NCBI RefSeq assembly: GCF_026410085.1
Contig: NZ_CP112866.1
Coordinates: 1,116,001-1,180,000 of the forward strand
Reading direction: 5' to 3'
Source of the DNA: Pseudomonas quebecensis
GTDB taxonomy: Bacteria > Pseudomonadota > Gammaproteobacteria > Pseudomonadales > Pseudomonadaceae
DNA: 64,000 nt
Shown here: one piece after another, positions 1 to 64,000 of the stretch
Layout: each line of letters begins with the position of its first letter
Numbering within the stretch: position 1 is the stretch's first letter
The notes under the pieces: model-generated
Databases searched by the model: none
The model's input: the letters and a program-made list of their open reading frames with translations, nothing else
What the model was told of the DNA's origin: nothing
Position numbers and translations under genes: made by a program

Positions 1-40
1 TGGCCGAAAGCGCTAGTCCGCGAGCGACTGCTATCGGCCA
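1..40. repeat. Inverted repeat with TGGCCGA/TCGGCCA arms
   Basis: Positions 1-7 (TGGCCGA) and 34-40 (TCGGCCA) are perfect complementary arms. The same short core, GCCGAAAGCG, recurs at about 2665-2674. It resembles degenerate intergenic repeats seen at gene ends in Pseudomonas. The rest of 41-375 holds no gene I can support; it should contain the promoter of the cassette starting at 376. Confidence 0.35.
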
Positions 41-375
41 TAAGCTGCCCTTTACAACTCGTCAAATCGACGTTGCTTTAGACCACTGAACAGGCTTTTG
101 TAACTTTTTCTCGCTTCACAATGGCGTACGCCGGCTTCATCCTAAGCCGGTATAGATGGACGCGAGTCCGCTGACGGAACTGGGGGCGACTGCGTGCGCA
201 AAACTCGACCGGGAAAAATACAGCCGGCGAAACTACCAACGCTGCGGATGCCAAAATGATGGCATTCGATAAGAACTTGACTAGAATAGAACCTTTACAA
301 AAAGAGGGAGCATTCATCACCTCATTACTGTGCCGCTCTCTGTGACCTTGACTCGACCGTAGGGAATTGAAGAAA

Positions 376-1575
376 ATGGATTTGTCCGAAATTAAAATTG
401 CTCATTACACTGGACAGCGTATTTGGATGGTTCGCGCTCAGGGCGGAAAGTACTTACGTCATTTCAGAACGGGTTCAGTTATTTCTATTGAGCATTTGGA
501 TAGATTCTATAATCACCTAGACCATGGAAGTCCAAAGATCCCCAGTAACGAGCAGATCAGGCGCTTAATACTTGAAAACGAAAGATACATTGACAAAACC
601 TCAAAAATACCGAAGTTTAACGCATCCGGCAGAAACTGCTTTCACCAGATAGATCACTTCCTCAACGATATTAAGAAAGGAGATTTAGTTGTCTCACTTG
701 ACACCACTCATATCATGATTGGTGTCTGCACATCATCAAAAGCCACACTTAGCAGTCGAGCTATTGCCTCTTCTGCCGATCCTGAGAAAATGACGACAGT
801 CAAATTGAAACACCGACTCAGGAAAGGTGTCGAATGGGGGCCTATAATAAAAAGAGAAACTGTAGGAGGATTGCTTAAGGGAACATTTCAATCGCGTCAT
901 ACCGTCACCAATCTAGACACACACTGGCGGGATATATTTGGACTGATCTATCCATTCTTCACCTATAACAATGAGCTCTATTTCTCCAATCGAATCGGCA
1001 CACGATCAGACATTAACGGGAAAATAATTAGCAAGTTGTTTGACAATCTCTCAAGCGTCCAGGTAATACTTGAAGAGCTTCTAGAAAGAAAGCTTAGTGA
1101 CGAATTTGTCAACAATCTTTTAAACGACGATATCGCTTGGGAAGAATTTGATTTAACCGCCAAGGCATATTTTGGATCGCCTGGAGGGATTTTTAACAAG
1201 GTTCCCCTTCCCCTATCTGTGAACCCTAAGTTCGTTTTACGAGCCTTTGCTCTGGCGTTTCTACTCACCTCGGGGCAGATAACCGCGGTAGCGGCGGCTG
1301 ACCAACTTAGTCCCGCTGACGACGCGTTCAATATTTACACTCCTGCAGAAATAGTTGACGAACGGCTCTTACAGAGGGATGGAGACGAAAACGTAGACCG
1401 GTTATTAGGAGAGCTCGCAAGAAAGAATGCTGATGCATTCGGAAAAATCAAAACTGGTCAGAAAACGGCTAAAGTCAAGGCTAAGCTTCGCCTTTCAGTA
1501 CCCAAGCATGACACGACGAACCTTGAAGACAAGGCGGGAATAAAAGTAACAAGAGTTGGCTCAAATGCGCAGTAA
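376..1575 (+). CDS. EVE-like domain protein, putative sensor of a two-gene defence-type cassette
   Basis: This is a 399-aa protein from ATG 376, preceded by AGGGA at 361; a TTG at 367 is possible but lies too close to that site. Residues about 15-200 follow the pattern of the EVE-like N-terminal domain of Mrr-type restriction proteins. They show a WMVRA strand near residue 17, then the segment KKGDLVV near 100-106, a following strand ending HIMIGV, a basic run ending in GVEW near 150-154, and a repeat-rich end ILYPFF-like near 190. That family binds modified bases or nucleic acid. The usual C-terminal nuclease is not seen. Instead there is a helical region with one hydrophobic stretch (about 286-308) and a lysine-rich tail. 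It overlaps the next gene by 11 bp and is AT-rich compared with the chromosome. The domain call is inference from the motif pattern. Confidence 0.6.
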   Translation: MDLSEIKIAHYTGQRIWMVRAQGGKYLRHFRTGSVISIEHLDRFYNHLDHGSPKIPSNEQIRRLILENERYIDKTSKIPKFNASGRNCFHQIDHFLNDIKKGDLVVSLDTTHIMIGVCTSSKATLSSRAIASSADPEKMTTVKLKHRLRKGVEWGPIIKRETVGGLLKGTFQSRHTVTNLDTHWRDIFGLIYPFFTYNNELYFSNRIGTRSDINGKIISKLFDNLSSVQVILEELLERKLSDEFVNNLLNDDIAWEEFDLTAKAYFGSPGGIFNKVPLPLSVNPKFVLRAFALAFLLTSGQITAVAAADQLSPADDAFNIYTPAEIVDERLLQRDGDENVDRLLGELARKNADAFGKIKTGQKTAKVKAKLRLSVPKHDTTNLEDKAGIKVTRVGSNAQ

Positions 1576-2140
1576 TATTGTTGACATAGCCGGCGGAACA
1601 TTCGTAGTAACAGGTATTTCCTACGCAACCGGAATTGCTTATTACAACTCCTTTTTCCGAAAAATAAACGGCAATCCAGATTTATTTTCCGTATCGCTTG
1701 AAAGAATATTGTTTGAGGGCGGGAGACAGCTTTTACATATTGCTTTTAAGCCGGCCTTAATTATAATCGCAATAACACTAGTATTAGCCATTATAAATTC
1801 CATACTCAAAAAACTTGGATCGGGCTTTTTAGAAGAGCTATTTGTAAATATAAAGAATTCAAGCATAGGAAAGTCCGTTCACACAATTAGCTGGGCGTAC
1901 TTATTTGTAATGATGTCCATCATCACCAGCTACTCTTTTACCTCGGGGAAAGAAGCTGGTGAAAAACATGCAGCTTCTACTACATGCACTCGAGCAAGCA
2001 TTGTTACAGAGAAAAAAACAATAGTCGGGTGTTTGATTTACAAGAGCGACTCTGAGGTCTGGGTGATTACTATCGACAAAGACCAAAAAGTTTTGCTAAA
2101 CATACCAAACGATAAATATTTATCAATATCAATTTATTGA
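1565..2140 (+). CDS. Small membrane protein, partner of the EVE-like protein
   Basis: This is a 191-aa protein if started at ATG 1565; TTG 1556 is in frame but less likely. Three hydrophobic segments can be seen: about residues 5-25 (rich in G, T and Y), 57-80 (a run of I, L, A and V) and 107-125 (AYLFVMM core). A soluble C-terminal tail of about 65 residues with two cysteines follows. The start lies inside the end of the upstream gene, so the two are translationally coupled and probably work together. I do not recognise a named family. Paired cytosolic sensor and membrane effector genes are a common layout of phage-defence modules, so a membrane-disrupting effector role is a reasonable inference, but no function is shown. 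Confidence 0.6.
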   Translation: MRSNIVDIAGGTFVVTGISYATGIAYYNSFFRKINGNPDLFSVSLERILFEGGRQLLHIAFKPALIIIAITLVLAIINSILKKLGSGFLEELFVNIKNSSIGKSVHTISWAYLFVMMSIITSYSFTSGKEAGEKHAASTTCTRASIVTEKKTIVGCLIYKSDSEVWVITIDKDQKVLLNIPNDKYLSISIY

Positions 2141-2251
2141 TACCATCACGATTAGCTTAGTGGCCAAGGAAAAATTGCGCGCAGCATCCTGAGCGGGCTC
2201 TTATACAGGGGTATGCAGTCTGCGTACTCCGTTTTTAGGAGTGATAGATGA

Positions 2252-2537
2252 AGTACAGATATCGACTATCAGCAACTGCACAAGGGAAACCTGCGACCTT
2301 CTGACGATGGAGATGTCGTCGGTGTCGAATTTGAAAGCGAGTCGGGATTCGCTCTCATACCCAACGTTGGGGACGTGGTGCACGTCCCAGCGATGGAGGG
2401 GCACGTTAGCGTGAAAGGTCTGGTGAAAACGCGCCTTTGTTAGCTACACCCGCGTCGGCGCAGAACTCTTCTGTAGCATCAACATCGTGGTTGAAGAACG
2501 CGATGACATTGACTGGGGCGCTCTGACCAAAGAGTAA
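2252..2537 (+). pseudogene. Frameshifted remnant of a small conserved protein
   Basis: One frame (2252-2443) reads a protein-like segment including DGDVVGVEFESESGFALIPN and continuing with an acidic/hydrophobic strand pattern, then hits TAG at 2441. The reading continues sensibly in another frame from about 2436, with RVGAELFCSINIVVEERDD, to TAA at 2535. One extra base near 2435 explains the break. No in-frame start codon is visible: the ATG at 2248 is in a different frame. It looks like a relic of a gene of about 95 codons. The opposite-strand reading frames here look random. Confidence 0.45.
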
Positions 2538-2653
2538 ATCTAGGTAGTCCCGCGAGCGGGTCGGCTTTGTTGCAAGAAAAGGATGTTTAGGGGCGCGCCC
2601 TTCGTCCGCGAAACCTGTGACTGAAACTCCCGGTTTCGTAGGGGCGACGGAGT

Positions 2654-2677
2654 GACCGCTTCTAGCCGAAAGCGGTC
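2654..2677. repeat. Inverted repeat GACCGCTT/AAGCGGTC
   Basis: Two perfect 8-bp arms (2654-2661 and 2670-2677) flank an 8-base loop. It shares the GCCGAAAGCG core with the repeat at position 1, so related repeats sit on both sides of the two-gene cassette and the gene relic. It may mark an old insertion or recombination boundary. The remainder of 2538-2780 shows no gene; a second hairpin with arms GCGGAAGC and GCTTCCGC lies at about 2752-2774 and could end transcription of the leftward operon. Confidence 0.4.
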
Positions 2678-2780
2678 CTAAGTCCACATCCGCCAAAGAT
2701 CAGAAGCCGAAAAATCTGGAGGCTTTTTCGTAATGGGAGGACCTATCGAAGCGGAAGCTTCTTAGGCTTCCGCCTCTTTA

Positions 2781-2990
2781 TCAGTCGCCCTTTCTTTTGA
2801 GTTGAAGGTCAATGAAATCAAGCTCTGCCTTGATTGCATCAATCGTGAGCGTCTCAACCTTGGTATTTTTGTTTGCTCTTGCGTTGAGCTTTTTCACGCC
2901 AGCTAGGACGACAATTATCCCGTTTAAATGGAGCTTTCGGGCCTTCAGGTAATCAGGCATCTGTGCGCTGTTCTGTGGTGGTTTGTTCAT
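2781..2990 (-). CDS. Small hypothetical protein of the island
   Basis: This is a 69-aa, lysine-rich protein (start MNKPPQNSAQ). Its C-terminal half looks like an amphipathic helix with charged residues spaced by leucine and isoleucine. It is the last gene of the leftward island operon, 63 bp after the coiled-coil gene, with no strong ribosome site. I do not recognise a family. It could be a chance ORF, but its position and its hairpin-like end at about 2752-2774 favour a real gene. Confidence 0.45.
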   Translation of the reverse strand: MNKPPQNSAQMPDYLKARKLHLNGIIVVLAGVKKLNARANKNTKVETLTIDAIKAELDFIDLQLKRKGD

Positions 2991-3053
2991 GATTGGACCG
3001 ATGGTAGGCCCGAAGCAACCAGCCCTCGCCGGTTGCTTCGGGGTAGGTTTGGA

Positions 3054-3896
3054 TTAGGCGGCCAGCAGGTCAAGCAGGCTGTGTTGGTGTGAGCGATCCA
3101 CGAGTTCGCGCCAGGTCCAGCTTCCAAAGTGCTCGCCCTGTTCAGGGATATCCAGCTTCATCAGTCCCACCGGGTCACGACTAATCAGGTTGCGTGCTGC
3201 CCAAAGCTTGCCGCCTGTCTCCAGCAGTGTTTTCGCGGCCTTATTCCATTGTTCTTCTAACACTGTGTTCGCCAGATGAGCCGCTTGGTTTTCGATCTTG
3301 GCGCGCTCTTTTTGTGCTTCTGTGATATGCAGGTCAATCGTCACGAGCTCCTGCTCCAGCGCGGTGATGAGCAGTTGTTGGCGGCGGTGATGCTCAGCAG
3401 CACCCGTGAGGTTCTTTGCTGCCTTTTGAGCTTCTGCGTTAGCAGCTTTCTCGCCTTCGACATCGCCCCAGGCGACGGCCTGTGCATAGGCAGTGGCTGC
3501 GTCAGTTTCAGCTTGTCGGGCCTTTGCCATGTCTTCCTGATCGCTCTGGCGGACCTGCTGCAACCGGATCTCGATGCTGCTGCGCTTTTCGTTGAGTTCC
3601 ATTTCGTCGGCTTTCCAGTTCGCCATATCGCTGAGATAGCCCGCAGCCAAGCTCTCACGGTTTGCCAATGTATCAAGGCGGTCTATCTTCTGGTTCAGTG
3701 CGCTGATCTCTAGATTTCGCGAGTCGATGCGTCTTTTGTGATCGTTGATTTCATCCTGCACGGCCCGTTGACGGCCCTGTTGGATAACCTCTGGGCTTTC
3801 TAGTGCCGCTTCAAAGGGTGCCAGGTCGAGCCGAATGCTCTCCATTTCGTGTGTCAGTGTGTCGCGGCGGTCTTTCAGTTCTTGGATAGTGGTCAT
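3054..3896 (-). CDS. Coiled-coil hypothetical protein of the island
   Basis: This is a 280-aa protein. Residues about 1-210 are almost wholly charged and helical (E, K, R, Q and A rich, heptad-like), so a long coiled coil is likely. The last 60 residues form a small aromatic-containing segment (FGSWTWRELVD). No enzyme motif, signal peptide or membrane segment can be seen. It lies 98 bp downstream of the primase-helicase gene, as part of the same leftward run. A structural or replication-accessory role is a guess from position only. Confidence 0.7.
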   Translation of the reverse strand: MTTIQELKDRRDTLTHEMESIRLDLAPFEAALESPEVIQQGRQRAVQDEINDHKRRIDSRNLEISALNQKIDRLDTLANRESLAAGYLSDMANWKADEMELNEKRSSIEIRLQQVRQSDQEDMAKARQAETDAATAYAQAVAWGDVEGEKAANAEAQKAAKNLTGAAEHHRRQQLLITALEQELVTIDLHITEAQKERAKIENQAAHLANTVLEEQWNKAAKTLLETGGKLWAARNLISRDPVGLMKLDIPEQGEHFGSWTWRELVDRSHQHSLLDLLAA

Positions 3897-3994
3897 CTGT
3901 ATTATCTCTGGGCACTACGTTTGATAGGCATGGTCGTTGAACGGCTGGCGAGGCCGGGAATGAGCCGGCGCTACCTCGATCTGTAGGCTTACAG

Positions 3995-6883
3995 CTAGGC
4001 GGCTTTTGCCTCGCGTTCGTCCTTTCCTGGAACTGTCTTCACCACATAGCAGCGCTGAGGTCCTAACCCAGGTAGACGAATCAAGCTGTACGCCTTGCCA
4101 TCGCTTCCCGGTTCGAGCATGCCCCGTTGCAGCAGCTCCTTATTTACTGCACTGATGTTCATGCCTCTGAAGATTTCGGCACGCCAGGCTTCAGGCAAAA
4201 CGTAGTAGGTGTTGGTGGTGTGCAGGGCGTCGCCCATGCCGTGTTCCAGGGTCTTGCGAAAGCCCAACCGATCAATCGTGCGCGGCCCGTGCTCATCGAT
4301 CTTTGCGGCGGTAGACTCCCAGCGAGTAAAGCGGCTTTCGCCAAAGCGCTCTATGACCTGACGCAATCGCGCCGAGATCGCATCGCCCTCGAAGTTCCCG
4401 GCGCCGCCGCGTTCGGTCAGCCATGCATGCAGACACACGCGGGCAGCGGTCGTAGCTGTGCCATCCGGCCAACCAGTCACATCGAAAGCGGTAGCCAGCT
4501 CTCCGGCCGCTGCCGCGAGGCCAAAGCGAAGTGCTGCACGCTGTGCCTGACCACTGGCCGAGGCGGGCAGGTTTTGGGTGATGAACTGCTCCACCGTGCG
4601 GCGCACGATCACCGACCACCTGAGCATTTCTCCTGGCGCGCACAGTGCGTGCAGGAAGGCGGTGAGGGGTGTGCCGTAGTATTTTGCTACACGGGCCTTG
4701 AGCGCATCGGAGAGGGCAGCAGCATCCTCAAAACCGTTCAGCACATCGAACATGCCGAGACCTTTGCTCGCATCCGCAGGCACGGCGAGCATGCGCACCT
4801 CCATACCGGCTTTCAGCTCCTTGTTGGCATCCGCCATGTGCTGCGCCAACGTTTTCTCGCCGGTCGAGAGAAACAGCAAGCGCCACTCCTGCACCTGTCG
4901 GCCCGCTTGTCCTCGATCATTCGCCCGGGCCTTACCAGTGCCGTTGCCGAGCATGTAGACCGTCTCGCCAATAATGCGCGGGTCGCACATGCCGATTTCA
5001 TCCAGCACCAGAAGACCGTCTGAGTGGGCGGCGGCGATAGACTCCAGGGCGTTATCCGTGGAACGCCACGAACGCACCAGACGCGGCCCGCCATAGACCG
5101 AGGCAGCGACCTGCAAGTGGGTGGTCTTGCCGCCGGAGCTGTCGCCGTAGAGGTGGAAACCGCCCGACTCATGACCAAGCAGGTTCAGCAGAGGTCCCGC
5201 AAAGGCCACAGAGACGACAAACGCCAATCGGTGATTACCAACGCACAGCGCGCCGATTTGCTGCTGCCATTGCTCCAGAGAACCCGCTTCGCTGATTGGT
5301 GGAAGCTGCGCACCGGCTTCATAAAAATGCAGGTGTTCGGCGTGTGAGCCGATTTGCTGTTCGGGCAATAGGAATGCGTTGTCGTGCCAACCCAAGCGTG
5401 TGACCAAACGTGCGCGCTGGGCGCTGTCGAAGCCGCCGAGGTAGCTTTGTAGGTCGTTGCGGGCATTGCGTCCTGATCGGCTCCCGGCAAGGCGCAGGCC
5501 CATGTCTACCAGCGGACCAAGCACGTCTTTGCCGAAGTCGCCGGTCATGGTTCGGGCCGGAATGTTCCAGCGCTTTCTGGCGCCGTCTGGGTCGTCAAAC
5601 TCGACCAGCAAGCCCCAGTTGTGACCCTTGTCGTCGCGAGTGCGAGCGATGATTTCGAGAGGTGAACACACGGGGCGCGCCTCGCCATCATCACCAGAGT
5701 AAAACACCCCTTCAGGTGTTAGGCGAAAGCCGCCCGGCAATGAGTCATTTTTCGATTTCGCAGGGCGTTTGGAAGGTGGCTTCCCCTTCGTTTGTTGAGG
5801 CTCAGTGGGCTCAACGACAGTGCCGAAAAACTCGCCGTTGCGTACCAACTCGGCGACGTGGCCTGCGGTCCAGCCTTTGGCTAACGCATCTGCTGCGTCG
5901 TCGCTATCCGCCCATTTTCCACCCTTAACGATCGTCGGTTTCCCGCCTTTGCTGCTTGGCTTGAGCTTGAACACGTCGAGCGAGATTCCTTGCACTGATG
6001 CAGCGCCCAGTTCTATCAGCTTGAGCTCAATGGCCTCCATGCAGGTCTTGCCGCTGGCATCGTTATCTGGCCACAGCACCACCGTGCGACCTTTGAGTGG
6101 CGTCAGGTCAGCCTTTTGCCAAGAGTTGGAGCCGTTCGGCCAGCAGGTGGCGACGTAGTCGGGCATCAGTTCAGCAGCGGCATCAGCGGCCTTTTCACCC
6201 TCACATAGCACCACAGGCGCATCTGCACGCTGTACCAGCTCATCCAGACGCAGCAAGGGCCTTGGCTGAGGCAAGCCTTGCCAACGCCATTGTGTGGTTT
6301 GTCCATCGGAGCGTTTGCACCAGGTCAACGGCGCAAAGACCTTTCGCGGTTTGCCATCTTCATCTGGGCCCAGGTCGAAGCGATACAACGCCATGACCGG
6401 CTGGCCCTGAGCATCGCGATAGATCCACACCTTGGACGGGGTGCCGTGTTGTCGGTGCTTGGCAGGGCACTTGTTCATGGCCTCGGCCGGGATCGGCTGA
6501 ATCGCGACCCACTCAGGCACTGCGCTTTTCGTCGGTGCGCTTTTGGTGGTTGCAGATCCTGCGGAAACACTGAGCAGATCCGCCAGCTTTTTGCAGGCCT
6601 CAACGTCGGTGCCGCCATCGATGTAACGCACCAGGTCGATCAGGTCCCCGCCCTTATCTCCAGTGGCAAAATCCGCCCAGGTGCCTTTGCTCAAGTTGAC
6701 CTTGAGTGAGCCTGCGCGTTTGTCCGTGCGCGTCGGGTTCGGTGCTGTGTATTCATTACCGCCGTCGACACGTTTGCCGTTTGGCAGCCAGTGAGTAAGG
6801 ACGCGGTCGATATTCTTCAAAGCGGCACTTTTTACGTCGGCAAAGCTGGGACGTTTTGAGTTGTTGCCAGTGCGCTGAGTCAT
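3995..6883 (-). CDS. Primase/DUF927 helicase-like replication protein of the island
   Basis: This is a 962-aa multidomain protein. The N-terminal part (about 1-110) resembles a DNA-primase-associated domain (GTWADFATGDKGGDLIDLV). A Toprim-like segment follows (about 225-285) with the motifs VVLCEGEKAADAA and VVLWPDNDASG. From about 390 a DUF927-type helicase region starts, with Walker A GDSSGGKTT near 585 and Walker B GLLVLDEIG near 625. Proteins of this build start replication of phage-like integrative elements and satellites. Its ATG overlaps the stop of the DUF3077-like gene by 4 bp, so both are translated from one message. It is the largest and best-supported island gene apart from the integrase. 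Confidence 0.9.
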   Translation of the reverse strand: MTQRTGNNSKRPSFADVKSAALKNIDRVLTHWLPNGKRVDGGNEYTAPNPTRTDKRAGSLKVNLSKGTWADFATGDKGGDLIDLVRYIDGGTDVEACKKLADLLSVSAGSATTKSAPTKSAVPEWVAIQPIPAEAMNKCPAKHRQHGTPSKVWIYRDAQGQPVMALYRFDLGPDEDGKPRKVFAPLTWCKRSDGQTTQWRWQGLPQPRPLLRLDELVQRADAPVVLCEGEKAADAAAELMPDYVATCWPNGSNSWQKADLTPLKGRTVVLWPDNDASGKTCMEAIELKLIELGAASVQGISLDVFKLKPSSKGGKPTIVKGGKWADSDDAADALAKGWTAGHVAELVRNGEFFGTVVEPTEPQQTKGKPPSKRPAKSKNDSLPGGFRLTPEGVFYSGDDGEARPVCSPLEIIARTRDDKGHNWGLLVEFDDPDGARKRWNIPARTMTGDFGKDVLGPLVDMGLRLAGSRSGRNARNDLQSYLGGFDSAQRARLVTRLGWHDNAFLLPEQQIGSHAEHLHFYEAGAQLPPISEAGSLEQWQQQIGALCVGNHRLAFVVSVAFAGPLLNLLGHESGGFHLYGDSSGGKTTHLQVAASVYGGPRLVRSWRSTDNALESIAAAHSDGLLVLDEIGMCDPRIIGETVYMLGNGTGKARANDRGQAGRQVQEWRLLFLSTGEKTLAQHMADANKELKAGMEVRMLAVPADASKGLGMFDVLNGFEDAAALSDALKARVAKYYGTPLTAFLHALCAPGEMLRWSVIVRRTVEQFITQNLPASASGQAQRAALRFGLAAAAGELATAFDVTGWPDGTATTAARVCLHAWLTERGGAGNFEGDAISARLRQVIERFGESRFTRWESTAAKIDEHGPRTIDRLGFRKTLEHGMGDALHTTNTYYVLPEAWRAEIFRGMNISAVNKELLQRGMLEPGSDGKAYSLIRLPGLGPQRCYVVKTVPGKDEREAKAA

Positions 6884-7152
6884 GGTGTGGTCCTCGACTC
6901 AAGCAACGCCTCGTTCACGTCGTCGATCAGTGCCTTTGCCATTTCGCCGAGGTAGAAGGCAGGCCAACTAAAACGCTCGCCCGCATCACTGATGGCTGCA
7001 TCGAGGATCAGTTGATTGGCGTGGTGCAGAATCTGGGAGACGGCTTCAAGTGCATCCTCCAGCGGGATACCGGCATTCACCCGAAACAGGTTTTGGCCGT
7101 TACCGTTGGCAGGGGAAAACTCGGAGCGTCCACGCGTGCTGGAGTGGGTCAC
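6880..7152 (-). CDS. DUF3077-like small protein
   Basis: This is a 90-aa protein with the pattern LFRVNAGIPLEDALEAVSQI followed by a second helix ending ALIDDVNEALL, typical of the DUF3077 family, which is common in Pseudomonas and its prophages and islands. Function is unknown. It is linked by ATGA-type overlaps to the genes on both sides (4 bp each), so it belongs to the tightly packed island operon. Confidence 0.75.
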   Translation of the reverse strand: MTHSSTRGRSEFSPANGNGQNLFRVNAGIPLEDALEAVSQILHHANQLILDAAISDAGERFSWPAFYLGEMAKALIDDVNEALLESRTTP

Positions 7153-7433
7153 AGCGCACCGCCTTTCTGGCCCATCGGCACAGAGGAGGCATCACCGTAC
7201 ATGGCGAGTGTTTTGATCAAACCCAAGGTGCCGCGCACGTCCCAAATAACAGACGACAGCACGCGGTTGGAAAGCAGGGGTTTATCGCCGTCTAAGTGAT
7301 CTTCCAACAGCATGAGAACTGAATCGGCACGGTCGAGCGCACAGGTGATGGCGTCGATAGGCAGACCGGCTTCGGCGTCCTGGCTGACGCAGAGCAAATC
7401 CTCGGGCAGTGCAAAGCCTGGGAGCATGCTCAT
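7149..7433 (-). CDS. Hypothetical island protein
   Basis: This is a 94-aa, mostly helical, acidic protein with several leucine-rich stretches (SVLMLLEDHLDG, WDVRGTLGLIKTL). I recognise no catalytic or membrane motif. It overlaps the preceding and following genes by 4 bp each. The sequence resembles small helical proteins co-carried with DUF3077 genes in Pseudomonas islands; its job is unknown. Confidence 0.7.
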   Translation of the reverse strand: MSMLPGFALPEDLLCVSQDAEAGLPIDAITCALDRADSVLMLLEDHLDGDKPLLSNRVLSSVIWDVRGTLGLIKTLAMYGDASSVPMGQKGGAL

Positions 7434-7822
7434 TGGGCACCCCCAAAGACTCTCAGATTTTCATGTTTGATTGTTTGGGCGTTTGAGTCCGCCCATTCGG
7501 CGTATTGATAATCTTGCTTGTTGAGGGAGTTGAGCGGCACTTGAATTTTATAGGCGCCACAGCAACGAAGGACTTCAAGGTCAACTACTCGTGTCGTGTT
7601 CGACATTCTGCGTTGATCAAGAATTACCCCCATATGGTCTATCAAATTTATGGTGATATGCTTAGAAGGTTGCATTGCGGTCTGCTCAGATTTGCTGTGT
7701 GACAGTCGAGTCAGTGGTACGAACACTGACTCGACACCCTTTTCTTCGAGGGACAGGTATAGAGCTAAGCTGCGCGATAGAATTCTTTGCAGATTTGCCC
7801 CCTCGAATAACGACGCGCTCAC
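7430..7822 (-). CDS. Hypothetical island protein
   Basis: This is a 130-aa protein if the GTG at 7822 is used. That GTG overlaps the stop of the HTH gene in a GTGA arrangement, which supports it. An ATG at 7675 would give an 81-aa form (from MQPSKHITIN). The C-terminal half contains two cysteines (RCCG) in a beta-like region. No family is recognised. Local base composition is more AT-rich than the helicase gene. Confidence 0.6.
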   Translation of the reverse strand: MSASLFEGANLQRILSRSLALYLSLEEKGVESVFVPLTRLSHSKSEQTAMQPSKHITINLIDHMGVILDQRRMSNTTRVVDLEVLRCCGAYKIQVPLNSLNKQDYQYAEWADSNAQTIKHENLRVFGGAQ

Positions 7823-8019
7823 CTTGATCCTTCCTTTGCTGCGCGTTCAATCCACGCCTTGAGCTCGGTCATCAGAATCAGACGCCGCCGTCCGAGTTTG
7901 AAAGCTTTAAGGTCGCCCGCAGCGATGAGCTCATAAACGCCTGATCTTGAATAGCCAACCACGCGGGCTGCGTCTTCAACGCTAACTGCAAGGGGGGAAA
8001 TGTGTTCGGGATTGTTCAT
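7819..8019 (-). CDS. AlpA/excisionase-like helix-turn-helix protein
   Basis: This is a 66-aa protein from ATG 8019 (MNNPEHISPL); upstream in-frame codons to 8106 lack a better ribosome site, while AAGGACAGG lies just upstream of 8019. It has a MerR/AlpA-type winged helix: SVEDAARVVGYSRSGVYELI followed by a strand pair GDLKAFKLGRRRLI. Such proteins set the direction of integrase action or activate the element's operon. It is the first gene of the leftward operon and is divergent from the gene at 8140, so the 120-bp gap probably holds its own operator. Confidence 0.8.
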   Translation of the reverse strand: MNNPEHISPLAVSVEDAARVVGYSRSGVYELIAAGDLKAFKLGRRRLILMTELKAWIERAAKEGSR

Positions 8020-8139
8020 TAGCTTGCCTGTCCTTGATCGGTGGAGCGGACTGTACGATACTGGTCCGGACGTAAACATCCTATTTGTAAGTAACACGAT
8101 CTGCAAGCAAAAATATTGTGGACATTCAGAGGAGGGAAA

Positions 8140-8679
8140 ATGGCTAATCGTTCAAAGAAGGCGGTTTTATCAGCTAGGGTCGACCCCTACCTCAAAGCCG
8201 CGCTGGAGTTGCTGGCGGTCTCGCGAAACGAGAAAATCGTAAAGATCCTAGAGTCATGCCTTGAGAATGGGATGAATGACAGAATCATTGCGAATCCGTT
8301 TAAAACTCCGCAAAAAAAATTGGAGAAAGTCAGTTTCATGGTCGCATTCGCGGCGATCTGGTCGGAGAATGAAACGCTTTACAAATTACGCGCTGGAACT
8401 CTAGGGCCTGATTTTGCTGGCGAGGAGTTGTCGATGGTCGCTATGTTTATCAACGGCGATAAGTATTTCGACGGGGAATTCGATGTTTTTGGGGATCTAA
8501 ACGGTTCGAAAGATACGTTTGGCTTTGAACCGCGAATGCAACCTCGCGTGAACCTTGCGTTGGTGGAGAGGGAATGGCCAATTGTTGAGGAATACGTGAG
8601 GTTCCTCTCGAACAACAAGCCACTTCAGCCGGGCTATGCCGATTACAAAAGTATGCGAGCTCACTCTCTGGCTAAATGA
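8140..8679 (+). CDS. RHH-like N-terminal domain protein of the island
   Basis: This is a 179-aa protein from ATG 8140, with a strong GGAGGG at 8131-8136. Residues about 5-45 (KKAVLSARVDPYLKAALELL then a second helix) fit a ribbon-helix-helix fold like CopG/Arc. The remaining 130 residues are acidic and aromatic and unlike known repressors. It is divergent from the HTH gene and convergent with the integrase, overlapping its end by 8 bp. A regulator of the divergent promoter is plausible, but the long C-terminal part is unexplained. Confidence 0.7.
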   Translation: MANRSKKAVLSARVDPYLKAALELLAVSRNEKIVKILESCLENGMNDRIIANPFKTPQKKLEKVSFMVAFAAIWSENETLYKLRAGTLGPDFAGEELSMVAMFINGDKYFDGEFDVFGDLNGSKDTFGFEPRMQPRVNLALVEREWPIVEEYVRFLSNNKPLQPGYADYKSMRAHSLAK

Positions 8680-9913
8680 GTTCAACCGCAGCGGCTTTTG
8701 TTTCAGGCGCCAGATGGGCATATCGTAGTGTCATCTTAATATCGGCGTGCCCTAGCAGATCCCGTACCGTGTTGAGCGGTACGCCGGCCATTACGAGGCG
8801 TGAAGCGAAGTCGTGACGCATATCGTGCCAGCGGAACCCGTCGATCTGCGCCCGCTCAAGTAACTTGAGCCAGGCGCTTTTCACGTCTTCAAAGCGACCG
8901 CCGTCCTGGCCAGGGAACACATACGGCGATTTTTTCACCTGCTTCTTCCAGGCTTCAAGTACGCCCAACGCCTCCTTGTTCATCGGGATGTGGCGCGTAT
9001 CGCTGGTCTTGGTGGTGGCCCCAGCGACTGTGATTGTCTTGGTGCCGAAGTTCACTGCTGACCATTTCAGGTCGAACAGCTCTCCGCGCCTCATGCCGGT
9101 ATTCAACGATACCAACACCATTGGCTTCAGGTGATCGGTGAAAGGCAGTTCCAGCAGGCTTGGCATCGGCTCTCTGTGGCGGTCCGTCCGCCAGGTGTTT
9201 GCACTCTCGCGCTCGGCCCTCATTTCATCCTGTCGAGCGTCCAGGGCGTCGCGTAGACGCTTGGTCTCGTCAGCAGCCAGGTAGCGAATCACCCCCTTTG
9301 AATCGACTTTGAGCTGTTTCAGCTTGGTCAGCGGGTGTGTATCGATGTACTCCCACTCAACGGCACGACTGAAAACACCACTAATCGAGCCCATTTTTCG
9401 ATTCACCGTCGAGGCCTTGTTGCCGGCCTGCATCCAACCGGTGCGGATCTGCTCCAGGTCTCGTCCGGTGATCGCGTCCAGGCGCTGGGACATGATTGGG
9501 TCAAAGTTATTACTGAGGGTGTGCTGCGTCTTCTCGTGGCCTTTGTGATGAGCCTTGAACCACGGCATATAGGTGTCTTCAATGAAGTCGCGTAAGGAGG
9601 GCAGGGTGGCGCCCCTTCGGCCTTGACTGACCGCCAGAGGCTCTCCATGTGCTCGGGCTTCTGCGAGGTACTGAGTGGCCTCAGTGCGCGCTTGATCAAG
9701 CGTGAGTATGCCGACACGGCCTAAAGTCTTCTTCCGGCCACGGGCCCAGGAGACGACGTAAGATTTTGCACCTGCGGCAGTAACACGCACGAATAGACCG
9801 CCGACGGTGGTATCGTGAACTTCGTATTCGTTGCCAGTGACGTGCAGTGATCCGAGCAGTTTGGCTGTTAGCTTCTCTTTCAATTTGTTCCCATGGGTGC
9901 ATGGTGGGTGCAA
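8672..9913 (-). CDS. int: Tyrosine site-specific integrase
   Basis: This is a 413-aa phage-type integrase. The N-terminal part (1-90) is the arm-binding DUF4102-like domain (GGLFVRVTAAGAKSYV); a core-binding helical domain follows at about 110-200; the catalytic domain carries the Arg of TGMRRGE, the Lys of TTKTSD, the HxxR box of WHDMRHDFASR, and LGHADIKMTLRY with the nucleophile near Tyr398. It catalyses strand exchange between the element and the tRNA-Arg site. It lies about 90 bp inside the truncated tRNA junction, as expected for an attachment-site-adjacent integrase. It appears intact, so the island may still excise. Confidence 0.95.
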   Translation of the reverse strand: MHPPCTHGNKLKEKLTAKLLGSLHVTGNEYEVHDTTVGGLFVRVTAAGAKSYVVSWARGRKKTLGRVGILTLDQARTEATQYLAEARAHGEPLAVSQGRRGATLPSLRDFIEDTYMPWFKAHHKGHEKTQHTLSNNFDPIMSQRLDAITGRDLEQIRTGWMQAGNKASTVNRKMGSISGVFSRAVEWEYIDTHPLTKLKQLKVDSKGVIRYLAADETKRLRDALDARQDEMRAERESANTWRTDRHREPMPSLLELPFTDHLKPMVLVSLNTGMRRGELFDLKWSAVNFGTKTITVAGATTKTSDTRHIPMNKEALGVLEAWKKQVKKSPYVFPGQDGGRFEDVKSAWLKLLERAQIDGFRWHDMRHDFASRLVMAGVPLNTVRDLLGHADIKMTLRYAHLAPETKAAAVELI

Positions 9914-10004
9914 AAAGAACTATACGTAGTCGTTTTTACGGACACAACCGGACGCTAGGGCCAATAAACGCTGCGCTTCCTCAATGGTGGCTGGGCTTTA
10001 TATG

Positions 10005-10052
10005 ACCCTCCTAAGGGGAAGGTTGGCCGTTCGAACCGGCCCTGGGACACCA
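10005..10052 (+). other. Attachment-site half: 3' fragment of tRNA-Arg(CCT)
   Basis: The segment shows the anticodon loop CTCCTAA, the T arm GGCCG-TTCGAAC-CGGCC, the 3' acceptor strand CTGGGAC and the end ACCA at 10049-10052. The matching 5' acceptor strand GTCCCAG and a D arm are absent upstream, and the anticodon stem is already mismatched on its 5' side. This is therefore the duplicated 3' end left by integration; the functional tRNA should sit at the other end of the island. The remaining gap from 9914 to 10339 shows no gene. Confidence 0.85.
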
Positions 10053-10057
10053 GATTC

Positions 10058-10093
10058 AAAGCCCCGCACGGAGATATCCGGCGGGGCTTTTTT
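10058..10093 (+). terminator. Terminator of the former tRNA-Arg gene
   Basis: Stem GCCCCGC/GCGGGGC (10061-10067, 10081-10087) has an inner short stem and ends in a T run. It lies 5 bases after the tRNA CCA, so it belongs to the original tRNA transcript and marks native chromosome right of the island. Confidence 0.85.
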
Positions 10094-10339
10094 GTGTGCG
10101 CCGGATCTTTTCCAACCCCGGTCGAACCTTGGCGACGATCCAGGTTCACAGCAGGGGCTTGGCGTGTATTTAGTGCAACGTTGTAACTTGCACCTCACTG
10201 GGCAGCGTCTGAGCTGTAGCCAATCGTTTTAAACAAATTTTCCCCGGAAACCGCCCGTACCGCCTGTCCGGAACCGGCTACCCAGGACTATCATGCCGAT
10301 AGCCCTGTCTCTCACTGCAAGGAGCCGCTCGGAACGCCG

Positions 10340-11722
10340 ATGCGCCAGATCTGGAAATCTTTTCGAGCCCTTTATTTCGCCTCCTTGATGATGCTGATCG
10401 GCTCCGGCCTGCTCAGTACTTACCTGGCCCTGCGCCTGGCGGCCGATCATGTCGACAGCCTGTGGGTGGGTGCGCTGATGGCGGCCAACTACTTCGGCCT
10501 GGTGCTGGGCGGCAAAATCGGGCACCGCCTGATTGCCCGGGTCGGGCATATCCGCGCCTATGCTACCTGCGCCGGCATCGTCGGCGCCGCAGTGCTTGGC
10601 CATGGTCTGATCGACTGGCTGCCGGCCTGGATCGTGCTGCGGGTGATCGTGGGCCTGGGGATGATGTGCCAGTACATGGTTATCGAAAGCTGGCTTAACG
10701 AACAGGCGGATGCCAAGCAGCGTGGCGTGGTGTTCAGCGGTTATATGATCGCTTCGTACCTGGGCCTGGTGCTCGGGCAGTTGATCCTGGTGATGCATCC
10801 CCAGCTCGGCCTTGAGCTGCTGATGCTGGTGGCGCTGTGCTTTGCGCTGTGCCTGGTGCCAGTGGCGATGACGCGGCGCATCCACCCCGCACCCTTGCAC
10901 CCGGCACCGATGGAGCCGCGCTTCTTTATCAAGCGCGTGCCGCAATCACTGAGCACGGTACTCGGCGCGGGGCTGATCGTCGGGTCGTTCTACGGCCTGG
11001 CGCCGCTCTACGCGGCCCAGCAAGGGTTGACGACCGAGCAGGTCGGTCTGTTCATGGGTAGCTGCATTTTCGCCGGCTTATTGGTGCAGTGGCCGCTGGG
11101 CTGGCTGTCGGACCGCTATGACCGCGCGCTGCTGATCCGCTGCTTTGCGCTGTGCCTGGCCGTTGCGGCCCTGCCGCTGGCGATCCTCACCCAAGTACCG
11201 CTGGAGGTGCTGTTCGTCGCCGGATTCCTGTGCTCGCTGGTGCAGTTCTGCCTTTACCCGTTGGCGGTGGCGTTTTCCAATGATCATGTCGAGGGCGATC
11301 GTAGGGTTTCCCTGACGGCCATGCTGCTGGTGACTTATGGCGTCGGCGCCAGTATCGGGCCGCTGCTCGCGGGCGTGGTGATGAAGCTGTTCGGCAGCCA
11401 GATGCTGTACGCGTTTTTCAGCCTGTGTGCGCTGATTCTGGTATGGCGCATTCGTCCTAAAGCGGTGACCAACCTGCACCAGGTGGACGATGCACCGTTG
11501 CACCACGTGGCCATGCCCGACAGCATGTCCAGTTCGCCGCTGGTAGCGGCACTGGATCCGCGGGTGGATGAGCAGGTGGTGCAGGACCAGATGCAGACCA
11601 CCCCGCCTGAGGCGCAAACCGACCCCGAGCAGCCGCCGGTCGACGAGCCGAGCCCTGAACCGCCCACCGAACCGTTGGACCCGGACGAGCATCCTCACGA
11701 CTTGAGCAGGGCGCGCCCCTGA
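10340..11722 (+). CDS. MFS transporter, YcaD-like
   Basis: This is a 460-aa major facilitator protein. About twelve hydrophobic segments fill residues 10-390, with the loop motif GGKIGHRLIARVGH between helices 2 and 3 and GWLSDRYDR in the second half. The C-terminal 70 residues form a soluble tail rich in proline and glutamate. It resembles the YcaD branch of sugar/drug transporters, whose substrates are mostly unknown. It is the first core gene after the island and stands alone, ending in a strong terminator. Confidence 0.85.
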   Translation: MRQIWKSFRALYFASLMMLIGSGLLSTYLALRLAADHVDSLWVGALMAANYFGLVLGGKIGHRLIARVGHIRAYATCAGIVGAAVLGHGLIDWLPAWIVLRVIVGLGMMCQYMVIESWLNEQADAKQRGVVFSGYMIASYLGLVLGQLILVMHPQLGLELLMLVALCFALCLVPVAMTRRIHPAPLHPAPMEPRFFIKRVPQSLSTVLGAGLIVGSFYGLAPLYAAQQGLTTEQVGLFMGSCIFAGLLVQWPLGWLSDRYDRALLIRCFALCLAVAALPLAILTQVPLEVLFVAGFLCSLVQFCLYPLAVAFSNDHVEGDRRVSLTAMLLVTYGVGASIGPLLAGVVMKLFGSQMLYAFFSLCALILVWRIRPKAVTNLHQVDDAPLHHVAMPDSMSSSPLVAALDPRVDEQVVQDQMQTTPPEAQTDPEQPPVDEPSPEPPTEPLDPDEHPHDLSRARP

Positions 11723-11728
11723 AACAAA

Positions 11729-11765
11729 AAACGGGCAGCCCCTTTAAGGAGCTGCCCGTTTTTTT
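11729..11765 (+). terminator. Rho-independent terminator after the MFS gene
   Basis: Stem AACGGGCAGC/GCTGCCCGTT with a run of seven T. The run of A on the left side also lets it act for the convergent ycgR gene. Confidence 0.9.
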
Positions 11766-11782
11766 GTCGCTGACCGGACCGT

Positions 11783-12532
11783 TTAAAAATCGTCGTCTTT
11801 ATCGAATCGACGGGCTTCGCGCTGCAACTGGTAAACAAATCGCTCAACCTGGCGCTGCACCAGGCCACTCATGTTGTGGAAGCGTACGCCGGCGAAAGTG
11901 GTGTTGATCTTTTCTTCGAAGTGCAGGTAACGCAGTTCGACTGAAGTGGTCATGCTGCCGAAGGGCAGGGCGGCGACAAAGCGGTCGTACACCTGTCCCA
12001 ATTGCAGGCGCGCGCAGATATCACCCTCAAAACGCAATTTGCAGCCGGTAGCGGAAATATCCAGCAGCTTGCCGCTGACCGGTGCCTTGAGCTTTTCGCC
12101 GCCCAGCTCGATGTTCACCAGTTGCGCCAGTTTCAGAGCGGCGCGAAAGGCATTGCGCCGCTGATGGTAGACCACCTCGTCGGGCATGCTGCCGGTATAG
12201 ATGCGATGGCCGTTTTTTTCGCTGATGGTCAGGCTGCCGTTGCTTTCCCAGGCGACACGCACGCCGTCGTGAAAGCCTTCGATGCGGAACGGCTCGCCGT
12301 TTTCAAGGTGGCGTTCACCGTCGCGGGGGATCATTTCGTCCAGCGCCAGGGTCTTGTTGTCCCGGTCGACATCCACCAGATAACTCTGGAAACGCTGGCT
12401 GCGCTCGTGGAAGGTGATGATCAGCGGGTCATGGCTTTCCTGCAGCATTCGCAAGGTGCCGGCGATTTCCAGGGGCGTGGTGAGGACCTTGGGGGGCTGC
12501 GGAGCATCTTCCGCATTAAGGGCGTTGAACAC
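11783..12532 (-). CDS. ycgR: Flagellar brake protein YcgR (PilZ domain)
   Basis: This is a 249-aa protein from GTG 12532, chosen because GGAGATGGAAG lies just upstream; an in-frame codon at 12580 gives a longer N-terminus without such a site. An N-terminal YcgR domain (about 20-115) is followed by a PilZ domain (about 120-235) with the c-di-GMP motifs RRNAFR and [11 protein letters not shown]. At high c-di-GMP such proteins bind the flagellar motor and slow swimming. It is next to flgN-flgM-flgA on the same strand, as in other Pseudomonas, which supports the role. Confidence 0.93.
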
Positions 12533-12627
12533 GGTTCTTCCATCTCCAGGCAAAATACGACTACACGCAAGAACCGGCATTTTGCCAGCATGTAGCGCGC
12601 CTTGGATAGGGCGCGCGATAAACGATG

Positions 12628-13098
12628 TCAGGCTTGGCTGCGAGTGCTTGGCTTGACCAGGCGCGAGGTGGAACCCTGGGCATTGTAAAGCGCCGGTGGC
12701 TCGCCGCCGTGGAGGATACGCAACTGGTTGGCCGTGGTGGCTTGCTGAAGCTGGATCGATTGGCCGTTAAGCTGGTTGGCTTCCTGGCACTTGGCAAGCA
12801 ATTGATTGAGTTCTTTGCTCTGGGCCAGCAGCTGTTCGCCGACCGAGGAGTGGCTGGCCAGTTGCGCGAGCCCGTCGTGATTGGCCGGCAGGCCCAGGCT
12901 GATCAGGATCTGGCTGCGTTTTTTGCCGTGCTGCTCCAGCAGGACAATCAGCGACTGCTTGCGCGCGAGAATTTCTTCGAGCAGCGGCATGTCCCGACCG
13001 TAGAGGGCCAGGGACTCTTCTTTGAGCAGATCGAGCAATTGTTGCGTCGGCTCAAGATCATCGATGATCAGTTGAAGCAGATTTTCGTCGTGATGCAT
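12628..13098 (-). CDS. flgN: Flagellar export chaperone FlgN
   Basis: This is a 156-aa, all-helical protein (start [11 protein letters not shown]) with the FlgN pattern of long leucine-rich helices and a disordered C-terminus. FlgN holds the hook-associated proteins FlgK and FlgL before export through the flagellar type III apparatus. It follows flgM by 48 bp, the usual flgM-flgN order, and is probably transcribed with it from the sigma-28 promoter upstream of flgM. Confidence 0.88.
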
Positions 13099-13146
13099 GG
13101 CTGGCCTTGGGATTTAAGCGTCCAGAAGCCCAGCGCAGGCCTTTGC

Positions 13147-13467
13147 CTAGCGCTCGGCTTCGAAGTTAAGCAGCTTGCTGGCGACACGGTTGCTGTCGAC
13201 TTTGTAGCTGCCATCAGCGATTGCCTGTTTCAATTCGGCCACGCGGGCTTTATTGACGACCGGTTGATCGCGCAGCGAGTCAGTGACCTTCTGCAACTGT
13301 TGAGCCTCATTGCTCAGGTGTACCGATTCCCCGCTCTGGCTGGCGCTGGCCTGTTCTGCCTTGGCGGGCAGCGCAGCCTTGGCGTCTGCACTTTCCTTGG
13401 CACCTGAAGTGCGCGTGGCGCCGGACGTAGCCGGGGAGTTATTTAAACGACTGAAATCAATGACCAT
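13147..13467 (-). CDS. flgM: Anti-sigma-28 factor FlgM
   Basis: This is a 106-aa protein. It has an N-terminal disordered half rich in A, S, T and K, then the FlgM sigma-binding half ([41 protein letters not shown]). FlgM binds FliA until the hook is finished and is then secreted. A sigma-28 promoter is visible upstream (13504-13530), giving the usual feedback loop. Confidence 0.95.
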
Positions 13468-13503
13468 GATAAAAAACCTCTGGGTATTTGGACGCTTGCC
13501 ATG

Positions 13504-13530
13504 TTTTCGGCCATACCCGGATTAACTTTA
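13504..13530 (-). promoter_or_regulatory. Sigma-28 (FliA) promoter of flgM
   Basis: On the minus strand TAAAGTTA (13530-13523) and GCCGAAAA (13511-13504) are separated by 11 bases, one base from the FliA consensus TAAAGTTT-N11-GCCGATAA in each half. It lies 36 bases upstream of the flgM start. Confidence 0.8.
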
Positions 13531-13608
13531 GGCGCGAATGACAATAAATCTCCACACGGGACTTGTCCGTGCACAGTGTAGGAAAACCCAGCGTCCTCTA
13601 CCAGTGAT

Positions 13609-14364
13609 CTATAAGGCCACCTCGACTTGCCCCGGCGCGGTCACGCGCGCCTTGATGACGCGATTGGAGTTGAGATTCTTGACGCGGATCTGTTCGCTCA
13701 TGCCCCCGTTGGACAGCGCTTCTCCCGGCATTTTCACGTTCAAGGCGCCGCTGCTGGCGGAAATCACCACTTGATCGCCCTTGCGAATCACCTCGGCCTG
13801 CTCCAGATGGACCAGCGTGAGGAGCTGGTCGGTGACCACTGGTCGGGTCAACCTCTGGCCGATGGCCTGATCAACGGACGTCAGATAGCCCTGATTGATC
13901 TGGCTGATGTCGCGTTCACGCAGCACCACGTCTTCAAAACTGATGATGCCGGTGCGTTTGAGCGGTCTCGCTACCACGACCACATCGCGAAACAGTTTGA
14001 CCTGCGCCGGCACAAATACGGTCCAGGGCGAGGCGCCGTCGCAGCGTACACGCACCGTCACGCGGCCGATGGGCTGGGCCGGGCTTTCCAGGGTCGCTGT
14101 CAATTCCTTGTCGCATAGTGGCATGCGCAGGCGTGGGTCCAGCTGGTTGACTTGGATTTCATAACGCCCCGGCGTCTGTGTGCTTGCCAGATAATCTTCT
14201 ACAGTGAACTCAAGAAAGCCCTGAGTGACGCCGATAAGGAGATCAGGCAAGGTGACGTTCTCTGCGCGGGCCGTGGCGCCCAGGCAGAAAGCAAGCAATG
14301 CCAACGTGACGCAGAGCAATCTGCGGTGGCGGGGGTGTCGGGAAACTGTCGTTTTCATATCCAT
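13609..14364 (-). CDS. flgA: Flagellar P-ring assembly chaperone FlgA
   Basis: This is a 251-aa periplasmic protein. A signal peptide runs to about residue 34 (LLALLAFCLG-like core, then ATARA). The SAF domain lies in the C-terminal half (GIISFEDVVLRERDI, GDQVVISASSGALNVKMPGEAL). It helps FlgI assemble into the P ring. ATG 14358 is equally possible as start. It is divergent from cheV and sits upstream of flgM but 141 bp apart, with flgM having its own promoter. Confidence 0.93.
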   Translation of the reverse strand: MDMKTTVSRHPRHRRLLCVTLALLAFCLGATARAENVTLPDLLIGVTQGFLEFTVEDYLASTQTPGRYEIQVNQLDPRLRMPLCDKELTATLESPAQPIGRVTVRVRCDGASPWTVFVPAQVKLFRDVVVVARPLKRTGIISFEDVVLRERDISQINQGYLTSVDQAIGQRLTRPVVTDQLLTLVHLEQAEVIRKGDQVVISASSGALNVKMPGEALSNGGMSEQIRVKNLNSNRVIKARVTAPGQVEVAL

Positions 14365-14445
14365 AGCCAACAAATAGCAAAGCTCGTGCCGTTTAGTGTT
14401 GGGTGCGCGTCGTACCCCCGAAGGTTTTAGCGTAGGAGTCTGGGC

Positions 14446-15378
14446 ATGGCAGGTGTAATGGATTCAGTAAACCAGCGCACACAGCTGGTAGGGCAGAATC
14501 GCCTGGAATTGTTGCTTTTTCGCCTTGATGGCGGGCAGCTGTACGGCATCAACGTGTTCAAGGTGCGGGAAGTGTTGCAGTGCCCCAAGCTGACGATCAT
14601 GCCCAAGTCCAGTCCGGTGGTGTGCGGCGTGGCGAATATTCGTGGCGCGACCATCCCGATTCTTGACCTGGCGTTGGCGACCGGTTCGTCGGGCCTGCAG
14701 GATCGCGAGAGTCCGTTCGTGATCATCACCGAGTACAACACCAAGACCCAGGGCTTCCTGGTGCGCTCGGTGGAGCGCATCGTCAACATGAACTGGGAAG
14801 AGATCCATCCGCCACCCAAGGGCACCGGCCGCGATCATTACCTCACGGCGGTGACGCGGGTCGATAACCAGTTGGTCGAAATCATCGACGTGGAAAAAAT
14901 TCTCGCCGAAGTGGCTCCCACCTCGGAGACGATTTCGGTGGGAGTGGTGGACGCCGAGACGGCGCACAAGGCCGTGTCCCTGCGTGTGCTTACCGTGGAC
15001 GATTCCTCGGTGGCGCGTAAGCAGGTGACCCGTTGCCTGCAAACCGTCGGCGTTGACGTGGTGGCGCTCAATGATGGCCGCCAGGCGCTGGATTACCTGC
15101 GCAAACTGGTGGACGAAGGCAAGAAGCCGGAAGAAGAATTTCTGATGATGATCTCGGATATCGAGATGCCGGAAATGGACGGCTACACTCTCACGGCCGA
15201 GATACGAAGTGACCCGCGTATGCAAAAACTGCATATCGTCCTGCATACTTCGCTGTCGGGCGTCTTCAACCAGGCTATGGTCAAGAAGGTCGGGGCGGAT
15301 GACTTCCTGGCCAAATTCCGTCCTGATGACCTCGCATCCCGGGTAGTCGACCGGATCAAGGCAGCAGATCACAGCTAA
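14446..15378 (+). CDS. cheV: Chemotaxis coupling protein CheV
   Basis: This is a 310-aa protein made of a CheW-like domain (about 15-160) and a response-regulator receiver domain (about 180-305). The phospho-acceptor is Asp238 in MMISDIEMPEMDGYTL. It couples chemoreceptors to CheA, with phosphorylation tuning adaptation. TAGGAG lies 7 bases before ATG 14446. It is followed after 44 bp by cheR, an established pair in Pseudomonas. Confidence 0.95.
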   Translation: MAGVMDSVNQRTQLVGQNRLELLLFRLDGGQLYGINVFKVREVLQCPKLTIMPKSSPVVCGVANIRGATIPILDLALATGSSGLQDRESPFVIITEYNTKTQGFLVRSVERIVNMNWEEIHPPPKGTGRDHYLTAVTRVDNQLVEIIDVEKILAEVAPTSETISVGVVDAETAHKAVSLRVLTVDDSSVARKQVTRCLQTVGVDVVALNDGRQALDYLRKLVDEGKKPEEEFLMMISDIEMPEMDGYTLTAEIRSDPRMQKLHIVLHTSLSGVFNQAMVKKVGADDFLAKFRPDDLASRVVDRIKAADHS

Positions 15379-15422
15379 GGTATTTCCTTGGCGGTCACAC
15401 GATTTAAGAGGCGGTAGTATCA

Positions 15423-16250
15423 GTGTCTACGGGTAATTTGGATTTTGAACAGTTCCGGGTCTTCCTGGAAAAAGCCTGTGGCATATTGCTCGGTGAGAAC
15501 AAGCAGTACCTGGTATCCAGCCGTCTCAACAAGCTCATGGAGCAGCAGGGCATCAAGTCCCTGGGCGAGTTGGTTCAGCGGATCCAGAGTCAGCCGCGCG
15601 GTGGGCTCAAGGAGATGGTGGTCGATGCCATGACCACCAACGAAACCCTGTGGTTTCGAGACACTTACCCCTTTGAAGTGCTCAAGAGCAAGGTGCTGCC
15701 GGAGGCCATCAAGGCCAGCCCCGGCCAGCGCTTGCGCATCTGGTCGGCGGCCTGTTCGTCGGGGCAGGAGCCGTACTCGATTTCCATGGCCATCGACGAG
15801 TTCGAGCGGACCAACATGGGCCAGTTGAAGGCCGGGGCACAGATCGTCGCCACCGACCTGTCCGGGACCATGCTGACCAATTGCAAAACCGGCGAGTACG
15901 ACAGCCTGGCCCTGGGCCGTGGTTTGTCCCAGGAGCGTCTGCAACGTTACTTCGACTCCAAAGGGGCGGGGCGTTGGGCGGTCAAGGCGCCGATCAAGAG
16001 CCGCGTGGAGTTCCGTTCGTTCAACCTGCTCGACAGTTACGCCAGTCTGGGCAAGTTCGACATGGTGTTCTGCCGTAACGTGCTGATCTATTTCTCGGCG
16101 GAAGTGAAGAAAGACATCCTCTTGCGCATCCATGGCACGCTCAAGCGGGGCGGCTACCTGTTCCTCGGGGCCTCCGAAGCACTGAACGGCCTGCCGGACC
16201 ATTACCAGATGGTGCAGTGCAGCCCTGGCATCATTTACCAGGCCAAGTAA
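15423..16250 (+). CDS. cheR: Chemoreceptor methyltransferase CheR
   Basis: This is a 275-aa SAM-dependent methyltransferase that methylates glutamates on chemoreceptors. An N-terminal helical domain (1-75) precedes the Rossmann domain with RIWSAACSSGQEPYSI as SAM-binding motif and DMVFCRNVLIYF near the active site. It starts at GTG 15423 with GAGGCGG upstream. It is cotranscribed with cheV and followed by a chromosomal repeat, not a clear terminator. Confidence 0.95.
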   Translation: MSTGNLDFEQFRVFLEKACGILLGENKQYLVSSRLNKLMEQQGIKSLGELVQRIQSQPRGGLKEMVVDAMTTNETLWFRDTYPFEVLKSKVLPEAIKASPGQRLRIWSAACSSGQEPYSISMAIDEFERTNMGQLKAGAQIVATDLSGTMLTNCKTGEYDSLALGRGLSQERLQRYFDSKGAGRWAVKAPIKSRVEFRSFNLLDSYASLGKFDMVFCRNVLIYFSAEVKKDILLRIHGTLKRGGYLFLGASEALNGLPDHYQMVQCSPGIIYQAK

Positions 16251-16272
16251 ACAAGGCCTGTGCAGTCAAAAA

Positions 16273-16361
16273 TGTGGGAGGGGGCTTACCCCCGATAGCG
16301 TTTGGATCAGTCACCTATCCATGACTTGATACGCCGCTGTCGGAGGCAAGCCTTCTCCCAC
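16273..16361. repeat. Intergenic inverted repeat of P. fluorescens type
   Basis: The segment starts TGTGGGAGGGGGCTTACC and ends with a near-complement GGCAAGCCTTCTCCCAC, with arms about 20 bases long and a 45-base centre. Elements of this kind are scattered between genes in the fluorescens group. The 296-bp gap between cheR and flgB also contains the flgB promoter. Confidence 0.7.
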
Positions 16362-16486
16362 TTTTAGTTTCGCGGCAATCCCCCATTGCCGCTTTACTGG
16401 CGCCAGGCGGAAGCCGCTTGCCGCTTTTCTGGCATTGCCGCCGGCAATATCGGCTTAAGTCCTTGATATACGGGCGTTGAAAAGAT

Positions 16487-16502
16487 TGGCATGCACCTTG
16501 CT
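16487..16502 (+). promoter_or_regulatory. Sigma-54 promoter of flgBCDE
   Basis: TGGCATG-CACC-TTGCT matches the RpoN consensus TGGCACG-N4-TTGCW with the GG and GC pairs correctly spaced. It lies 45 bases before flgB. In Pseudomonas this class is activated by the flagellar master regulator FleQ with later regulators such as FleR. Confidence 0.85.
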
Positions 16503-16546
16503 ATACCTCTGTTAACGAACAGCAGGTCAGCCTAAAGGTTTCCGCC

Positions 16547-16954
16547 ATGAGCATCAGCTTCGATAAAGCGCTCGGTATCCACGAACAAGCCCTGGGCTTC
16601 CGCGCCCAGCGTGCCGAAGTCCTGGCCAACAACATTGCCAACGCCGATACCCCGAACTACAAGGCTCGGGACCTGGACTTTTCTGCCGTGCTCGCCGCGC
16701 AGCAGGACAAGACCAAGAACGGCACCTTCGCCTTGAACATGACCAACAACCGTCATATCGAAGCGCAAGGCCTGAGCAGTGGCGACGAGTCGCTGCTGTA
16801 TCGCACGCCGATGCAGCCGTCCATCGACCAGAACACCGTCGATGCGCAGTTGGAGCAATCGGCCTATGCCGAGAACTCGGTGAACTTTCAGGCCAGCTTT
16901 ACCCTGCTCAACAGTAAATTCAAAGGGCTGATGTCAGCCCTGCGTGGAGAGTAA
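16547..16954 (+). CDS. flgB: Flagellar proximal rod protein FlgB
   Basis: This is a 135-aa rod protein with the N-terminal axial motif VLANNIANADTPNYKARDLDF. It forms the proximal rod in the periplasm after export. First gene of flgBCDE, from the sigma-54 promoter; flgC starts 3 bases after its stop. Confidence 0.96.
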   Translation: MSISFDKALGIHEQALGFRAQRAEVLANNIANADTPNYKARDLDFSAVLAAQQDKTKNGTFALNMTNNRHIEAQGLSSGDESLLYRTPMQPSIDQNTVDAQLEQSAYAENSVNFQASFTLLNSKFKGLMSALRGE

Positions 16955-16957
16955 GCC

Positions 16958-17401
16958 ATGTCCCTGTCCAGTGTTTTCAATATTGCCGGCAGTGGCATGA
17001 GCGCGCAGACCACGCGCTTGAACACCGTCGCCAGTAACATCGCCAACGCCGAGACTGTGTCTTCGAGCATTGACCAAACCTACCGCGCCCGTCACCCGGT
17101 GTTCGCCACCATGTTCCAGGGCGGCCAGAGCGGCGGCAGCGATTCGCTGTTCCAGAACCAGGATGCCGCAGGCCAGGGCGTGCAGGTGCTCGGTGTGGTC
17201 GAAGACCAGAGCAACCTCGAAGCCCGTTACGAGCCGAACCATCCGGCGGCCAACGAAAAAGGCTACGTGTACTACCCGAACGTCAATGTGGTCGAGGAAA
17301 TGGCGGACATGATTTCGGCCAGCCGCTCGTTCCAGACCAACGCGGAAATGATGAGCACCGCCAAAACCATGATGCAGAAGGTCCTGACCCTGGGTCAGTG
17401 A
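16958..17401 (+). CDS. flgC: Flagellar proximal rod protein FlgC
   Basis: This is a 147-aa rod protein. It has the N-terminal motif LNTVASNIANAETVSSS and the C-terminal YPNVNVVEEMADMISASRSF, both typical of FlgC. It is exported through the flagellar apparatus and forms the rod with FlgB, FlgF and FlgG. It lies between flgB (3 bp) and flgD (15 bp). Confidence 0.96.
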   Translation: MSLSSVFNIAGSGMSAQTTRLNTVASNIANAETVSSSIDQTYRARHPVFATMFQGGQSGGSDSLFQNQDAAGQGVQVLGVVEDQSNLEARYEPNHPAANEKGYVYYPNVNVVEEMADMISASRSFQTNAEMMSTAKTMMQKVLTLGQ

Positions 17402-17416
17402 TAAGGGGCGCCAACC

Positions 17417-18142
17417 ATGGCCATTGTCGATACGTCTAACAATACGGCGGTTCAGGACCTTTTCAATTCGAAGGTCAAGACGGCGTCGGATAACACTAAT
17501 CTGGCGAACGCCTCCAAGGCCGCGACCGGCAATCAGTCGCTGGGCAAGGACGCGTTTCTGCAGTTGCTGGTTACCCAGCTGAAAAATCAGAACCCGCTGT
17601 CGCCCCAGGACAACGGCGCGTTCGTCGCCCAACTGGCGCAGTTCAGCAGCCTGGAAGGCATCAACACCCTGAACGACTCGGTGAACTCGATTTCCAGCAA
17701 CTTCAGCTCCTCCCAGGCGTTGCAGGCTTCGTCGTTGGTGGGGCGCTCGATCATCACCCAGACCGACAAGGCGCTGGTCGATACCAGCAAGAGCATGAAC
17801 GGTTCGGTGGCAGTGACGGCGGCGACGGGCAATGTGTCCGTCAAGATCACCGACAAGGACGGCAACGTGGTCCGCACTATCGACATGGGTGCCCAAAGCG
17901 CCGGCACGTCCGACTTTATCTGGGACGGCAAGAACGACAAGGGTGAAGTGGCGGCGGCGGGTACTTATACCTTCGCGGCCACCACCAAGAACGACAAGGG
18001 CGAATCGGTGGCCCTGGCCACCTCGCTGCCGGCAACCGTCACCAGCGTGACATTGAGCAAGACCGGCGGCGAAATGCTGCTGAACCTGGCGGGCGGCATG
18101 GGCAGCGTCAAGCTGTCGCAAATTCAGACTATCGGTACATAG
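17417..18142 (+). CDS. flgD: Hook-capping scaffold protein FlgD
   Basis: This is a 241-aa protein. The N-terminal FlgD motif (LGKDAFLQLLVTQLKNQNPL) is followed by tandem beta-rich domains (FIWDGKNDKGEVAAAGTYTF). It caps the growing hook so FlgE can polymerise and is absent from the finished flagellum. It sits in its standard place before flgE. Confidence 0.96.
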   Translation: MAIVDTSNNTAVQDLFNSKVKTASDNTNLANASKAATGNQSLGKDAFLQLLVTQLKNQNPLSPQDNGAFVAQLAQFSSLEGINTLNDSVNSISSNFSSSQALQASSLVGRSIITQTDKALVDTSKSMNGSVAVTAATGNVSVKITDKDGNVVRTIDMGAQSAGTSDFIWDGKNDKGEVAAAGTYTFAATTKNDKGESVALATSLPATVTSVTLSKTGGEMLLNLAGGMGSVKLSQIQTIGT

Positions 18143-18173
18143 AGCCGGCTAAATACGGCAGAGGGAGAGAAAC

Positions 18174-19484
18174 ATGTCTTTTAACATCGGCCTTAGCGGC
18201 CTCTATGCGGCCAACAAACAGCTGGACGTGACCGGCAACAACATCGCCAACGTTGCGACCACCGGCTTCAAGTCGTCCCGTGCGGAATTCGCCGACATCT
18301 ACGCCGCGTCCAAACTGGGCACCGGCCAGAACAGCATCGGTAACGGCGTGAACCTGGCGGCGGTGTCGCAGCAATTCACCCAGGGCGACGTCAACGGCAG
18401 CGGCGGTATCCTGGACATGGCGATCCAGGGCGGCGGGTTCTTCGTGCAGAAGGGCAGCGACGGTTCGCTGGAGTACACTCGTTCCGGTGCGTTCCGTGCC
18501 GACAAGGACGGCTACATCACCAACAACACCGGCACCTCGCGTCTGCAGGGCTACGCCGCGGATGACGACGGCAAGATCATCAAGGGCGGCCTGACCGACC
18601 TGCAATTGAACCTGTCCAACCTGCCGCCGAAGGCGTCCACCAAAGTGGACTCCACCAGTAACCTGAACTCCTCTGAGCCGGTGATCGACCAGACGCTCAA
18701 GCCGTTCAACCCGTCCGATACCAGTACGTTCACCACCCAGTACAGCACCACGTTGTACGACTCCCAGGGCAACGCGCACCCGATGGTGCAGTACCTGGTG
18801 AAAACCGACGGCAACAAGTGGAACGCCTATACCTTGATCGATGGCCGCAACCCGGACGGTTCGGCGCCGACCGGCACGCCTTCGACGCCGCCTGTACCGT
18901 CGACCCTGAGCTTTGACGGTGCCGGCAAACTCACCGGTATTCTGACCGGTACCGTTTCCAGCACGACCCTGAACGTTACTGGGTGGGTACCGGGTACCGT
19001 GACCAACGGCGTATGGAAGGCAAACGGCGCGGATGCCAACCCGACCGGTATCGCCATCAACATGGCTAACATCACCCAGTACAACTCGGCCACCTACCGT
19101 AACCCACCGGTGACCGACGGTTATGCCACCGGCCAGATCACCGGCCTCAAAATCGACGGCAACGGTGTACTGTTCGCAACGTTCAGCAACCAGCAGAGCA
19201 AGGCCATCGGCCAGATTTCTCTGGCCAGCTTCAACAACGAACAAGGCCTGCAGCCGGCGGGCGGCACTTCCTGGCGTGAAACCTTCGCCTCGGGCCAGCC
19301 AGGTTACGACACCCCGCAGTCCGGGACCTTGGGCTCGATCGTGGCCAACTCCCTGGAGAACTCCAACGTCAACCTGACCAACGAGCTGGTGGACCTGATC
19401 AAGGCCCAGAGCAACTACCAGGCGAACGCCAAGACCATCTCCACCCAAAGCACCATCATGCAGACCATCATTCAGATGACCTGA
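18174..19484 (+). CDS. flgE: Flagellar hook protein FlgE
   Basis: This is a 436-aa hook protein. The N-terminal axial motif is FNIGLSGLYAANKQLDVTGN; the C-terminal axial helix ends KTISTQSTIMQTIIQM. The variable surface domain lies between about 140 and 330. GAGGGAGAG lies just upstream of ATG 18174. It ends the operon with a strong terminator; flgF and the other later rod and ring genes are not next to it in this window. Confidence 0.96.
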   Translation: MSFNIGLSGLYAANKQLDVTGNNIANVATTGFKSSRAEFADIYAASKLGTGQNSIGNGVNLAAVSQQFTQGDVNGSGGILDMAIQGGGFFVQKGSDGSLEYTRSGAFRADKDGYITNNTGTSRLQGYAADDDGKIIKGGLTDLQLNLSNLPPKASTKVDSTSNLNSSEPVIDQTLKPFNPSDTSTFTTQYSTTLYDSQGNAHPMVQYLVKTDGNKWNAYTLIDGRNPDGSAPTGTPSTPPVPSTLSFDGAGKLTGILTGTVSSTTLNVTGWVPGTVTNGVWKANGADANPTGIAINMANITQYNSATYRNPPVTDGYATGQITGLKIDGNGVLFATFSNQQSKAIGQISLASFNNEQGLQPAGGTSWRETFASGQPGYDTPQSGTLGSIVANSLENSNVNLTNELVDLIKAQSNYQANAKTISTQSTIMQTIIQMT

Positions 19485-19510
19485 TGCCATGGCGTCACGC
19501 GCTTGACTGA

Positions 19511-19539
19511 AAACCCCTCGATCGAGGGGTTTTTTTTTC
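19511..19539 (+). terminator. Terminator after flgE
   Basis: Perfect stem ACCCCTCG/CGAGGGGT followed by a run of nine T. It separates the flagellar operon from the next gene, which therefore needs its own promoter. Confidence 0.93.
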
Positions 19540-19554
19540 TGACGAATATCGTAT

Positions 19555-19583
19555 GGAACGCCCTACGCCCTCAATGCCACCCA
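19555..19583 (+). promoter_or_regulatory. Possible hrp box (HrpL-type promoter)
   Basis: GGAACG (19555-19560), a 16-base spacer, and CCACCCA (19577-19583) fit the hrp box GGAACC-N15/16-CCACNNA with one mismatch, the last base of the first block. It lies 45 bases upstream of the ATG at 19629 and just after the flgE terminator. HrpL is the ECF sigma factor of Hrp1-type type III secretion in Pseudomonas. Confidence 0.5.
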
Positions 19584-19628
19584 GGAGGCGGCAAGCCGTT
19601 GAGCTTGTGATCTGGGGTGGGGACAGCG

Positions 19629-20675
19629 ATGGGAAATCAGTGGCAGGTGGGTTTTGCCGGGGCCGCTGCAGCGGCACCGCTTTATTTGAGCGGCAAGGGC
19701 GCGACAGACGATATCAGCGAGGACGCGGGCGCAACTAAGAACGCCGTCGCAGCACTGCTCAAGGAACTGGACGACGCCCAAAGTACCGGCAAGAGCCAGA
19801 CCGTCCGGGAGCTACGCGACAAGCTCAACGAGAAGCGCAAAGCGCTGGGGGACGATGCGTTCAAGAAGATCCTCGAGCAACTCAAGGACGAATGGTCCCG
19901 GCGATGGCTTGAGCTGTTGAAGATGCTGTTTCCGGATTTGTTTCCGGATGCGCCTTCTCCTTCTCCCGCGCCCCCATCGCCTGGTGGCGGCGGTGGCGGT
20001 GGCGGCGGTCATTTTCCTGGCCGCGGCGGGTTCGGTCCCAGCGAGTCGATGAGCCACAAGCCGATTACCGAAGGCTCAAGGCACTATAACTACAAGCCCG
20101 ACACGAGCAGCCCCGGGCAGAAGCCGAACAATATCTGGAGTGGGTTCAGCCAGGGGCCTGACGGCAATTGCGTGACGGTATCGGCAATAAAGGCTGCAAT
20201 GATGCAGTACGGCCAAAAACCTACGGACGTTTTCAAAGAGGTCAAGGAGGTTGGCAACGGCTATGAAGTGACCATGCGTGACGGCTTCCAGCTGTCTTTG
20301 TCCAAGGATGAAGTGAGGCAGGCGGCCACTCATGCGCGTTTCAAGGGCGATGACCCGGCAATGATGACCGATGCCAACTTCATGTATGCCGCGAGCGCCA
20401 AGCGGGCGCAGATGGAAAACAACGATGGTAGCGCCGGACGCAGTTTTCAGGCGGCCATGAACAGCCTCAACGATGGTGAACACTCGCGTGAAGGGCTGGA
20501 TCGTTTGGGTTTGAGGGGACGTTACCGGCCGGCAACCGATGCTGACTTGAGAAGCAGCAAGGTGGGGACGGTGGAATACGACGGTCATTCGATGGCCGTG
20601 ATTGAGGGCCGTATTGAGTTGTGGGGCAAACGCGGCGGCATGCCTCGATCGGGTATTGCAACCGTCTTGTTCTAG
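19629..20675 (+). CDS. Unrecognised Cys/His protein, candidate type III effector
   Basis: This is a 348-aa protein from ATG 19629; GTG 19617 is also in frame. A helical charged region (about 30-105) is followed by a Ser/Pro-rich and poly-glycine linker (about 110-140) and a C-terminal domain (about 165-348). That domain holds a buried cysteine in PDGNCVTVSAIKAAMMQYG and a histidine in VEYDGHSMAVIEG, the order and spacing seen in papain-like cysteine proteases; this is inferred, not shown. There is no signal peptide, consistent with type III export or with a cytosolic protein. A hrp-box-like motif stands upstream. No family name is assigned. Confidence 0.6.
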   Translation: MGNQWQVGFAGAAAAAPLYLSGKGATDDISEDAGATKNAVAALLKELDDAQSTGKSQTVRELRDKLNEKRKALGDDAFKKILEQLKDEWSRRWLELLKMLFPDLFPDAPSPSPAPPSPGGGGGGGGGHFPGRGGFGPSESMSHKPITEGSRHYNYKPDTSSPGQKPNNIWSGFSQGPDGNCVTVSAIKAAMMQYGQKPTDVFKEVKEVGNGYEVTMRDGFQLSLSKDEVRQAATHARFKGDDPAMMTDANFMYAASAKRAQMENNDGSAGRSFQAAMNSLNDGEHSREGLDRLGLRGRYRPATDADLRSSKVGTVEYDGHSMAVIEGRIELWGKRGGMPRSGIATVLF

Positions 20676-20695
20676 TCGCGGCGCTGTTCATCCGG

Positions 20696-20736
20696 CAAAA
20701 CAAAGCCCCCGGTATGCGATAAGCATAACGGGGGCT
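20696..20736 (-). terminator. Terminator of nrdA
   Basis: Stem AGCCCCCG/CGGGGGCT (20704-20711, 20729-20736). On the minus strand it is followed by TTTGTTTTG, so it ends nrdA transcription directly after the gene. It may also stop the convergent upstream gene. Confidence 0.85.
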
Positions 20737-20757
20737 GGTTAACCCAGCGGGCTCAGC

Positions 20758-23652
20758 TTATTGGCAAGCTTCGCAATCCGGCTCGTCGATCGCGCAGGCC
20801 TTTGGCACTGGCGCCGGGCCGGCCGGGGCGGCGAGTACCGAATCATCACCGTGGTTGCCGCTGGACACTGCGTTCAGCTTACCGGTGTTGATGGTCGACT
20901 TCTCGGTGCTGGTCGCGGCCAGGGCACGGAGGTAGTAAGTGGTTTTCAGGCCACGGTACCAAGCCATGCGGTAGGTCACGTCCAGCTTCTTGCCCGAAGC
21001 GCCGGCGATGTACAGGTTCAGGGATTGCGCCTGGTCGATCCACTTCTGACGACGGCTGGCGGCGTCAACGATCCACTTGGTGTCCACTTCGAACGCAGTC
21101 GCGTAGAGCTCTTTGAGTTCCTGCGGGATGCGCTCGATCTGCTGCACGGAACCGTCGTAGTACTTCAGGTCGTTGATCATGACCGAGTCCCACAGGCCGC
21201 GGGCCTTGAGGTCGCGCACCAGGTACGGGTTGATCACGGTGAATTCGCCCGACAGGTTCGATTTCACATACAGGTTCTGGTAGGTCGGTTCGATCGACTG
21301 CGACACGCCGGTGATGTTGGCGATGGTGGCGGTCGGTGCGATGGCCATGATGTTGGAGTTACGAATACCTTTCTGCACACGGGCACGTACCGGTGCCCAG
21401 TCCAGGGTTTCGTTCAGGTCAACGTCGATGTACTTCTGGCCACGGGCTTCGATCAGGATCTGTTGCGAATCCAGCGGCAGGATGCCCTTGGACCACAGCG
21501 AACCCTGGAACGTCTCGTAGGCGCCGCGCTCGTCGGCCAGGTCGCAGGAAGCCTGGATCGCGTAGTAGCTGACCGCTTCCATGGACTTGTCGGCGAACTC
21601 GACCGCAGCGTCCGAACCGTAAGGAATGTGCTGCAGGTACAAAGCGTCTTGGAAGCCCATGATCCCGAGGCCCACCGGGCGGTGCTTGAAGTTGGAGTTC
21701 TGCGCCTGCGGCACCGAGTAGTAGTTGATGTCGATCACGTTATCGAGCATGCGTACGGCGGTGTTGACGGTGCGCTCCAGCTTGGCGGTGTCCAGCTTGC
21801 CGTTGACGATGTGGTTCGGCAGGTTGATCGAGCCCAGGTTGCAAACGGCGATCTCGTCATTGTTGGTGTTCAAGGTGATCTCGGTGCACAGGTTCGAGCT
21901 GTGGACCACGCCCACGTGCTGCTGCGGGCTGCGCAGGTTGCACGGGTCCTTGAAGGTCAGCCATGGGTGGCCGGTTTCGAACAGCATGGACAGCATCTTG
22001 CGCCACAGGTCTTTGGCCTGGATGGTCTTGAACAGCTTGACCTTGCCTGGGTACTCGGTGAGGGCTTCGTAGTACTCGTAGCGCTCTTCGAAGGCCTTGC
22101 CGGTCAGGTCGTGCAGGTCCGGTACTTCGGAGGGCGAGAACAGGGTCCACTTGCCGTCATCGAAGACGCGCTTCATGAACAGATCCGGGATCCAGTTGGC
22201 GGTGTTCATGTCGTGGGTACGACGACGGTCATCACCGGTGTTCTTGCGCAGCTCGATGAACTCTTCGATGTCCATGTGCCAGGTTTCCAGGTAGGCACAC
22301 ACAGCGCCTTTGCGCTTGCCGCCCTGGTTGACCGCTACGGCGGTGTCGTTCACCACTTTCAGGAACGGTACGACGCCCTGGGACTTGCCGTTGGTGCCCT
22401 TGATGTACGAACCCAGTGCGCGCACCGGCGTCCAGTCGTTGCCCAGGCCACCGGCGAATTTGGACAACATGGCGTTGTCGTGGATCGCGTGGTAGATGCC
22501 CGACAGGTCGTCCGGCACGGTGGTCAGGTAGCAGCTCGACAGCTGTGGACGCAGGGTACCGGCGTTGAACAGGGTCGGGGTCGACGACATGTAGTCGAAG
22601 GACGACAGCAGGTTGTAGAACTCGATCGCACGGTCTTCTTTGTGCTTCTCTTCGATCGCCAGGCCCATGGCCACGCGCATGAAGAACACTTGCGGCAGTT
22701 CGAAACGGATACCGTCCTTGTGGATGAAGTAACGGTCGTACAGGGTCTGCAGGCCCAGGTAGGTGAACTGCTGGTCACGCTCGTGGTTGATCGCCTTGCC
22801 GAGTTTTTCCAGGTCGAAAGTGGCCAGGACCGGGTTCAGCAATTCGAATTCGATACCCTTGGCGATGTACGCAGGCAGGGCCTTGGCGTACAGCTCTGCC
22901 ATTTCGTGGTGGGTGGCGCTGTCGGCCACGCCCAGGAAGCCCAGGCCTTCGGCACGCAGGGTGTCCATCAGCAGGCGCGCGGTCACGAACGAGTAGTTCG
23001 GTTCGCGTTCAACCAGGGTACGGGCGGTCATCACCAGGGCGGTGTTGACGTCGGTCAGGGCCACGCCGTCGTACAGGTTCTTCAGGGTTTCGCGCTGGAT
23101 CAGGTCGCCGTCGACTTCTTCCAGGCCTTCGCAGGCCTCGGTGATGATGGTGTTCAGGCGGCCCAGGTCCAGCGGCGCGAAGCTGCCGTCGGCCAGGGTG
23201 ATGCGGATCGACGGGTGCGCTTGTACCGCCGCTTCTTCGGCGGGCGTGCGCACGGCACGTTCCTTGGCGCGCGAATCGCGGTAGATCACGTAGTCGCGAG
23301 CCACTTTCTGCTCGCCGGCACGCATCAGGGCCAGTTCGACCTGGTCCTGGATTTCTTCGATGTGGATGGTGCCGCCCGAAGGCATGCGGCGCTTGAAGGT
23401 CGCAGTGACTTGTTCGGTCAGGCGGGCAACGGTGTCGTGGATGCGCGACGAAGCGGCAGCGGTGCCGCCTTCAACTGCAAGAAACGCTTTGGTGATGGCG
23501 ACGGTGATTTTGTCATCGGTGTAAGGAACGACAGTGCCGTTACGCTTGATCACGCGCAGCTGGCCAGGTGCGGTGGCGGACAGATCCATAGTCGAATCGG
23601 CGGCCTGCGGCACGGAGCCCTGCGGGTTCTCACGAGTTGTGTCGGTTTGCAT
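20758..23652 (-). CDS. nrdA: Class Ia ribonucleotide reductase alpha subunit NrdA
   Basis: This is a 964-aa protein from ATG 23652. It reduces ribonucleoside diphosphates to deoxynucleotides with NrdB. Two ATP-cone-like regulatory domains stand at the N-terminus (about 30-120 and 140-250), as in P. aeruginosa. The active-site cysteines appear in LSSCYLTT and AVCNLGSIN, and the radical-site triad in NLCTEI. The C-terminal redox tail ends DEPDCEACQ. A GGAGA motif lies upstream of the start. The gene is followed at once by a terminator, and nrdB is not adjacent in this window. Two DnaA boxes upstream suggest cell-cycle control. Confidence 0.97.
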   Translation of the reverse strand: MQTDTTRENPQGSVPQAADSTMDLSATAPGQLRVIKRNGTVVPYTDDKITVAITKAFLAVEGGTAAASSRIHDTVARLTEQVTATFKRRMPSGGTIHIEEIQDQVELALMRAGEQKVARDYVIYRDSRAKERAVRTPAEEAAVQAHPSIRITLADGSFAPLDLGRLNTIITEACEGLEEVDGDLIQRETLKNLYDGVALTDVNTALVMTARTLVEREPNYSFVTARLLMDTLRAEGLGFLGVADSATHHEMAELYAKALPAYIAKGIEFELLNPVLATFDLEKLGKAINHERDQQFTYLGLQTLYDRYFIHKDGIRFELPQVFFMRVAMGLAIEEKHKEDRAIEFYNLLSSFDYMSSTPTLFNAGTLRPQLSSCYLTTVPDDLSGIYHAIHDNAMLSKFAGGLGNDWTPVRALGSYIKGTNGKSQGVVPFLKVVNDTAVAVNQGGKRKGAVCAYLETWHMDIEEFIELRKNTGDDRRRTHDMNTANWIPDLFMKRVFDDGKWTLFSPSEVPDLHDLTGKAFEERYEYYEALTEYPGKVKLFKTIQAKDLWRKMLSMLFETGHPWLTFKDPCNLRSPQQHVGVVHSSNLCTEITLNTNNDEIAVCNLGSINLPNHIVNGKLDTAKLERTVNTAVRMLDNVIDINYYSVPQAQNSNFKHRPVGLGIMGFQDALYLQHIPYGSDAAVEFADKSMEAVSYYAIQASCDLADERGAYETFQGSLWSKGILPLDSQQILIEARGQKYIDVDLNETLDWAPVRARVQKGIRNSNIMAIAPTATIANITGVSQSIEPTYQNLYVKSNLSGEFTVINPYLVRDLKARGLWDSVMINDLKYYDGSVQQIERIPQELKELYATAFEVDTKWIVDAASRRQKWIDQAQSLNLYIAGASGKKLDVTYRMAWYRGLKTTYYLRALAATSTEKSTINTGKLNAVSSGNHGDDSVLAAPAGPAPVPKACAIDEPDCEACQ

Positions 23653-23933
23653 GGGGGGATGTCTCCACGTTCTATATTTGATTGCGAGTGCCAGGCTCTT
23701 CCTGCAACACCCGTACCGTTTTCCATATCGGGATGGAGAAACAGGTGCCATCCGCGTGAGCGGTTTGGTCTACTGAAAATCGGTTGGTTCCACGCTGCAC
23801 TAACAAATAAAGCGCTTGAGTTTCGAGCCACTTGTGTGGTTGGGCGTTTAGGTCGAAAACGCTACATGTAGGGTCTTCGATGCCGCCGAGCTACAAGATA
23901 ATGCGTTTTGGAGGGCTTAGCAACGCAGTAACC

Positions 23934-23954
23934 TGTGGATAACGCTGTGGGTAA
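23934..23954. promoter_or_regulatory. Two DnaA boxes upstream of nrdA
   Basis: TGTGGATAA (23934-23942) is a perfect DnaA box read on the minus strand, and TGTGGGTAA (23946-23954) differs from it at one base; the starts are 12 bp apart. DnaA regulates nrdAB in E. coli. The rest of the 594-bp gap from 23653 to 24246 holds no gene I can support; it also contains the palindromes CTACATGTAG (near 23870) and GCGAGCGCGCTCGC (about 24204-24217). Confidence 0.6.
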
Positions 23955-24246
23955 AATGTGTATGAAAGGTGCAATGGTCTTGTAGGCCGCGTTACCACTG
24001 CGTCGGACCGTTTGTCATGAAATGTTTCGTCCAAAAAACCAGGGTGCCCTTTTCGAAGGGCGCGAACCCTATCACAAAAAAACACGATCACCGAATGGAT
24101 TTCCGCCTTGTGTTTGAGGGCTGGCCCATGGCTACAATCGGCGCTAGTTTGTCCGCGCCACATGACAACTTAAGGCGCGTGCTTGCGGGCCTCTGGGCTT
24201 TTCGCGAGCGCGCTCGCTCCAATAATAAATACAACCGAGGTAGCTG

Positions 24247-24972
24247 ATGGAGCACGACGCCTGGCACATACTGATCGTCGAGGACGACGAGCGACTGGCC
24301 GAGCTGACGCGCGATTACCTGCAAAGCAACGGTCTGCGGGTCGCAGTGGAAGGCAATGGGGCGCTGGCGGCTGAGCGCATCATCCGCGAGCAGCCGGACC
24401 TGGTGATCCTCGACCTGATGCTTCCCGGCGAAGACGGCCTGAGCATCTGTCGCAAGGTGCGTGAGCGCTACGACGGTGTCATCCTGATGCTCACCGCGCG
24501 CACCGACGATATGGACCAGGTGCTGGGCCTGGACCTGGGGGCCGACGATTATGTGTGCAAACCGGTACGCCCGCGCCTGCTGCTGGCACGGATCCAGGCG
24601 CTGTTGCGCCGCAGCGAGCCGGCGCAAGCGCAGGCCTTGGCGCTTGAGCGGCGCCTGCAATTCGGCCCGCTGGTGGTGGACAGCGCGTTGCGTGAGGCGT
24701 GGCTGCATGACGCCGGTATCGAACTGACCAGCGCCGAATTCGACCTGCTGTGGCTATTGGTCGCGAATGCCGGGCGCATTCTGTCCCGCGAAGAAATCTT
24801 CATCGCCCTGCGCGGCGTCGGCTACGACGGTCAGGACCGGTCCATTGATGTGCGCATCTCGCGCATTCGCCCTAAAATCGGTGACGACCCGATCCACCCG
24901 CGCCTGATCAAGACCATCCGCAGCAAAGGTTACCTGTTCGTCCCCGAAGCCGCCGTCGACCTGCAGCTGTGA
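24247..24972 (+). CDS. OmpR-family response regulator, RstA-like
   Basis: This is a 241-aa protein with a receiver domain (about 8-120, phosphorylatable Asp56 in LVILDLMLPGEDG) and a winged-helix DNA-binding domain (about 140-235, ending TIRSKGYLFVPE). GAGGTAG lies upstream of ATG 24247. It is cotranscribed with the sensor kinase at 24969, with a 4-bp GTGA overlap. It matches RstA-type regulators; in P. aeruginosa a similar pair also lies next to nrdA. The signal is unknown. Confidence 0.85.
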   Translation: MEHDAWHILIVEDDERLAELTRDYLQSNGLRVAVEGNGALAAERIIREQPDLVILDLMLPGEDGLSICRKVRERYDGVILMLTARTDDMDQVLGLDLGADDYVCKPVRPRLLLARIQALLRRSEPAQAQALALERRLQFGPLVVDSALREAWLHDAGIELTSAEFDLLWLLVANAGRILSREEIFIALRGVGYDGQDRSIDVRISRIRPKIGDDPIHPRLIKTIRSKGYLFVPEAAVDLQL

Positions 24973-26585
24973 ACTCAATCTTCCTGCGCATCTATGGCGG
25001 TATGTGTGCCGCACTGATCCTGGTGGCGCTGCTCGGCGTGCTCGCCTTGCACCTGCTCAACGAGGTGCGCAGCGACCAATACCGCGAGCGCCTGGCCCAC
25101 GGCACATTTGCCCTGATGGGCGACAACCTTCAGCCCATGAACCGCATCGAACGCCAGCGCGCCCTGGCGGTGTGGGAGCGTTTACTCGGCATACCGCTGG
25201 AGTTGCGCACCTTCGCCGACGCCCGCCTGGACCTGGGCCAGCGCACCAGCCTGCAGCGCGGCCAGGTGCTGGTGCAACAGACCGGCCCGCATGCGGCGCG
25301 GGTGGTGCGGTTGGTCAGCGAGCAGGAACAACTGGTGCTGACCGGCGAAGTCCAGCAAATCAGCGAACAGTTGGCGCGCGCGACGATTTACCTGCTGTCC
25401 GATGAACTGGTGCGCTATCCCGTGGCGGAACAGCCTCAACGGCTGGCGGCTATAAAGGAGACCAAAGGCTTTGGCTTCGACATGCGCCTGATGACCCTGG
25501 ACCAGGCCGACATGGATGACGACCAGCGCCGGCGCGTCTCCGAGGGCGATACGGTGATGGCGCTGGGCAAGGGCGGCGACTCGATCCGTGTGTTTGCCGG
25601 CATGGTCGGCACGCCGTGGGTGTTGGAGATCGGCCCGCTGTACCAGATGAACCCGTATCCGGCGCAATGGCTGATCCTGATCGCCTTGATCGGCCTGACC
25701 CTGATCGGCCTGATCGTGTATTTCCTGGTGCGCCAGCTGGAACGTCGGCTCAAAGGGTTGGAAGCCGCCGCCACGCGTATCGCCAAGGGCAACCTGCATG
25801 TGCGTGTGCCGGCCCGGGGCGCGGACTCGGTCGGGCGTCTGGCGGCGGCCTTTAATGGCATGGCCGAGCACTTGCAGCAGTTGCTGGCGATCCAGCGCGA
25901 ACTGGTGCGTGCGGTGTCCCATGAGCTGCGCACGCCGGTGGCGCGCCTGCGCTTTGGCCTGGAGATGCTTGGCGAGGCCGCTACGTCTGAAGCGCGCCGC
26001 AAATACCTGGAGGGCATGGACAGTGATATCCAGGATCTGGACGGCCTGGTGGATGAAATGCTGACCTACGCGCGACTGGAGCAGGGGTCGCCGGAGCTGA
26101 ATTTCCAGCGCGTGGACCTGGATGGGCTGCTCGATCAGGTGATCGGCGAATTATCGCCACTGCGCCCGGCCATCGTCGTCAGTCGCGGCATTTGCCTGTC
26201 ATCGGCCCTTTGGGACGGCGCCCGGGTCGATGCCGAGCCGCGCTACCTGCACCGCGCGCTGCAGAATCTGGTGACCAACGCCATGCGTCACGCCCGCAGC
26301 CAAGTGTTGATCAGTTATCAGGTGGGGCAGGTACGCTGCCGTATCGACGTGGAAGATGACGGCCCCGGCGTACCGGAAAGCGCCTGGGAGCGCATCTTCA
26401 CGCCGTTCCTGCGCCTGGACGACAGCCGCACCCGCGCTTCCGGCGGGCATGGGCTGGGCTTGTCGATCGTGCGGCGCATCATTTATTGGCACGGCGGGCG
26501 AGCGTTGATCAGCAAAAGCAACAACCTGGGCGGCGCGTGTTTCAGCCTGAGCTGGCCGAGGGACCAGGATAAGCACGCGCACTGA
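24969..26585 (+). CDS. Sensor histidine kinase, RstB-like
   Basis: This is a 538-aa protein from GTG 24969, overlapping the regulator's stop. Two membrane helices (about 7-30 and 230-255) enclose a periplasmic sensor domain. HAMP follows (about 255-310), then the His-box VSHELRTPVARLRFGLEM near 318-335 and the ATPase domain with N box NLVTNAMRHAR, G1 DDGPGVP and G2 GGHGLGLSI. It phosphorylates its partner at 24247. RstB-like by architecture and neighbour. Confidence 0.88.
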   Translation: MNSIFLRIYGGMCAALILVALLGVLALHLLNEVRSDQYRERLAHGTFALMGDNLQPMNRIERQRALAVWERLLGIPLELRTFADARLDLGQRTSLQRGQVLVQQTGPHAARVVRLVSEQEQLVLTGEVQQISEQLARATIYLLSDELVRYPVAEQPQRLAAIKETKGFGFDMRLMTLDQADMDDDQRRRVSEGDTVMALGKGGDSIRVFAGMVGTPWVLEIGPLYQMNPYPAQWLILIALIGLTLIGLIVYFLVRQLERRLKGLEAAATRIAKGNLHVRVPARGADSVGRLAAAFNGMAEHLQQLLAIQRELVRAVSHELRTPVARLRFGLEMLGEAATSEARRKYLEGMDSDIQDLDGLVDEMLTYARLEQGSPELNFQRVDLDGLLDQVIGELSPLRPAIVVSRGICLSSALWDGARVDAEPRYLHRALQNLVTNAMRHARSQVLISYQVGQVRCRIDVEDDGPGVPESAWERIFTPFLRLDDSRTRASGGHGLGLSIVRRIIYWHGGRALISKSNNLGGACFSLSWPRDQDKHAH

Positions 26586-27311
26586 TCAGCACGCCTGGGC
26601 CTGCACGGCCACCAGGCTCAGCAACTGACCGTCGTCCAGTGCGAACTGGCCTTGCAGCTCCGTACCCTGGCACCATTCGTGGGACAGGTCCGTGAGCAAC
26701 CGCAGGCGTGCATGGCCTGTGTCAGACCACTCCAGCAGCTCGGCATGCTCAAAGTAAAAGCGCTTGTGCACGAGCGGGTAGAGCGCCTTGAACAGGCTTT
26801 CCTTGAGCGAAAACGTCAGTGTCACCAGCAGCGCGACCTGCTCTGGCTTGAGTCTGGCCATGCGTTGCAGTTCATCGGCGGTCAGAATCTCCCCGGCCAG
26901 GCGTTGCGCCCGTTCGGCACTCAGCAGATTTTCCAGGTCCATGCCCAGGCCGCGCCATTGCGCCGTGTGCCCGACAATTGCGGCGGCGTGCCCGGTGCTG
27001 TGGGTGATGGAACCGCTGACAGAGGGGGGCCAAACCGGCGCGCGATCTGCGCCGATCGCCGGGATGCAATCGGGATGACCTAGCTGGTGCAGGGCGGCGC
27101 GGGCGCACACGCGGCCGGCCAGGAATTCGGCCTGACGCTTGGCGACCGAACGCTGGATGCTCGCCGGTGGCGGCACGGCGCAGCGTTGAAAATCGTCCAC
27201 CGCCAGCATCGCGGGATCGAAACGGGTGCTGAGCAACACCGTGCCCGCCAGTGGATCGGGCAGGGGCCAGCGGGCGTCGAGCGGAGTGCAGCAAGCGGGT
27301 AGGAGATTCAT
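26586..27311 (-). CDS. 4'-phosphopantetheinyl transferase, EntD/PcpS-like
   Basis: This is a 241-aa EntD-type enzyme that moves 4'-phosphopantetheine from CoA onto carrier proteins such as AcpP and siderophore synthetase domains. Motifs seen are VSGSITHST, GLGMDLEN (Mg binding) and TFSLKESLFKAL (the KExxxK motif). Pseudomonas often uses one broad PPTase (PcpS) for both fatty acid and secondary metabolism. It stands alone, convergent with the kinase at 26585 (no gap). Confidence 0.88.
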   Translation of the reverse strand: MNLLPACCTPLDARWPLPDPLAGTVLLSTRFDPAMLAVDDFQRCAVPPPASIQRSVAKRQAEFLAGRVCARAALHQLGHPDCIPAIGADRAPVWPPSVSGSITHSTGHAAAIVGHTAQWRGLGMDLENLLSAERAQRLAGEILTADELQRMARLKPEQVALLVTLTFSLKESLFKALYPLVHKRFYFEHAELLEWSDTGHARLRLLTDLSHEWCQGTELQGQFALDDGQLLSLVAVQAQAC

Positions 27312-27358
27312 GGGGCGGTATTTTGCCCAGTTGCCGTCTCACAGGATAGCCCGCGCCG

Positions 27359-27397
27359 GTTCAGGCCAGGTTCAGAGCCTGTTCAGGGGGAGTTCAG
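27359..27397 (+). promoter_or_regulatory. Four phased GTTCAG repeats, probable PhoP operator
   Basis: GTTCAG occurs at 27359, 27370, 27381 and 27392, each separated by 5 bases, so at exact 11-bp (one helical turn) intervals. PhoP-type OmpR-family regulators bind direct hexamer repeats with 5-base spacers. It lies 50 bases before the small exported protein and phoP. Autoregulation of phoPQ is the likely role. Confidence 0.7.
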
Positions 27398-27447
27398 GGG
27401 CGCCTGCGTAGTCTGGCCGGACAGCCAAACGCGTATGAGGTAACACC

Positions 27448-27756
27448 ATGACTGCGATCAAAAAGCTGATGCTGGCCTTGACCCTGCTGAGTGCCGCTGC
27501 CGGAGCGCAGGCGTCGGAGGGCGCCTTCGCCGAATTCGGCAGGGAGAAAACCAGAAAGCCCAGTAACCTGATCCATCGTGTGAGCTTCGAAGAAGCGGGC
27601 AGCCAGACCTCGCCGTGGGGCCAGGCCTTGGGCGCGACGACCCCGCAGCCAGCCTACCGCGTCGGTTATGCGCAGCTGACCGGTCAATTCAATGGCATCA
27701 AACTGCGCCCGCAAGACCTGCAGGGCCGCTATGATGTCACCCAGTCGGACAGTTGA
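27448..27756 (+). CDS. Small exported protein in front of phoPQ
   Basis: This is a 102-aa protein with a signal peptide ending near AGAQA (residue 22) and a mature part with no recognised motif; it contains no cysteine, so it is not a lipoprotein. It ends 18 bases before phoP. In P. aeruginosa the gene oprH occupies this position; this protein is too short to be a beta-barrel and not OprH-like by sequence. It is probably a PhoP-regulated periplasmic protein of unknown role. Confidence 0.7.
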   Translation: MTAIKKLMLALTLLSAAAGAQASEGAFAEFGREKTRKPSNLIHRVSFEEAGSQTSPWGQALGATTPQPAYRVGYAQLTGQFNGIKLRPQDLQGRYDVTQSDS

Positions 27757-27774
27757 TACGCTTTGGAGAGCCCT

Positions 27775-28452
27775 ATGAAATTGCTGGTGGTGGAAGATGA
27801 GGCGCTGCTGCGCCATCACCTGTTTACCCGCCTGACCGACAGCGGCCATGTGGTCGAGGCCGTGGCCAATGCCGAGGAGGCCTTGTACCAGACCGGCCAG
27901 TTCAATCACGACCTGGCCATCGTCGACCTGGGCCTGCCGGGCATGGGCGGCCTGGACCTGATCCGCCAGTTGCGCGCCAAGGGCAAGACGTTCCCGATTC
28001 TGATCCTCACCGCGCGCGGCAACTGGCAGGACAAGGTCGAAGGCCTGGCCGCCGGCGCCGACGACTATGTGGTCAAGCCGTTCCAGTTCGAAGAGTTGGA
28101 AGCCCGCATGAACGCACTGTTGCGCCGCTCCAGCGGGTTTACCCAGTCCACCATCGTCGCCGGGCCGTTGCTGCTGGACATCAACCGCAAGCAGGCGTCC
28201 CTCGACGAACAGCCCCTGGCGCTGACCGCCTACGAATACCGCATCCTCGAATACCTGATGCGCCATCACCAGCAAGTGGTCGCCAAGGACCGCCTGATGG
28301 AACAGCTCTACCCGGATGATGACGAGCGCGACCCGAATGTCATCGAAGTGCTGGTCGGTCGTCTGCGCCGCAAACTGGAAGGCCCGGCCGGGTTCAAGCC
28401 GATCGACACCGTGCGTGGCCTGGGCTATCTGTTTAATGAGCGCTGCCGTTGA
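27775..28452 (+). CDS. phoP: Response regulator PhoP
   Basis: This is a 225-aa OmpR-family regulator from ATG 27775. It has a receiver domain with Asp51 in AIVDLGLPGMGG and a winged helix ending DTVRGLGYLFNERCR, close to P. aeruginosa PhoP. It controls genes for low magnesium and cationic peptide resistance. Its stop overlaps the TTG start of phoQ in TTGA. The repeat array at 27359 indicates autoregulation. Confidence 0.9.
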   Translation: MKLLVVEDEALLRHHLFTRLTDSGHVVEAVANAEEALYQTGQFNHDLAIVDLGLPGMGGLDLIRQLRAKGKTFPILILTARGNWQDKVEGLAAGADDYVVKPFQFEELEARMNALLRRSSGFTQSTIVAGPLLLDINRKQASLDEQPLALTAYEYRILEYLMRHHQQVVAKDRLMEQLYPDDDERDPNVIEVLVGRLRRKLEGPAGFKPIDTVRGLGYLFNERCR

Positions 28453-29795
28453 TTCGCTCGTTACGTGTGAGACTGATGCTGGCGGCCGCCACCCTGGCCG
28501 TGCTGTTTATGCTCGGCCTGCTGCCGGCGATGCAAGGTGCGTTCAGCCTGGCGTTGCAGGATTCCATCGAGCAGCGCCTGGCGTCGGATGTGACCACGCT
28601 GATCTCCGCCGCGCGGGTGGAAAACAACCACTTGCTGATGCCGGCGCAACTGCCGGATGAACGCTTCAACCTCGCCGACAGCCGGCTGCTGGGTTATATC
28701 TACGACCGCGAAGGGCACCTGGTGTGGCGCTCGCGCGCGACCCGCGAAGAAAACATCAATTACAAACCGCGCTATGACGGGCGCGGCAACGAGTTTGCAA
28801 GGATTCGCGAGGCCAATGGCCAGGAATTCTTCGTGTATGACGTCGAGGTCAAGCTGCTCGGCGGCAAGAGCGCGGCATTCAGTATCGTCGCCCTGCAACC
28901 GGTGCGCGAATACCAGTTGACCCTCGAAGGTCTGCGCGAAAACCTCTACCTGGGCTTCGGCGCGGCGTTGCTGGTGCTGCTGACTCTGCTGTGGCTGGGC
29001 CTGACCTGGGGCCTGCAGGCGTTGCGGCGGTTGAGCCAGGAACTGGACCAGATCGAAGGCGGTACCCGCGAAAGCCTGTCCGAACAGCATCCCCGCGAAC
29101 TGCTGCGTCTGACCGGTTCCCTGAACCGTTTGTTGCACAGCGAGCGCGAACAACGCACGCGTTACCGCGATTCCCTCGACGACCTGGCCCACAGCCTGAA
29201 AACCCCGCTCGCGGTGTTGCAGGGTGTGAGCGAAGACATGGCCCAGCGCCCCGAAGACCGCGATCAGGCCCGGGTACTGCAAACGCAGATCGAACGCATG
29301 AGCCAGCAGATCAGCTACCAGCTGCAGCGTGCCAGCCTGCGCAAGAGCGGCTTGGTGCGCCATCAGGTGCGCCTGGAACCGGTGGTCCAGAGCCTGTGCG
29401 ACACATTGGGCAAGGTGTACCGCGACAAAGCAGTGACGGTCTCCTTCCAGTTGCCCCAGGCGTGCGACGTGCCCATCGAGAAGGGGGCCTTGCTCGAGTT
29501 GCTCGGCAATCTGTTGGAGAACGCCTACCGCCTGTGCCTGAGCCAGGTGCGCATCAGCCTGATCGAAAACGAAGACGGCACGGAACTGTGCATCGAAGAC
29601 GATGGCCCCGGTGTGCCGCCGGACCAGCGGGCGCGCATCCTGCAACGCGGCGAGCGCCTGGACCGCCAGCATCCTGGGCAGGGCATCGGCCTGGCGGTGG
29701 TCAAGGACATTATCGAAAGCTACGGCGCGCGGCTGACCCTGGACGATTCACCCCTGGGCGGCGCGGCGTTCAGGATTCACTTCCCCGCCGTGTGA
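28449..29795 (+). CDS. phoQ: Sensor histidine kinase PhoQ
   Basis: This is a 448-aa kinase from TTG 28449. Two membrane helices (about 10-30, 165-190) bracket a periplasmic domain with few acidic clusters. Then follow HAMP, the His-box LDDLAHSLKTPLAVLQ and an ATPase domain with N box LLGNLLENAYRLC, G1 EDDGPGVP and G2 GQGIGLAVVK. It senses divalent cations and passes phosphate to PhoP. The pair is cotranscribed. Confidence 0.9.
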   Translation: MIRSLRVRLMLAAATLAVLFMLGLLPAMQGAFSLALQDSIEQRLASDVTTLISAARVENNHLLMPAQLPDERFNLADSRLLGYIYDREGHLVWRSRATREENINYKPRYDGRGNEFARIREANGQEFFVYDVEVKLLGGKSAAFSIVALQPVREYQLTLEGLRENLYLGFGAALLVLLTLLWLGLTWGLQALRRLSQELDQIEGGTRESLSEQHPRELLRLTGSLNRLLHSEREQRTRYRDSLDDLAHSLKTPLAVLQGVSEDMAQRPEDRDQARVLQTQIERMSQQISYQLQRASLRKSGLVRHQVRLEPVVQSLCDTLGKVYRDKAVTVSFQLPQACDVPIEKGALLELLGNLLENAYRLCLSQVRISLIENEDGTELCIEDDGPGVPPDQRARILQRGERLDRQHPGQGIGLAVVKDIIESYGARLTLDDSPLGGAAFRIHFPAV

Positions 29796-29880
29796 TCTTC
29801 AGTGGCTGGGCTGGCCATGCACGGGGCAAGCCCGCTCACCATAGCAAGCCCCCGATGAGGCCCTCACACACGACGCAGTG

Positions 29881-30879
29881 CTAGCTCTCCTGCGCCCGAT
29901 AGGCGCCCGGTGTCAGCCCCGTCCACTTCTTGAACGCCCGATGAAACGCCGACGGTTCTGAAAAACCCAACTGCTCGGCGATCTGCTGCAAGGACAGATC
30001 CGCCCGACCCAGGTGGTAGATGGCGATGTCCCGCCGCAATTCATCCTTGAGCGCCTGGAAACTGGTGCCTTCTTCGCGCAGGTGCCGGCGCAGGGTTTGC
30101 GGGCTGATATGCAGATGCTGGGCGACCGCTTCCAGGTCGGGCCAGGGCGTGCGGTCGCGGCTCAGCAGGCGGCGCAACTGGCTGCTCAGGCTGTCGCCTT
30201 CATCCGGGCGCGATAACAGGTCGGCCGGGGAGCGCGCGAGGAAATGCTTGAGGGTGCGCTCGTCCTGCAGCAACGGCAGGCTCAGGTAGCGCACCGGAAA
30301 CACCAGGCTGCTGTGCGGTGCACCGAACACCTGGGTGCAGGGGAACAGCAGGTCGTATTCGCTGGCATGGGGCGGCCTGGGGTAGGCGAAGGTGGCCTGG
30401 TGCAATCGGATACGCTGGCCGATCAGCCAACTGCCCAGGCGGTGCCAGATCACAAGCAGGCACTCGCTGAGGAAGTGGTCCGGGTCCCAGAGTTGCGAAT
30501 GGTCCAGGCTCAGGCGCGCCATTTCGCCTTCGCGCGTCAGCTGCCAACGCGGGCCCTGCGGGAATAAGCTATAAAACAGTAAGCCGCGTTTCAGAGCCTT
30601 CTCCAGGGTGCGGCAGTGGATCAACGCGTGGCACATCATGGCGAAGGTGCCGCGTTTGCTGGGGCCATCGGCGAACCCCAGGTATTCGTCGTCCAGCGCC
30701 AGCCAGAGCATTTGCAACAACCGGGTAAATTGCTCCGGCGCGATGCGGGCGCGGGGTTCGGTCAACAGTTCCTGTGGGATGCCCACCTGCTGCAGCAGGG
30801 CCGAATAGTCATGACCGGCCCGACGCGCACCCCCCAGAGCGGCGCGGGCAAAGTGGCTGGCAATGGTTCGTTCACGCAT
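29881..30879 (-). CDS. AraC-family regulator
   Basis: This is a 332-aa regulator from ATG 30879 (MRERTIASHF). The N-terminal part (about 20-200) resembles the arabinose-binding-type domain of OruR/ArgR-like regulators. The C-terminal AraC domain has two HTH motifs, including LSLQQIAEQLGFSEPSAFHRAF near 290-312. It is divergent from dctA across a 347-bp gap. No target can be named. An upstream in-frame extension to 31074 is unlikely. Confidence 0.8.
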   Translation of the reverse strand: MRERTIASHFARAALGGARRAGHDYSALLQQVGIPQELLTEPRARIAPEQFTRLLQMLWLALDDEYLGFADGPSKRGTFAMMCHALIHCRTLEKALKRGLLFYSLFPQGPRWQLTREGEMARLSLDHSQLWDPDHFLSECLLVIWHRLGSWLIGQRIRLHQATFAYPRPPHASEYDLLFPCTQVFGAPHSSLVFPVRYLSLPLLQDERTLKHFLARSPADLLSRPDEGDSLSSQLRRLLSRDRTPWPDLEAVAQHLHISPQTLRRHLREEGTSFQALKDELRRDIAIYHLGRADLSLQQIAEQLGFSEPSAFHRAFKKWTGLTPGAYRAQES

Positions 30880-30936
30880 GCGGGGCCCTCGTCCATGGAG
30901 TGGCGGATGGTAGCCACCACCCGGCGGGCGCGGCAA

Positions 30937-31028
30937 GGCGGATATCCGCCAAATTGCAGGGCACTGCAGAGCGGTGCGGCGGAAAACCGCCACGTATTGA
31001 TCTGCGTTGGTGGCGGCTTGAAACCGCC
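30937..31028. promoter_or_regulatory. Three GGCGG/CCGCC palindromes upstream of dctA
   Basis: GGCGGATATCCGCC (30937-30950, perfect), GGCGGAAAACCGCC (30978-30991) and GGCGGCTTGAAACCGCC (31012-31028) share arms GGCGG and CCGCC. They sit upstream of the sigma-54 promoter of dctA, where activators of the DctD class bind, and also upstream of the AraC gene. The rest of 30880-31226 contains no gene. Confidence 0.6.
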
Positions 31029-31068
31029 GGCCCCGGTGTCTAAAGGCCCTCAGCGGATTTATGCAAAG

Positions 31069-31083
31069 TGGCACGGCGTTTGC
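31069..31083 (+). promoter_or_regulatory. Sigma-54 promoter of dctA
   Basis: TGGCACG-GCGT-TTGC is a perfect RpoN promoter, 143 bases before the dctA start. It matches established control of dctA by DctB/DctD and RpoN. The leader also contains a short GCAGGAGGG-type hairpin (about 31145-31162). Confidence 0.88.
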
Positions 31084-31226
31084 GATAGGTCGACAGGTAA
31101 GGCAGTGAAAGATTTATCCCACTGCCCTCACAAACAACAAATCCCTCCAGTGCAGGAGGGTTCGCAATTCAAGTGTCGTGGGCAATGGCGGATATTTGCC
31201 ACACGGGACGTTTGAGGAATTTTGCA

Positions 31227-32558
31227 ATGACGACTCGTCAGCCACTCTACAAATCCCTGTATTTCCAGGTGATCGTTGCAATCGTTATCGGTATCTTGCT
31301 CGGTCACTTCTACCCGCAGACCGGCGTGGCCCTCAAGCCACTGGGTGACGGGTTCATCAAACTGATCAAAATGGTCATCGCCCCGATCATCTTCTGTACC
31401 GTTGTCAGCGGCATCGCCGGCATGCAGAGCATGAAATCGGTGGGCAAGACCGGCGGCTACGCGCTGCTCTACTTTGAAATCGTCTCCACGATTGCCCTGC
31501 TGATCGGTCTGGTGGTGGTGAACGTGGTGCAGCCGGGTGCCGGCATGCACATCGACGTAGCCACCCTGGACGCTTCTAAAGTCGCGGCCTATGTGACCGC
31601 CGGTGCAGACCAGAGCGTGGTTGGCTTTATCCTCAACGTCATCCCGAACACCATCGTCGGCGCCTTCGCCAACGGCGACATCCTGCAAGTATTGATGTTC
31701 TCGGTCATCTTCGGCTTTGCCCTGCACCGCCTGGGTGCCTACGGCAAGCCGGTGCTGGACTTCATCGATCGCTTCGCCCACGTGATGTTCAACATCATCA
31801 ATATGATCATGAAGCTCGCGCCGATCGGTGCCCTGGGTGCCATGGCGTTCACCATCGGTGCCTACGGTGTGGGTTCGCTGGTGCAACTGGGCCAGCTGAT
31901 GATCTGCTTCTACATCACCTGTGTGCTGTTTGTGGTCGTCGTGCTGGGCGCCATCTGCCGCGCCCACGGTTTCAGCGTGCTGAAATTGATCCGCTACATC
32001 CGTGAAGAGCTGCTGATCGTTCTGGGTACGTCCTCCTCCGAATCCGCGCTGCCACGCATGCTGATCAAGATGGAGCGTCTTGGCGCGAAGAAATCCGTAG
32101 TCGGTCTGGTGATCCCGACCGGCTACTCCTTCAACCTCGACGGTACCTCGATCTACCTGACCATGGCCGCCGTGTTCATCGCCCAAGCGACCGACACCCA
32201 CATGGATATCACCCACCAGATCACCCTGCTGCTGGTGCTGCTGCTGTCTTCCAAGGGTGCTGCGGGCGTGACCGGCAGCGGCTTCATCGTCCTGGCGGCG
32301 ACCCTGTCGGCTGTCGGCCACCTGCCGGTCGCCGGTCTGGCGCTGATCCTGGGCATCGACCGCTTCATGTCCGAAGCCCGTGCGCTGACTAACCTGGTGG
32401 GTAACGCCGTGGCCACCATCGTCGTGGCCAAGTGGGTCAAGGAACTGGACACCGATAAACTGCAGAGTGAGCTGGCGTCGGGCGGTACCGGTATTTCCGA
32501 ATCCCGTGAACTCGATGACCTGGGCGTGGCCGAAGGTCCTGCACCGGTGGTCAAGTAA
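31227..32558 (+). CDS. dctA: C4-dicarboxylate transporter DctA
   Basis: This is a 443-aa DAACS-family symporter for succinate, malate and fumarate with sodium or protons, in the inner membrane. Start ATG 31227 follows GAGGAA. Motifs include the serine-rich loop [11 protein letters not shown] and [12 protein letters not shown], both substrate- or cation-binding. About eight helices plus two hairpins are visible. It has its own sigma-54 promoter and ends with a terminator. Confidence 0.96.
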
Positions 32559-32596
32559 GACGCTGATGGCGTGAACTGACGCCCCCAGCCTTGCAC

Positions 32597-32627
32597 AAAC
32601 GCCCCGACAAGTTCGGGGCGTTTGCGT
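32597..32627 (+). terminator. Terminator after dctA
   Basis: Stem AAACGCCCCGA/TCGGGGCGTTT followed by a short T-rich tract. Confidence 0.85.
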
Positions 32628-32694
32628 TTATGGCTCGGCACTTCGGGCGATTTTTTGATTTACAGTGAGCGCGATAGTGACCGCGGGAGGCTTG

Positions 32695-33681
32695 ATGGAC
32701 AGTGTGGATCTGAATGTTCTGCGTAGCGTGCTGGAGTGGCGCCGCGCCGGGCAGCGAGTGGTGTTGTACAGCGTGGTCCAGACCTGGGGCAGCGCGCCAC
32801 GCCCACCGGGCGCCATGTTGGCGTTGCGCGGCGATGGCGTGGTGATCGGCTCGGTATCCGGCGGTTGCATCGAAGATGACCTGATTGCCCGCCTGCACGA
32901 CGGCCGCCTGGTAGACGACGGTCCGCCGGTACAGTTAGTGACCTACGGCGTCACCCAGGACGAAGCCGCACGTTTTGGTCTGCCTTGCGGCGGCACCTTG
33001 CGCCTGACCGAAGAGCGGGTGCAGGACTGGCAATGGGTCGCCGACCTGCTGGCACGCTGCGAGGCCCATGAGATTGTCGCACGGGAGCTGAACCTGACCA
33101 CGGGCGAGGTCACCTTGAGCGGCGCCACCAAAACCGATGGTCTGAGCTTTGACGGTGAACGCCTGCGCGCCATCTACGGCCCGCGTTGGCGCCTGCTGCT
33201 GATCGGCGCCGGGCAGCTGTCGCGCTACGTCGCGGAAATGGCGCGCTTGCTGGATTTCGAAGTGCTCATCTGCGATCCCCGCGAAGAGTTCGTGTACGGC
33301 TGGGAGGCGCAGCACGGGCGCTTCGTGCCGGGCATGCCCGATGAAGCGGTGCTGTCTATCCAGACCGACGAGCGTACGGCTATCGTCTGCCTGACCCACG
33401 ACCCGCGCCTGGACGATATGGCGCTGCTGACGGCGTTGGACTCCCGTGCGTTTTACATCGGCGCGCTGGGCTCGCGGGTCAACAGTCAGAAACGCCGGGA
33501 CAACCTGGCGGCGTTGGGGCTGACGGCGCAGGCGATTGCGCGGTTGCACGGGCCGATCGGCCTGCATATCGGCAGTCACACGCCGTCGGAAATCGCCTTG
33601 TCGCTGATGGCGGAAATTGTCGCGATCAAGAACGGCGTGGCGCCTATGCAGAAAAAACCCTTGCCGGTGCTGGCTGAGTGA
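32695..33681 (+). CDS. XdhC/CoxF-family molybdenum-enzyme maturation protein
   Basis: This is a 328-aa protein from ATG 32695, with GGGAGG upstream. The N-terminal XdhC/CoxI domain has the loop SVSGGCIEDDL; the C-terminal Rossmann-like domain has LLLIGAGQLSRYVA. Such proteins prepare or sulfurate the molybdenum cofactor for hydroxylases like xanthine dehydrogenase or isoquinoline dehydrogenase. The enzyme subunits are not in this window. The next gene overlaps by 4 bp and is a cofactor nucleotidyltransferase, which supports the role. Confidence 0.85.
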   Translation: MDSVDLNVLRSVLEWRRAGQRVVLYSVVQTWGSAPRPPGAMLALRGDGVVIGSVSGGCIEDDLIARLHDGRLVDDGPPVQLVTYGVTQDEAARFGLPCGGTLRLTEERVQDWQWVADLLARCEAHEIVARELNLTTGEVTLSGATKTDGLSFDGERLRAIYGPRWRLLLIGAGQLSRYVAEMARLLDFEVLICDPREEFVYGWEAQHGRFVPGMPDEAVLSIQTDERTAIVCLTHDPRLDDMALLTALDSRAFYIGALGSRVNSQKRRDNLAALGLTAQAIARLHGPIGLHIGSHTPSEIALSLMAEIVAIKNGVAPMQKKPLPVLAE

Positions 33682-34262
33682 CCGTCACGGCGATAGTGCT
33701 GGCGGCAGGGCAGGGCAGTCGTTTTCGCGCCGAAGCCGGGGCTGACCAGGACAAATTGCTGGCGCCCTGCGTGGGGCTGGACGGTGTGACCCGGCCGGTG
33801 ATTGAGCAGGTGCTGGTCAACCTACCCGCCGCTGTGGTTGAGCGCTGGGTCGTGACACTGCCGGAGCGCACCGACGTCATTCGGCTGGCTGAAGCCTACG
33901 GCTGCCAAGTCCTGACGTTGTGCTCCGCCGGCATGGGCGAAAGCCTTGCGGCGGCCGTCGCGGCCAGTGATAACGCCGAGGGCTGGCTGGTGGTGCTGGG
34001 GGATATGCCGTTTATCCAGGCATCCAGCATCGAGCAGGTGATCCAGGGGTTATCCAGAGAAGGCATCCGTGTGCCTGTGCAAGCCGGCCGTTATGGGCAC
34101 CCTGTGGCCTTTGGTGGTGATTTCGGGCCGGGGTTGATGGCGTTGACGGGTGATCGCGGCGCCAGGTCTTTGTTCACTCAGGCAGATGTCACCCAGGTGC
34201 CGGTGAACGATCCGGGGGTGTTGTGGGATGTGGACGTACCTGCGCTGTTGAATTACCGCTGA
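33678..34262 (+). CDS. Molybdenum-cofactor nucleotidyltransferase, MobA/MocA-like
   Basis: This is a 194-aa protein from GTG 33678 (GTGA overlap). The nucleotidyltransferase motif is AIVLAAGQGSRF with the metal-binding part LVVLGDMPFIQ. MocA-type enzymes add a cytidylyl or guanylyl group to molybdopterin for xanthine-oxidase-family enzymes. It forms a two-gene unit with the XdhC protein. Confidence 0.8.
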   Translation: MTVTAIVLAAGQGSRFRAEAGADQDKLLAPCVGLDGVTRPVIEQVLVNLPAAVVERWVVTLPERTDVIRLAEAYGCQVLTLCSAGMGESLAAAVAASDNAEGWLVVLGDMPFIQASSIEQVIQGLSREGIRVPVQAGRYGHPVAFGGDFGPGLMALTGDRGARSLFTQADVTQVPVNDPGVLWDVDVPALLNYR

Positions 34263-34270
34263 GCGATACA

Positions 34271-34306
34271 AAAAAGCCCCGCCTGATCACTCAGGCGGGG
34301 CTTTTT
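34271..34306. terminator. Bidirectional terminator between mobA-like gene and rne
   Basis: Stem AAAGCCCCGCCTGA/TCAGGCGGGGCTTT with A and T runs on both sides; it serves the rightward nucleotidyltransferase gene and the leftward rne gene. Confidence 0.93.
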
Positions 34307-34320
34307 AGTGGCTGATGGAA

Positions 34321-37300
34321 TCAGGCGAGAGGTTTAGGCTCGTGCTCTGCTTCCTGGGCCTTGTGCTCTGCCGCTTCTTCGACGACGCGCGGGGCTTCGT
34401 CAGCGACAGGGGCGGCGGGTTCTGCCACCGGTTCAGCCGAGGCTTGAGCAGCTGCCGCAGCCGCAGCGGCAGCGGCTTCAGCTTCTTTGCGACGGCGACG
34501 CACTTCACGTGGGTCGTTCGGCGCGCGGCCATTTTCGGTCAGGGCAGTGACTGGCGCGGCTTCAACCACTGGGGCTGCAACCTCGGCGACCACAGGGGCC
34601 TCGACGACCGGCGCGGGCTCGACGACTGGCGTCGGCTCGACCACCACGTTTTCGGCAACCGGCGCTGGTGCTTCTTCTGCCACAGGGACAGGCGCTGGTG
34701 CTTCAACCGGAGCGGCAGGTTCAGCGTTCCATTGGAAGGCGGTCTGTTCTTCGCGAACTTCACGCACTGCCGGGGCGGCTTCTTCGGCGACCGGTGCTTC
34801 AATCGCTGCTTCCACCACTGCCTGAGGCTCAGCCTGCGGCGCAACCTCAACGGCTATCACATCGGTGACCGGCTGGGCGTCGCGAACCGGTGCTACTTCC
34901 ACTTCCGGAACCACGGGGGCTTCGATCGGGGTCGTTGCTTCTACCGTCGGAGCTTCCACCACGGCAGGCTCAACGGCCGCAGTTTCGGTAACCGGGGCTT
35001 GCACGGCAGCAGTCTCTTCGACAGCGGCGGTTGCGCGTTCAGCCTGCTCGTGGGCCTGGGCTTCAGCTGGTGCGCTGATAACCGAGCTGGCCACGGCAGC
35101 GGTGACGGCAAGGCCGGCGGCCAGTTCGTCGCCAGTCGGTTGCTGGGCACCGGCTTCGGTGTGTTCGCCGGTTTCTTCCGAACCTTCGATCACGTTGCCG
35201 TTGGCGTCGCGCTGACGCTCACGACGGTTGCTGCGACGACGCTGGCCACGGGAGCGGCGGCGTGGACGATCGCCTTCGGCGTTGTCCTGGCCGTCTTCCT
35301 GCAGTTGCTCTTCGCCGGTCAGCACTTCTTCTTCGCTGGCGGCAGCGGCCTGTTCGGCGCGCGGTTGACGCTCTTCACGCGGGGCACGAGGCTGGCGTTC
35401 TTCACGCGGCGCACGTTCTTCGCGCGGCGGGCGAGCCGGGCGCTCTTCGGTGGCGGCGGCAGCGGCAACGGCCGGAGCAGCGTCCAGCGGCTCACGCAGT
35501 TCACGTACGCGCTCTTCACGCTCACCGCGAGGCTTGCGATCTTCGCGCGGAGCGCGTGGGGTGCGTGGCGCGCGCTCTTCACGTGGTGCACGTTCTTCAC
35601 GGGCTACGGTCGGCGTGTCTTCGCGGGCTTCGCGAGGCTGGCGCTCTTCGCGTGGCGCGCGTTCTTCACGCGGTGCACGTTCTTCGCGCGGCTTGCGTTC
35701 TTCGTCACGGCGGCCGTTGCGGTTACGGCTCTGCTGGCGACCGTTGCGACGCTCTTCATTACGCGCCGGGCGCTCGGTGGCAGGCTTTTCAACCACGACC
35801 GGGGCGGCGGCAGGCTCTTCCTTGGATGCGAACAGGCTGACCAGCGACTTGACCAGGCCTTTGAACAGGCTCGGCTCAGGCATTGCGGCCGGTGCTGCAG
35901 CCGGCGCGGCGACTTCAACCGGAACCGGTGCATTGGCGCGCGCCGGCGCGGTCTTCACGGCAGCTTCCTGGCGAACCAGGGTGCGGGTCGCGGCGGCTGG
36001 CTGGACTTCTTCCACTTCCGCGGCGGCAGCGGCGATTTCGTAGCTGGACTGGCCGCTGTGGGCTTCCGGGCTGTCGTCACGCAGGCGCTGTACTTCGAAG
36101 TGCGGCGTCTCGAGGTGATCGTTCGGCAGGATCACGATGCGGGCACGGGTGCGCAGTTCGATCTTGGTGATCGAGTTGCGTTTTTCGTTGAGCAGGAAGG
36201 CCGCAACCGGGATCGGCACTTGCGCGCGGACTTCGGCGGTGCGGTCTTTCAGGGCTTCTTCTTCGATCAGGCGCAGGATCGCCAGGGACAGCGATTCAAC
36301 GTCACGGATGATGCCGGTGCCGTTGCAACGCGGGCAGACGATGCCGCTGCTCTCGCCCAGGGATGGACGCAGGCGCTGACGGGACATTTCCAGCAGGCCG
36401 AAGCGCGAGATGCGGCCAACCTGCACGCGGGCGCGGTCGGCTTCCAGGCATTCGCGGACTTTTTCTTCCACGGCGCGCTGGTTCTTGGCCGGGGTCATGT
36501 CGATGAAGTCGATCACGATCAGGCCGCCGATATCACGCAGGCGCAGCTGGCGGGCGATTTCTTCAGCCGCTTCCAGGTTGGTCTGCAGGGCGGTCTCTTC
36601 GATGTCGCTGCCTTTGGTGGCGCGCGCCGAGTTGATGTCGATGGACACCAGGGCTTCGGTCGGGTCGATCACGATGGAACCGCCGGAAGGCAGTTCGACC
36701 ACGCGCTGGAAAGCGGTCTCGATCTGGCTTTCGATCTGGAAACGGTTGAACAGCGGGACGCTGTCTTCGTACAGCTTGATCTTGCTGGCGTACTGCGGCA
36801 TCACCTGGCGAATGAAGGTCAGGGCTTCGTCCTGGGCTTCAACGCTGTCGATCAGCACTTCGCCGATGTCCTGGCGCAGGTAATCGCGGATAGCGCGGAT
36901 GATCACGTTGCTTTCCTGATAGATCAGGAACGGCGCGGAGCGATCCAGGGAGGCTTCTTTGATGGCGGTCCACAGTTGCAGCAGGTAGTCGAGGTCCCAC
37001 TGCATTTCTTCGCTGCTGCGGCCCAGGCCGGCAGTGCGCACGATCAGGCCCATGTCGGCTGGAGCGATCAGGCCGTTGAGCGCTTCACGCAGTTCGTTGC
37101 GCTCTTCGCCTTCGATGCGACGGGAGATGCCGCCGGCACGCGGGTTGTTCGGCATCAGGACCAGGTAACGGCCGGCGAGGCTGATGAAGGTGGTCAGGGC
37201 GGCGCCCTTGTTGCCACGTTCTTCTTTTTCGACCTGGACGATGACTTCCTGGCCTTCGCTCAGGACGTCCTTGATGTTTACGCGGCCTTCGGGGGCTTTC

Positions 37301-37536
37301 TTGAAGTACTCGCGGGAGATTTCTTTGAGGGGCAGGAAGCCGTGGCGCTCGGAGCCGAAATCGACAAAGGCAGCCTCAAGGCTTGGTTCGATGCGAGTAA
37401 TACGGCCTTTGTAGATGTTGGCCTTCTTTTGCTCGCGTGCACCGGATTCGATATCCAGGTCATAGAGGCGCTGGCCATCTACGAGTGCAACACGCAACTC
37501 TTCGGGTTGAGTTGCGTTAATCAGCATTCTTTTCAT
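34321..37536 (-). CDS. rne: Ribonuclease E
   Basis: This is a 1071-aa endoribonuclease from ATG 37536 ([14 protein letters not shown], the conserved start). An S1 RNA-binding domain (about 35-120) and the RNase E/G catalytic core follow; the metal-binding aspartates are in ALVSIDINS and VIDFIDM, and the Zn-link cysteines in CPRCNGTG. The C-terminal half (from about 510) is a disordered scaffold with many R-E-E-R repeats ([13 protein letters not shown]), an Ala/Pro/Val-rich acidic zone and a final basic tail. It starts most mRNA decay and processes rRNA. The 5' leader is long (see 37537-38293). Confidence 0.97.
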
Positions 37537-38293
37537 GTTGTACCGTCGGTTTCCGGGCTGCCGGAAACGGCGTTCGGCACACACGACTTCTCACGGTCGG
37601 TGTCAGGTGCGTCAAGAGTGGTTGGCCACTCCAGTGTCCAGCAAAATCGGCCAATTGGGCCGGTATGCGACGGACGCGTCCTGCTTGTTAGCGGTGGTGA
37701 CAAAGGCACCACTTCAACAAAAGCTAAGGTCAGGAGGAGGAATCAACCGGCGACTGTGGACGAGATGAAGCGTCTAAATATAAGCCTAGTGCTACACGGT
37801 CCGACGGTTGTGCATCTCCACCCTACACGTATCCCTGATAATTCGGGTGCTGCCGCGCGCAGAATCCGCAGCGGGTTGGCATTTACCGTGTACTCCAATG
37901 GGGAGTTCACGCTCATGGCTAAACAGGCCTGAATGAAAGCGACTGCGCTCTCACTCAGCTCTTAACAGGCGTTGTTTCCGAAGCATTCGCCATGGTCTGG
38001 CTCAAGACTGACTGCACTTTGTGAACTGGCCGTAAATATCGGCGCAGAAGGCGAGTATTCACTCTGCTTTCCGCGCTCGCTTCAGGCCTCATGTCACCTG
38101 CGCTTGTTACAATCCCGAGCTTTCCAAGGTGGCGAACGCCCCGTAGGACGGCCTCGCGTCCTGATGAATTGCGATGGTCAGGGCCGGCAGTTTGCCGCAA
38201 GTCCTCTGGCCAGGCCGCTTTTGGCGGCGTTCGCGACTATAGCAGCAATGATTAAGTGCTTCAATTCCATAAAAAATTGTTATCATCGCCGCC
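37537..38293. promoter_or_regulatory. Long shared leader region between rne and rluC
   Basis: These 757 bp separate the divergent rne and rluC starts. No gene can be supported in it. In E. coli the rne mRNA has a long structured leader that lets RNase E cut its own message; the spacing here leaves room for the same. The rluC start is preceded by an AT-rich stretch (about 38255-38282) that may hold its promoter. Confidence 0.5.
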
Positions 38294-39253
38294 ATGACGA
38301 CTACCACCCCCCCGACCCCCAGCGTCCAGCTGCTTGAGGTCTCGCCGGAATATGCCGGCCAACGCATCGACAATTTTCTCCTGGCCAGGCTCAAGGGCGT
38401 GCCCAAGACCTTGATTTACCGCATCTTGCGTAAAGGCGAAGTGCGCGTGAACAAGGGGCGCATCAAGCCCGAGTACAAGTTGCAGGCCGGCGATATCGTC
38501 CGCGTACCGCCGGTTCGCGTGCCCGAGCGCGACGAACCCGTACCGCTGGCCCAGGGCCTGCTGCAACGCCTGGAAGCCTCGATTGTCTTTGAAGACAGCA
38601 AGCTGATCGTGATCAACAAGCCCTGCGGGATTGCCGTCCACGGCGGCAGCGGCCTGAACTTCGGCGTGATCGAGGCCTTCCGTCAGTTGCGTCCGGATGC
38701 CAAGGAGTTGGAGCTGGTCCACCGTCTGGACCGCGACACGTCCGGACTGCTGATGATCGCCAAGAAGCGCAGCATGTTGCGCCATCTGCACACAGCTCTG
38801 CGCGGCGATGGCGTGGACAAGCGTTACATGGCGCTGGTACGCGGCAATTGGGCCAGTTCGATCAAGAGCGTCCGCGCGCCGTTGCAGAAGAGCAACCTGC
38901 GTTCCGGCGAGCGCATGGTCGAGGTGGACGAGGAGGGCAAGGAGGCGCTGACCCTGTTCAAGGTGCTGCGCCGCTTCGGTGACTTTGCCACTATGGTCGA
39001 GGCCAAGCCGGTCACCGGCCGCACCCACCAGATTCGTGTGCATACCCTGCACGCGGGTCATTGCATTGCCGGTGACACCAAGTACGGCGACGAAGATTTT
39101 TCCAGGGAGATTCGCGATCTGGGCGGCAAACGTCTGTTCCTGCACGCGTACATGCTGACGGTGCCGCTGCCCGATGGCGGTGAGCTGAAGCTTCAGGCAC
39201 CGGTTGACGAGATGTGGGCCAAGACCGTGGAGCGTTTGAGTGTCGCACCGTGA
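38294..39253 (+). CDS. rluC: 23S rRNA pseudouridine synthase RluC
   Basis: This is a 319-aa enzyme. An N-terminal S4 domain (about 15-75) is followed by the RluA-family catalytic domain with the nucleophilic aspartate in HRLDRDTSG. It makes pseudouridines at three positions of 23S rRNA. It is divergent from rne, as in P. aeruginosa, and overlaps the next gene by 14 bp. Confidence 0.95.
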
Positions 39254-39902
39254 TTACAAGCTGCTGATTTTCGATTGGGACGGCACGCTGGCCGATTCCA
39301 TCGGTCGCATCGTCGAATCGATGCACATGGCTTCGACCCGCTCGGGGTTCGAGTTGTGCAGCGACCTGGCGGTCAAGGGCATTATCGGGCTCGGCCTGCC
39401 GGAAGCGATTCGCACCCTGTATCCGCAGATATCCGATGGCGAGCTGCTGGCGTTCCGTGAACATTACGCCGAACACTACATTGGGCTGGAGGTCGAGCCT
39501 TCGCCTCTGTTCGAGGGTGTGCGGCAATCGCTTGAGGCTTTCCGTGCCGATGGTTATCACCTGGCGGTGGCTACCGGCAAGGCTCGTCGCGGCCTGGATC
39601 GGGTGCTCAAGGCTCATGGCTTTGAGGATTATTTCGATGCGACCCGCGCGGCCGATGAAACCGCCAGCAAGCCTCACCCTCTGATGCTGGAGCAGATCGT
39701 GGCGCATTGCGGGGTGTCGCCGCGCCAGGCATTAATGGTGGGCGATGCCAGCTTCGACCTGATGATGGCGCGCAACGCCGGCATGGACAGTGTGGCCGTC
39801 AGTTATGGCGCCCAGTCCGCCGAGGCGCTGCAGCAATACGAGCCGAGGGTCACGATTGATCATTTTTCGCAATTGCAGGCCTGGCTTGGTCGGGCCCAAT
39901 AA
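39240..39902 (+). CDS. HAD-superfamily phosphatase, phosphoglycolate-phosphatase-like
   Basis: This is a 220-aa HAD hydrolase from GTG 39240, inside the end of rluC. The catalytic motif DWDGTLADS is followed by motif II TGKARRG and motif [17 protein letters not shown]. The cap domain fits Gph-type phosphatases. The substrate is not known. It is translationally coupled to rluC and followed 21 bp later by the S49 peptidase gene. Confidence 0.88.
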
Positions 39903-39923
39903 GTCTTTGCTGGGGTTGATGGC

Positions 39924-40907
39924 ATGAGTGACGAGTGGAAAGCGCCTGAGAAGGCTCAAAGCGGTGACGACAAGAGCTGGCAGTTGCTGGAGAAGACGCT
40001 CCTGGCCAGTGTCCAGGAGCAGCGGCGTGCGCGGCGCTGGGGGATTTTCTTCAAGCTGCTGACCTTTACTTACCTGTTGATCATGCTGGCGCTGTTCAGC
40101 CCGCTGATGGATATGGAAAAGAGTGCGACCCGTGGCGCCAATTACACCGCGTTGATCGAAGTACGTGGGGTGATTGCCGATAAGGAGCCTGCCAGCGCCG
40201 ACAATATCGTCAGCAGCCTGCGTGCCGCGTTCGAGGACCCCAAGGTCAAGGGCGTGATCCTGCGAATCAACAGTCCCGGCGGCAGCCCGGTGCAGTCGGG
40301 TTACGTGTATGACGAGATTCGTCGCCTGCGCGGCCTGCACCCCGATATCAAGCTGTATGCGGTGATCGCCGATCTTGGCGCCTCCGGTGCTTACTACATC
40401 GCCAGTGCAGCCGATCAGATCTACGCCGACAAGGCCAGTCTGGTGGGCTCCATTGGCGTGACGGCGGCCGGTTACGGCTTTGTCGGAGCCATGGAGAAGC
40501 TGGGGGTTGAACGTCGGACCTACAACTCCGGCGAACACAAGTCCTTCCTTGATCCGTTCCAGCCGCAAAAGGCCGATGAAACCCAGTTCTGGCAGGGAGT
40601 GCTCGACACCACCCATCGCCAGTTCATCGCCAGCGTGAAGCAGGGGCGTGGGGATCGCCTGAAGGACAAAGACCATCCGGAGTTGTTCTCCGGGTTGGTG
40701 TGGTCGGGCGAGCAAGCATTGCCGCTGGGCCTGGTCGATGGACTGGGCAGTGCCAGTTCGGTAGCGCGGGATGTGGTCGGCGAGAAAGAACTGGTGGACT
40801 TCACCGTTGAAGAATCGCCGTTTGATCGTTTCTCCAAGAAGCTAGGCGCCAGCGTGGCTGAGAAACTGGCGCTGTATATGGGCTTCCAGGGGCCGGCGCT
40901 GCGTTAA
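39924..40907 (+). CDS. sppA: S49 signal-peptide peptidase
   Basis: This is a 327-aa membrane-anchored serine peptidase with one helix near residues 42-64. The catalytic serine lies in DLGASGAYYIAS and the lysine in NSGEHKSFLDPF. It degrades cleaved signal peptides in the membrane. It is the short, single-domain form. It follows the HAD gene by 21 bp in the rluC unit. Confidence 0.88.
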   Translation: MSDEWKAPEKAQSGDDKSWQLLEKTLLASVQEQRRARRWGIFFKLLTFTYLLIMLALFSPLMDMEKSATRGANYTALIEVRGVIADKEPASADNIVSSLRAAFEDPKVKGVILRINSPGGSPVQSGYVYDEIRRLRGLHPDIKLYAVIADLGASGAYYIASAADQIYADKASLVGSIGVTAAGYGFVGAMEKLGVERRTYNSGEHKSFLDPFQPQKADETQFWQGVLDTTHRQFIASVKQGRGDRLKDKDHPELFSGLVWSGEQALPLGLVDGLGSASSVARDVVGEKELVDFTVEESPFDRFSKKLGASVAEKLALYMGFQGPALR

Positions 40908-40974
40908 TATCTCAAGTCTGCCGTAGATCAACATGTGGGATGGAGCTTGCTCCCTCCCGCATTTGGTTGTGTTC

Positions 40975-41553
40975 TTAAGGGATTTGCACGCCTTCGCTGA
41001 GCAGCATGTCCACCAGCCGAATCAATGGTAAGCCGACCAGGCTGGTCGCGTCCGGCCCTTCGGTGCTTTGGAACAAGCTCACGCCCAACCCTTCCGCCTT
41101 GAAGCTGCCCGCGCAGTCGTACGGCTGCTCGATCTGCAGGTAGCGCTCGATGCGCGCTGCATCCAGTTCGCGCATGTGCACAGTGAACGGCACGCAGTCC
41201 ACCTGGCAGTGCCCCGTCTCGCTGTTAAGCAGGGCCAGGCCGGTGAGGAAGCTGACGCGCTTGCCACTGGCGGCCAATAACTGCTCGCGCGCATTTTCGA
41301 ACGTGTGGGGCTTGCCGATGACGCGGCCTTCCAGCGTGGCAACCTGGTCTGAACCGATGATCAGGTGGCCTGGGTGGCTGGCGGCGAGGGCATGGGCTTT
41401 CTGTTTGGCCAGGCGTTTGACCAAGTCTGTGGCGGACTCATTTGCAGCGTGGCTTTCGTCGATATCCGGCGAGCGGCAGATGAACGGCAGATGCAGGCGA
41501 CTGAGCAGTTCCCGGCGATAAACCGAGCTGGAAGCGAGTAATAAAGGCAGCAT
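40975..41553 (-). CDS. Maf-family nucleotide pyrophosphatase, YceF-like
   Basis: This is a 192-aa protein from ATG 41553, with GAGGAG upstream. The Maf pattern is LLASSSVYRRELLSRL at the N-terminus and GSDQVATLEG in the middle, with KPHTFENAR. YceF-type members hydrolyse 7-methyl-GTP. It is divergent from yceD and convergent with the peptidase gene. Synteny with P. aeruginosa supports it. Confidence 0.9.
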   Translation of the reverse strand: MLPLLLASSSVYRRELLSRLHLPFICRSPDIDESHAANESATDLVKRLAKQKAHALAASHPGHLIIGSDQVATLEGRVIGKPHTFENAREQLLAASGKRVSFLTGLALLNSETGHCQVDCVPFTVHMRELDAARIERYLQIEQPYDCAGSFKAEGLGVSLFQSTEGPDATSLVGLPLIRLVDMLLSEGVQIP

Positions 41554-41621
41554 ATACGTCTCCTCAAGGCAGCCGCCGATTCTAGCGGGGCGACCGGCTG
41601 ACGCACAGGGCTGAATTTCCT

Positions 41622-41649
41622 TTGACATGGCTGGGTGCATCCCTATAAT
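41622..41649 (+). promoter_or_regulatory. Near-consensus sigma-70 promoter of yceD-rpmF-plsX
   Basis: TTGACA (41622-41627) and TATAAT (41644-41649) are both perfect, with a 16-base spacer. The expected start of transcription is about 41656, only a few bases before the ATG at 41659, so the message would be leaderless or nearly so. Confidence 0.85.
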
Positions 41650-41658
41650 GCTGCGCCT

Positions 41659-42189
41659 ATGTTGAATGACCCGATTCCACCTCACGTTGACCCGCGCAAA
41701 TTGGCTGATCGTGGCACCTCCCTTCAAGGTGAAGTGCTGCTGGCCGATTTGGAGAGACTCTGCGACCCGCTTTCCGACACTGTCGGTACGGTGCAGGCCA
41801 AATTCGATTTTGAACGAGATGAACGTAAATCTGTGGTGATCCACAGTTTTATCGACACCGAAGTCAAAATGGTTTGCCAGCGTTGTCTTGAGCTGGTCAC
41901 CCTGCCGATCCACAGCGAATGCAGTTACGCCGTGGTGAAGGAGGGTGCGAATACCCAGTCGTTGCCGAAAGGTTATGACGTGCTGGAACTGGGCGAAGAT
42001 CCATTGGATCTGCATGCACTGATCGAGGAGGAGCTTCTGCTCGCCTTGCCCATTGTGCCTGCTCATCATCCGGAAGAATGCCAGCAGCCGGCGGGCCTCG
42101 ATGCCGAGCCCGAACCGAGCGAGGACGAGGTAACGCGGTCCAACCCGTTCAGTGTATTGGCGCAGTTAAAGCGTGACCCAAACGTTTAG
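41659..42189 (+). CDS. yceD: YceD, DUF177 protein for 23S rRNA maturation
   Basis: This is a 176-aa protein with the DUF177 motif MVCQRCLELVTLPIHSEC and acidic LEEELLLALPIVPAH. E. coli YceD is needed for normal 23S rRNA processing; it always precedes rpmF. The C-terminal NPFSVLAQLKRD is conserved. A ribosome site is not visible, consistent with leaderless start. Confidence 0.92.
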   Translation: MLNDPIPPHVDPRKLADRGTSLQGEVLLADLERLCDPLSDTVGTVQAKFDFERDERKSVVIHSFIDTEVKMVCQRCLELVTLPIHSECSYAVVKEGANTQSLPKGYDVLELGEDPLDLHALIEEELLLALPIVPAHHPEECQQPAGLDAEPEPSEDEVTRSNPFSVLAQLKRDPNV

Positions 42190-42202
42190 GAGTTAATCAA
42201 TT

Positions 42203-42385
42203 ATGGCTGTTCAGCAGAACAAAAAATCCCGCTCCGCCCGTGACATGCGCCGTTCGCACGACGCTCTCGAGGCAAGCACCCTGTCCGTGGAAAAGACCAC
42301 TGGTGAAGTTCACCTGCGTCACCACGTATCGCCAGAAGGCGTATACCGTGGCCGTAAAGTGATCGACAAGGGCGCTGACGAGTAA
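42203..42385 (+). CDS. rpmF: 50S ribosomal protein L32
   Basis: This is a 60-aa basic protein: [20 protein letters not shown] at the start, and the [14 protein letters not shown] pattern of L32. The zinc-binding cysteines found in some L32 are absent. It follows yceD by 13 bp and precedes plsX by 4, the common order linking ribosome and lipid synthesis. Confidence 0.97.
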
Positions 42386-42389
42386 TCAC

Positions 42390-43400
42390 TTGTCTGCTCT
42401 CGTCATCGCGATTGACGCAATGGGCGGGGACTTCGGTCCCCGCAGCATTGTTCAGGCCTGCCTTGCCAGCCTGTGCGCTACACCCTCGTTGCACCTGACC
42501 CTCGTCGGTCAACCCTCCCTTCTTGAAGAACTGATTGCCAGCCATCCGGCGGTGGATCGCGCGCGCCTGAGCATTGTGCCGGCCAGCGAAACCATCACGA
42601 TGGATGAAAAGCCGTCGGCGGCCTTGCGCGGCAAGCCTGACTCTTCAATGCGGGTGGCCCTGGAGCTGTTGCGCGACGGCAAGGTGCAGGCCTGCGTCAG
42701 TGCGGGTAATACCGGGGCCTTGATGGCGTTGTCGCGGCATGTGCTCAAGACGCTGCCCGGGATTGATCGTCCGGCGATGGTGGCGGCGATTCCGACGCAG
42801 AACGGCTATTGCCAGTTGCTGGACCTGGGCGCGAACGTGGACTGCAGCGCCGAGCACCTGTTCCAGTTTGCCGTGATGGGCTCGGTAGCCGCCGAAGCGC
42901 TGGGCGTGGCACGGCCGCGCGTAGCGTTGTTGAATATCGGCACCGAAGACATCAAGGGCAACCAGCAGGTCAAGCTCGCCGCGACGCTGTTGCAGCAAGC
43001 GCGCGGGCTGAACTACATCGGATTTGTCGAGGGCGATGGTTTGTACCGAGGCGAAGCGGATGTGGTGGTGTGCGACGGATTTGTCGGCAATATCCTGCTC
43101 AAGTCCAGCGAGGGCCTGGCGACCATGATCGCCTCGCGTATCGAAGTGTTGTTCAGACGCAACCTGGCATCGCGCCTGGTGGGCGCCCTGGCGCTACCGC
43201 TGATGCGGCGCCTGCAGGCCGACCTGGCCCCGGCGCGGCATAATGGGGCGAGTTTTCTGGGGCTGCAGGGCATCGTGGTGAAAAGCCATGGTTCGGCCGG
43301 GGTCGAAGGCTTCCAGAGTGCGATTGCCCGTGCGGTGATCGAGATTCAGGAAAACCTGCCGCAGCGCTTGCACGGCCGTCTCGAGGACTTGTTGCCTTAG
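42390..43400 (+). CDS. plsX: Phosphate acyltransferase PlsX
   Basis: This is a 336-aa enzyme from TTG 42390. It moves acyl groups from acyl carrier protein to phosphate for the first step of phospholipid synthesis. Motifs are [27 protein letters not shown] and [25 protein letters not shown] in the C-terminal half. It starts 5 bases after rpmF. Confidence 0.95.
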
Positions 43401-43526
43401 GCGAATCGGCCCGGGAATGGTTAAATGTGACCGGCCAGTTCAATTGACCATCCAATCTGTCAGTTTCGTGCGCTCCCACCGTAGGAGCGACCATTTCCGA
43501 CGACCAGATCATTAGGGGCTTGTTAC

Positions 43527-44465
43527 ATGTCTACATCCCTCGCATTCGTCTTTCCAGGGCAGGGTTCGCAGTCCCTCGGCATGTTGGCCGAGCTGGGCGC
43601 GCAATACCCGTTGATCCTGGACACTTTCAAGGAAGCTTCCGACGCCCTGGGTTACGACCTGTGGGCCCTGACCCAGCAAGGGCCGGAAGAGCAGCTCAAT
43701 CAGACCGACAAAACCCAACCGGCCATCCTGACCGCTTCGATCGCCCTGTGGCGCTTGTGGTTGGCAGAAGGCGGCGCGCGTCCGGCGTTTGTTGCCGGTC
43801 ACAGTCTGGGTGAATACAGCGCGCTGGTAGCGGCGGGCAGCCTGACCCTCGCTGAAGCGGTCAAGCTGGTCGAACGTCGTGGCCAGTTGATGCAAGAGGC
43901 CGTTCCGGCCGGGCAGGGCGGCATGGCCGCGATCCTGGGCCTGGACGATGCCGTGGTGATTGAAGCCTGCGCCGAAGCGGCCCGGGGCGAAGTCGTCAGC
44001 GCGGTGAACTTCAACTCCCCTGGCCAGGTGGTGATCGCCGGTGCCAAGGCCGCCGTCGAGCGCGCCATCGAAGGCTGCAAGGCTCGTGGGGCCAAGCGCG
44101 CGCTGCCGCTGCCGGTGAGCGTGCCGTCGCACTGCGAACTGATGCGTCCGGCTGCCGAGCGCTTTGCCGAAGCCATCGCCGCCATCGACTGGCAGGCGCC
44201 GCAGATTCCGCTGGTTCAGAACGTCAGCGCCGCCGTGGCTGCCGACCTCGACACCCTCAAGCGCGACCTGCTGGAGCAACTCTACAAGCCGGTTCGCTGG
44301 GTCGAATCGGTGCAGACCCTGGCGGCCAAGGGCGCGACCGAACTGGTCGAATGCGGCCCAGGCAAAGTGCTGGCCGGTCTGAACAAACGCTGCGCCGAGG
44401 GCGTGTCCACTTCCAATCTCAACACCCCAGACGCTTTCGCTGCCGCTCGCGCAGCACAAGCTTGA
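43527..44465 (+). CDS. fabD: Malonyl-CoA-ACP transacylase FabD
   Basis: This is a 312-aa transacylase with FPGQGSQSLGM at the N-terminus and the active serine in GHSLGEYSALVA. It charges AcpP with malonate. AGGGGC precedes the start. The 126-bp gap from plsX may hold a promoter. fabH does not lie here, as in other Pseudomonas. Confidence 0.97.
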   Translation: MSTSLAFVFPGQGSQSLGMLAELGAQYPLILDTFKEASDALGYDLWALTQQGPEEQLNQTDKTQPAILTASIALWRLWLAEGGARPAFVAGHSLGEYSALVAAGSLTLAEAVKLVERRGQLMQEAVPAGQGGMAAILGLDDAVVIEACAEAARGEVVSAVNFNSPGQVVIAGAKAAVERAIEGCKARGAKRALPLPVSVPSHCELMRPAAERFAEAIAAIDWQAPQIPLVQNVSAAVAADLDTLKRDLLEQLYKPVRWVESVQTLAAKGATELVECGPGKVLAGLNKRCAEGVSTSNLNTPDAFAAARAAQA

Positions 44466-44480
44466 ACAGGAGAAACCTGC

Positions 44481-45224
44481 ATGAGTCTGCAAGGTAAAGT
44501 TGCACTGGTTACCGGCGCCAGCCGTGGCATCGGCCAGGCGATCGCCCTGGAGCTGGGCCGTCAGGGCGCCGTTGTGATCGGCACCGCCACATCCGCCTCG
44601 GGCGCCGAGCGTATTGCCGCCACCCTGAAGGACAATGGCGTTCAAGGCACCGGCCTTGAGCTGAACGTGACCAGCGATGAGTCCGTGGCCGCTGTACTGG
44701 CCGAGATCACCGCACAGTTCGGCGCGCCGTCGATCTTGGTCAATAACGCCGGCATCACCCGCGATAACCTGATGATGCGCATGAAAGACGACGAGTGGTA
44801 CGACGTGGTCGATACCAACCTGAACAGTCTGTTTCGCCTGTCCAAGGGTGTTTTGCGCGGCATGACCAAGGCGCGTTGGGGCCGAATTATCAATATTGGT
44901 TCCGTAGTGGGTGCCATGGGCAACGCAGGCCAAGTAAACTACGCTGCCGCCAAAGCCGGCCTGGAAGGTTTCAGCCGCGCACTGGCGCGTGAAGTCGGTT
45001 CGCGTTCGATCACGGTCAACTCGGTGGCCCCTGGGTTCATCGACACCGATATGACTCGCGAACTGCCGGAAGCACAGCGTGAAGCCTTGCTGACGCAGAT
45101 TCCGCTGGGTCGTCTGGGCCAGGCTCAAGAGATCGCGAATGTGGTCACTTTCCTGGCATCCGACGGTGCGGCATACGTGACTGGGGCTACAATCCCGGTT
45201 AACGGCGGGATGTACATGAGTTAA
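44481..45224 (+). CDS. fabG: 3-oxoacyl-ACP reductase FabG
   Basis: This is a 247-aa short-chain reductase: TGASRGIGQAIA binds NADPH, and the catalytic YxxxK is in NYAAAKAGLEGFSRAL. It performs the first reduction of the fatty acid cycle. AGGAGAAA precedes ATG 44481, 15 bp after fabD. Confidence 0.97.
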   Translation: MSLQGKVALVTGASRGIGQAIALELGRQGAVVIGTATSASGAERIAATLKDNGVQGTGLELNVTSDESVAAVLAEITAQFGAPSILVNNAGITRDNLMMRMKDDEWYDVVDTNLNSLFRLSKGVLRGMTKARWGRIINIGSVVGAMGNAGQVNYAAAKAGLEGFSRALAREVGSRSITVNSVAPGFIDTDMTRELPEAQREALLTQIPLGRLGQAQEIANVVTFLASDGAAYVTGATIPVNGGMYMS

Positions 45225-45300
45225 ATTGTGACGGATCGCTTCAAAAAAATGTCATACGAGCTGTCTAAAATCCGTTATAAAGCTGCAACTTAATTTATAG

Positions 45301-45371
45301 GCGGGTGGCCGAGCGGGTTCGGGGTGAAGCTTTCAGTTGAAAAGCTGAAATGGCTTTCTATACACTTACCC
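45301..45371 (+). promoter_or_regulatory. Structured leader in front of acpP, with two alternative hairpins
   Basis: GGGT (45322-45325)/ACCC (45368-45371) encloses GAAGC (45326-45330)/GCTTTC (45353-45358) and TTTCAG (45331-45336)/CTGAAA (45345-45350). Alternatively AGCTTT (45328-45333)/AAAGCT (45341-45346) can pair, which excludes the first fold. The 5' part, GGTGGCCGAGCGGG, is like a tRNA-Ser or tRNA-Leu D arm, but the element is not a tRNA. It precedes the acpP start by 45 bases. Confidence 0.4.
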
Positions 45372-45415
45372 ACTGGCCAGCTGCCTGAATTTGTCCATTA
45401 GGAGTTAAACAAGGT

Positions 45416-45652
45416 ATGAGCACCATCGAAGAGCGCGTCAAGAAAATCGTCGCCGAGCAACTGGGCGTTAAGGAAGAAGAAGTGGTCAACACTGCTTCCT
45501 TCGTAGAAGACCTGGGTGCCGATTCCCTTGACACCGTTGAGCTGGTGATGGCTCTGGAAGAGGAATTCGAGACCGAAATCCCGGACGAAGAAGCTGAAAA
45601 AATCACTACTGTTCAAGCTGCCATCGACTACGTTACTGCCCACCAGGCGTAA
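45416..45652 (+). CDS. acpP: Acyl carrier protein AcpP
   Basis: This is a 78-aa, acidic protein with the phosphopantetheine serine in [19 protein letters not shown]. It carries growing fatty acids. GGAG lies at 45402 upstream of ATG 45416. It sits 191 bp after fabG, with a structured leader, and is followed by a terminator, consistent with a strong monocistronic transcript. Confidence 0.98.
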
Positions 45653-45681
45653 TAGTTTGTAGTCGTCGCTTGCTGTCAGGG

Positions 45682-45716
45682 AAAAACCGCACTGCTGTAA
45701 CGGCGTGCGGTTTTTT
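45682..45716 (+). terminator. Terminator after acpP
   Basis: Stem AAAACCGCAC/GTGCGGTTTT with T run. It separates acpP from fabF. Confidence 0.92.
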
Positions 45717-45780
45717 CTTTAGCTCCAATGAAAAGTGAGCGCTGAAGCATAGTGTCGTCATCATGAAAAAGGAGAGTGCT

Positions 45781-47024
<1,244 letters not shown>

Positions 47025-47025
<1 letters not shown>

Positions 47026-47840
47026 TGCACAGCTGGGTCGACGGTCAGCCAGCGGACGCCGTGCCCCTGAAAGACCGCGGCCTGGCATACGGCGATGGTC
47101 TGTTCGAGACCATTGCCGTCAAGGCCGGGCAGCCTGTGCTGCTCGACCGGCATCTGCAGCGCCTGCACGAGGGCTGCAGGCGCCTCGCCTTTGCGGTCGA
47201 TCACGTGCTCGTACGCGGTGAGGTGCAGGCCTATGCCGCCGCCCTCGGCGACGGTGTTCTCAAGTTGATCCTTACTCGGGGCGACAGCCTGCGTGGTTAT
47301 GGCATCAACCCCGGCGCCCCCGTGCGTCGAGTGATTCAGGGCAGCCCGCCCGCATCCTATCCGCAGGCCCATGGAACCGTCGGTATCCGTCTGTTTTCAT
47401 GCGCCACTCGCCTCGCCGAGCAACCGCTGCTGGCCGGTCTCAAGCACCTCAACCGCCTGGAGCAGGTGATTGCCCGCGCCGAATGGCAGGACGCCGAGCA
47501 CGCCGAAGGCTTGATGCGGGATACGTCCGGGCGTGTCATCGAAGGCGTGTTCAGCAATTTATTCATTGTAAGCAACGGCTTGTTACTAACCGCCGATCTG
47601 AAGCGTTGTGGGGTTGCCGGCGTCATGCGCGCCGAGATTCTGGCCCAGGCTCAAGTGCTGGGCGTCCCGGTGGCCGTGGCCGACATCAGCCTGGAGCAGT
47701 TGCGTCAGGCTGACGAAGTCTTCACCTGCAACAGCATTTATGGCATTTGGCCGGTGCGTGAGTGCGCTGCGATGAGCTGGTCGGTTGGCCCGCTCACCCG
47801 TAAACTGCAGGGCATTGTTCGCGCGCTATTGGATATTTGA
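47025..47840 (+). CDS. pabC: Aminodeoxychorismate lyase PabC
   Basis: This is a 271-aa PLP enzyme of the branched-chain aminotransferase fold (start ATG 47025; GTG 47022 also in frame). It frees 4-aminobenzoate for folate. Motifs: LAGLKHLNRLEQVIARAEW (contains the PLP lysine) and EGVFSNLFIVS. It overlaps fabF by one base. Confidence 0.92.
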
Positions 47841-47841
47841 G

Positions 47842-48951
47842 TTGATACGAAAACTGGTTGTACTGCTGCTGATCGGTCTGTTCTGCGCCGGTTTGCTGTT
47901 GGGCTTTTCTGCCTGGAAACTCGACTCTGCCCTTACGCAGCCCTTGAAGCTGACCCAGGAGCAATTGCTCGATGTACCTTCCGGGGCAACGCCCACCGGC
48001 ACCTTCAACCGCCTCGAAGCCGACGGTGTGCTTGACGACGCTTTCTGGCTGCGCCTGTACTGGCGCTTCAACCTGGACGGCCAGCCGCTGCACAGCGGCG
48101 AATATCGAATGACCCCCGGCATGACTGCCCAAGGGCTGATCGGCCTGTGGCAACGCGGCGAAGTGGTGCAATACGGCCTTACATTGGTCGAAGGCTGGAA
48201 TTTCCGTCAGGTACGCGCGGCGTTGGCCAAGCACGAAAAGATCGTGCAGACGTTGTCGGGGCTGACGGACAGCGAAGTCATGGACAAGCTCGGCCATCCC
48301 GGTGTGTTCCCGGAGGGACGGTTCTTCCCTGACACCTACCGTTTTGTGCGCGGTATGACCGACGTCGAGTTCCTTAAAAAAGCCTATAACCGCCTGGACG
48401 ACGTGCTGGCCCAGGAATGGAGCAAGCGCGCCGCCGATGTGCCGTACACCGAGCCCTATCAAGCCTTGATCATGGCATCGTTGGTGGAGAAGGAAACCGG
48501 CGTACCCGAAGAGCGCGGGCAGATTGCCGGCGTGTTTGTGCGCCGCATGAAGATCGGCATGCTGCTGCAGACCGACCCCACGGTGATCTACGGCCTGGGC
48601 GAACGTTACAACGGCAAGTTGACCCGCGCCCATCTCAAGGAAGCCAACCCGTATAACACCTACATGGTGGCCGGCTTGCCGCCGACGCCGATCGCCATGG
48701 TCGGCCGTGAGGCGATTCATGCGGCGTTGAACCCCGCGCCGGGCAGCAGCCTGTATTTTGTCGCGCGTGGCGATGGCAGCCATATTTTCTCGGATGACCT
48801 GGATGCGCATAATGCGGCCGTGCGTGAGTTTCAGCTCAAGCGGCGGGCCGATTATCGCTCCAGCCCGGCGCCGGCGGTGAAACCGTCCGAGCCGGCGGCA
48901 CCTGCGACCGATGCCGCCCCGGACACCGCCGCACCGCAAAGCCCGCAATGA
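47842..48951 (+). CDS. mltG: Endolytic transglycosylase MltG
   Basis: This is a 369-aa protein from TTG 47842, one base after pabC. One N-terminal membrane helix (about 5-25) precedes a LysM-like region and the catalytic domain with the glutamate in SLVEKETGVPEERGQIAGVF. It cuts nascent peptidoglycan to set glycan length. The C-terminal tail is Pro/Ala-rich. Confidence 0.94.
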   Translation: MIRKLVVLLLIGLFCAGLLLGFSAWKLDSALTQPLKLTQEQLLDVPSGATPTGTFNRLEADGVLDDAFWLRLYWRFNLDGQPLHSGEYRMTPGMTAQGLIGLWQRGEVVQYGLTLVEGWNFRQVRAALAKHEKIVQTLSGLTDSEVMDKLGHPGVFPEGRFFPDTYRFVRGMTDVEFLKKAYNRLDDVLAQEWSKRAADVPYTEPYQALIMASLVEKETGVPEERGQIAGVFVRRMKIGMLLQTDPTVIYGLGERYNGKLTRAHLKEANPYNTYMVAGLPPTPIAMVGREAIHAALNPAPGSSLYFVARGDGSHIFSDDLDAHNAAVREFQLKRRADYRSSPAPAVKPSEPAAPATDAAPDTAAPQSPQ

Positions 48952-48961
48952 CTCTGACTAA

Positions 48962-50585
<1,624 letters not shown>

Positions 50586-50651
50586 TCCCTCGATGGCCGA
50601 CGGGTGTATCGTTGGCCGGACATTTACCGTGATTTCAAGTCGTACCTTCTT

Positions 50652-51437
50652 ATGCTCGTAGATTCCCATTGCCACCTTGACCGTCTTGACCTTGCCCAGC
50701 ACGCAGGCTCCCTTGACGCCGCACTCGAAGCGGCACGCCAGCGCGGGGTCGGGCATTTCCTGTGCATCGGCGTCAGTGCTGAAAACGCCACCGACGTCAA
50801 AGCCCTCGCCGATCGCTATGCCGATGTGGATTGTTCGGTGGGTATCCACCCGCTGGACCTCAAACCCGGCGAAGCGCCGGCGCTTGAGTGGCTGCTGGCG
50901 GAACTCAATCACCCGCGCGTCGTGGCCATCGGTGAAACCGGCCTGGACTACCATTACGAGCCCGAAGCCGCCGAGTTGCAGCAGGCTTCCTTTCGTTTGC
51001 ACCTGCAGGCTGCCCGCCAAACCGGCAAGCCAGTGATCGTCCACACCCGCGGCGCGCGTGCCGACACCCTGGCCCTGCTGCGCGAAGCCGCGTTGCCCCA
51101 GGGCGGCGTGCTGCACTGCTTCACCGAGGACTGGGACATGGCCAGGGCTGCCCTGGACCTGGGCTTCTACATCTCGTTGTCGGGGATCGTTACTTTCCGC
51201 AATGCCGATGCGCTGCGCGACGTGGCGCGGCAAGTGCCGGCCGACCGCTTGCTGGTGGAGACCGACTCGCCCTACCTGGCGCCCATCCCTCATCGCGGCA
51301 AGCCCAACCTGCCGGAGTATGTGCGCGACGTAGCGGAGTACCTGGCGATGTTGCGCGGGGAGCCCTACGAGCGGTTCGCCGAGCAGACCACCGAGAATTT
51401 CAAGCGCTTGTTCCCATTGGCTCACGTAGCGGGTTGA
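50652..51437 (+). CDS. tatD: TatD-family metal-dependent hydrolase
   Basis: This is a 261-aa protein from ATG 50652 (MLVDSHCHLDRLDL). Metal ligands are in DSHCHLD, GETGLDYHYEP and VHTRGA, and in the C-terminal ETDSPYLAP. It is a TatD-type DNase, possibly in DNA repair or quality control. It lies 66 bp after holB, where pilZ is expected from other Pseudomonas. Confidence 0.93.
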   Translation: MLVDSHCHLDRLDLAQHAGSLDAALEAARQRGVGHFLCIGVSAENATDVKALADRYADVDCSVGIHPLDLKPGEAPALEWLLAELNHPRVVAIGETGLDYHYEPEAAELQQASFRLHLQAARQTGKPVIVHTRGARADTLALLREAALPQGGVLHCFTEDWDMARAALDLGFYISLSGIVTFRNADALRDVARQVPADRLLVETDSPYLAPIPHRGKPNLPEYVRDVAEYLAMLRGEPYERFAEQTTENFKRLFPLAHVAG

Positions 51438-51461
51438 AGGCCAAATCGCAGGCAAAAAAAA

Positions 51462-51487
51462 CCCGGGTTCTGGGGGGTGAATCCGGG
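51462..51487. terminator. Inverted repeat with A run, terminator-like on the minus strand
   Basis: Stem CCCGGGTTC (51462-51470)/GAATCCGGG (51479-51487), one G-U pair, with eight A at 51454-51461, so it would end a minus-strand transcript. No minus-strand gene is apparent to its right. It may also end tatD. Confidence 0.5.
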
Positions 51488-51536
51488 CTAAGACCATTAG
51501 GAGTAAAACAAGGGCACTCAGTCCGTCGGTACCCAG

Positions 51537-51628
51537 GTCGGCGCTTCACTTGGGGGAGATGTCACGCCGACAGTTGAAGTATTGATCAGTATCCCATTCA
51601 GTCCAGTGGCGGCTGGTCGTTTTTTAAA
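51537..51628 (+). ncRNA. Possible small RNA between tatD and the TetR gene
   Basis: A perfect 7-bp stem GTCGGCG (51537-51543)/CGCCGAC (51565-51571) precedes a terminator-like hairpin GTCCAG (51601-51606)/CTGGTC (51613-51618) followed by GTTTTTT. The boundaries are unknown and no promoter is obvious. The 442-bp gap 51438-51879 has no gene I can support. Confidence 0.3.
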
Positions 51629-51879
51629 CAGATTTGGAATACGTGCGCTTCAGTTGAGTTCTCATTGAGCGGTGGGCAACAGTGGATGTTGCGTATTATT
51701 TCTGACTGATCGGCGCCTATTCGTTGGCGTGTTGTCATTAAAGTGCCGGGTCGGTTCATATAGGCGTTGCCCAACGACCGTTCAGTCGGGATAATCCCTC
51801 GCATCGGGTAAATCGTATCGTCACGTGTCCGTGGCCTTGCGCAACCCTCCCTCTACCGACCTCTGCAGACCTCTTCCTC

Positions 51880-52548
51880 ATGCACAAAGAACCCCGTAAG
51901 GTCCGTGAGTTTCGCCGCCGTGAGCAGGAAATTCTCGACACCGCGCTCAAATTGTTTCTCGAACAGGGTGAAGACAGCGTCACCGTCGAGATGATTGCGG
52001 ATGCCGTAGGTATCGGCAAAGGCACTATCTATAAGCACTTCAAATCCAAGGCCGAGATCTATCTGCGCCTGATGCTCGACTATGAGCGCGATTTGAATGA
52101 GCTGCTGCATTCGGCAGACGTGGACAAGGATAAGGAAGCCCTGTCCCGCGCCTATTTCGAGTTCCGCATGCGTGACCCGCAGCGCTATCGCCTGTTCGAT
52201 CGTCTGGAAGAGAAAGTGGTGAAAGGCCATCAAGTCCCGGAGATGGTTGAAGAGCTGCACAAGATTCGCGCGTCCAACTTCGAACGACTGACCCTGTTGA
52301 TCAAGGGCCGTATCAGCGAAGGCAAGCTTGAAGATGTGCCGCCGTATTTCCACTACTGCGCCGCCTGGGCGCTGGTGCACGGTGCGGTCGCGCTGTATCA
52401 CTCGCCGTTCTGGAGCAATGTGCTGGAAGATCAGGAAGGTTTCTTCCAGTTCCTGATGGACATTGGCGTGCGCATGGGCAATAAGCGCAAGCACAGCAGT
52501 GAGCCTGCGCTGGAAGCGGCTCCCGCCGAAACGCCCGCCACGCAATGA
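51880..52548 (+). CDS. TetR-family regulator
   Basis: This is a 222-aa TetR-type repressor. The N-terminal HTH (about 15-60) includes EMIADAVGIGKGTIYKHFKSK; the C-terminal ligand domain is helical, with a Glu/Ala-rich tail. Similar proteins lie next to tatD in other Pseudomonas, where the target is not established. It stands apart as its own unit. Confidence 0.85.
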   Translation: MHKEPRKVREFRRREQEILDTALKLFLEQGEDSVTVEMIADAVGIGKGTIYKHFKSKAEIYLRLMLDYERDLNELLHSADVDKDKEALSRAYFEFRMRDPQRYRLFDRLEEKVVKGHQVPEMVEELHKIRASNFERLTLLIKGRISEGKLEDVPPYFHYCAAWALVHGAVALYHSPFWSNVLEDQEGFFQFLMDIGVRMGNKRKHSSEPALEAAPAETPATQ

Positions 52549-52659
52549 TTTGCTGCCAGGTGCAGTAACCCAGGAATATACTCAGGCAAGGACCTTGCTA
52601 AAAGCTGATTTATAGGTCAGTTTTTAGCGCGCCCGAATTAACCGCTGCCGGAGTGATCC

Positions 52660-53628
52660 ATGATCGTTGATCGTCAAGGCAGGCGTTTTCGCAATCTGCG
52701 AATCAGCCTGACCTCAGCCTGCAATTATGCGTGTACCTACTGCGTGCCTGACGGCAAGCGGCTGGTGGCTGCCCAGGACGAACTCTCGGCTCAGGCCATG
52801 GCGCGTGGTGTGGCGTATCTGATTGAAGCGGCGGGTATCGAGCGCCTGCGCATCACCGGCGGTGAGCCGCTGGTGAGCCCCAAACTGGAGGCTTTTCTGG
52901 GCGCTGTGGGCGGGATGGGGCTCAGTGATATCAGCTTGACCACCAATGGTCAGTTGCTGGCGCGCAAATTGCCGCTGTTGGTGGACGCCGGCATCCGTCG
53001 CATCAACGTTTCCCTCGATACGCTGGACGCCGGGGCGTTTCGCAGCATCGCCCGTGGCGGCGACCTGGCGACCGTGCTGGATGGCATGGACCAGGCGCGT
53101 GCCGCCGGGCTCAAGATCAAAGTCAACATGGTGCCCCTGCGCGGCCAGAACCTGGACCAGGTCATGCCGCTGCTCGACTATTGCCTGGAACGCGGCTACG
53201 AACTGCGCTTTATCGAACTGATGCGCATGGGCCATCTGGCCAAGGATTCGAACGCATTCCTGCAGCAATTCGTCAGTCTGCAACAATTGCTCAGCCTGAT
53301 CGGCGAGCACCACGAATACCTGCAGGCCAACGCCCCCGTGGATGCTACCGCGGTACGCTACGAAGTGCCTGGCAAAGGCCATTTCGGCGTGATTGCCAAC
53401 GAGAGCGTGCCATTCTGTCGTACCTGTTCGCGGCTGCGTCTGTCATCCACCGGCTGGTTGCATGGCTGCCTGTCGTCGAGCAACCGCCATTACGTCGGCG
53501 ACTTGCTCGACAAGCCTCGCCACCAGGCGCTGCCTGCGCTGCAGGGCCTGTTGATGAAGGCTCTGGGCGACAAACAGGAAGTGGCCTTCTCCGGCGGTGC
53601 AACCGTCATGAAGATTATTGGCGGCTGA
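52660..53628 (+). CDS. moaA: Radical SAM enzyme, MoaA-like
   Basis: This is a 322-aa GTP 3',8-cyclase-type enzyme in molybdopterin synthesis. N-terminal 4Fe-4S cluster CNYACTYC; C-terminal cluster CRTCSRLRLSSTGWLHGC; the end is MKIIGG, with the conserved double glycine. It is a stand-alone copy next to unrelated genes, so it may be a second MoaA. Substrate assumed from family. Confidence 0.88.
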   Translation: MIVDRQGRRFRNLRISLTSACNYACTYCVPDGKRLVAAQDELSAQAMARGVAYLIEAAGIERLRITGGEPLVSPKLEAFLGAVGGMGLSDISLTTNGQLLARKLPLLVDAGIRRINVSLDTLDAGAFRSIARGGDLATVLDGMDQARAAGLKIKVNMVPLRGQNLDQVMPLLDYCLERGYELRFIELMRMGHLAKDSNAFLQQFVSLQQLLSLIGEHHEYLQANAPVDATAVRYEVPGKGHFGVIANESVPFCRTCSRLRLSSTGWLHGCLSSSNRHYVGDLLDKPRHQALPALQGLLMKALGDKQEVAFSGGATVMKIIGG

Positions 53629-53709
53629 CGCCGAGCGGCTCCCCTGGCCCAGAACCTGCATCTCGTGCCCATTCGCCGGTTTTCCGTCACCGGCTTCTGG
53701 AGGATTAGG

Positions 53710-54315
53710 ATGCGTAGTCTGGTGTTATTGCTGGCGTCGTTGACGCTGAGTGGCTGCATGACCGTCAGCGATATGGCCGAAGGCACCCGCTATCAGATGA
53801 GTGACGCCGGTTTGCTGGACCACAGCGATACCCGCCGCACCGCGTCGATTCGCGTGCAGCCCGATTCGTTCATCTTCATCGCCCAGGGGGCCTTCGTACC
53901 GCCCGGCAGTGCCTATCCACGTCCGAACGTGGTGGCCGAGGAAGCCTTCAACGGTTTCGTCGAGTACTTCCCCATGGTACGTCGCGCGCGCCAACCCGAA
54001 GGCCTCGAGCAAGCCATGGCGGAAGCCCGTGCGGCGGGCGCCCATTACCTGTTGTATTGCCGCTTCGCCAAGGCCGACGACCGTATCGGCAACGCCGATG
54101 AATGGGCCGATCAGGAGGCGCTTGACCGCGTTGGCGTGGACAGCGGTGTCATCCAGATCATGTTGATCGAGACCAGCACCCAGTATTTGATTGATACTGC
54201 ACGCATTCGCAGTCGTGGCGGTTTACTGACATTCCACGACAACAAGCCACAAGACCTGATTGCCCGCCCACTGGCGCAGTACGCACGCGGCCTGCTGGGC
54301 ATGAGTGATCAGTAG
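53710..54315 (+). CDS. Outer-membrane lipoprotein-like protein, DUF4823
   Basis: This is a 201-aa protein from ATG 53710. The N-terminus (LLLASLTLSGC) is a lipobox with Cys16. The mature protein fits DUF4823, a Pseudomonas family of unknown role. It ends 22 bp before the DUF1285 gene. Confidence 0.8.
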   Translation: MRSLVLLLASLTLSGCMTVSDMAEGTRYQMSDAGLLDHSDTRRTASIRVQPDSFIFIAQGAFVPPGSAYPRPNVVAEEAFNGFVEYFPMVRRARQPEGLEQAMAEARAAGAHYLLYCRFAKADDRIGNADEWADQEALDRVGVDSGVIQIMLIETSTQYLIDTARIRSRGGLLTFHDNKPQDLIARPLAQYARGLLGMSDQ

Positions 54316-54337
54316 GTTCGTCAACCAGGGAGAACCC

Positions 54338-54898
54338 ATGACCGATTCCGCCAAAACCAATGATCTCTTGGCCCAACTGCCAAAAGGCAAGGGCCCGGCG
54401 CCGGTGCATCTGTGGAACCCGGATTTCTGCGGCAATATCGACATGCGTATCGCTCGGGACGGTACGTGGTATTACCAGGGCACGCCGATCGGGCGCAAGC
54501 CGATGGTCAAGCTGTTCTCCAACATCATTCGCCGCGACGGTGATGATTATTTCCTGATCACGCCGGTGGAAAAAGTCGGGATCGTGGTCGACGATGCACC
54601 CTTCGTTGCGGTGACGCTCGAGGTCGAAGGCGAGGGTGAACGTCAGCAATTGCGCTTCACCACTAACGTCGACGAGCAGATCGAGGCTGGCCCTGAACAT
54701 CCGCTGCGGGTGGTGATTGATCCGGTTACCGACGAGCCGTCGCCTTATCTTTGCGTACGCAACAACCTCGAAGCGCTGGTGCATCGCAATGTGTTCTACC
54801 AGTTGGTAGAACTGGCGGTGAGCCGTCCGATCAATGGGCAAAACTGGCTTGGGGTCTGGAGCGGCGGAGCGTTCTTTGTGATTGGCCTGGAGCCGTGA
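54338..54898 (+). CDS. DUF1285 conserved protein
   Basis: This is a 186-aa protein with DGTWYYQGTPIGRKPMVKLF and FVAVTLEVEGEGE, a DUF1285 pattern. No signal peptide. Function unknown. It starts at ATG 54338, with GGGAGAA upstream. Confidence 0.82.
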   Translation: MTDSAKTNDLLAQLPKGKGPAPVHLWNPDFCGNIDMRIARDGTWYYQGTPIGRKPMVKLFSNIIRRDGDDYFLITPVEKVGIVVDDAPFVAVTLEVEGEGERQQLRFTTNVDEQIEAGPEHPLRVVIDPVTDEPSPYLCVRNNLEALVHRNVFYQLVELAVSRPINGQNWLGVWSGGAFFVIGLEP

Positions 54899-54968
54899 GT
54901 TCAGTTTTTACGCGGCCCTGACATAATTCGCTTGCCGCTGATGGGGGCTTTCGGTTATCAATTTGTAC

Positions 54969-55682
54969 ATGATTAGACATGTCCGATTTGATAAGAAAAA
55001 ACGCGTCGTCGACGAACTCATTCGCCGTATCGAAGGCGGGGTGATGGCCGACGGTTTCCTGCTGCCAGGCGAGCACCAGTTGGCCGAAGAGTTTGCGGTC
55101 AGCCGAGGCACGTTGCGCGAGGCACTGGCCGAACTCAAGCGGCGCAATTACATCGCCACCCAAAGCGGGGTCGGCTCCATCGTCACCTTCGATGGCATGG
55201 TGCTCGATCAAGCCAATGGCTGGGCCCAGGCCCTGGCCGACACGGGCGCACTGGTGAACACCGAGGTGCTGCGCCTGGAAGCTGTGACGCGAGAGGACCT
55301 GCGCAGCCGCTTCGGCAGCGACCAATTCATCGCCCTCGACCGCCGCCGGCGCACTACCGACGGCACTGCCGTGTCCTTGGAGCGCTCGTTGATGCCGGCC
55401 TCCGGGAGTCTGGAAAGCCTGCCCCGCGTGGGCTTGATCGACAATTCCCTGACCATCACCCTCGCGGCCTACGGCTATATCGGCGCCGACGGCGATCAGT
55501 GGATCGGTGCCGAGCCTCTGAGCGCTGCGGACGCCGAGTTGCTCGGGCGTACGGCCGGCACAGTGTTTCTGAAGGCGTCACGCACCACCTATGACCGCCG
55601 TGGGCGTTTCATGGAGTACGTCGAAAGCCTTCTAGACCCTGTGCACTTTCGCCTGCACCTGCAATTCGGAACCGCCAAATGA
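54969..55682 (+). CDS. GntR-family regulator with UTRA domain, YegW-like
   Basis: This is a 237-aa regulator from ATG 54969. The N-terminal winged HTH carries LAEEFAVSRGTLREALAELK; the C-terminal UTRA domain (about 90-235) binds small ligands, often sugars or phosphates. It starts a four-gene unit with a hydrolase, a permease and a kinase, so it is likely the local regulator. Confidence 0.85.
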   Translation: MIRHVRFDKKKRVVDELIRRIEGGVMADGFLLPGEHQLAEEFAVSRGTLREALAELKRRNYIATQSGVGSIVTFDGMVLDQANGWAQALADTGALVNTEVLRLEAVTREDLRSRFGSDQFIALDRRRRTTDGTAVSLERSLMPASGSLESLPRVGLIDNSLTITLAAYGYIGADGDQWIGAEPLSAADAELLGRTAGTVFLKASRTTYDRRGRFMEYVESLLDPVHFRLHLQFGTAK

Positions 55683-56692
55683 CTCCGCACGACCGCGCCC
55701 TCGGCGCCTTCTACGGCCTGGCCCTGGGCGATGCCCTGGGCATGCCCACCCAGTCTCTGAGCCGTGAACAGGTTCGCGCGCGTTTCGGCGCTATCACCAC
55801 GCTGGTCGACGCCCACGCCGACCAGCCCATCGCCCCCAACATGCCGGCCGGCTCCATCACCGATGACACCGAACAAGCCATCCTCGTGGGCGAGCTGCTG
55901 GTGCAGGGGCAGGGCACGATCCAACCCTCGGTGCTCGCACATCGGCTGATCGAATGGGAAGCGAGCATGCGCGCCAAGGGCTCCCAGGATTTGCTCGGCC
56001 CTTCCACCAAGCGCGCCATCGACATGATCCTCGCCGGCCATACCCCGGAAGAGTCCGGGCGCTATGGCACCACCAACGGTGCCGCCATGCGCATTACGCC
56101 CGTGGGCATTGCCGCCGACGTCAACGACTCGGCGCGGTTTATCCAGGCGGTGATCCAGGCGTGCCAGGTCACCCATAACACCACCTTGGGGATTTCCAGC
56201 GCGGCGGCGGTGGCGGCGGTGGTCTCGGCCGGCATCAACGGTGCGGACCTGGGCGAAGCCTTGAACATCGGCACTCAAATGGCCCAGCAGGCTGAAACCC
56301 ACGGGCATTGGATTGCCGGCGGGCGGATTTCCACCCGCATCAGTTGGGCGCGTACCCTGAGCGTCGGCAGTGGCGACACGGCGCTGTTCGCCGACTTGCT
56401 GTACGAGTTGATCGGCACTTCCGTCGCCTCCCAGGAGTCGGTGGTGGTGTCGTTTGCCCTTGCGCAGCAAGTGGCGGTGGGCGAGCTGACGGCGCTGGAT
56501 GCCCTGTGCCTGGCCGCCAGCCTCGGTGGGGACACCGACACCATCGCGGCCATGCTCGGCGCCATGCTCGGCGCTTGCCTGGGCATGCCGTGCTGGCCGT
56601 CGGCGATGATCGAGCAGATCAGGCGGGTCAATCGCCTGGATCTGCAGCCCTTGGTCCAGGGGCTGCTGGCCTTGCGTCAAGCACATGATTGA
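55679..56692 (+). CDS. ADP-ribosylglycohydrolase-family hydrolase, YegU-like
   Basis: This is a 337-aa protein overlapping the regulator by 4 bp. Metal-binding motifs typical of the ADP-ribosylglycohydrolase fold are SITDDTEQAI near residue 60 and GGDTDTIAAMLGAMLGA near 285. The family cleaves N-glycosidic bonds of ADP-ribose conjugates or related ribosyl compounds; the substrate here is unknown. Confidence 0.85.
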   Translation: MTPHDRALGAFYGLALGDALGMPTQSLSREQVRARFGAITTLVDAHADQPIAPNMPAGSITDDTEQAILVGELLVQGQGTIQPSVLAHRLIEWEASMRAKGSQDLLGPSTKRAIDMILAGHTPEESGRYGTTNGAAMRITPVGIAADVNDSARFIQAVIQACQVTHNTTLGISSAAAVAAVVSAGINGADLGEALNIGTQMAQQAETHGHWIAGGRISTRISWARTLSVGSGDTALFADLLYELIGTSVASQESVVVSFALAQQVAVGELTALDALCLAASLGGDTDTIAAMLGAMLGACLGMPCWPSAMIEQIRRVNRLDLQPLVQGLLALRQAHD

Positions 56693-56765
56693 ACAGTCAG
56701 GATGACGGGTTAACCCTTTAACCATTTGCCATCACATAACAACTACAGGCATCAGGAGCACCACG

Positions 56766-58232
56766 ATGGGCAGCATGACTTCCGGCCAAGGCGCCGGGCA
56801 ATTGGAAACACGCGGTATCGAGCCCGTCCCGGAAGGGGAGTGCAACGGCCACCCGCTGCAACTGTTCTGGGTATGGTTCGCCGCCAATATCAGCATCCTC
56901 GGTTTGCCGCTGGGCGCCACGTTGGTGGCGTTTCGCGGCCTGGCGATCTGGCAGGCAGTGATCGTGGCAATCCTCGGCGCCGCCGGTTCCTTTGCCGTGG
57001 TGGGCATCATTTCCATCGCCGGCCGACGGGGCCGCGCGCCCAGCCTGACACTGTCCCGAGCCATTTTCGGCGTGCGCGGCAATATCGGTCCGACGCTGGT
57101 CTCGCTGATGTCGCGCCTGGGCTGGGAAACCGTCAACACCACCACCGCCGCGTTTGTGCTGCTGTCGCTGTGTTCGATTCTGTTCGGCTCGGCGGTCGAA
57201 GCTAAAAGCGCGCCGGTGCTGACCCTGATCTTTATCGGCATCTTCGTGCTGCTGACCCTGGCCGTCTCCGGCCTGGGCCACGCCACCTTGCTGGTGATCC
57301 AGAAGTGGGCCACCTATGTGTTCGGTGCGCTGAACATCCTGGTGGGCGGTTTTCTCTGCGCCACCATCGACTGGAGTGCCGTCTTCAACGCCGCCCCGGC
57401 TCCGCTGAGCGCGATGATCATCGGCATCGGCACCATGGCCGCCGGTACCGGTATCGGCTGGGCCAATGCCGGTGCCGATATGTCGCGCTACCAGCACCGC
57501 AGCGTCAAGGCCGCACGACTGGTGGCGTCCGCCGCATTTGGCGCGGGTATCCCGCTGGTACTGTTGATCACCCTCGGCGGTCTGCTGTCGGTGGGCAACA
57601 ATGACCTGGCGGCGGCCACGGACCCGATCATCGCGATCCGCGACATGCTGCCCACCTGGATGGCCGTGCCGTACCTGATCACCGCGTTCGGCGGGCTGTT
57701 GCTGTCAAACAACCTGTCGGTGTATTCGGCCGGCCTCACTACCTTGACGCTCGGCCTGAAGGTCAAGCGCGTGCATGCGGTGATCGTCGATATCGTGGCG
57801 ATTTTCGCCGGTTCGATTTACTTCATGCTGATCGCCGACAGTTTCTATGGCCCGTTCATCACCTTCATTTCGCTGCTGGCGGTGCCGATTACCGCGTGGG
57901 TCGGGATCTTCGTGGTCGATCTGATTCACCGTCACTACTACAGCGCCAAGGATTTGCTGGACGTCAGCCCCAGCAGCGCCTATTGGTATCGCGGCGGCGT
58001 GGAATGGCGCGCGTTCGGCGCCTGGGCCGTGGCGATCGTGTTGGGTTTCAGCTTCACCACCATTGGCACCACCGCCGACAACATCTGGTTTGCCGGACCA
58101 TTGTCTGATTCCTGGCTGGGCCACAACGGCCTGGGCTGGATCGTAACGTTCCTGGTTGCGGGTGGGCTTTATGCCGTACTAGGTGGCGCCTCCGATCGCC
58201 GTCCGGCGCTGGTCGAGGGCGCGCATGTCTAG
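56766..58232 (+). CDS. NCS1-family nucleobase/cytosine-type permease
   Basis: This is a 488-aa inner-membrane permease with about twelve helices, with GLPLGATLVAFRGL near the first helix and GWANAGADMSRYQHRS in the loop after helix 6. It resembles CodB-like cytosine or purine permeases. It occupies the place of the YegT transporter in E. coli. It follows the hydrolase by 73 bp, with an intergenic GAGCACCACG stretch before ATG 56766. Confidence 0.85.
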   Translation: MGSMTSGQGAGQLETRGIEPVPEGECNGHPLQLFWVWFAANISILGLPLGATLVAFRGLAIWQAVIVAILGAAGSFAVVGIISIAGRRGRAPSLTLSRAIFGVRGNIGPTLVSLMSRLGWETVNTTTAAFVLLSLCSILFGSAVEAKSAPVLTLIFIGIFVLLTLAVSGLGHATLLVIQKWATYVFGALNILVGGFLCATIDWSAVFNAAPAPLSAMIIGIGTMAAGTGIGWANAGADMSRYQHRSVKAARLVASAAFGAGIPLVLLITLGGLLSVGNNDLAAATDPIIAIRDMLPTWMAVPYLITAFGGLLLSNNLSVYSAGLTTLTLGLKVKRVHAVIVDIVAIFAGSIYFMLIADSFYGPFITFISLLAVPITAWVGIFVVDLIHRHYYSAKDLLDVSPSSAYWYRGGVEWRAFGAWAVAIVLGFSFTTIGTTADNIWFAGPLSDSWLGHNGLGWIVTFLVAGGLYAVLGGASDRRPALVEGAHV

Positions 58233-59142
58233 GTTGCTGCACACCGGTCAGGTTATTGTCGACCTGGTCATGGCCCTCGATGCGTTGCCCGAATCCGGTG
58301 GCGACGTGCTGGCGCAATCGGCCAGCTTCGAAACCGGCGGGGGCTTCAACGTGATGGCCGCCGCACGCCGCAACGGGATGCCGGTGGTGTACCTGGGGCG
58401 CCATGGTACCGGGCGTTTCGGCGACCTGGCCCGCGCGGCAATGCAGGCGGACGGCATCGAGATAGCCCTTGCGCCCACCACTGGCAAGGACACCGGCTTG
58501 TGCGTTGCCCTGACCGAAGCGTCCACGGAGCGAACCTTCATTTCTCGCCTCGGCGCCGAGGGTGACCTCAGTGCCGAGGACCTCGCCAGCGTGGCGCCGC
58601 ATGCAGGTGATTATGTCTATGTGAGCGGCTACAGCCTGTTGTTGGAAGGCAAGGCGCAACCGCTGATTGACTGGGTGCTGGCGCTGCCGCGCGCCATTGT
58701 GGTGGTGTTCGATCCGGGGCCTTTGGTCAAAGCGCCTGATTCGGCCCTGATGCGTGCATTGCTGCCGCGCATCGATATCTGGACCAGTAACGCTCCCGAG
58801 GCGCTGGCATTCACCGGCGCGGTGGACATCGCGCATGCCCTGTCCGCGCTCGCTCGGCACCTGCCCGCCGACGCGCTGCTGGTGGTGCGCGACGGGCCGA
58901 ATGGCTGCTGGGTAGGGAGGGGCGCCCACATCGACCACGTGCCGGGTTTCAAGGTACGGGCAGTGGACAGCAACGGCGCCGGGGATGCGCACGCAGGGGT
59001 AATGATGGCCGGCCTTGCCCAAGGCCTCACGCCGGTGGAATCGGCGCGCCGTGCCAATGCCGCAGCGGCATTGGCGGTGACCCGTCGGGGCCCGGCCACA
59101 TCGCCGGGCGCTGGCGAAGTCGACGCTTTCCTCAACGGATAA
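58225..59142 (+). CDS. PfkB-family carbohydrate or nucleoside kinase, YegV-like
   Basis: This is a 305-aa PfkB kinase from ATG 58225, overlapping the permease by 8 bp. Motifs: FETGGGFNVMAAARR (N-terminal signature) and DSNGAGDAHAGVMMAGLA (catalytic Asp region). It phosphorylates ribose, nucleosides or related sugars. With the hydrolase and permease it forms a salvage or catabolic route. Confidence 0.87.
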   Translation: MSRLLHTGQVIVDLVMALDALPESGGDVLAQSASFETGGGFNVMAAARRNGMPVVYLGRHGTGRFGDLARAAMQADGIEIALAPTTGKDTGLCVALTEASTERTFISRLGAEGDLSAEDLASVAPHAGDYVYVSGYSLLLEGKAQPLIDWVLALPRAIVVVFDPGPLVKAPDSALMRALLPRIDIWTSNAPEALAFTGAVDIAHALSALARHLPADALLVVRDGPNGCWVGRGAHIDHVPGFKVRAVDSNGAGDAHAGVMMAGLAQGLTPVESARRANAAAALAVTRRGPATSPGAGEVDAFLNG

Positions 59143-59147
59143 CACGC

Positions 59148-59183
59148 CACCGATGTGAGGACGTGCGCGCCCTCACATCGGTG
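59148..59183. terminator. Bidirectional 13-bp hairpin
   Basis: CACCGATGTGAGG (59148-59160)/CCTCACATCGGTG (59171-59183), perfect arms, between convergent genes. No long T run, so it may be a weak or Rho-assisted terminator. Confidence 0.65.
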
Positions 59184-59203
59184 ACATTGGCGTCAGAGCA
59201 GGG

Positions 59204-59584
59204 CTAACCCGCCTTCTTCAACGCCTCGATCAATTCGTCCTTGCGCATGCTCGAACGCCCGGGGATATCCTTCGCCCGAGCTTCTTTGAGCAAGCTTTGC
59301 TTGGTCTGGGCGCTTAACGCCGCACGGCTGTTGCGCGGATGTCCCTCGCGGCTGGCGGCAGCGCGTTTGGCCGATGCCTGACGATCCTCGGCTTTCTTCG
59401 CCGGGGCCTTGCGCTGGCCGGAACCGCCGGCTTTTTCGCCACCACCGGATTGCTTGTTGACCGTGGCCCAGGCGCGCGCTTCGGCTTCGGCCTTTGGCAC
59501 GCCTTTATCCTCGTAACTGTGCTCGATACGGGCGGCTTTGCGCTTCTGTGCGGCGGTGTATTTGGCTTTGCTTCCAAGAGGCAT
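59204..59584 (-). CDS. Small basic protein with Rho-N-like C-terminus
   Basis: This is a 126-aa protein, K, A and R rich. C-terminal KQSLLKEARAKDIPGRSSMRKDELIEALKKA resembles the Rho termination factor N-terminal (SAP-like) fold. Similar proteins are often labelled plasmid stabilisation proteins in Pseudomonas, with no evidence for that role. Confidence 0.72.
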   Translation of the reverse strand: MPLGSKAKYTAAQKRKAARIEHSYEDKGVPKAEAEARAWATVNKQSGGGEKAGGSGQRKAPAKKAEDRQASAKRAAASREGHPRNSRAALSAQTKQSLLKEARAKDIPGRSSMRKDELIEALKKAG

Positions 59585-59634
59585 TGCGATACTCCTACTG
59601 GCCCTGTCGCCAGGGCCAGACCAGACAAAACGAA

Positions 59635-59901
59635 TTACTGAGCGTCTGCGCTTTCCAGCTTGCGCGCTTCATCGACACCCGACGCGGTCAGCTTGATCGG
59701 CAGGTTCAACGCATATTCACCGGCAGCGTCGGTGGTCACATGACCATCCTTGATCAATCCACGGTCCTGGAGAAACGCCAAGGCACTGGCGACCTCTTTT
59801 TCGCCGCGGTAGTTGTCCAGCACTTCCTTGCCCAAACCGTGGGGATGGGCGTGCAGCAGGCGGGTGAGGACTTCTTTTTCAAGGTTCTTATCGACGTTCA
59901 T
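59635..59901 (-). CDS. Small hypothetical protein, possible winged helix
   Basis: This is an 88-aa protein (MNVDKNLEKEVLTRLLHAHP) with an alternating helix-strand pattern like a winged helix and the segment LQDRGLIKDGHVTTD. No family is assigned. It lies between two other small leftward genes. Confidence 0.6.
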   Translation of the reverse strand: MNVDKNLEKEVLTRLLHAHPHGLGKEVLDNYRGEKEVASALAFLQDRGLIKDGHVTTDAAGEYALNLPIKLTASGVDEARKLESADAQ

Positions 59902-59952
59902 GCGTACCTCTTCATGGGGAAATGATCGGGTGTTCGGCTGGCGTGCGATGGA

Positions 59953-60285
59953 TCAAGGTGTCGGTTGTTTAGGCGCGCCCGGCAGGTTCGAGTCGTCGCC
60001 TTTGTTGATCTTCGGCTCGTTCACCGATGGACCCATCTTGCCATTGCCTACCGCAGCCGGTGCCTGGCGCTGGGTGTCGTGGCCTTGGGTGTGCGGGTCG
60101 GCGGCGTTGGTGTTATCGATCACCGCGCCGCCATTGGCGTCCAGGCCCGTGCCCATGGATTTCTGCGATTCGGTGGTGGCGTCCGGGTTGGTCGGGCCGG
60201 TGGACGAAGTCGCCGCGAAGCTGCTCAGGGAAACCGCGGACAGCAGGCCGGCGAGGGCGAGGGCAGCACATTTGGAATGGTTCAT
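59953..60285 (-). CDS. Small exported protein, low complexity
   Basis: This is a 110-aa protein with a signal peptide (ALALAGLLSAVSLSSFAATSS) and a mature part rich in G, N, D, P and T. No known domain. It is the first gene of a leftward run. The 219-bp gap after it contains no other gene; a promoter should lie there. Confidence 0.65.
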   Translation of the reverse strand: MNHSKCAALALAGLLSAVSLSSFAATSSTGPTNPDATTESQKSMGTGLDANGGAVIDNTNAADPHTQGHDTQRQAPAAVGNGKMGPSVNEPKINKGDDSNLPGAPKQPTP

Positions 60286-60504
60286 GAGGGTGTCTCCATA
60301 TGATTAATGTCCTTACCCTCTATTGGTCAGCCGGTGTTTATTGATCGTGCCTTAAGGGCGACGAACGGTATCAAGTCGCCTGTAAGAATTTGTGTGACAG
60401 CGCACCCGGCCACTACGACGGCACCCCGCAGCGCATAAAATTGCGCTGCAATCGCTCATCGAAGCGTCTTGATATGTGGCCTTTCACATTGCCAAGGCTC
60501 GCCC

Positions 60505-60984
60505 ATGACCATCGAGATTCGTCCCGCCGTGCCCAGTGACGCTGCGCAGATCCTGACTTTCATCACCGAGCTCGCCGAGTACGAAAAGGCCCGGCATGAA
60601 GTGATCGCCAGCGTGGCGGATATCCAGCGCAGCCTGTTTGGCGAAGGTGCGACTGCCCATGGCCTGATCTGCTCGCGAGACGGTGTGCCGATCGGCTTCG
60701 CGGTATTCTTTTTCAGCTACTCCACCTGGCTGGGCAGCAACTGCCTGTACCTCGAAGACCTCTACATCAACCCGGAACAACGCGGCGGCGGGGCAGGCAA
60801 GAAGCTGTTGCGCCACTTGGCCAAGATCGCCTTCGACAACGGCTGTGGTCGTTTCGAGTGGAGCGTGCTGGACTGGAACGAGCCGGCGATTGCTTTCTAT
60901 AAGTCCATCGGCGCCCAGCCCCAAGAAGAGTGGGTGCGTTATCGCATGGAAGGCGACGCGTTGCGCGACTTTGCCTTGGGCTGA
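60505..60984 (+). CDS. GNAT-family acetyltransferase
   Basis: This is a 159-aa protein from ATG 60505. The acetyl-CoA loop RGGGAGKKLLRHLA and the segment LYLEDLYINPEQ fit the spermidine-acetyltransferase-like subgroup of GNAT. Substrate unknown. Ends in a strong terminator. Confidence 0.85.
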   Translation: MTIEIRPAVPSDAAQILTFITELAEYEKARHEVIASVADIQRSLFGEGATAHGLICSRDGVPIGFAVFFFSYSTWLGSNCLYLEDLYINPEQRGGGAGKKLLRHLAKIAFDNGCGRFEWSVLDWNEPAIAFYKSIGAQPQEEWVRYRMEGDALRDFALG

Positions 60985-61014
60985 GGCTGAAAGCCGCCGT
61001 AGCGATTGCTCAAT

Positions 61015-61042
61015 AAACCGGCATCTTAATGCCGGTTTTTTT
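61015..61042 (+). terminator. Terminator after the GNAT gene
   Basis: Stem AAACCGGCAT/ATGCCGGTTT with T run. Confidence 0.93.
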
Positions 61043-61079
61043 ATATCTTCTCTCACATTATGGGATGCAAATTTATATA

Positions 61080-61109
61080 TTGAGATGTTTCAGGGTCTGG
61101 GTTTATAGT
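61080..61109 (+). promoter_or_regulatory. Candidate sigma-70 promoter of the arabinose-type operon
   Basis: TTGAGA (61080-61085) and TATAGT (61104-61109) with 18-base spacing, 44 bases before the start at 61154. The upstream AT-rich run (61057-61079) could serve as an UP element. Confidence 0.5.
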
Positions 61110-61153
61110 CGGCGGCATCAGCACTCACTACCAAAAATAAAACAGGTGAAGCG

Positions 61154-61975
61154 ATGCAGGCACAACCGTTGTCCTTACCCGTGGTGCCCGAGCCTACCTA
61201 CGGCGAGCGTCTCAAAGGCAAGGTGGTGATTATCACCGGTGCCGCCCAAGGCATTGGCGAGGCAATCGTCGCGTGTTTCCAGGCCCAGCAGGCGCAGTTG
61301 GTGATCGGCGATATCCAGGGTGAGAAAGTCCAAGCCGTAGCCGCCCGCTGGCGCGAACGTGGCGCCCGGATCCATGCGCTGCCTATCGATATCACCGTGA
61401 AGGAGCAGTGGCAGGCGCTGGTCAGCCTGGCCATCGAGCGTTTCGGGCGCGTGGATGTGTTGGTCAACTGCGCCGGCGTCAATGTGTTCCGTGACCCATT
61501 GGAGATGACCGACGAAGACTGGCGCCGCTGCTTCGCCATCGACCTCGACGGAGCCTGGTTCGGCTGCCGCACGGTGCTGCCGCACATGATCGAGCAGGGC
61601 ATCGGCAACATCATCAATATCGCTTCCACCCATTCCAGTCACATCATTCCCGGTTGCTTCCCGTACCCGGTCGCCAAGCATGGCCTGCTCGGCCTGACCC
61701 GTGCCCTGGGCATCGAATACGCGCCCAAAGGCATCCGCGTAAATGCCATCGCGCCGGGTTATATCGAAACCCAACTCAATGTGGACTACTGGAACGGTTT
61801 CCCCGACCCCCACGCCGAGCGTCAGCGCGCCTTCGACCTGCACCCACCCAAGCGCATCGGCCAGCCGGTTGAGGTGGCGATGACGGCGCTGTTCCTGGCC
61901 ACCGACGAAGCGCCTTTTATCAATGCCACCTGCCTGATGATCGATGGCGGGCGGTCTGTGATGTACCACGACTAA
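61154..61975 (+). CDS. SDR-family sugar dehydrogenase, probably L-arabinose-type
   Basis: This is a 273-aa short-chain dehydrogenase: TGAAQGIGEAIV binds NAD(P), the YxxxK is in YPVAKHGLLGLTRALG, and NCAGVNVFRDPLEM is the N-AG box. It lies directly upstream of araF and araG, so it probably oxidises L-arabinose at C1 in the non-phosphorylating pathway. The precise sugar is inferred. Confidence 0.75.
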   Translation: MQAQPLSLPVVPEPTYGERLKGKVVIITGAAQGIGEAIVACFQAQQAQLVIGDIQGEKVQAVAARWRERGARIHALPIDITVKEQWQALVSLAIERFGRVDVLVNCAGVNVFRDPLEMTDEDWRRCFAIDLDGAWFGCRTVLPHMIEQGIGNIINIASTHSSHIIPGCFPYPVAKHGLLGLTRALGIEYAPKGIRVNAIAPGYIETQLNVDYWNGFPDPHAERQRAFDLHPPKRIGQPVEVAMTALFLATDEAPFINATCLMIDGGRSVMYHD

Positions 61976-62013
61976 AACCCGCTGCTCTCCCATAACAACA
62001 AGAGGTGCCGTTC

Positions 62014-63003
62014 ATGAAAAAAGCCTTACGTGTGCTTGCTACCGCCGTTGCGCTCAGCGGCCTCAGTTCCTTCGCCCTGGCCGCCGATCCCGTCAAAATC
62101 GGTTTTCTGGTCAAACAGGCCGAAGAACCCTGGTTCCAGACCGAGTGGGCCTTCGCCGAAAAAGCCGGCAAGGAGCATGGCTTTACCGTGATCAAGATCG
62201 CCGTGCCCGACGGCGAAAAAACCCTCTCGGCCATCGACAGCCTGGCCGCCAACGGCGCCAAGGGTTTTGTGATCTGCCCGCCGGATGTGTCCCTCGGCCC
62301 GGCTATCGTGGCTAAGGCCAAAGTCAACGACCTGAAAGTCATGGCGGTGGACGACCGTTTTGTCGATGCCAAGGGCAAGTTCATGGAAGACGTGCCGTAC
62401 CTGGGTATGGCGGCCTTTGAAGTGGGCCAGAAGCAGGGCGCGGCCATGGCGGATGAAGCGAAAAAACGCGGCTGGGACTGGAAAGAAACTTACGCGGTGA
62501 TTACCACCTACAACGAACTCGATACCGGCAAGAAACGCACCGACGGTTCGATTGATTCGCTGAAAAAAGCCGGCATCCCTGCAGACCATATCCTCACCGC
62601 ACCGCTGAAAACCCTCGACGTCCCCGGCAGCATGGACGCCACCAACTCGGCCCTGGTCAAACTGCCCGGCGCGGCGAAAAACCTGATCATCGGCGGCATG
62701 AACGACAACACCGTGCTCGGCGGCGTACGCGCCACCGAGGCGGCCGGTTTCAAGGCGGCTAATGTGATCGGTATCGGCATCAACGGCACCGACGCCATCG
62801 GCGAGCTGAAAAAACCGAACAGCGGCTTCTTCGGCTCGATGCTGCCAAGCCCGCATATCGAGGGTTACAACACCGCGTTGGCGATGTACGAGTGGGTCAC
62901 CACCGGTAAGGAACCGGCCAAGTACACCGCCATGGATGAAGTCACCCTGATCACCCGCGCCAACTTCCAGGAAGAACTGACCAAGATCGGGCTGTGGAAA
63001 TGA
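62014..63003 (+). CDS. araF: L-arabinose ABC transporter binding protein AraF
   Basis: This is a 329-aa periplasmic binding protein from ATG 62014 (AGAGGTG upstream). Signal peptide ends near SSFALA. The pattern VKIGFLVKQAEEPWFQTEW and the C-terminal MLPSPHIEGYNTALAMYEW fit AraF. It overlaps the ABC gene by 4 bp. Confidence 0.9.
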   Translation: MKKALRVLATAVALSGLSSFALAADPVKIGFLVKQAEEPWFQTEWAFAEKAGKEHGFTVIKIAVPDGEKTLSAIDSLAANGAKGFVICPPDVSLGPAIVAKAKVNDLKVMAVDDRFVDAKGKFMEDVPYLGMAAFEVGQKQGAAMADEAKKRGWDWKETYAVITTYNELDTGKKRTDGSIDSLKKAGIPADHILTAPLKTLDVPGSMDATNSALVKLPGAAKNLIIGGMNDNTVLGGVRATEAAGFKAANVIGIGINGTDAIGELKKPNSGFFGSMLPSPHIEGYNTALAMYEWVTTGKEPAKYTAMDEVTLITRANFQEELTKIGLWK

Positions 63004-64000
63004 CCGCTGCGGCTTTGCGCTTCGACGGTATCGGCAAAACCTTCCCCGGCGTCAAGGCGCTGGACGGTATCTGCTTCACCGCCCACCCGGGGCAGGTACA
63101 CGCCTTGATGGGCGAAAACGGCGCGGGCAAGTCGACGCTGCTGAAGATCCTCGGCGGGGCCTATATCCCGAGCAGCGGCACGGTGCAGATCGGCGCGCAG
63201 ACCATGGCCTTCAAATGCGCCGCCGACAGCATCGCCAGCGGCGTGGCGGTGATTCACCAGGAGCTGCATCTGGTGCCGGAAATGAGCGTGGCCGAGAATC
63301 TGTTCCTCGGCCATTTGCCCACGCGCTGGGGCGTGGTCAACCGTGGCCTGCTGCGCAAGCAGGCCCTGGCGTGCCTCAAGGGCCTGGCCGATGAGATCGA
63401 CCCGGACCAGAAGCTGGGGCGCTTGTCCCTGGGCCAGCGCCAATTGGTGGAAATCGCCAAGGCGTTGTCCCGTGGCGCCCATGTGATCGCCTTCGACGAG
63501 CCGACCAGCAGCCTGTCGGCGCGGGAGATCGACCGCTTGATGGCGATCATCACGCGCCTGCGCGACGAGGGCAAAGTGGTGCTCTACGTGTCGCATCGCA
63601 TGGAAGAAGTGTTCCGCATCTGCGACGCGGTCACGGTGTTCAAGGACGGCCGCTACGTGCGCACGTTCGAGGACATGAGCGCACTGACCCACGACCAGTT
63701 GGTGACCTGCATGGTCGGTCGCGACATTCAGGACATCTACGACTACCGCCCGCGCGAGCAGGGCGAGGTGGCGCTCAAGGTCGACGGTCTGCTTGGGCCA
63801 GGCTTGCGCGAGCCGGTGAGTTTCCAGGTGCGCAAAGGCGAAATCCTCGGCTTGTTCGGCCTGGTCGGGGCAGGGCGTACCGAGCTGTTCCGTCTGCTCA
63901 GCGGCCTGGAGCGTGCCCGCGCCGGCAGCCTTGAGCTCTGTGGTGAGCCATTGCAACTGCGTTCGCCGCGCGACGCCATCGCCGCCGGGGTGCTGCTGTG
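63000..64000 (+). CDS. araG: L-arabinose ABC transporter ATP-binding protein AraG (partial)
   Basis: From ATG 63000 (overlap ATGA) to the window end, 333 codons of a protein of about 500 are present. Walker A GENGAGKSTLLKI, signature LSLGQRQLVEIAKAL, Walker B VIAFDEPTSSL, and the start of the second ABC domain with LFGLVGAGRTELFRLL. It energises arabinose uptake with AraF and the permease, which should follow outside the window. Confidence 0.93.
   Translation, partial: MTAAALRFDGIGKTFPGVKALDGICFTAHPGQVHALMGENGAGKSTLLKILGGAYIPSSGTVQIGAQTMAFKCAADSIASGVAVIHQELHLVPEMSVAENLFLGHLPTRWGVVNRGLLRKQALACLKGLADEIDPDQKLGRLSLGQRQLVEIAKALSRGAHVIAFDEPTSSLSAREIDRLMAIITRLRDEGKVVLYVSHRMEEVFRICDAVTVFKDGRYVRTFEDMSALTHDQLVTCMVGRDIQDIYDYRPREQGEVALKVDGLLGPGLREPVSFQVRKGEILGLFGLVGAGRTELFRLLSGLERARAGSLELCGEPLQLRSPRDAIAAGVLL

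Follow-up and report, generated by a model that had tools for sequence, protein, structure and literature searches.

Two overlapping genes lie near the start of the window, the 64,000-nucleotide stretch of Pseudomonas quebecensis DNA that was analysed as a whole. ORF A (376..1575, forward strand; ATG at 376, stop at 1575) encodes a putative EVE/YTH-like sensor protein of 399 aa with a hydrophobic segment, and ORF B (1565..2140, forward strand; ATG at 1565, stop at 2140) encodes a predicted three-helix membrane protein of 191 aa with a small C-terminal beta-barrel. The two frames share 11 bp (1565..1575), as the earlier note on this DNA had stated, and an alternative TTG start at 367 would lengthen A by 3 aa. 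When start codons were picked by hand in the nine other genome pairs listed, the junction was an overlap of 11 or 14 bp in six and a gap of 3-10 bp in three. The GC content is 0.453 and 0.424 in kilobases 1 and 2 of the window and about 0.6 over most of the remainder, which bears out the AT-rich island of the earlier note. A protein database held 23 homologues of A and 21 of B. Compared with genome G376, which carries the nearest other copy, A has a dN/dS of 0.087 and B one of 0.124. In another two genome pairs the values were 0.056 and 0.076 for A and 0.116 and 0.115 for B, the comparison with G038 gave 0.084 for B at a dS near saturation, and all remaining comparisons were saturated. Because of these homologues and the low dN/dS, we regard A and B as real genes rather than chance ORFs. 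Downstream of B, positions 2201-2540 are the counterpart of a 95-aa ORF that lies 3' of B in G376 (L041 2495-2782), and by eye they apparently form no single frame.

The mobile element and its cargo

The A-B pair is cargo of a tRNA-Arg integrative element. The cargo unit (28..2669) is 94.8% identical to a unit lying in another setting in G376, and the element backbone (2665..7444, reverse strand), which includes a 962-aa DUF927 protein at 3995-6883, is 89% identical to genome G101; the cargo/backbone junction is therefore placed near 2665. At that junction G101, which shares the backbone, has different cargo. A tyrosine integrase (8672..9913, reverse strand; PF00589, 1e-30) follows, and beyond it lies the right attachment repeat (10006..10052, forward strand), which repeats 47 bp from the 3' part of tRNA-Arg(CCT). 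ARAGORN placed the complete tRNA outside the window (G000:C1:1107231-1107307), and in the same-species genome G040, which has neither A nor B, the two flanks of the empty site are 89 bp apart, leaving room for the tRNA plus 12 bp. From the tRNA position, the repeat and the empty site, the element is about 18,745 bp long (18.7 kb).

On its cargo side G101 has NDT_II-A and RT_II-A, followed by an A-like gene and its own, different two-helix membrane ORF (L039 7098-11096), and next an HEC-07-like gene; NDT_II-A and RT_II-A are the proteins of a type II-A retron, which is known here from these protein genes. Elsewhere, A-B pairs were found close to tRNA-Ser or tRNA-Thr, or to integrase-like ORFs as judged by eye. 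The G196 pair has a type II restriction enzyme with Vsr a few kb away, and the G351 pair a PDC-S41/AbiO/Nhi-like protein nearby. A protein of this similarity lies near an A-B pair at L035 11128-12999, and a like ORF was seen by eye at L040 6248-8119. PADLOC gave some match for six of ten neighbour proteins and none for the other four, the JetC and ZorF matches being too weak for use. To the left of the window, the element carries metabolic-looking cargo (L033 6050-11932), with AraC-type and LysR-type regulators, a transporter and an amidohydrolase recognised by eye and SMP-30/gluconolactonase by Pfam. At its tRNA-Arg end is a 432-aa protein (L033 3454-4752) that by eye has a coiled-coil look and hydrophobic stretches, with a weak MukB/JetC-like PADLOC match.

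Protein A: sensor domain, hydrophobic segment and tail

The N-terminal half of A has the EVE/YTH (PUA-like) fold according to its AlphaFold model and structure alignment, the domain spanning residues about 5-194 (388..957, forward strand). It also matches PADLOC PDC-S02 over residues 15-188 (E 3e-10), so the EVE-like domain that had been proposed from the motifs WMVRA, KKGDLVV and GVEW, all three present in the translation, is upheld. The phrog_10226 profile matches residues 16-233 at 8e-21, covering only profile positions 22-230 of 369. Foldseek gave no match for A or B at E <= 0.001. Aligning 14 diverse relatives showed no variation at Trp17 and Trp154, nor at the S and G of an S-P-G motif at residues 268-270 (1177..1185, forward strand). 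No Pfam family was found in A at E <= 10 and the Mrr catalytic domain is absent, in agreement with the claim that the usual nuclease is gone. The region that takes its place had been called helical with a hydrophobic stretch; the stretch is there, but the region is not simply helical, since the model places strands and helices at 194-277 and the hydrophobic segment (about 286-300) in the helix after them, ahead of a linker and a mostly helical tail.

The hydrophobic core (residues 286-300; 1231..1275, forward strand) is signal-peptide-like, and it is followed by a C-terminal tail of about 100 aa (residues 301-399; 1276..1572, forward strand), in which Leu371 is invariant in the 14-sequence alignment. 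The core has a mean length of 14.2 residues in 32 Pseudomonas A proteins; of these, 25 are more positive on the N-side and two on the C-side, and three have a lipobox (G196, G110 and G217, the last two near-identical). Nine Bacteroidota-like relatives are similar in core length (mean 14.3 residues), with a more positive N-side in 9/9 and a lipobox in 6/9. In the Bacillota-like relatives (25 of 27 scored), the core averages 18.3 residues, the C-side is more positive in 24 and a lipobox is found in one. A strict signal-peptidase-I-like site within 17 residues past the core occurs in 18 of 24 Pseudomonas proteins under 80% identity, which are related and hence not independent cases, against 6.2 expected from shuffled tails. 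In the lineages of Gram-negative type (Pseudomonas and Bacteroidota-like), the segment thus resembles a signal peptide placed internally. Three observations count against this: the opposite charge pattern in the Bacillota-like relatives, the alignment of Leu371 in all 14 sequences, as though the tail kept to one compartment, and the packing of the tail on the sensor domain in the AlphaFold model. The last of these follows from the structural alignments, most of which include part of the tail and 31/50 of which have their last aligned residue at 379-393. With the tail placed on the EVE domain, the hydrophobic segment might instead be buried as a helix within a soluble protein.

Protein B

The three membrane helices previously read from the sequence of B were recovered in its AlphaFold model (22 sequences, mean pLDDT 81, pTM 0.71) as long helices at residues 5-33 (1577..1663), 45-83 (1697..1813) and 110-138 (1892..1978), all on the forward strand, followed by a small five-strand barrel of the Sm/SH3-like type at residues 141-191 (1985..2137, forward strand). 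Tyr20, Gly23, Gly52, Gly53, Gly132, Cys141, Cys156 and Trp166 are invariant across 12 diverse B proteins, the two cysteines belonging to the barrel. Of the 31 B proteins at hand, the 21 with 191 aa have a mean net charge of +2.0 in the loop between helices 2 and 3, +0.6 in the first loop and -0.2 after helix 3; the helix 2-3 loop is more positive than the first loop in 15/21 and than the stretch after helix 3 in 14/21. These loop charges and the two invariant cysteines suggest an N-in topology with a periplasmic, disulfide-bonded barrel.

Pairing in Pseudomonas and co-divergence

Profile searches of 398 Pseudomonas genomes gave 17 matches for A and nine for B. Ten of the A matches are strong (E 5e-58 or better), and B lies directly after A in all ten. 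Nine of these genomes are the nine with a B profile match; in the tenth, G081, a diverged B that retains the invariant residues was found by inspection. Six of the seven weaker A matches are EVE-Mrr proteins, and the seventh is the A-like protein of G101, after which comes not B but an unlike ORF of about 240 aa for which two membrane helices are predicted. The distance matrices of A and B correlate with a Mantel r of 0.93, a value reached by 0/2000 permutations, over 18 pairs (the window, nine genomes, L049 and seven database pairs, in which the A and B matches were taken to belong together because their longest contigs had equal lengths). Both proteins are under purifying selection and co-diverge. 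Outside Pseudomonas, B matched in 3/369 genomes at E <= 0.001, one of them our own and two marginal (6e-4 and 1e-3, with a stop inside). B may therefore be a local invention, since no convincing B was found beyond Pseudomonas.

Distant relatives of A and their membrane partners

A profile built from 14 diverse sequences found at least 59 proteins among 7996 candidates scored. They comprise the Pseudomonas A proteins, a Bacillota-like group (with Streptococcus among the names), a Bacteroidota-like group (with Flavobacteriaceae and Cytophagales) and three proteins with a precomputed Mrr domain, members lacking names being assigned to the two "-like" groups by sequence likeness. The relatives in Streptococcus phage SF39 and Lactobacillus phage G2-Guo likewise have a C-terminal hydrophobic segment plus tail. 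On viral contigs, 39 relatives carrying the motif formed 19 clusters at 70% identity. An ORF with at least two membrane helices, predicted from hydropathy only, lies at the 3' end in 16/19 of these clusters, compared with 7/110 control clusters of other ORFs of at least 150 aa from the same loci (Fisher 1.9e-12); an earlier count with looser de-duplication gave 18/21 and 18/179.

Of the 16 partners, thirteen run convergent to the A-like gene, measure 57-88 aa and have two predicted membrane helices (L053-L091 loci), and the SF39 relative also has a convergent two-helix ORF at its 3' end. PHROG gave no match for the four such ORFs checked; it is possible that these small proteins are immunity or effector proteins. 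The other three partners share the strand of the A-like gene: L067 (69 aa), L068 (165 aa, 11-bp overlap) and L066 (216 aa), the last beginning at the final base of the A-like stop codon. By eye, the EVE-like ORFs of L066 and L068 have a lipobox-type segment. As a side observation, at the Bacteroidota-like loci L068 (3707-4204) and L069 (4930-5580), an overlapping or abutting ORF follows an EVE-like ORF with a lipobox-type segment, and both partner ORFs have two hydrophobic stretches around a charged, coiled-coil-like middle. Clusters L056, L058 and L060 (3/19) and phage G2-Guo have no such partner by the two-helix rule. With 16/19 clusters accompanied by a partner that varies in strand and size, the membrane partnership appears to recur among distant relatives, but with differing partners. 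The expectation that homologues occur paired rather than singly holds for all ten strong Pseudomonas A proteins and fails for these three clusters and G2-Guo.

Discussion

We read A-B as a RexAB-like abortive-infection defence module, composed of a sensor and a membrane effector and not homologous to lambda RexA and RexB, and we put the probability of this reading at about 0.5. A would be the infection sensor: in the cytosol its EVE/YTH-like domain would read a base, probably a modified one, of phage nucleic acid, and the hydrophobic segment would keep A at the inner membrane next to B. B would oligomerise in the membrane as a three-helix protein and, on being triggered by A, would open or damage the membrane and so stop the infected cell, as in RexA-RexB. 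In support we count the EVE/YTH fold and PDC-S02 kinship of A, the 10/10 pairing, the co-divergence and purifying selection of both genes, the recurrent membrane partners, the place of the SF39 relative between a regulator and an integrase, the position as tRNA-Arg cargo with an empty site, the retron and HEC-07-like cargo of G101 and the defence genes near the G196 and G351 pairs. Against it stand the want of kinship with RexA or RexB, the silence of Foldseek, the packing of the tail, the absence from A of the nuclease of the full-length PDC-S02 protein, the want of a convincing B beyond Pseudomonas in 369 genomes, the partnerless 3/19 clusters and G2-Guo, and the four of ten neighbour proteins that PADLOC left without a match.

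Other readings have to be weighed. Genes for superinfection exclusion are common in the repressor-integrase region of prophages. The SF39 relative lies between a Cro/CI-type regulator and an integrase by annotation, and other prophage relatives were seen by eye in the same region. A nucleic-acid reader linked to the membrane would also suit a function in which tethered A binds entering phage DNA and, with B as a scaffold, prevents injection or early replication while the cell stays alive. We think this rather unlikely, because the additional beta-barrel of B with its invariant cysteines suggests a role beyond that of an anchor. An addiction pair of the element, in which one membrane-active partner is toxic, the other restrains it and phage defence is secondary, would agree with the overlapping frames and with the small convergent two-helix ORFs at many distant relatives, which recall toxin/antidote layouts; in the Butters gp30/gp31 system the membrane component reportedly keeps its cytosolic partner in check (PMC12894663). 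However, A retains the EVE/YTH fold and conserved residues for which an antidote has no obvious need, and we hold a toxin-antitoxin function to be unlikely.

The state of the hydrophobic segment separates two further accounts. High pLDDT around residues 290-309, together with the tail docked on the EVE domain, would fit a soluble, nuclease-free reader or regulator with a buried helix, the membrane work of B being separate within the same operon; but the segments are uniformly hydrophobic by eye, their ends are signal-like and membrane partners recur among the relatives, and we consider a soluble A quite improbable. Slightly less so, though still a speculative proposal, is that A contains an internal, conditionally used export signal, on a principle common to the Pseudomonas and Bacteroidota-like systems. 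At rest, the tail would be docked on the sensor, as in the AlphaFold model; binding of phage nucleic acid would free the hydrophobic segment to become an inner-membrane signal anchor, which signal peptidase would cut or, in some lineages, lipidation at the lipobox would follow; and the short tail peptide would then act in the periplasm on the cysteine-paired barrel of B. If true, the alarm of a cytosolic nucleic-acid reader would be passed across the membrane.

Because the distant relatives on phage-like DNA mostly retain a membrane partner, a putative and little-studied kind of anti-phage alarm is suggested. The data point to nuclease-free EVE/YTH-type readers that gained a hydrophobic segment and lineage-specific membrane partners, apparently in three bacterial groups, and that are carried by integrative elements and phage-like contigs. 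Restriction enzymes and m6A biology have made readers of modified nucleic acids familiar. The abortive-infection reading would connect them to membrane-based abortive infection, a link not found in our literature search, which returned no title that joins a membrane-linked EVE/YTH protein to a membrane partner.

Comparison with known systems

RexA-RexB of lambda and RexABpp of P. putida prophage P1 resemble A-B in that adjacent genes on a mobile element encode a nucleic-acid-binding and a membrane protein (PMC12894663), and an abortive-infection logic may be common to them. For RexABpp it is described that both genes are needed and that its RexA binds DNA, and that overproduced RexA makes RexB halt growth, a small subpopulation of cells showing leaky membranes (PMC12894663). 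The same source gives RexBpp four predicted membrane segments; B has three. The EVE/YTH fold of A is a further difference from both systems, and with the lambda sequences, the ones compared, hhalign found no homology (probability 0.2 percent for A and RexA, 0.1 percent for B and RexB).

The EVE-like-Mrr restriction enzymes of PDC-S02, a candidate label in PADLOC, are presumably COG4127-type. They have the N-terminal domain in common with A, and the full-length P0080 has Mrr_cat, which A lacks. PDC-S02 was counted in a phage-resistance survey (PMC10855318). The EVE-HNH endonuclease VcaM4I (PDB 6yex) is described with an HNH nuclease (PMC7897488), whereas A is without any nuclease match. The phage proteins of phrog_10226, for which no function is given, match two Bacillota-like relatives nearly over their full length (5e-127 and 1e-75); the Bacillota-like members differ from A in that their hydrophobic stretch is longer and its C-side positive, and where A has B they often have a small two-helix ORF in convergent orientation.

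As multi-gene cargo on a small integrative element, A-B is comparable to gop-beta-cII, the defence cargo of satellite P4, and E. coli P4-like satellites are described as carrying defence hotspots (PMC9122126). Gop has 133 aa and beta 355 aa, compared with 399 aa for A and 191 aa for B; P4 (NC_001609), part of the collection searched by tblastn, was absent from the matches of A (3 records) and of B (none), and the element of the window has a DUF927 protein. Modified cytosine is given as the ligand of EVE domains and m6A as that of YTH domains (PMC7641849), and fusions of EVE domains to nucleases and GTPases have been described (PMC7641849, PMC11090510); the main text of PMC7641849 uses "membrane" 5 times and "transmembrane" never. 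The sensor superfamily and the sensor-effector logic are thus known, and what appears to be new in A-B is their combination.
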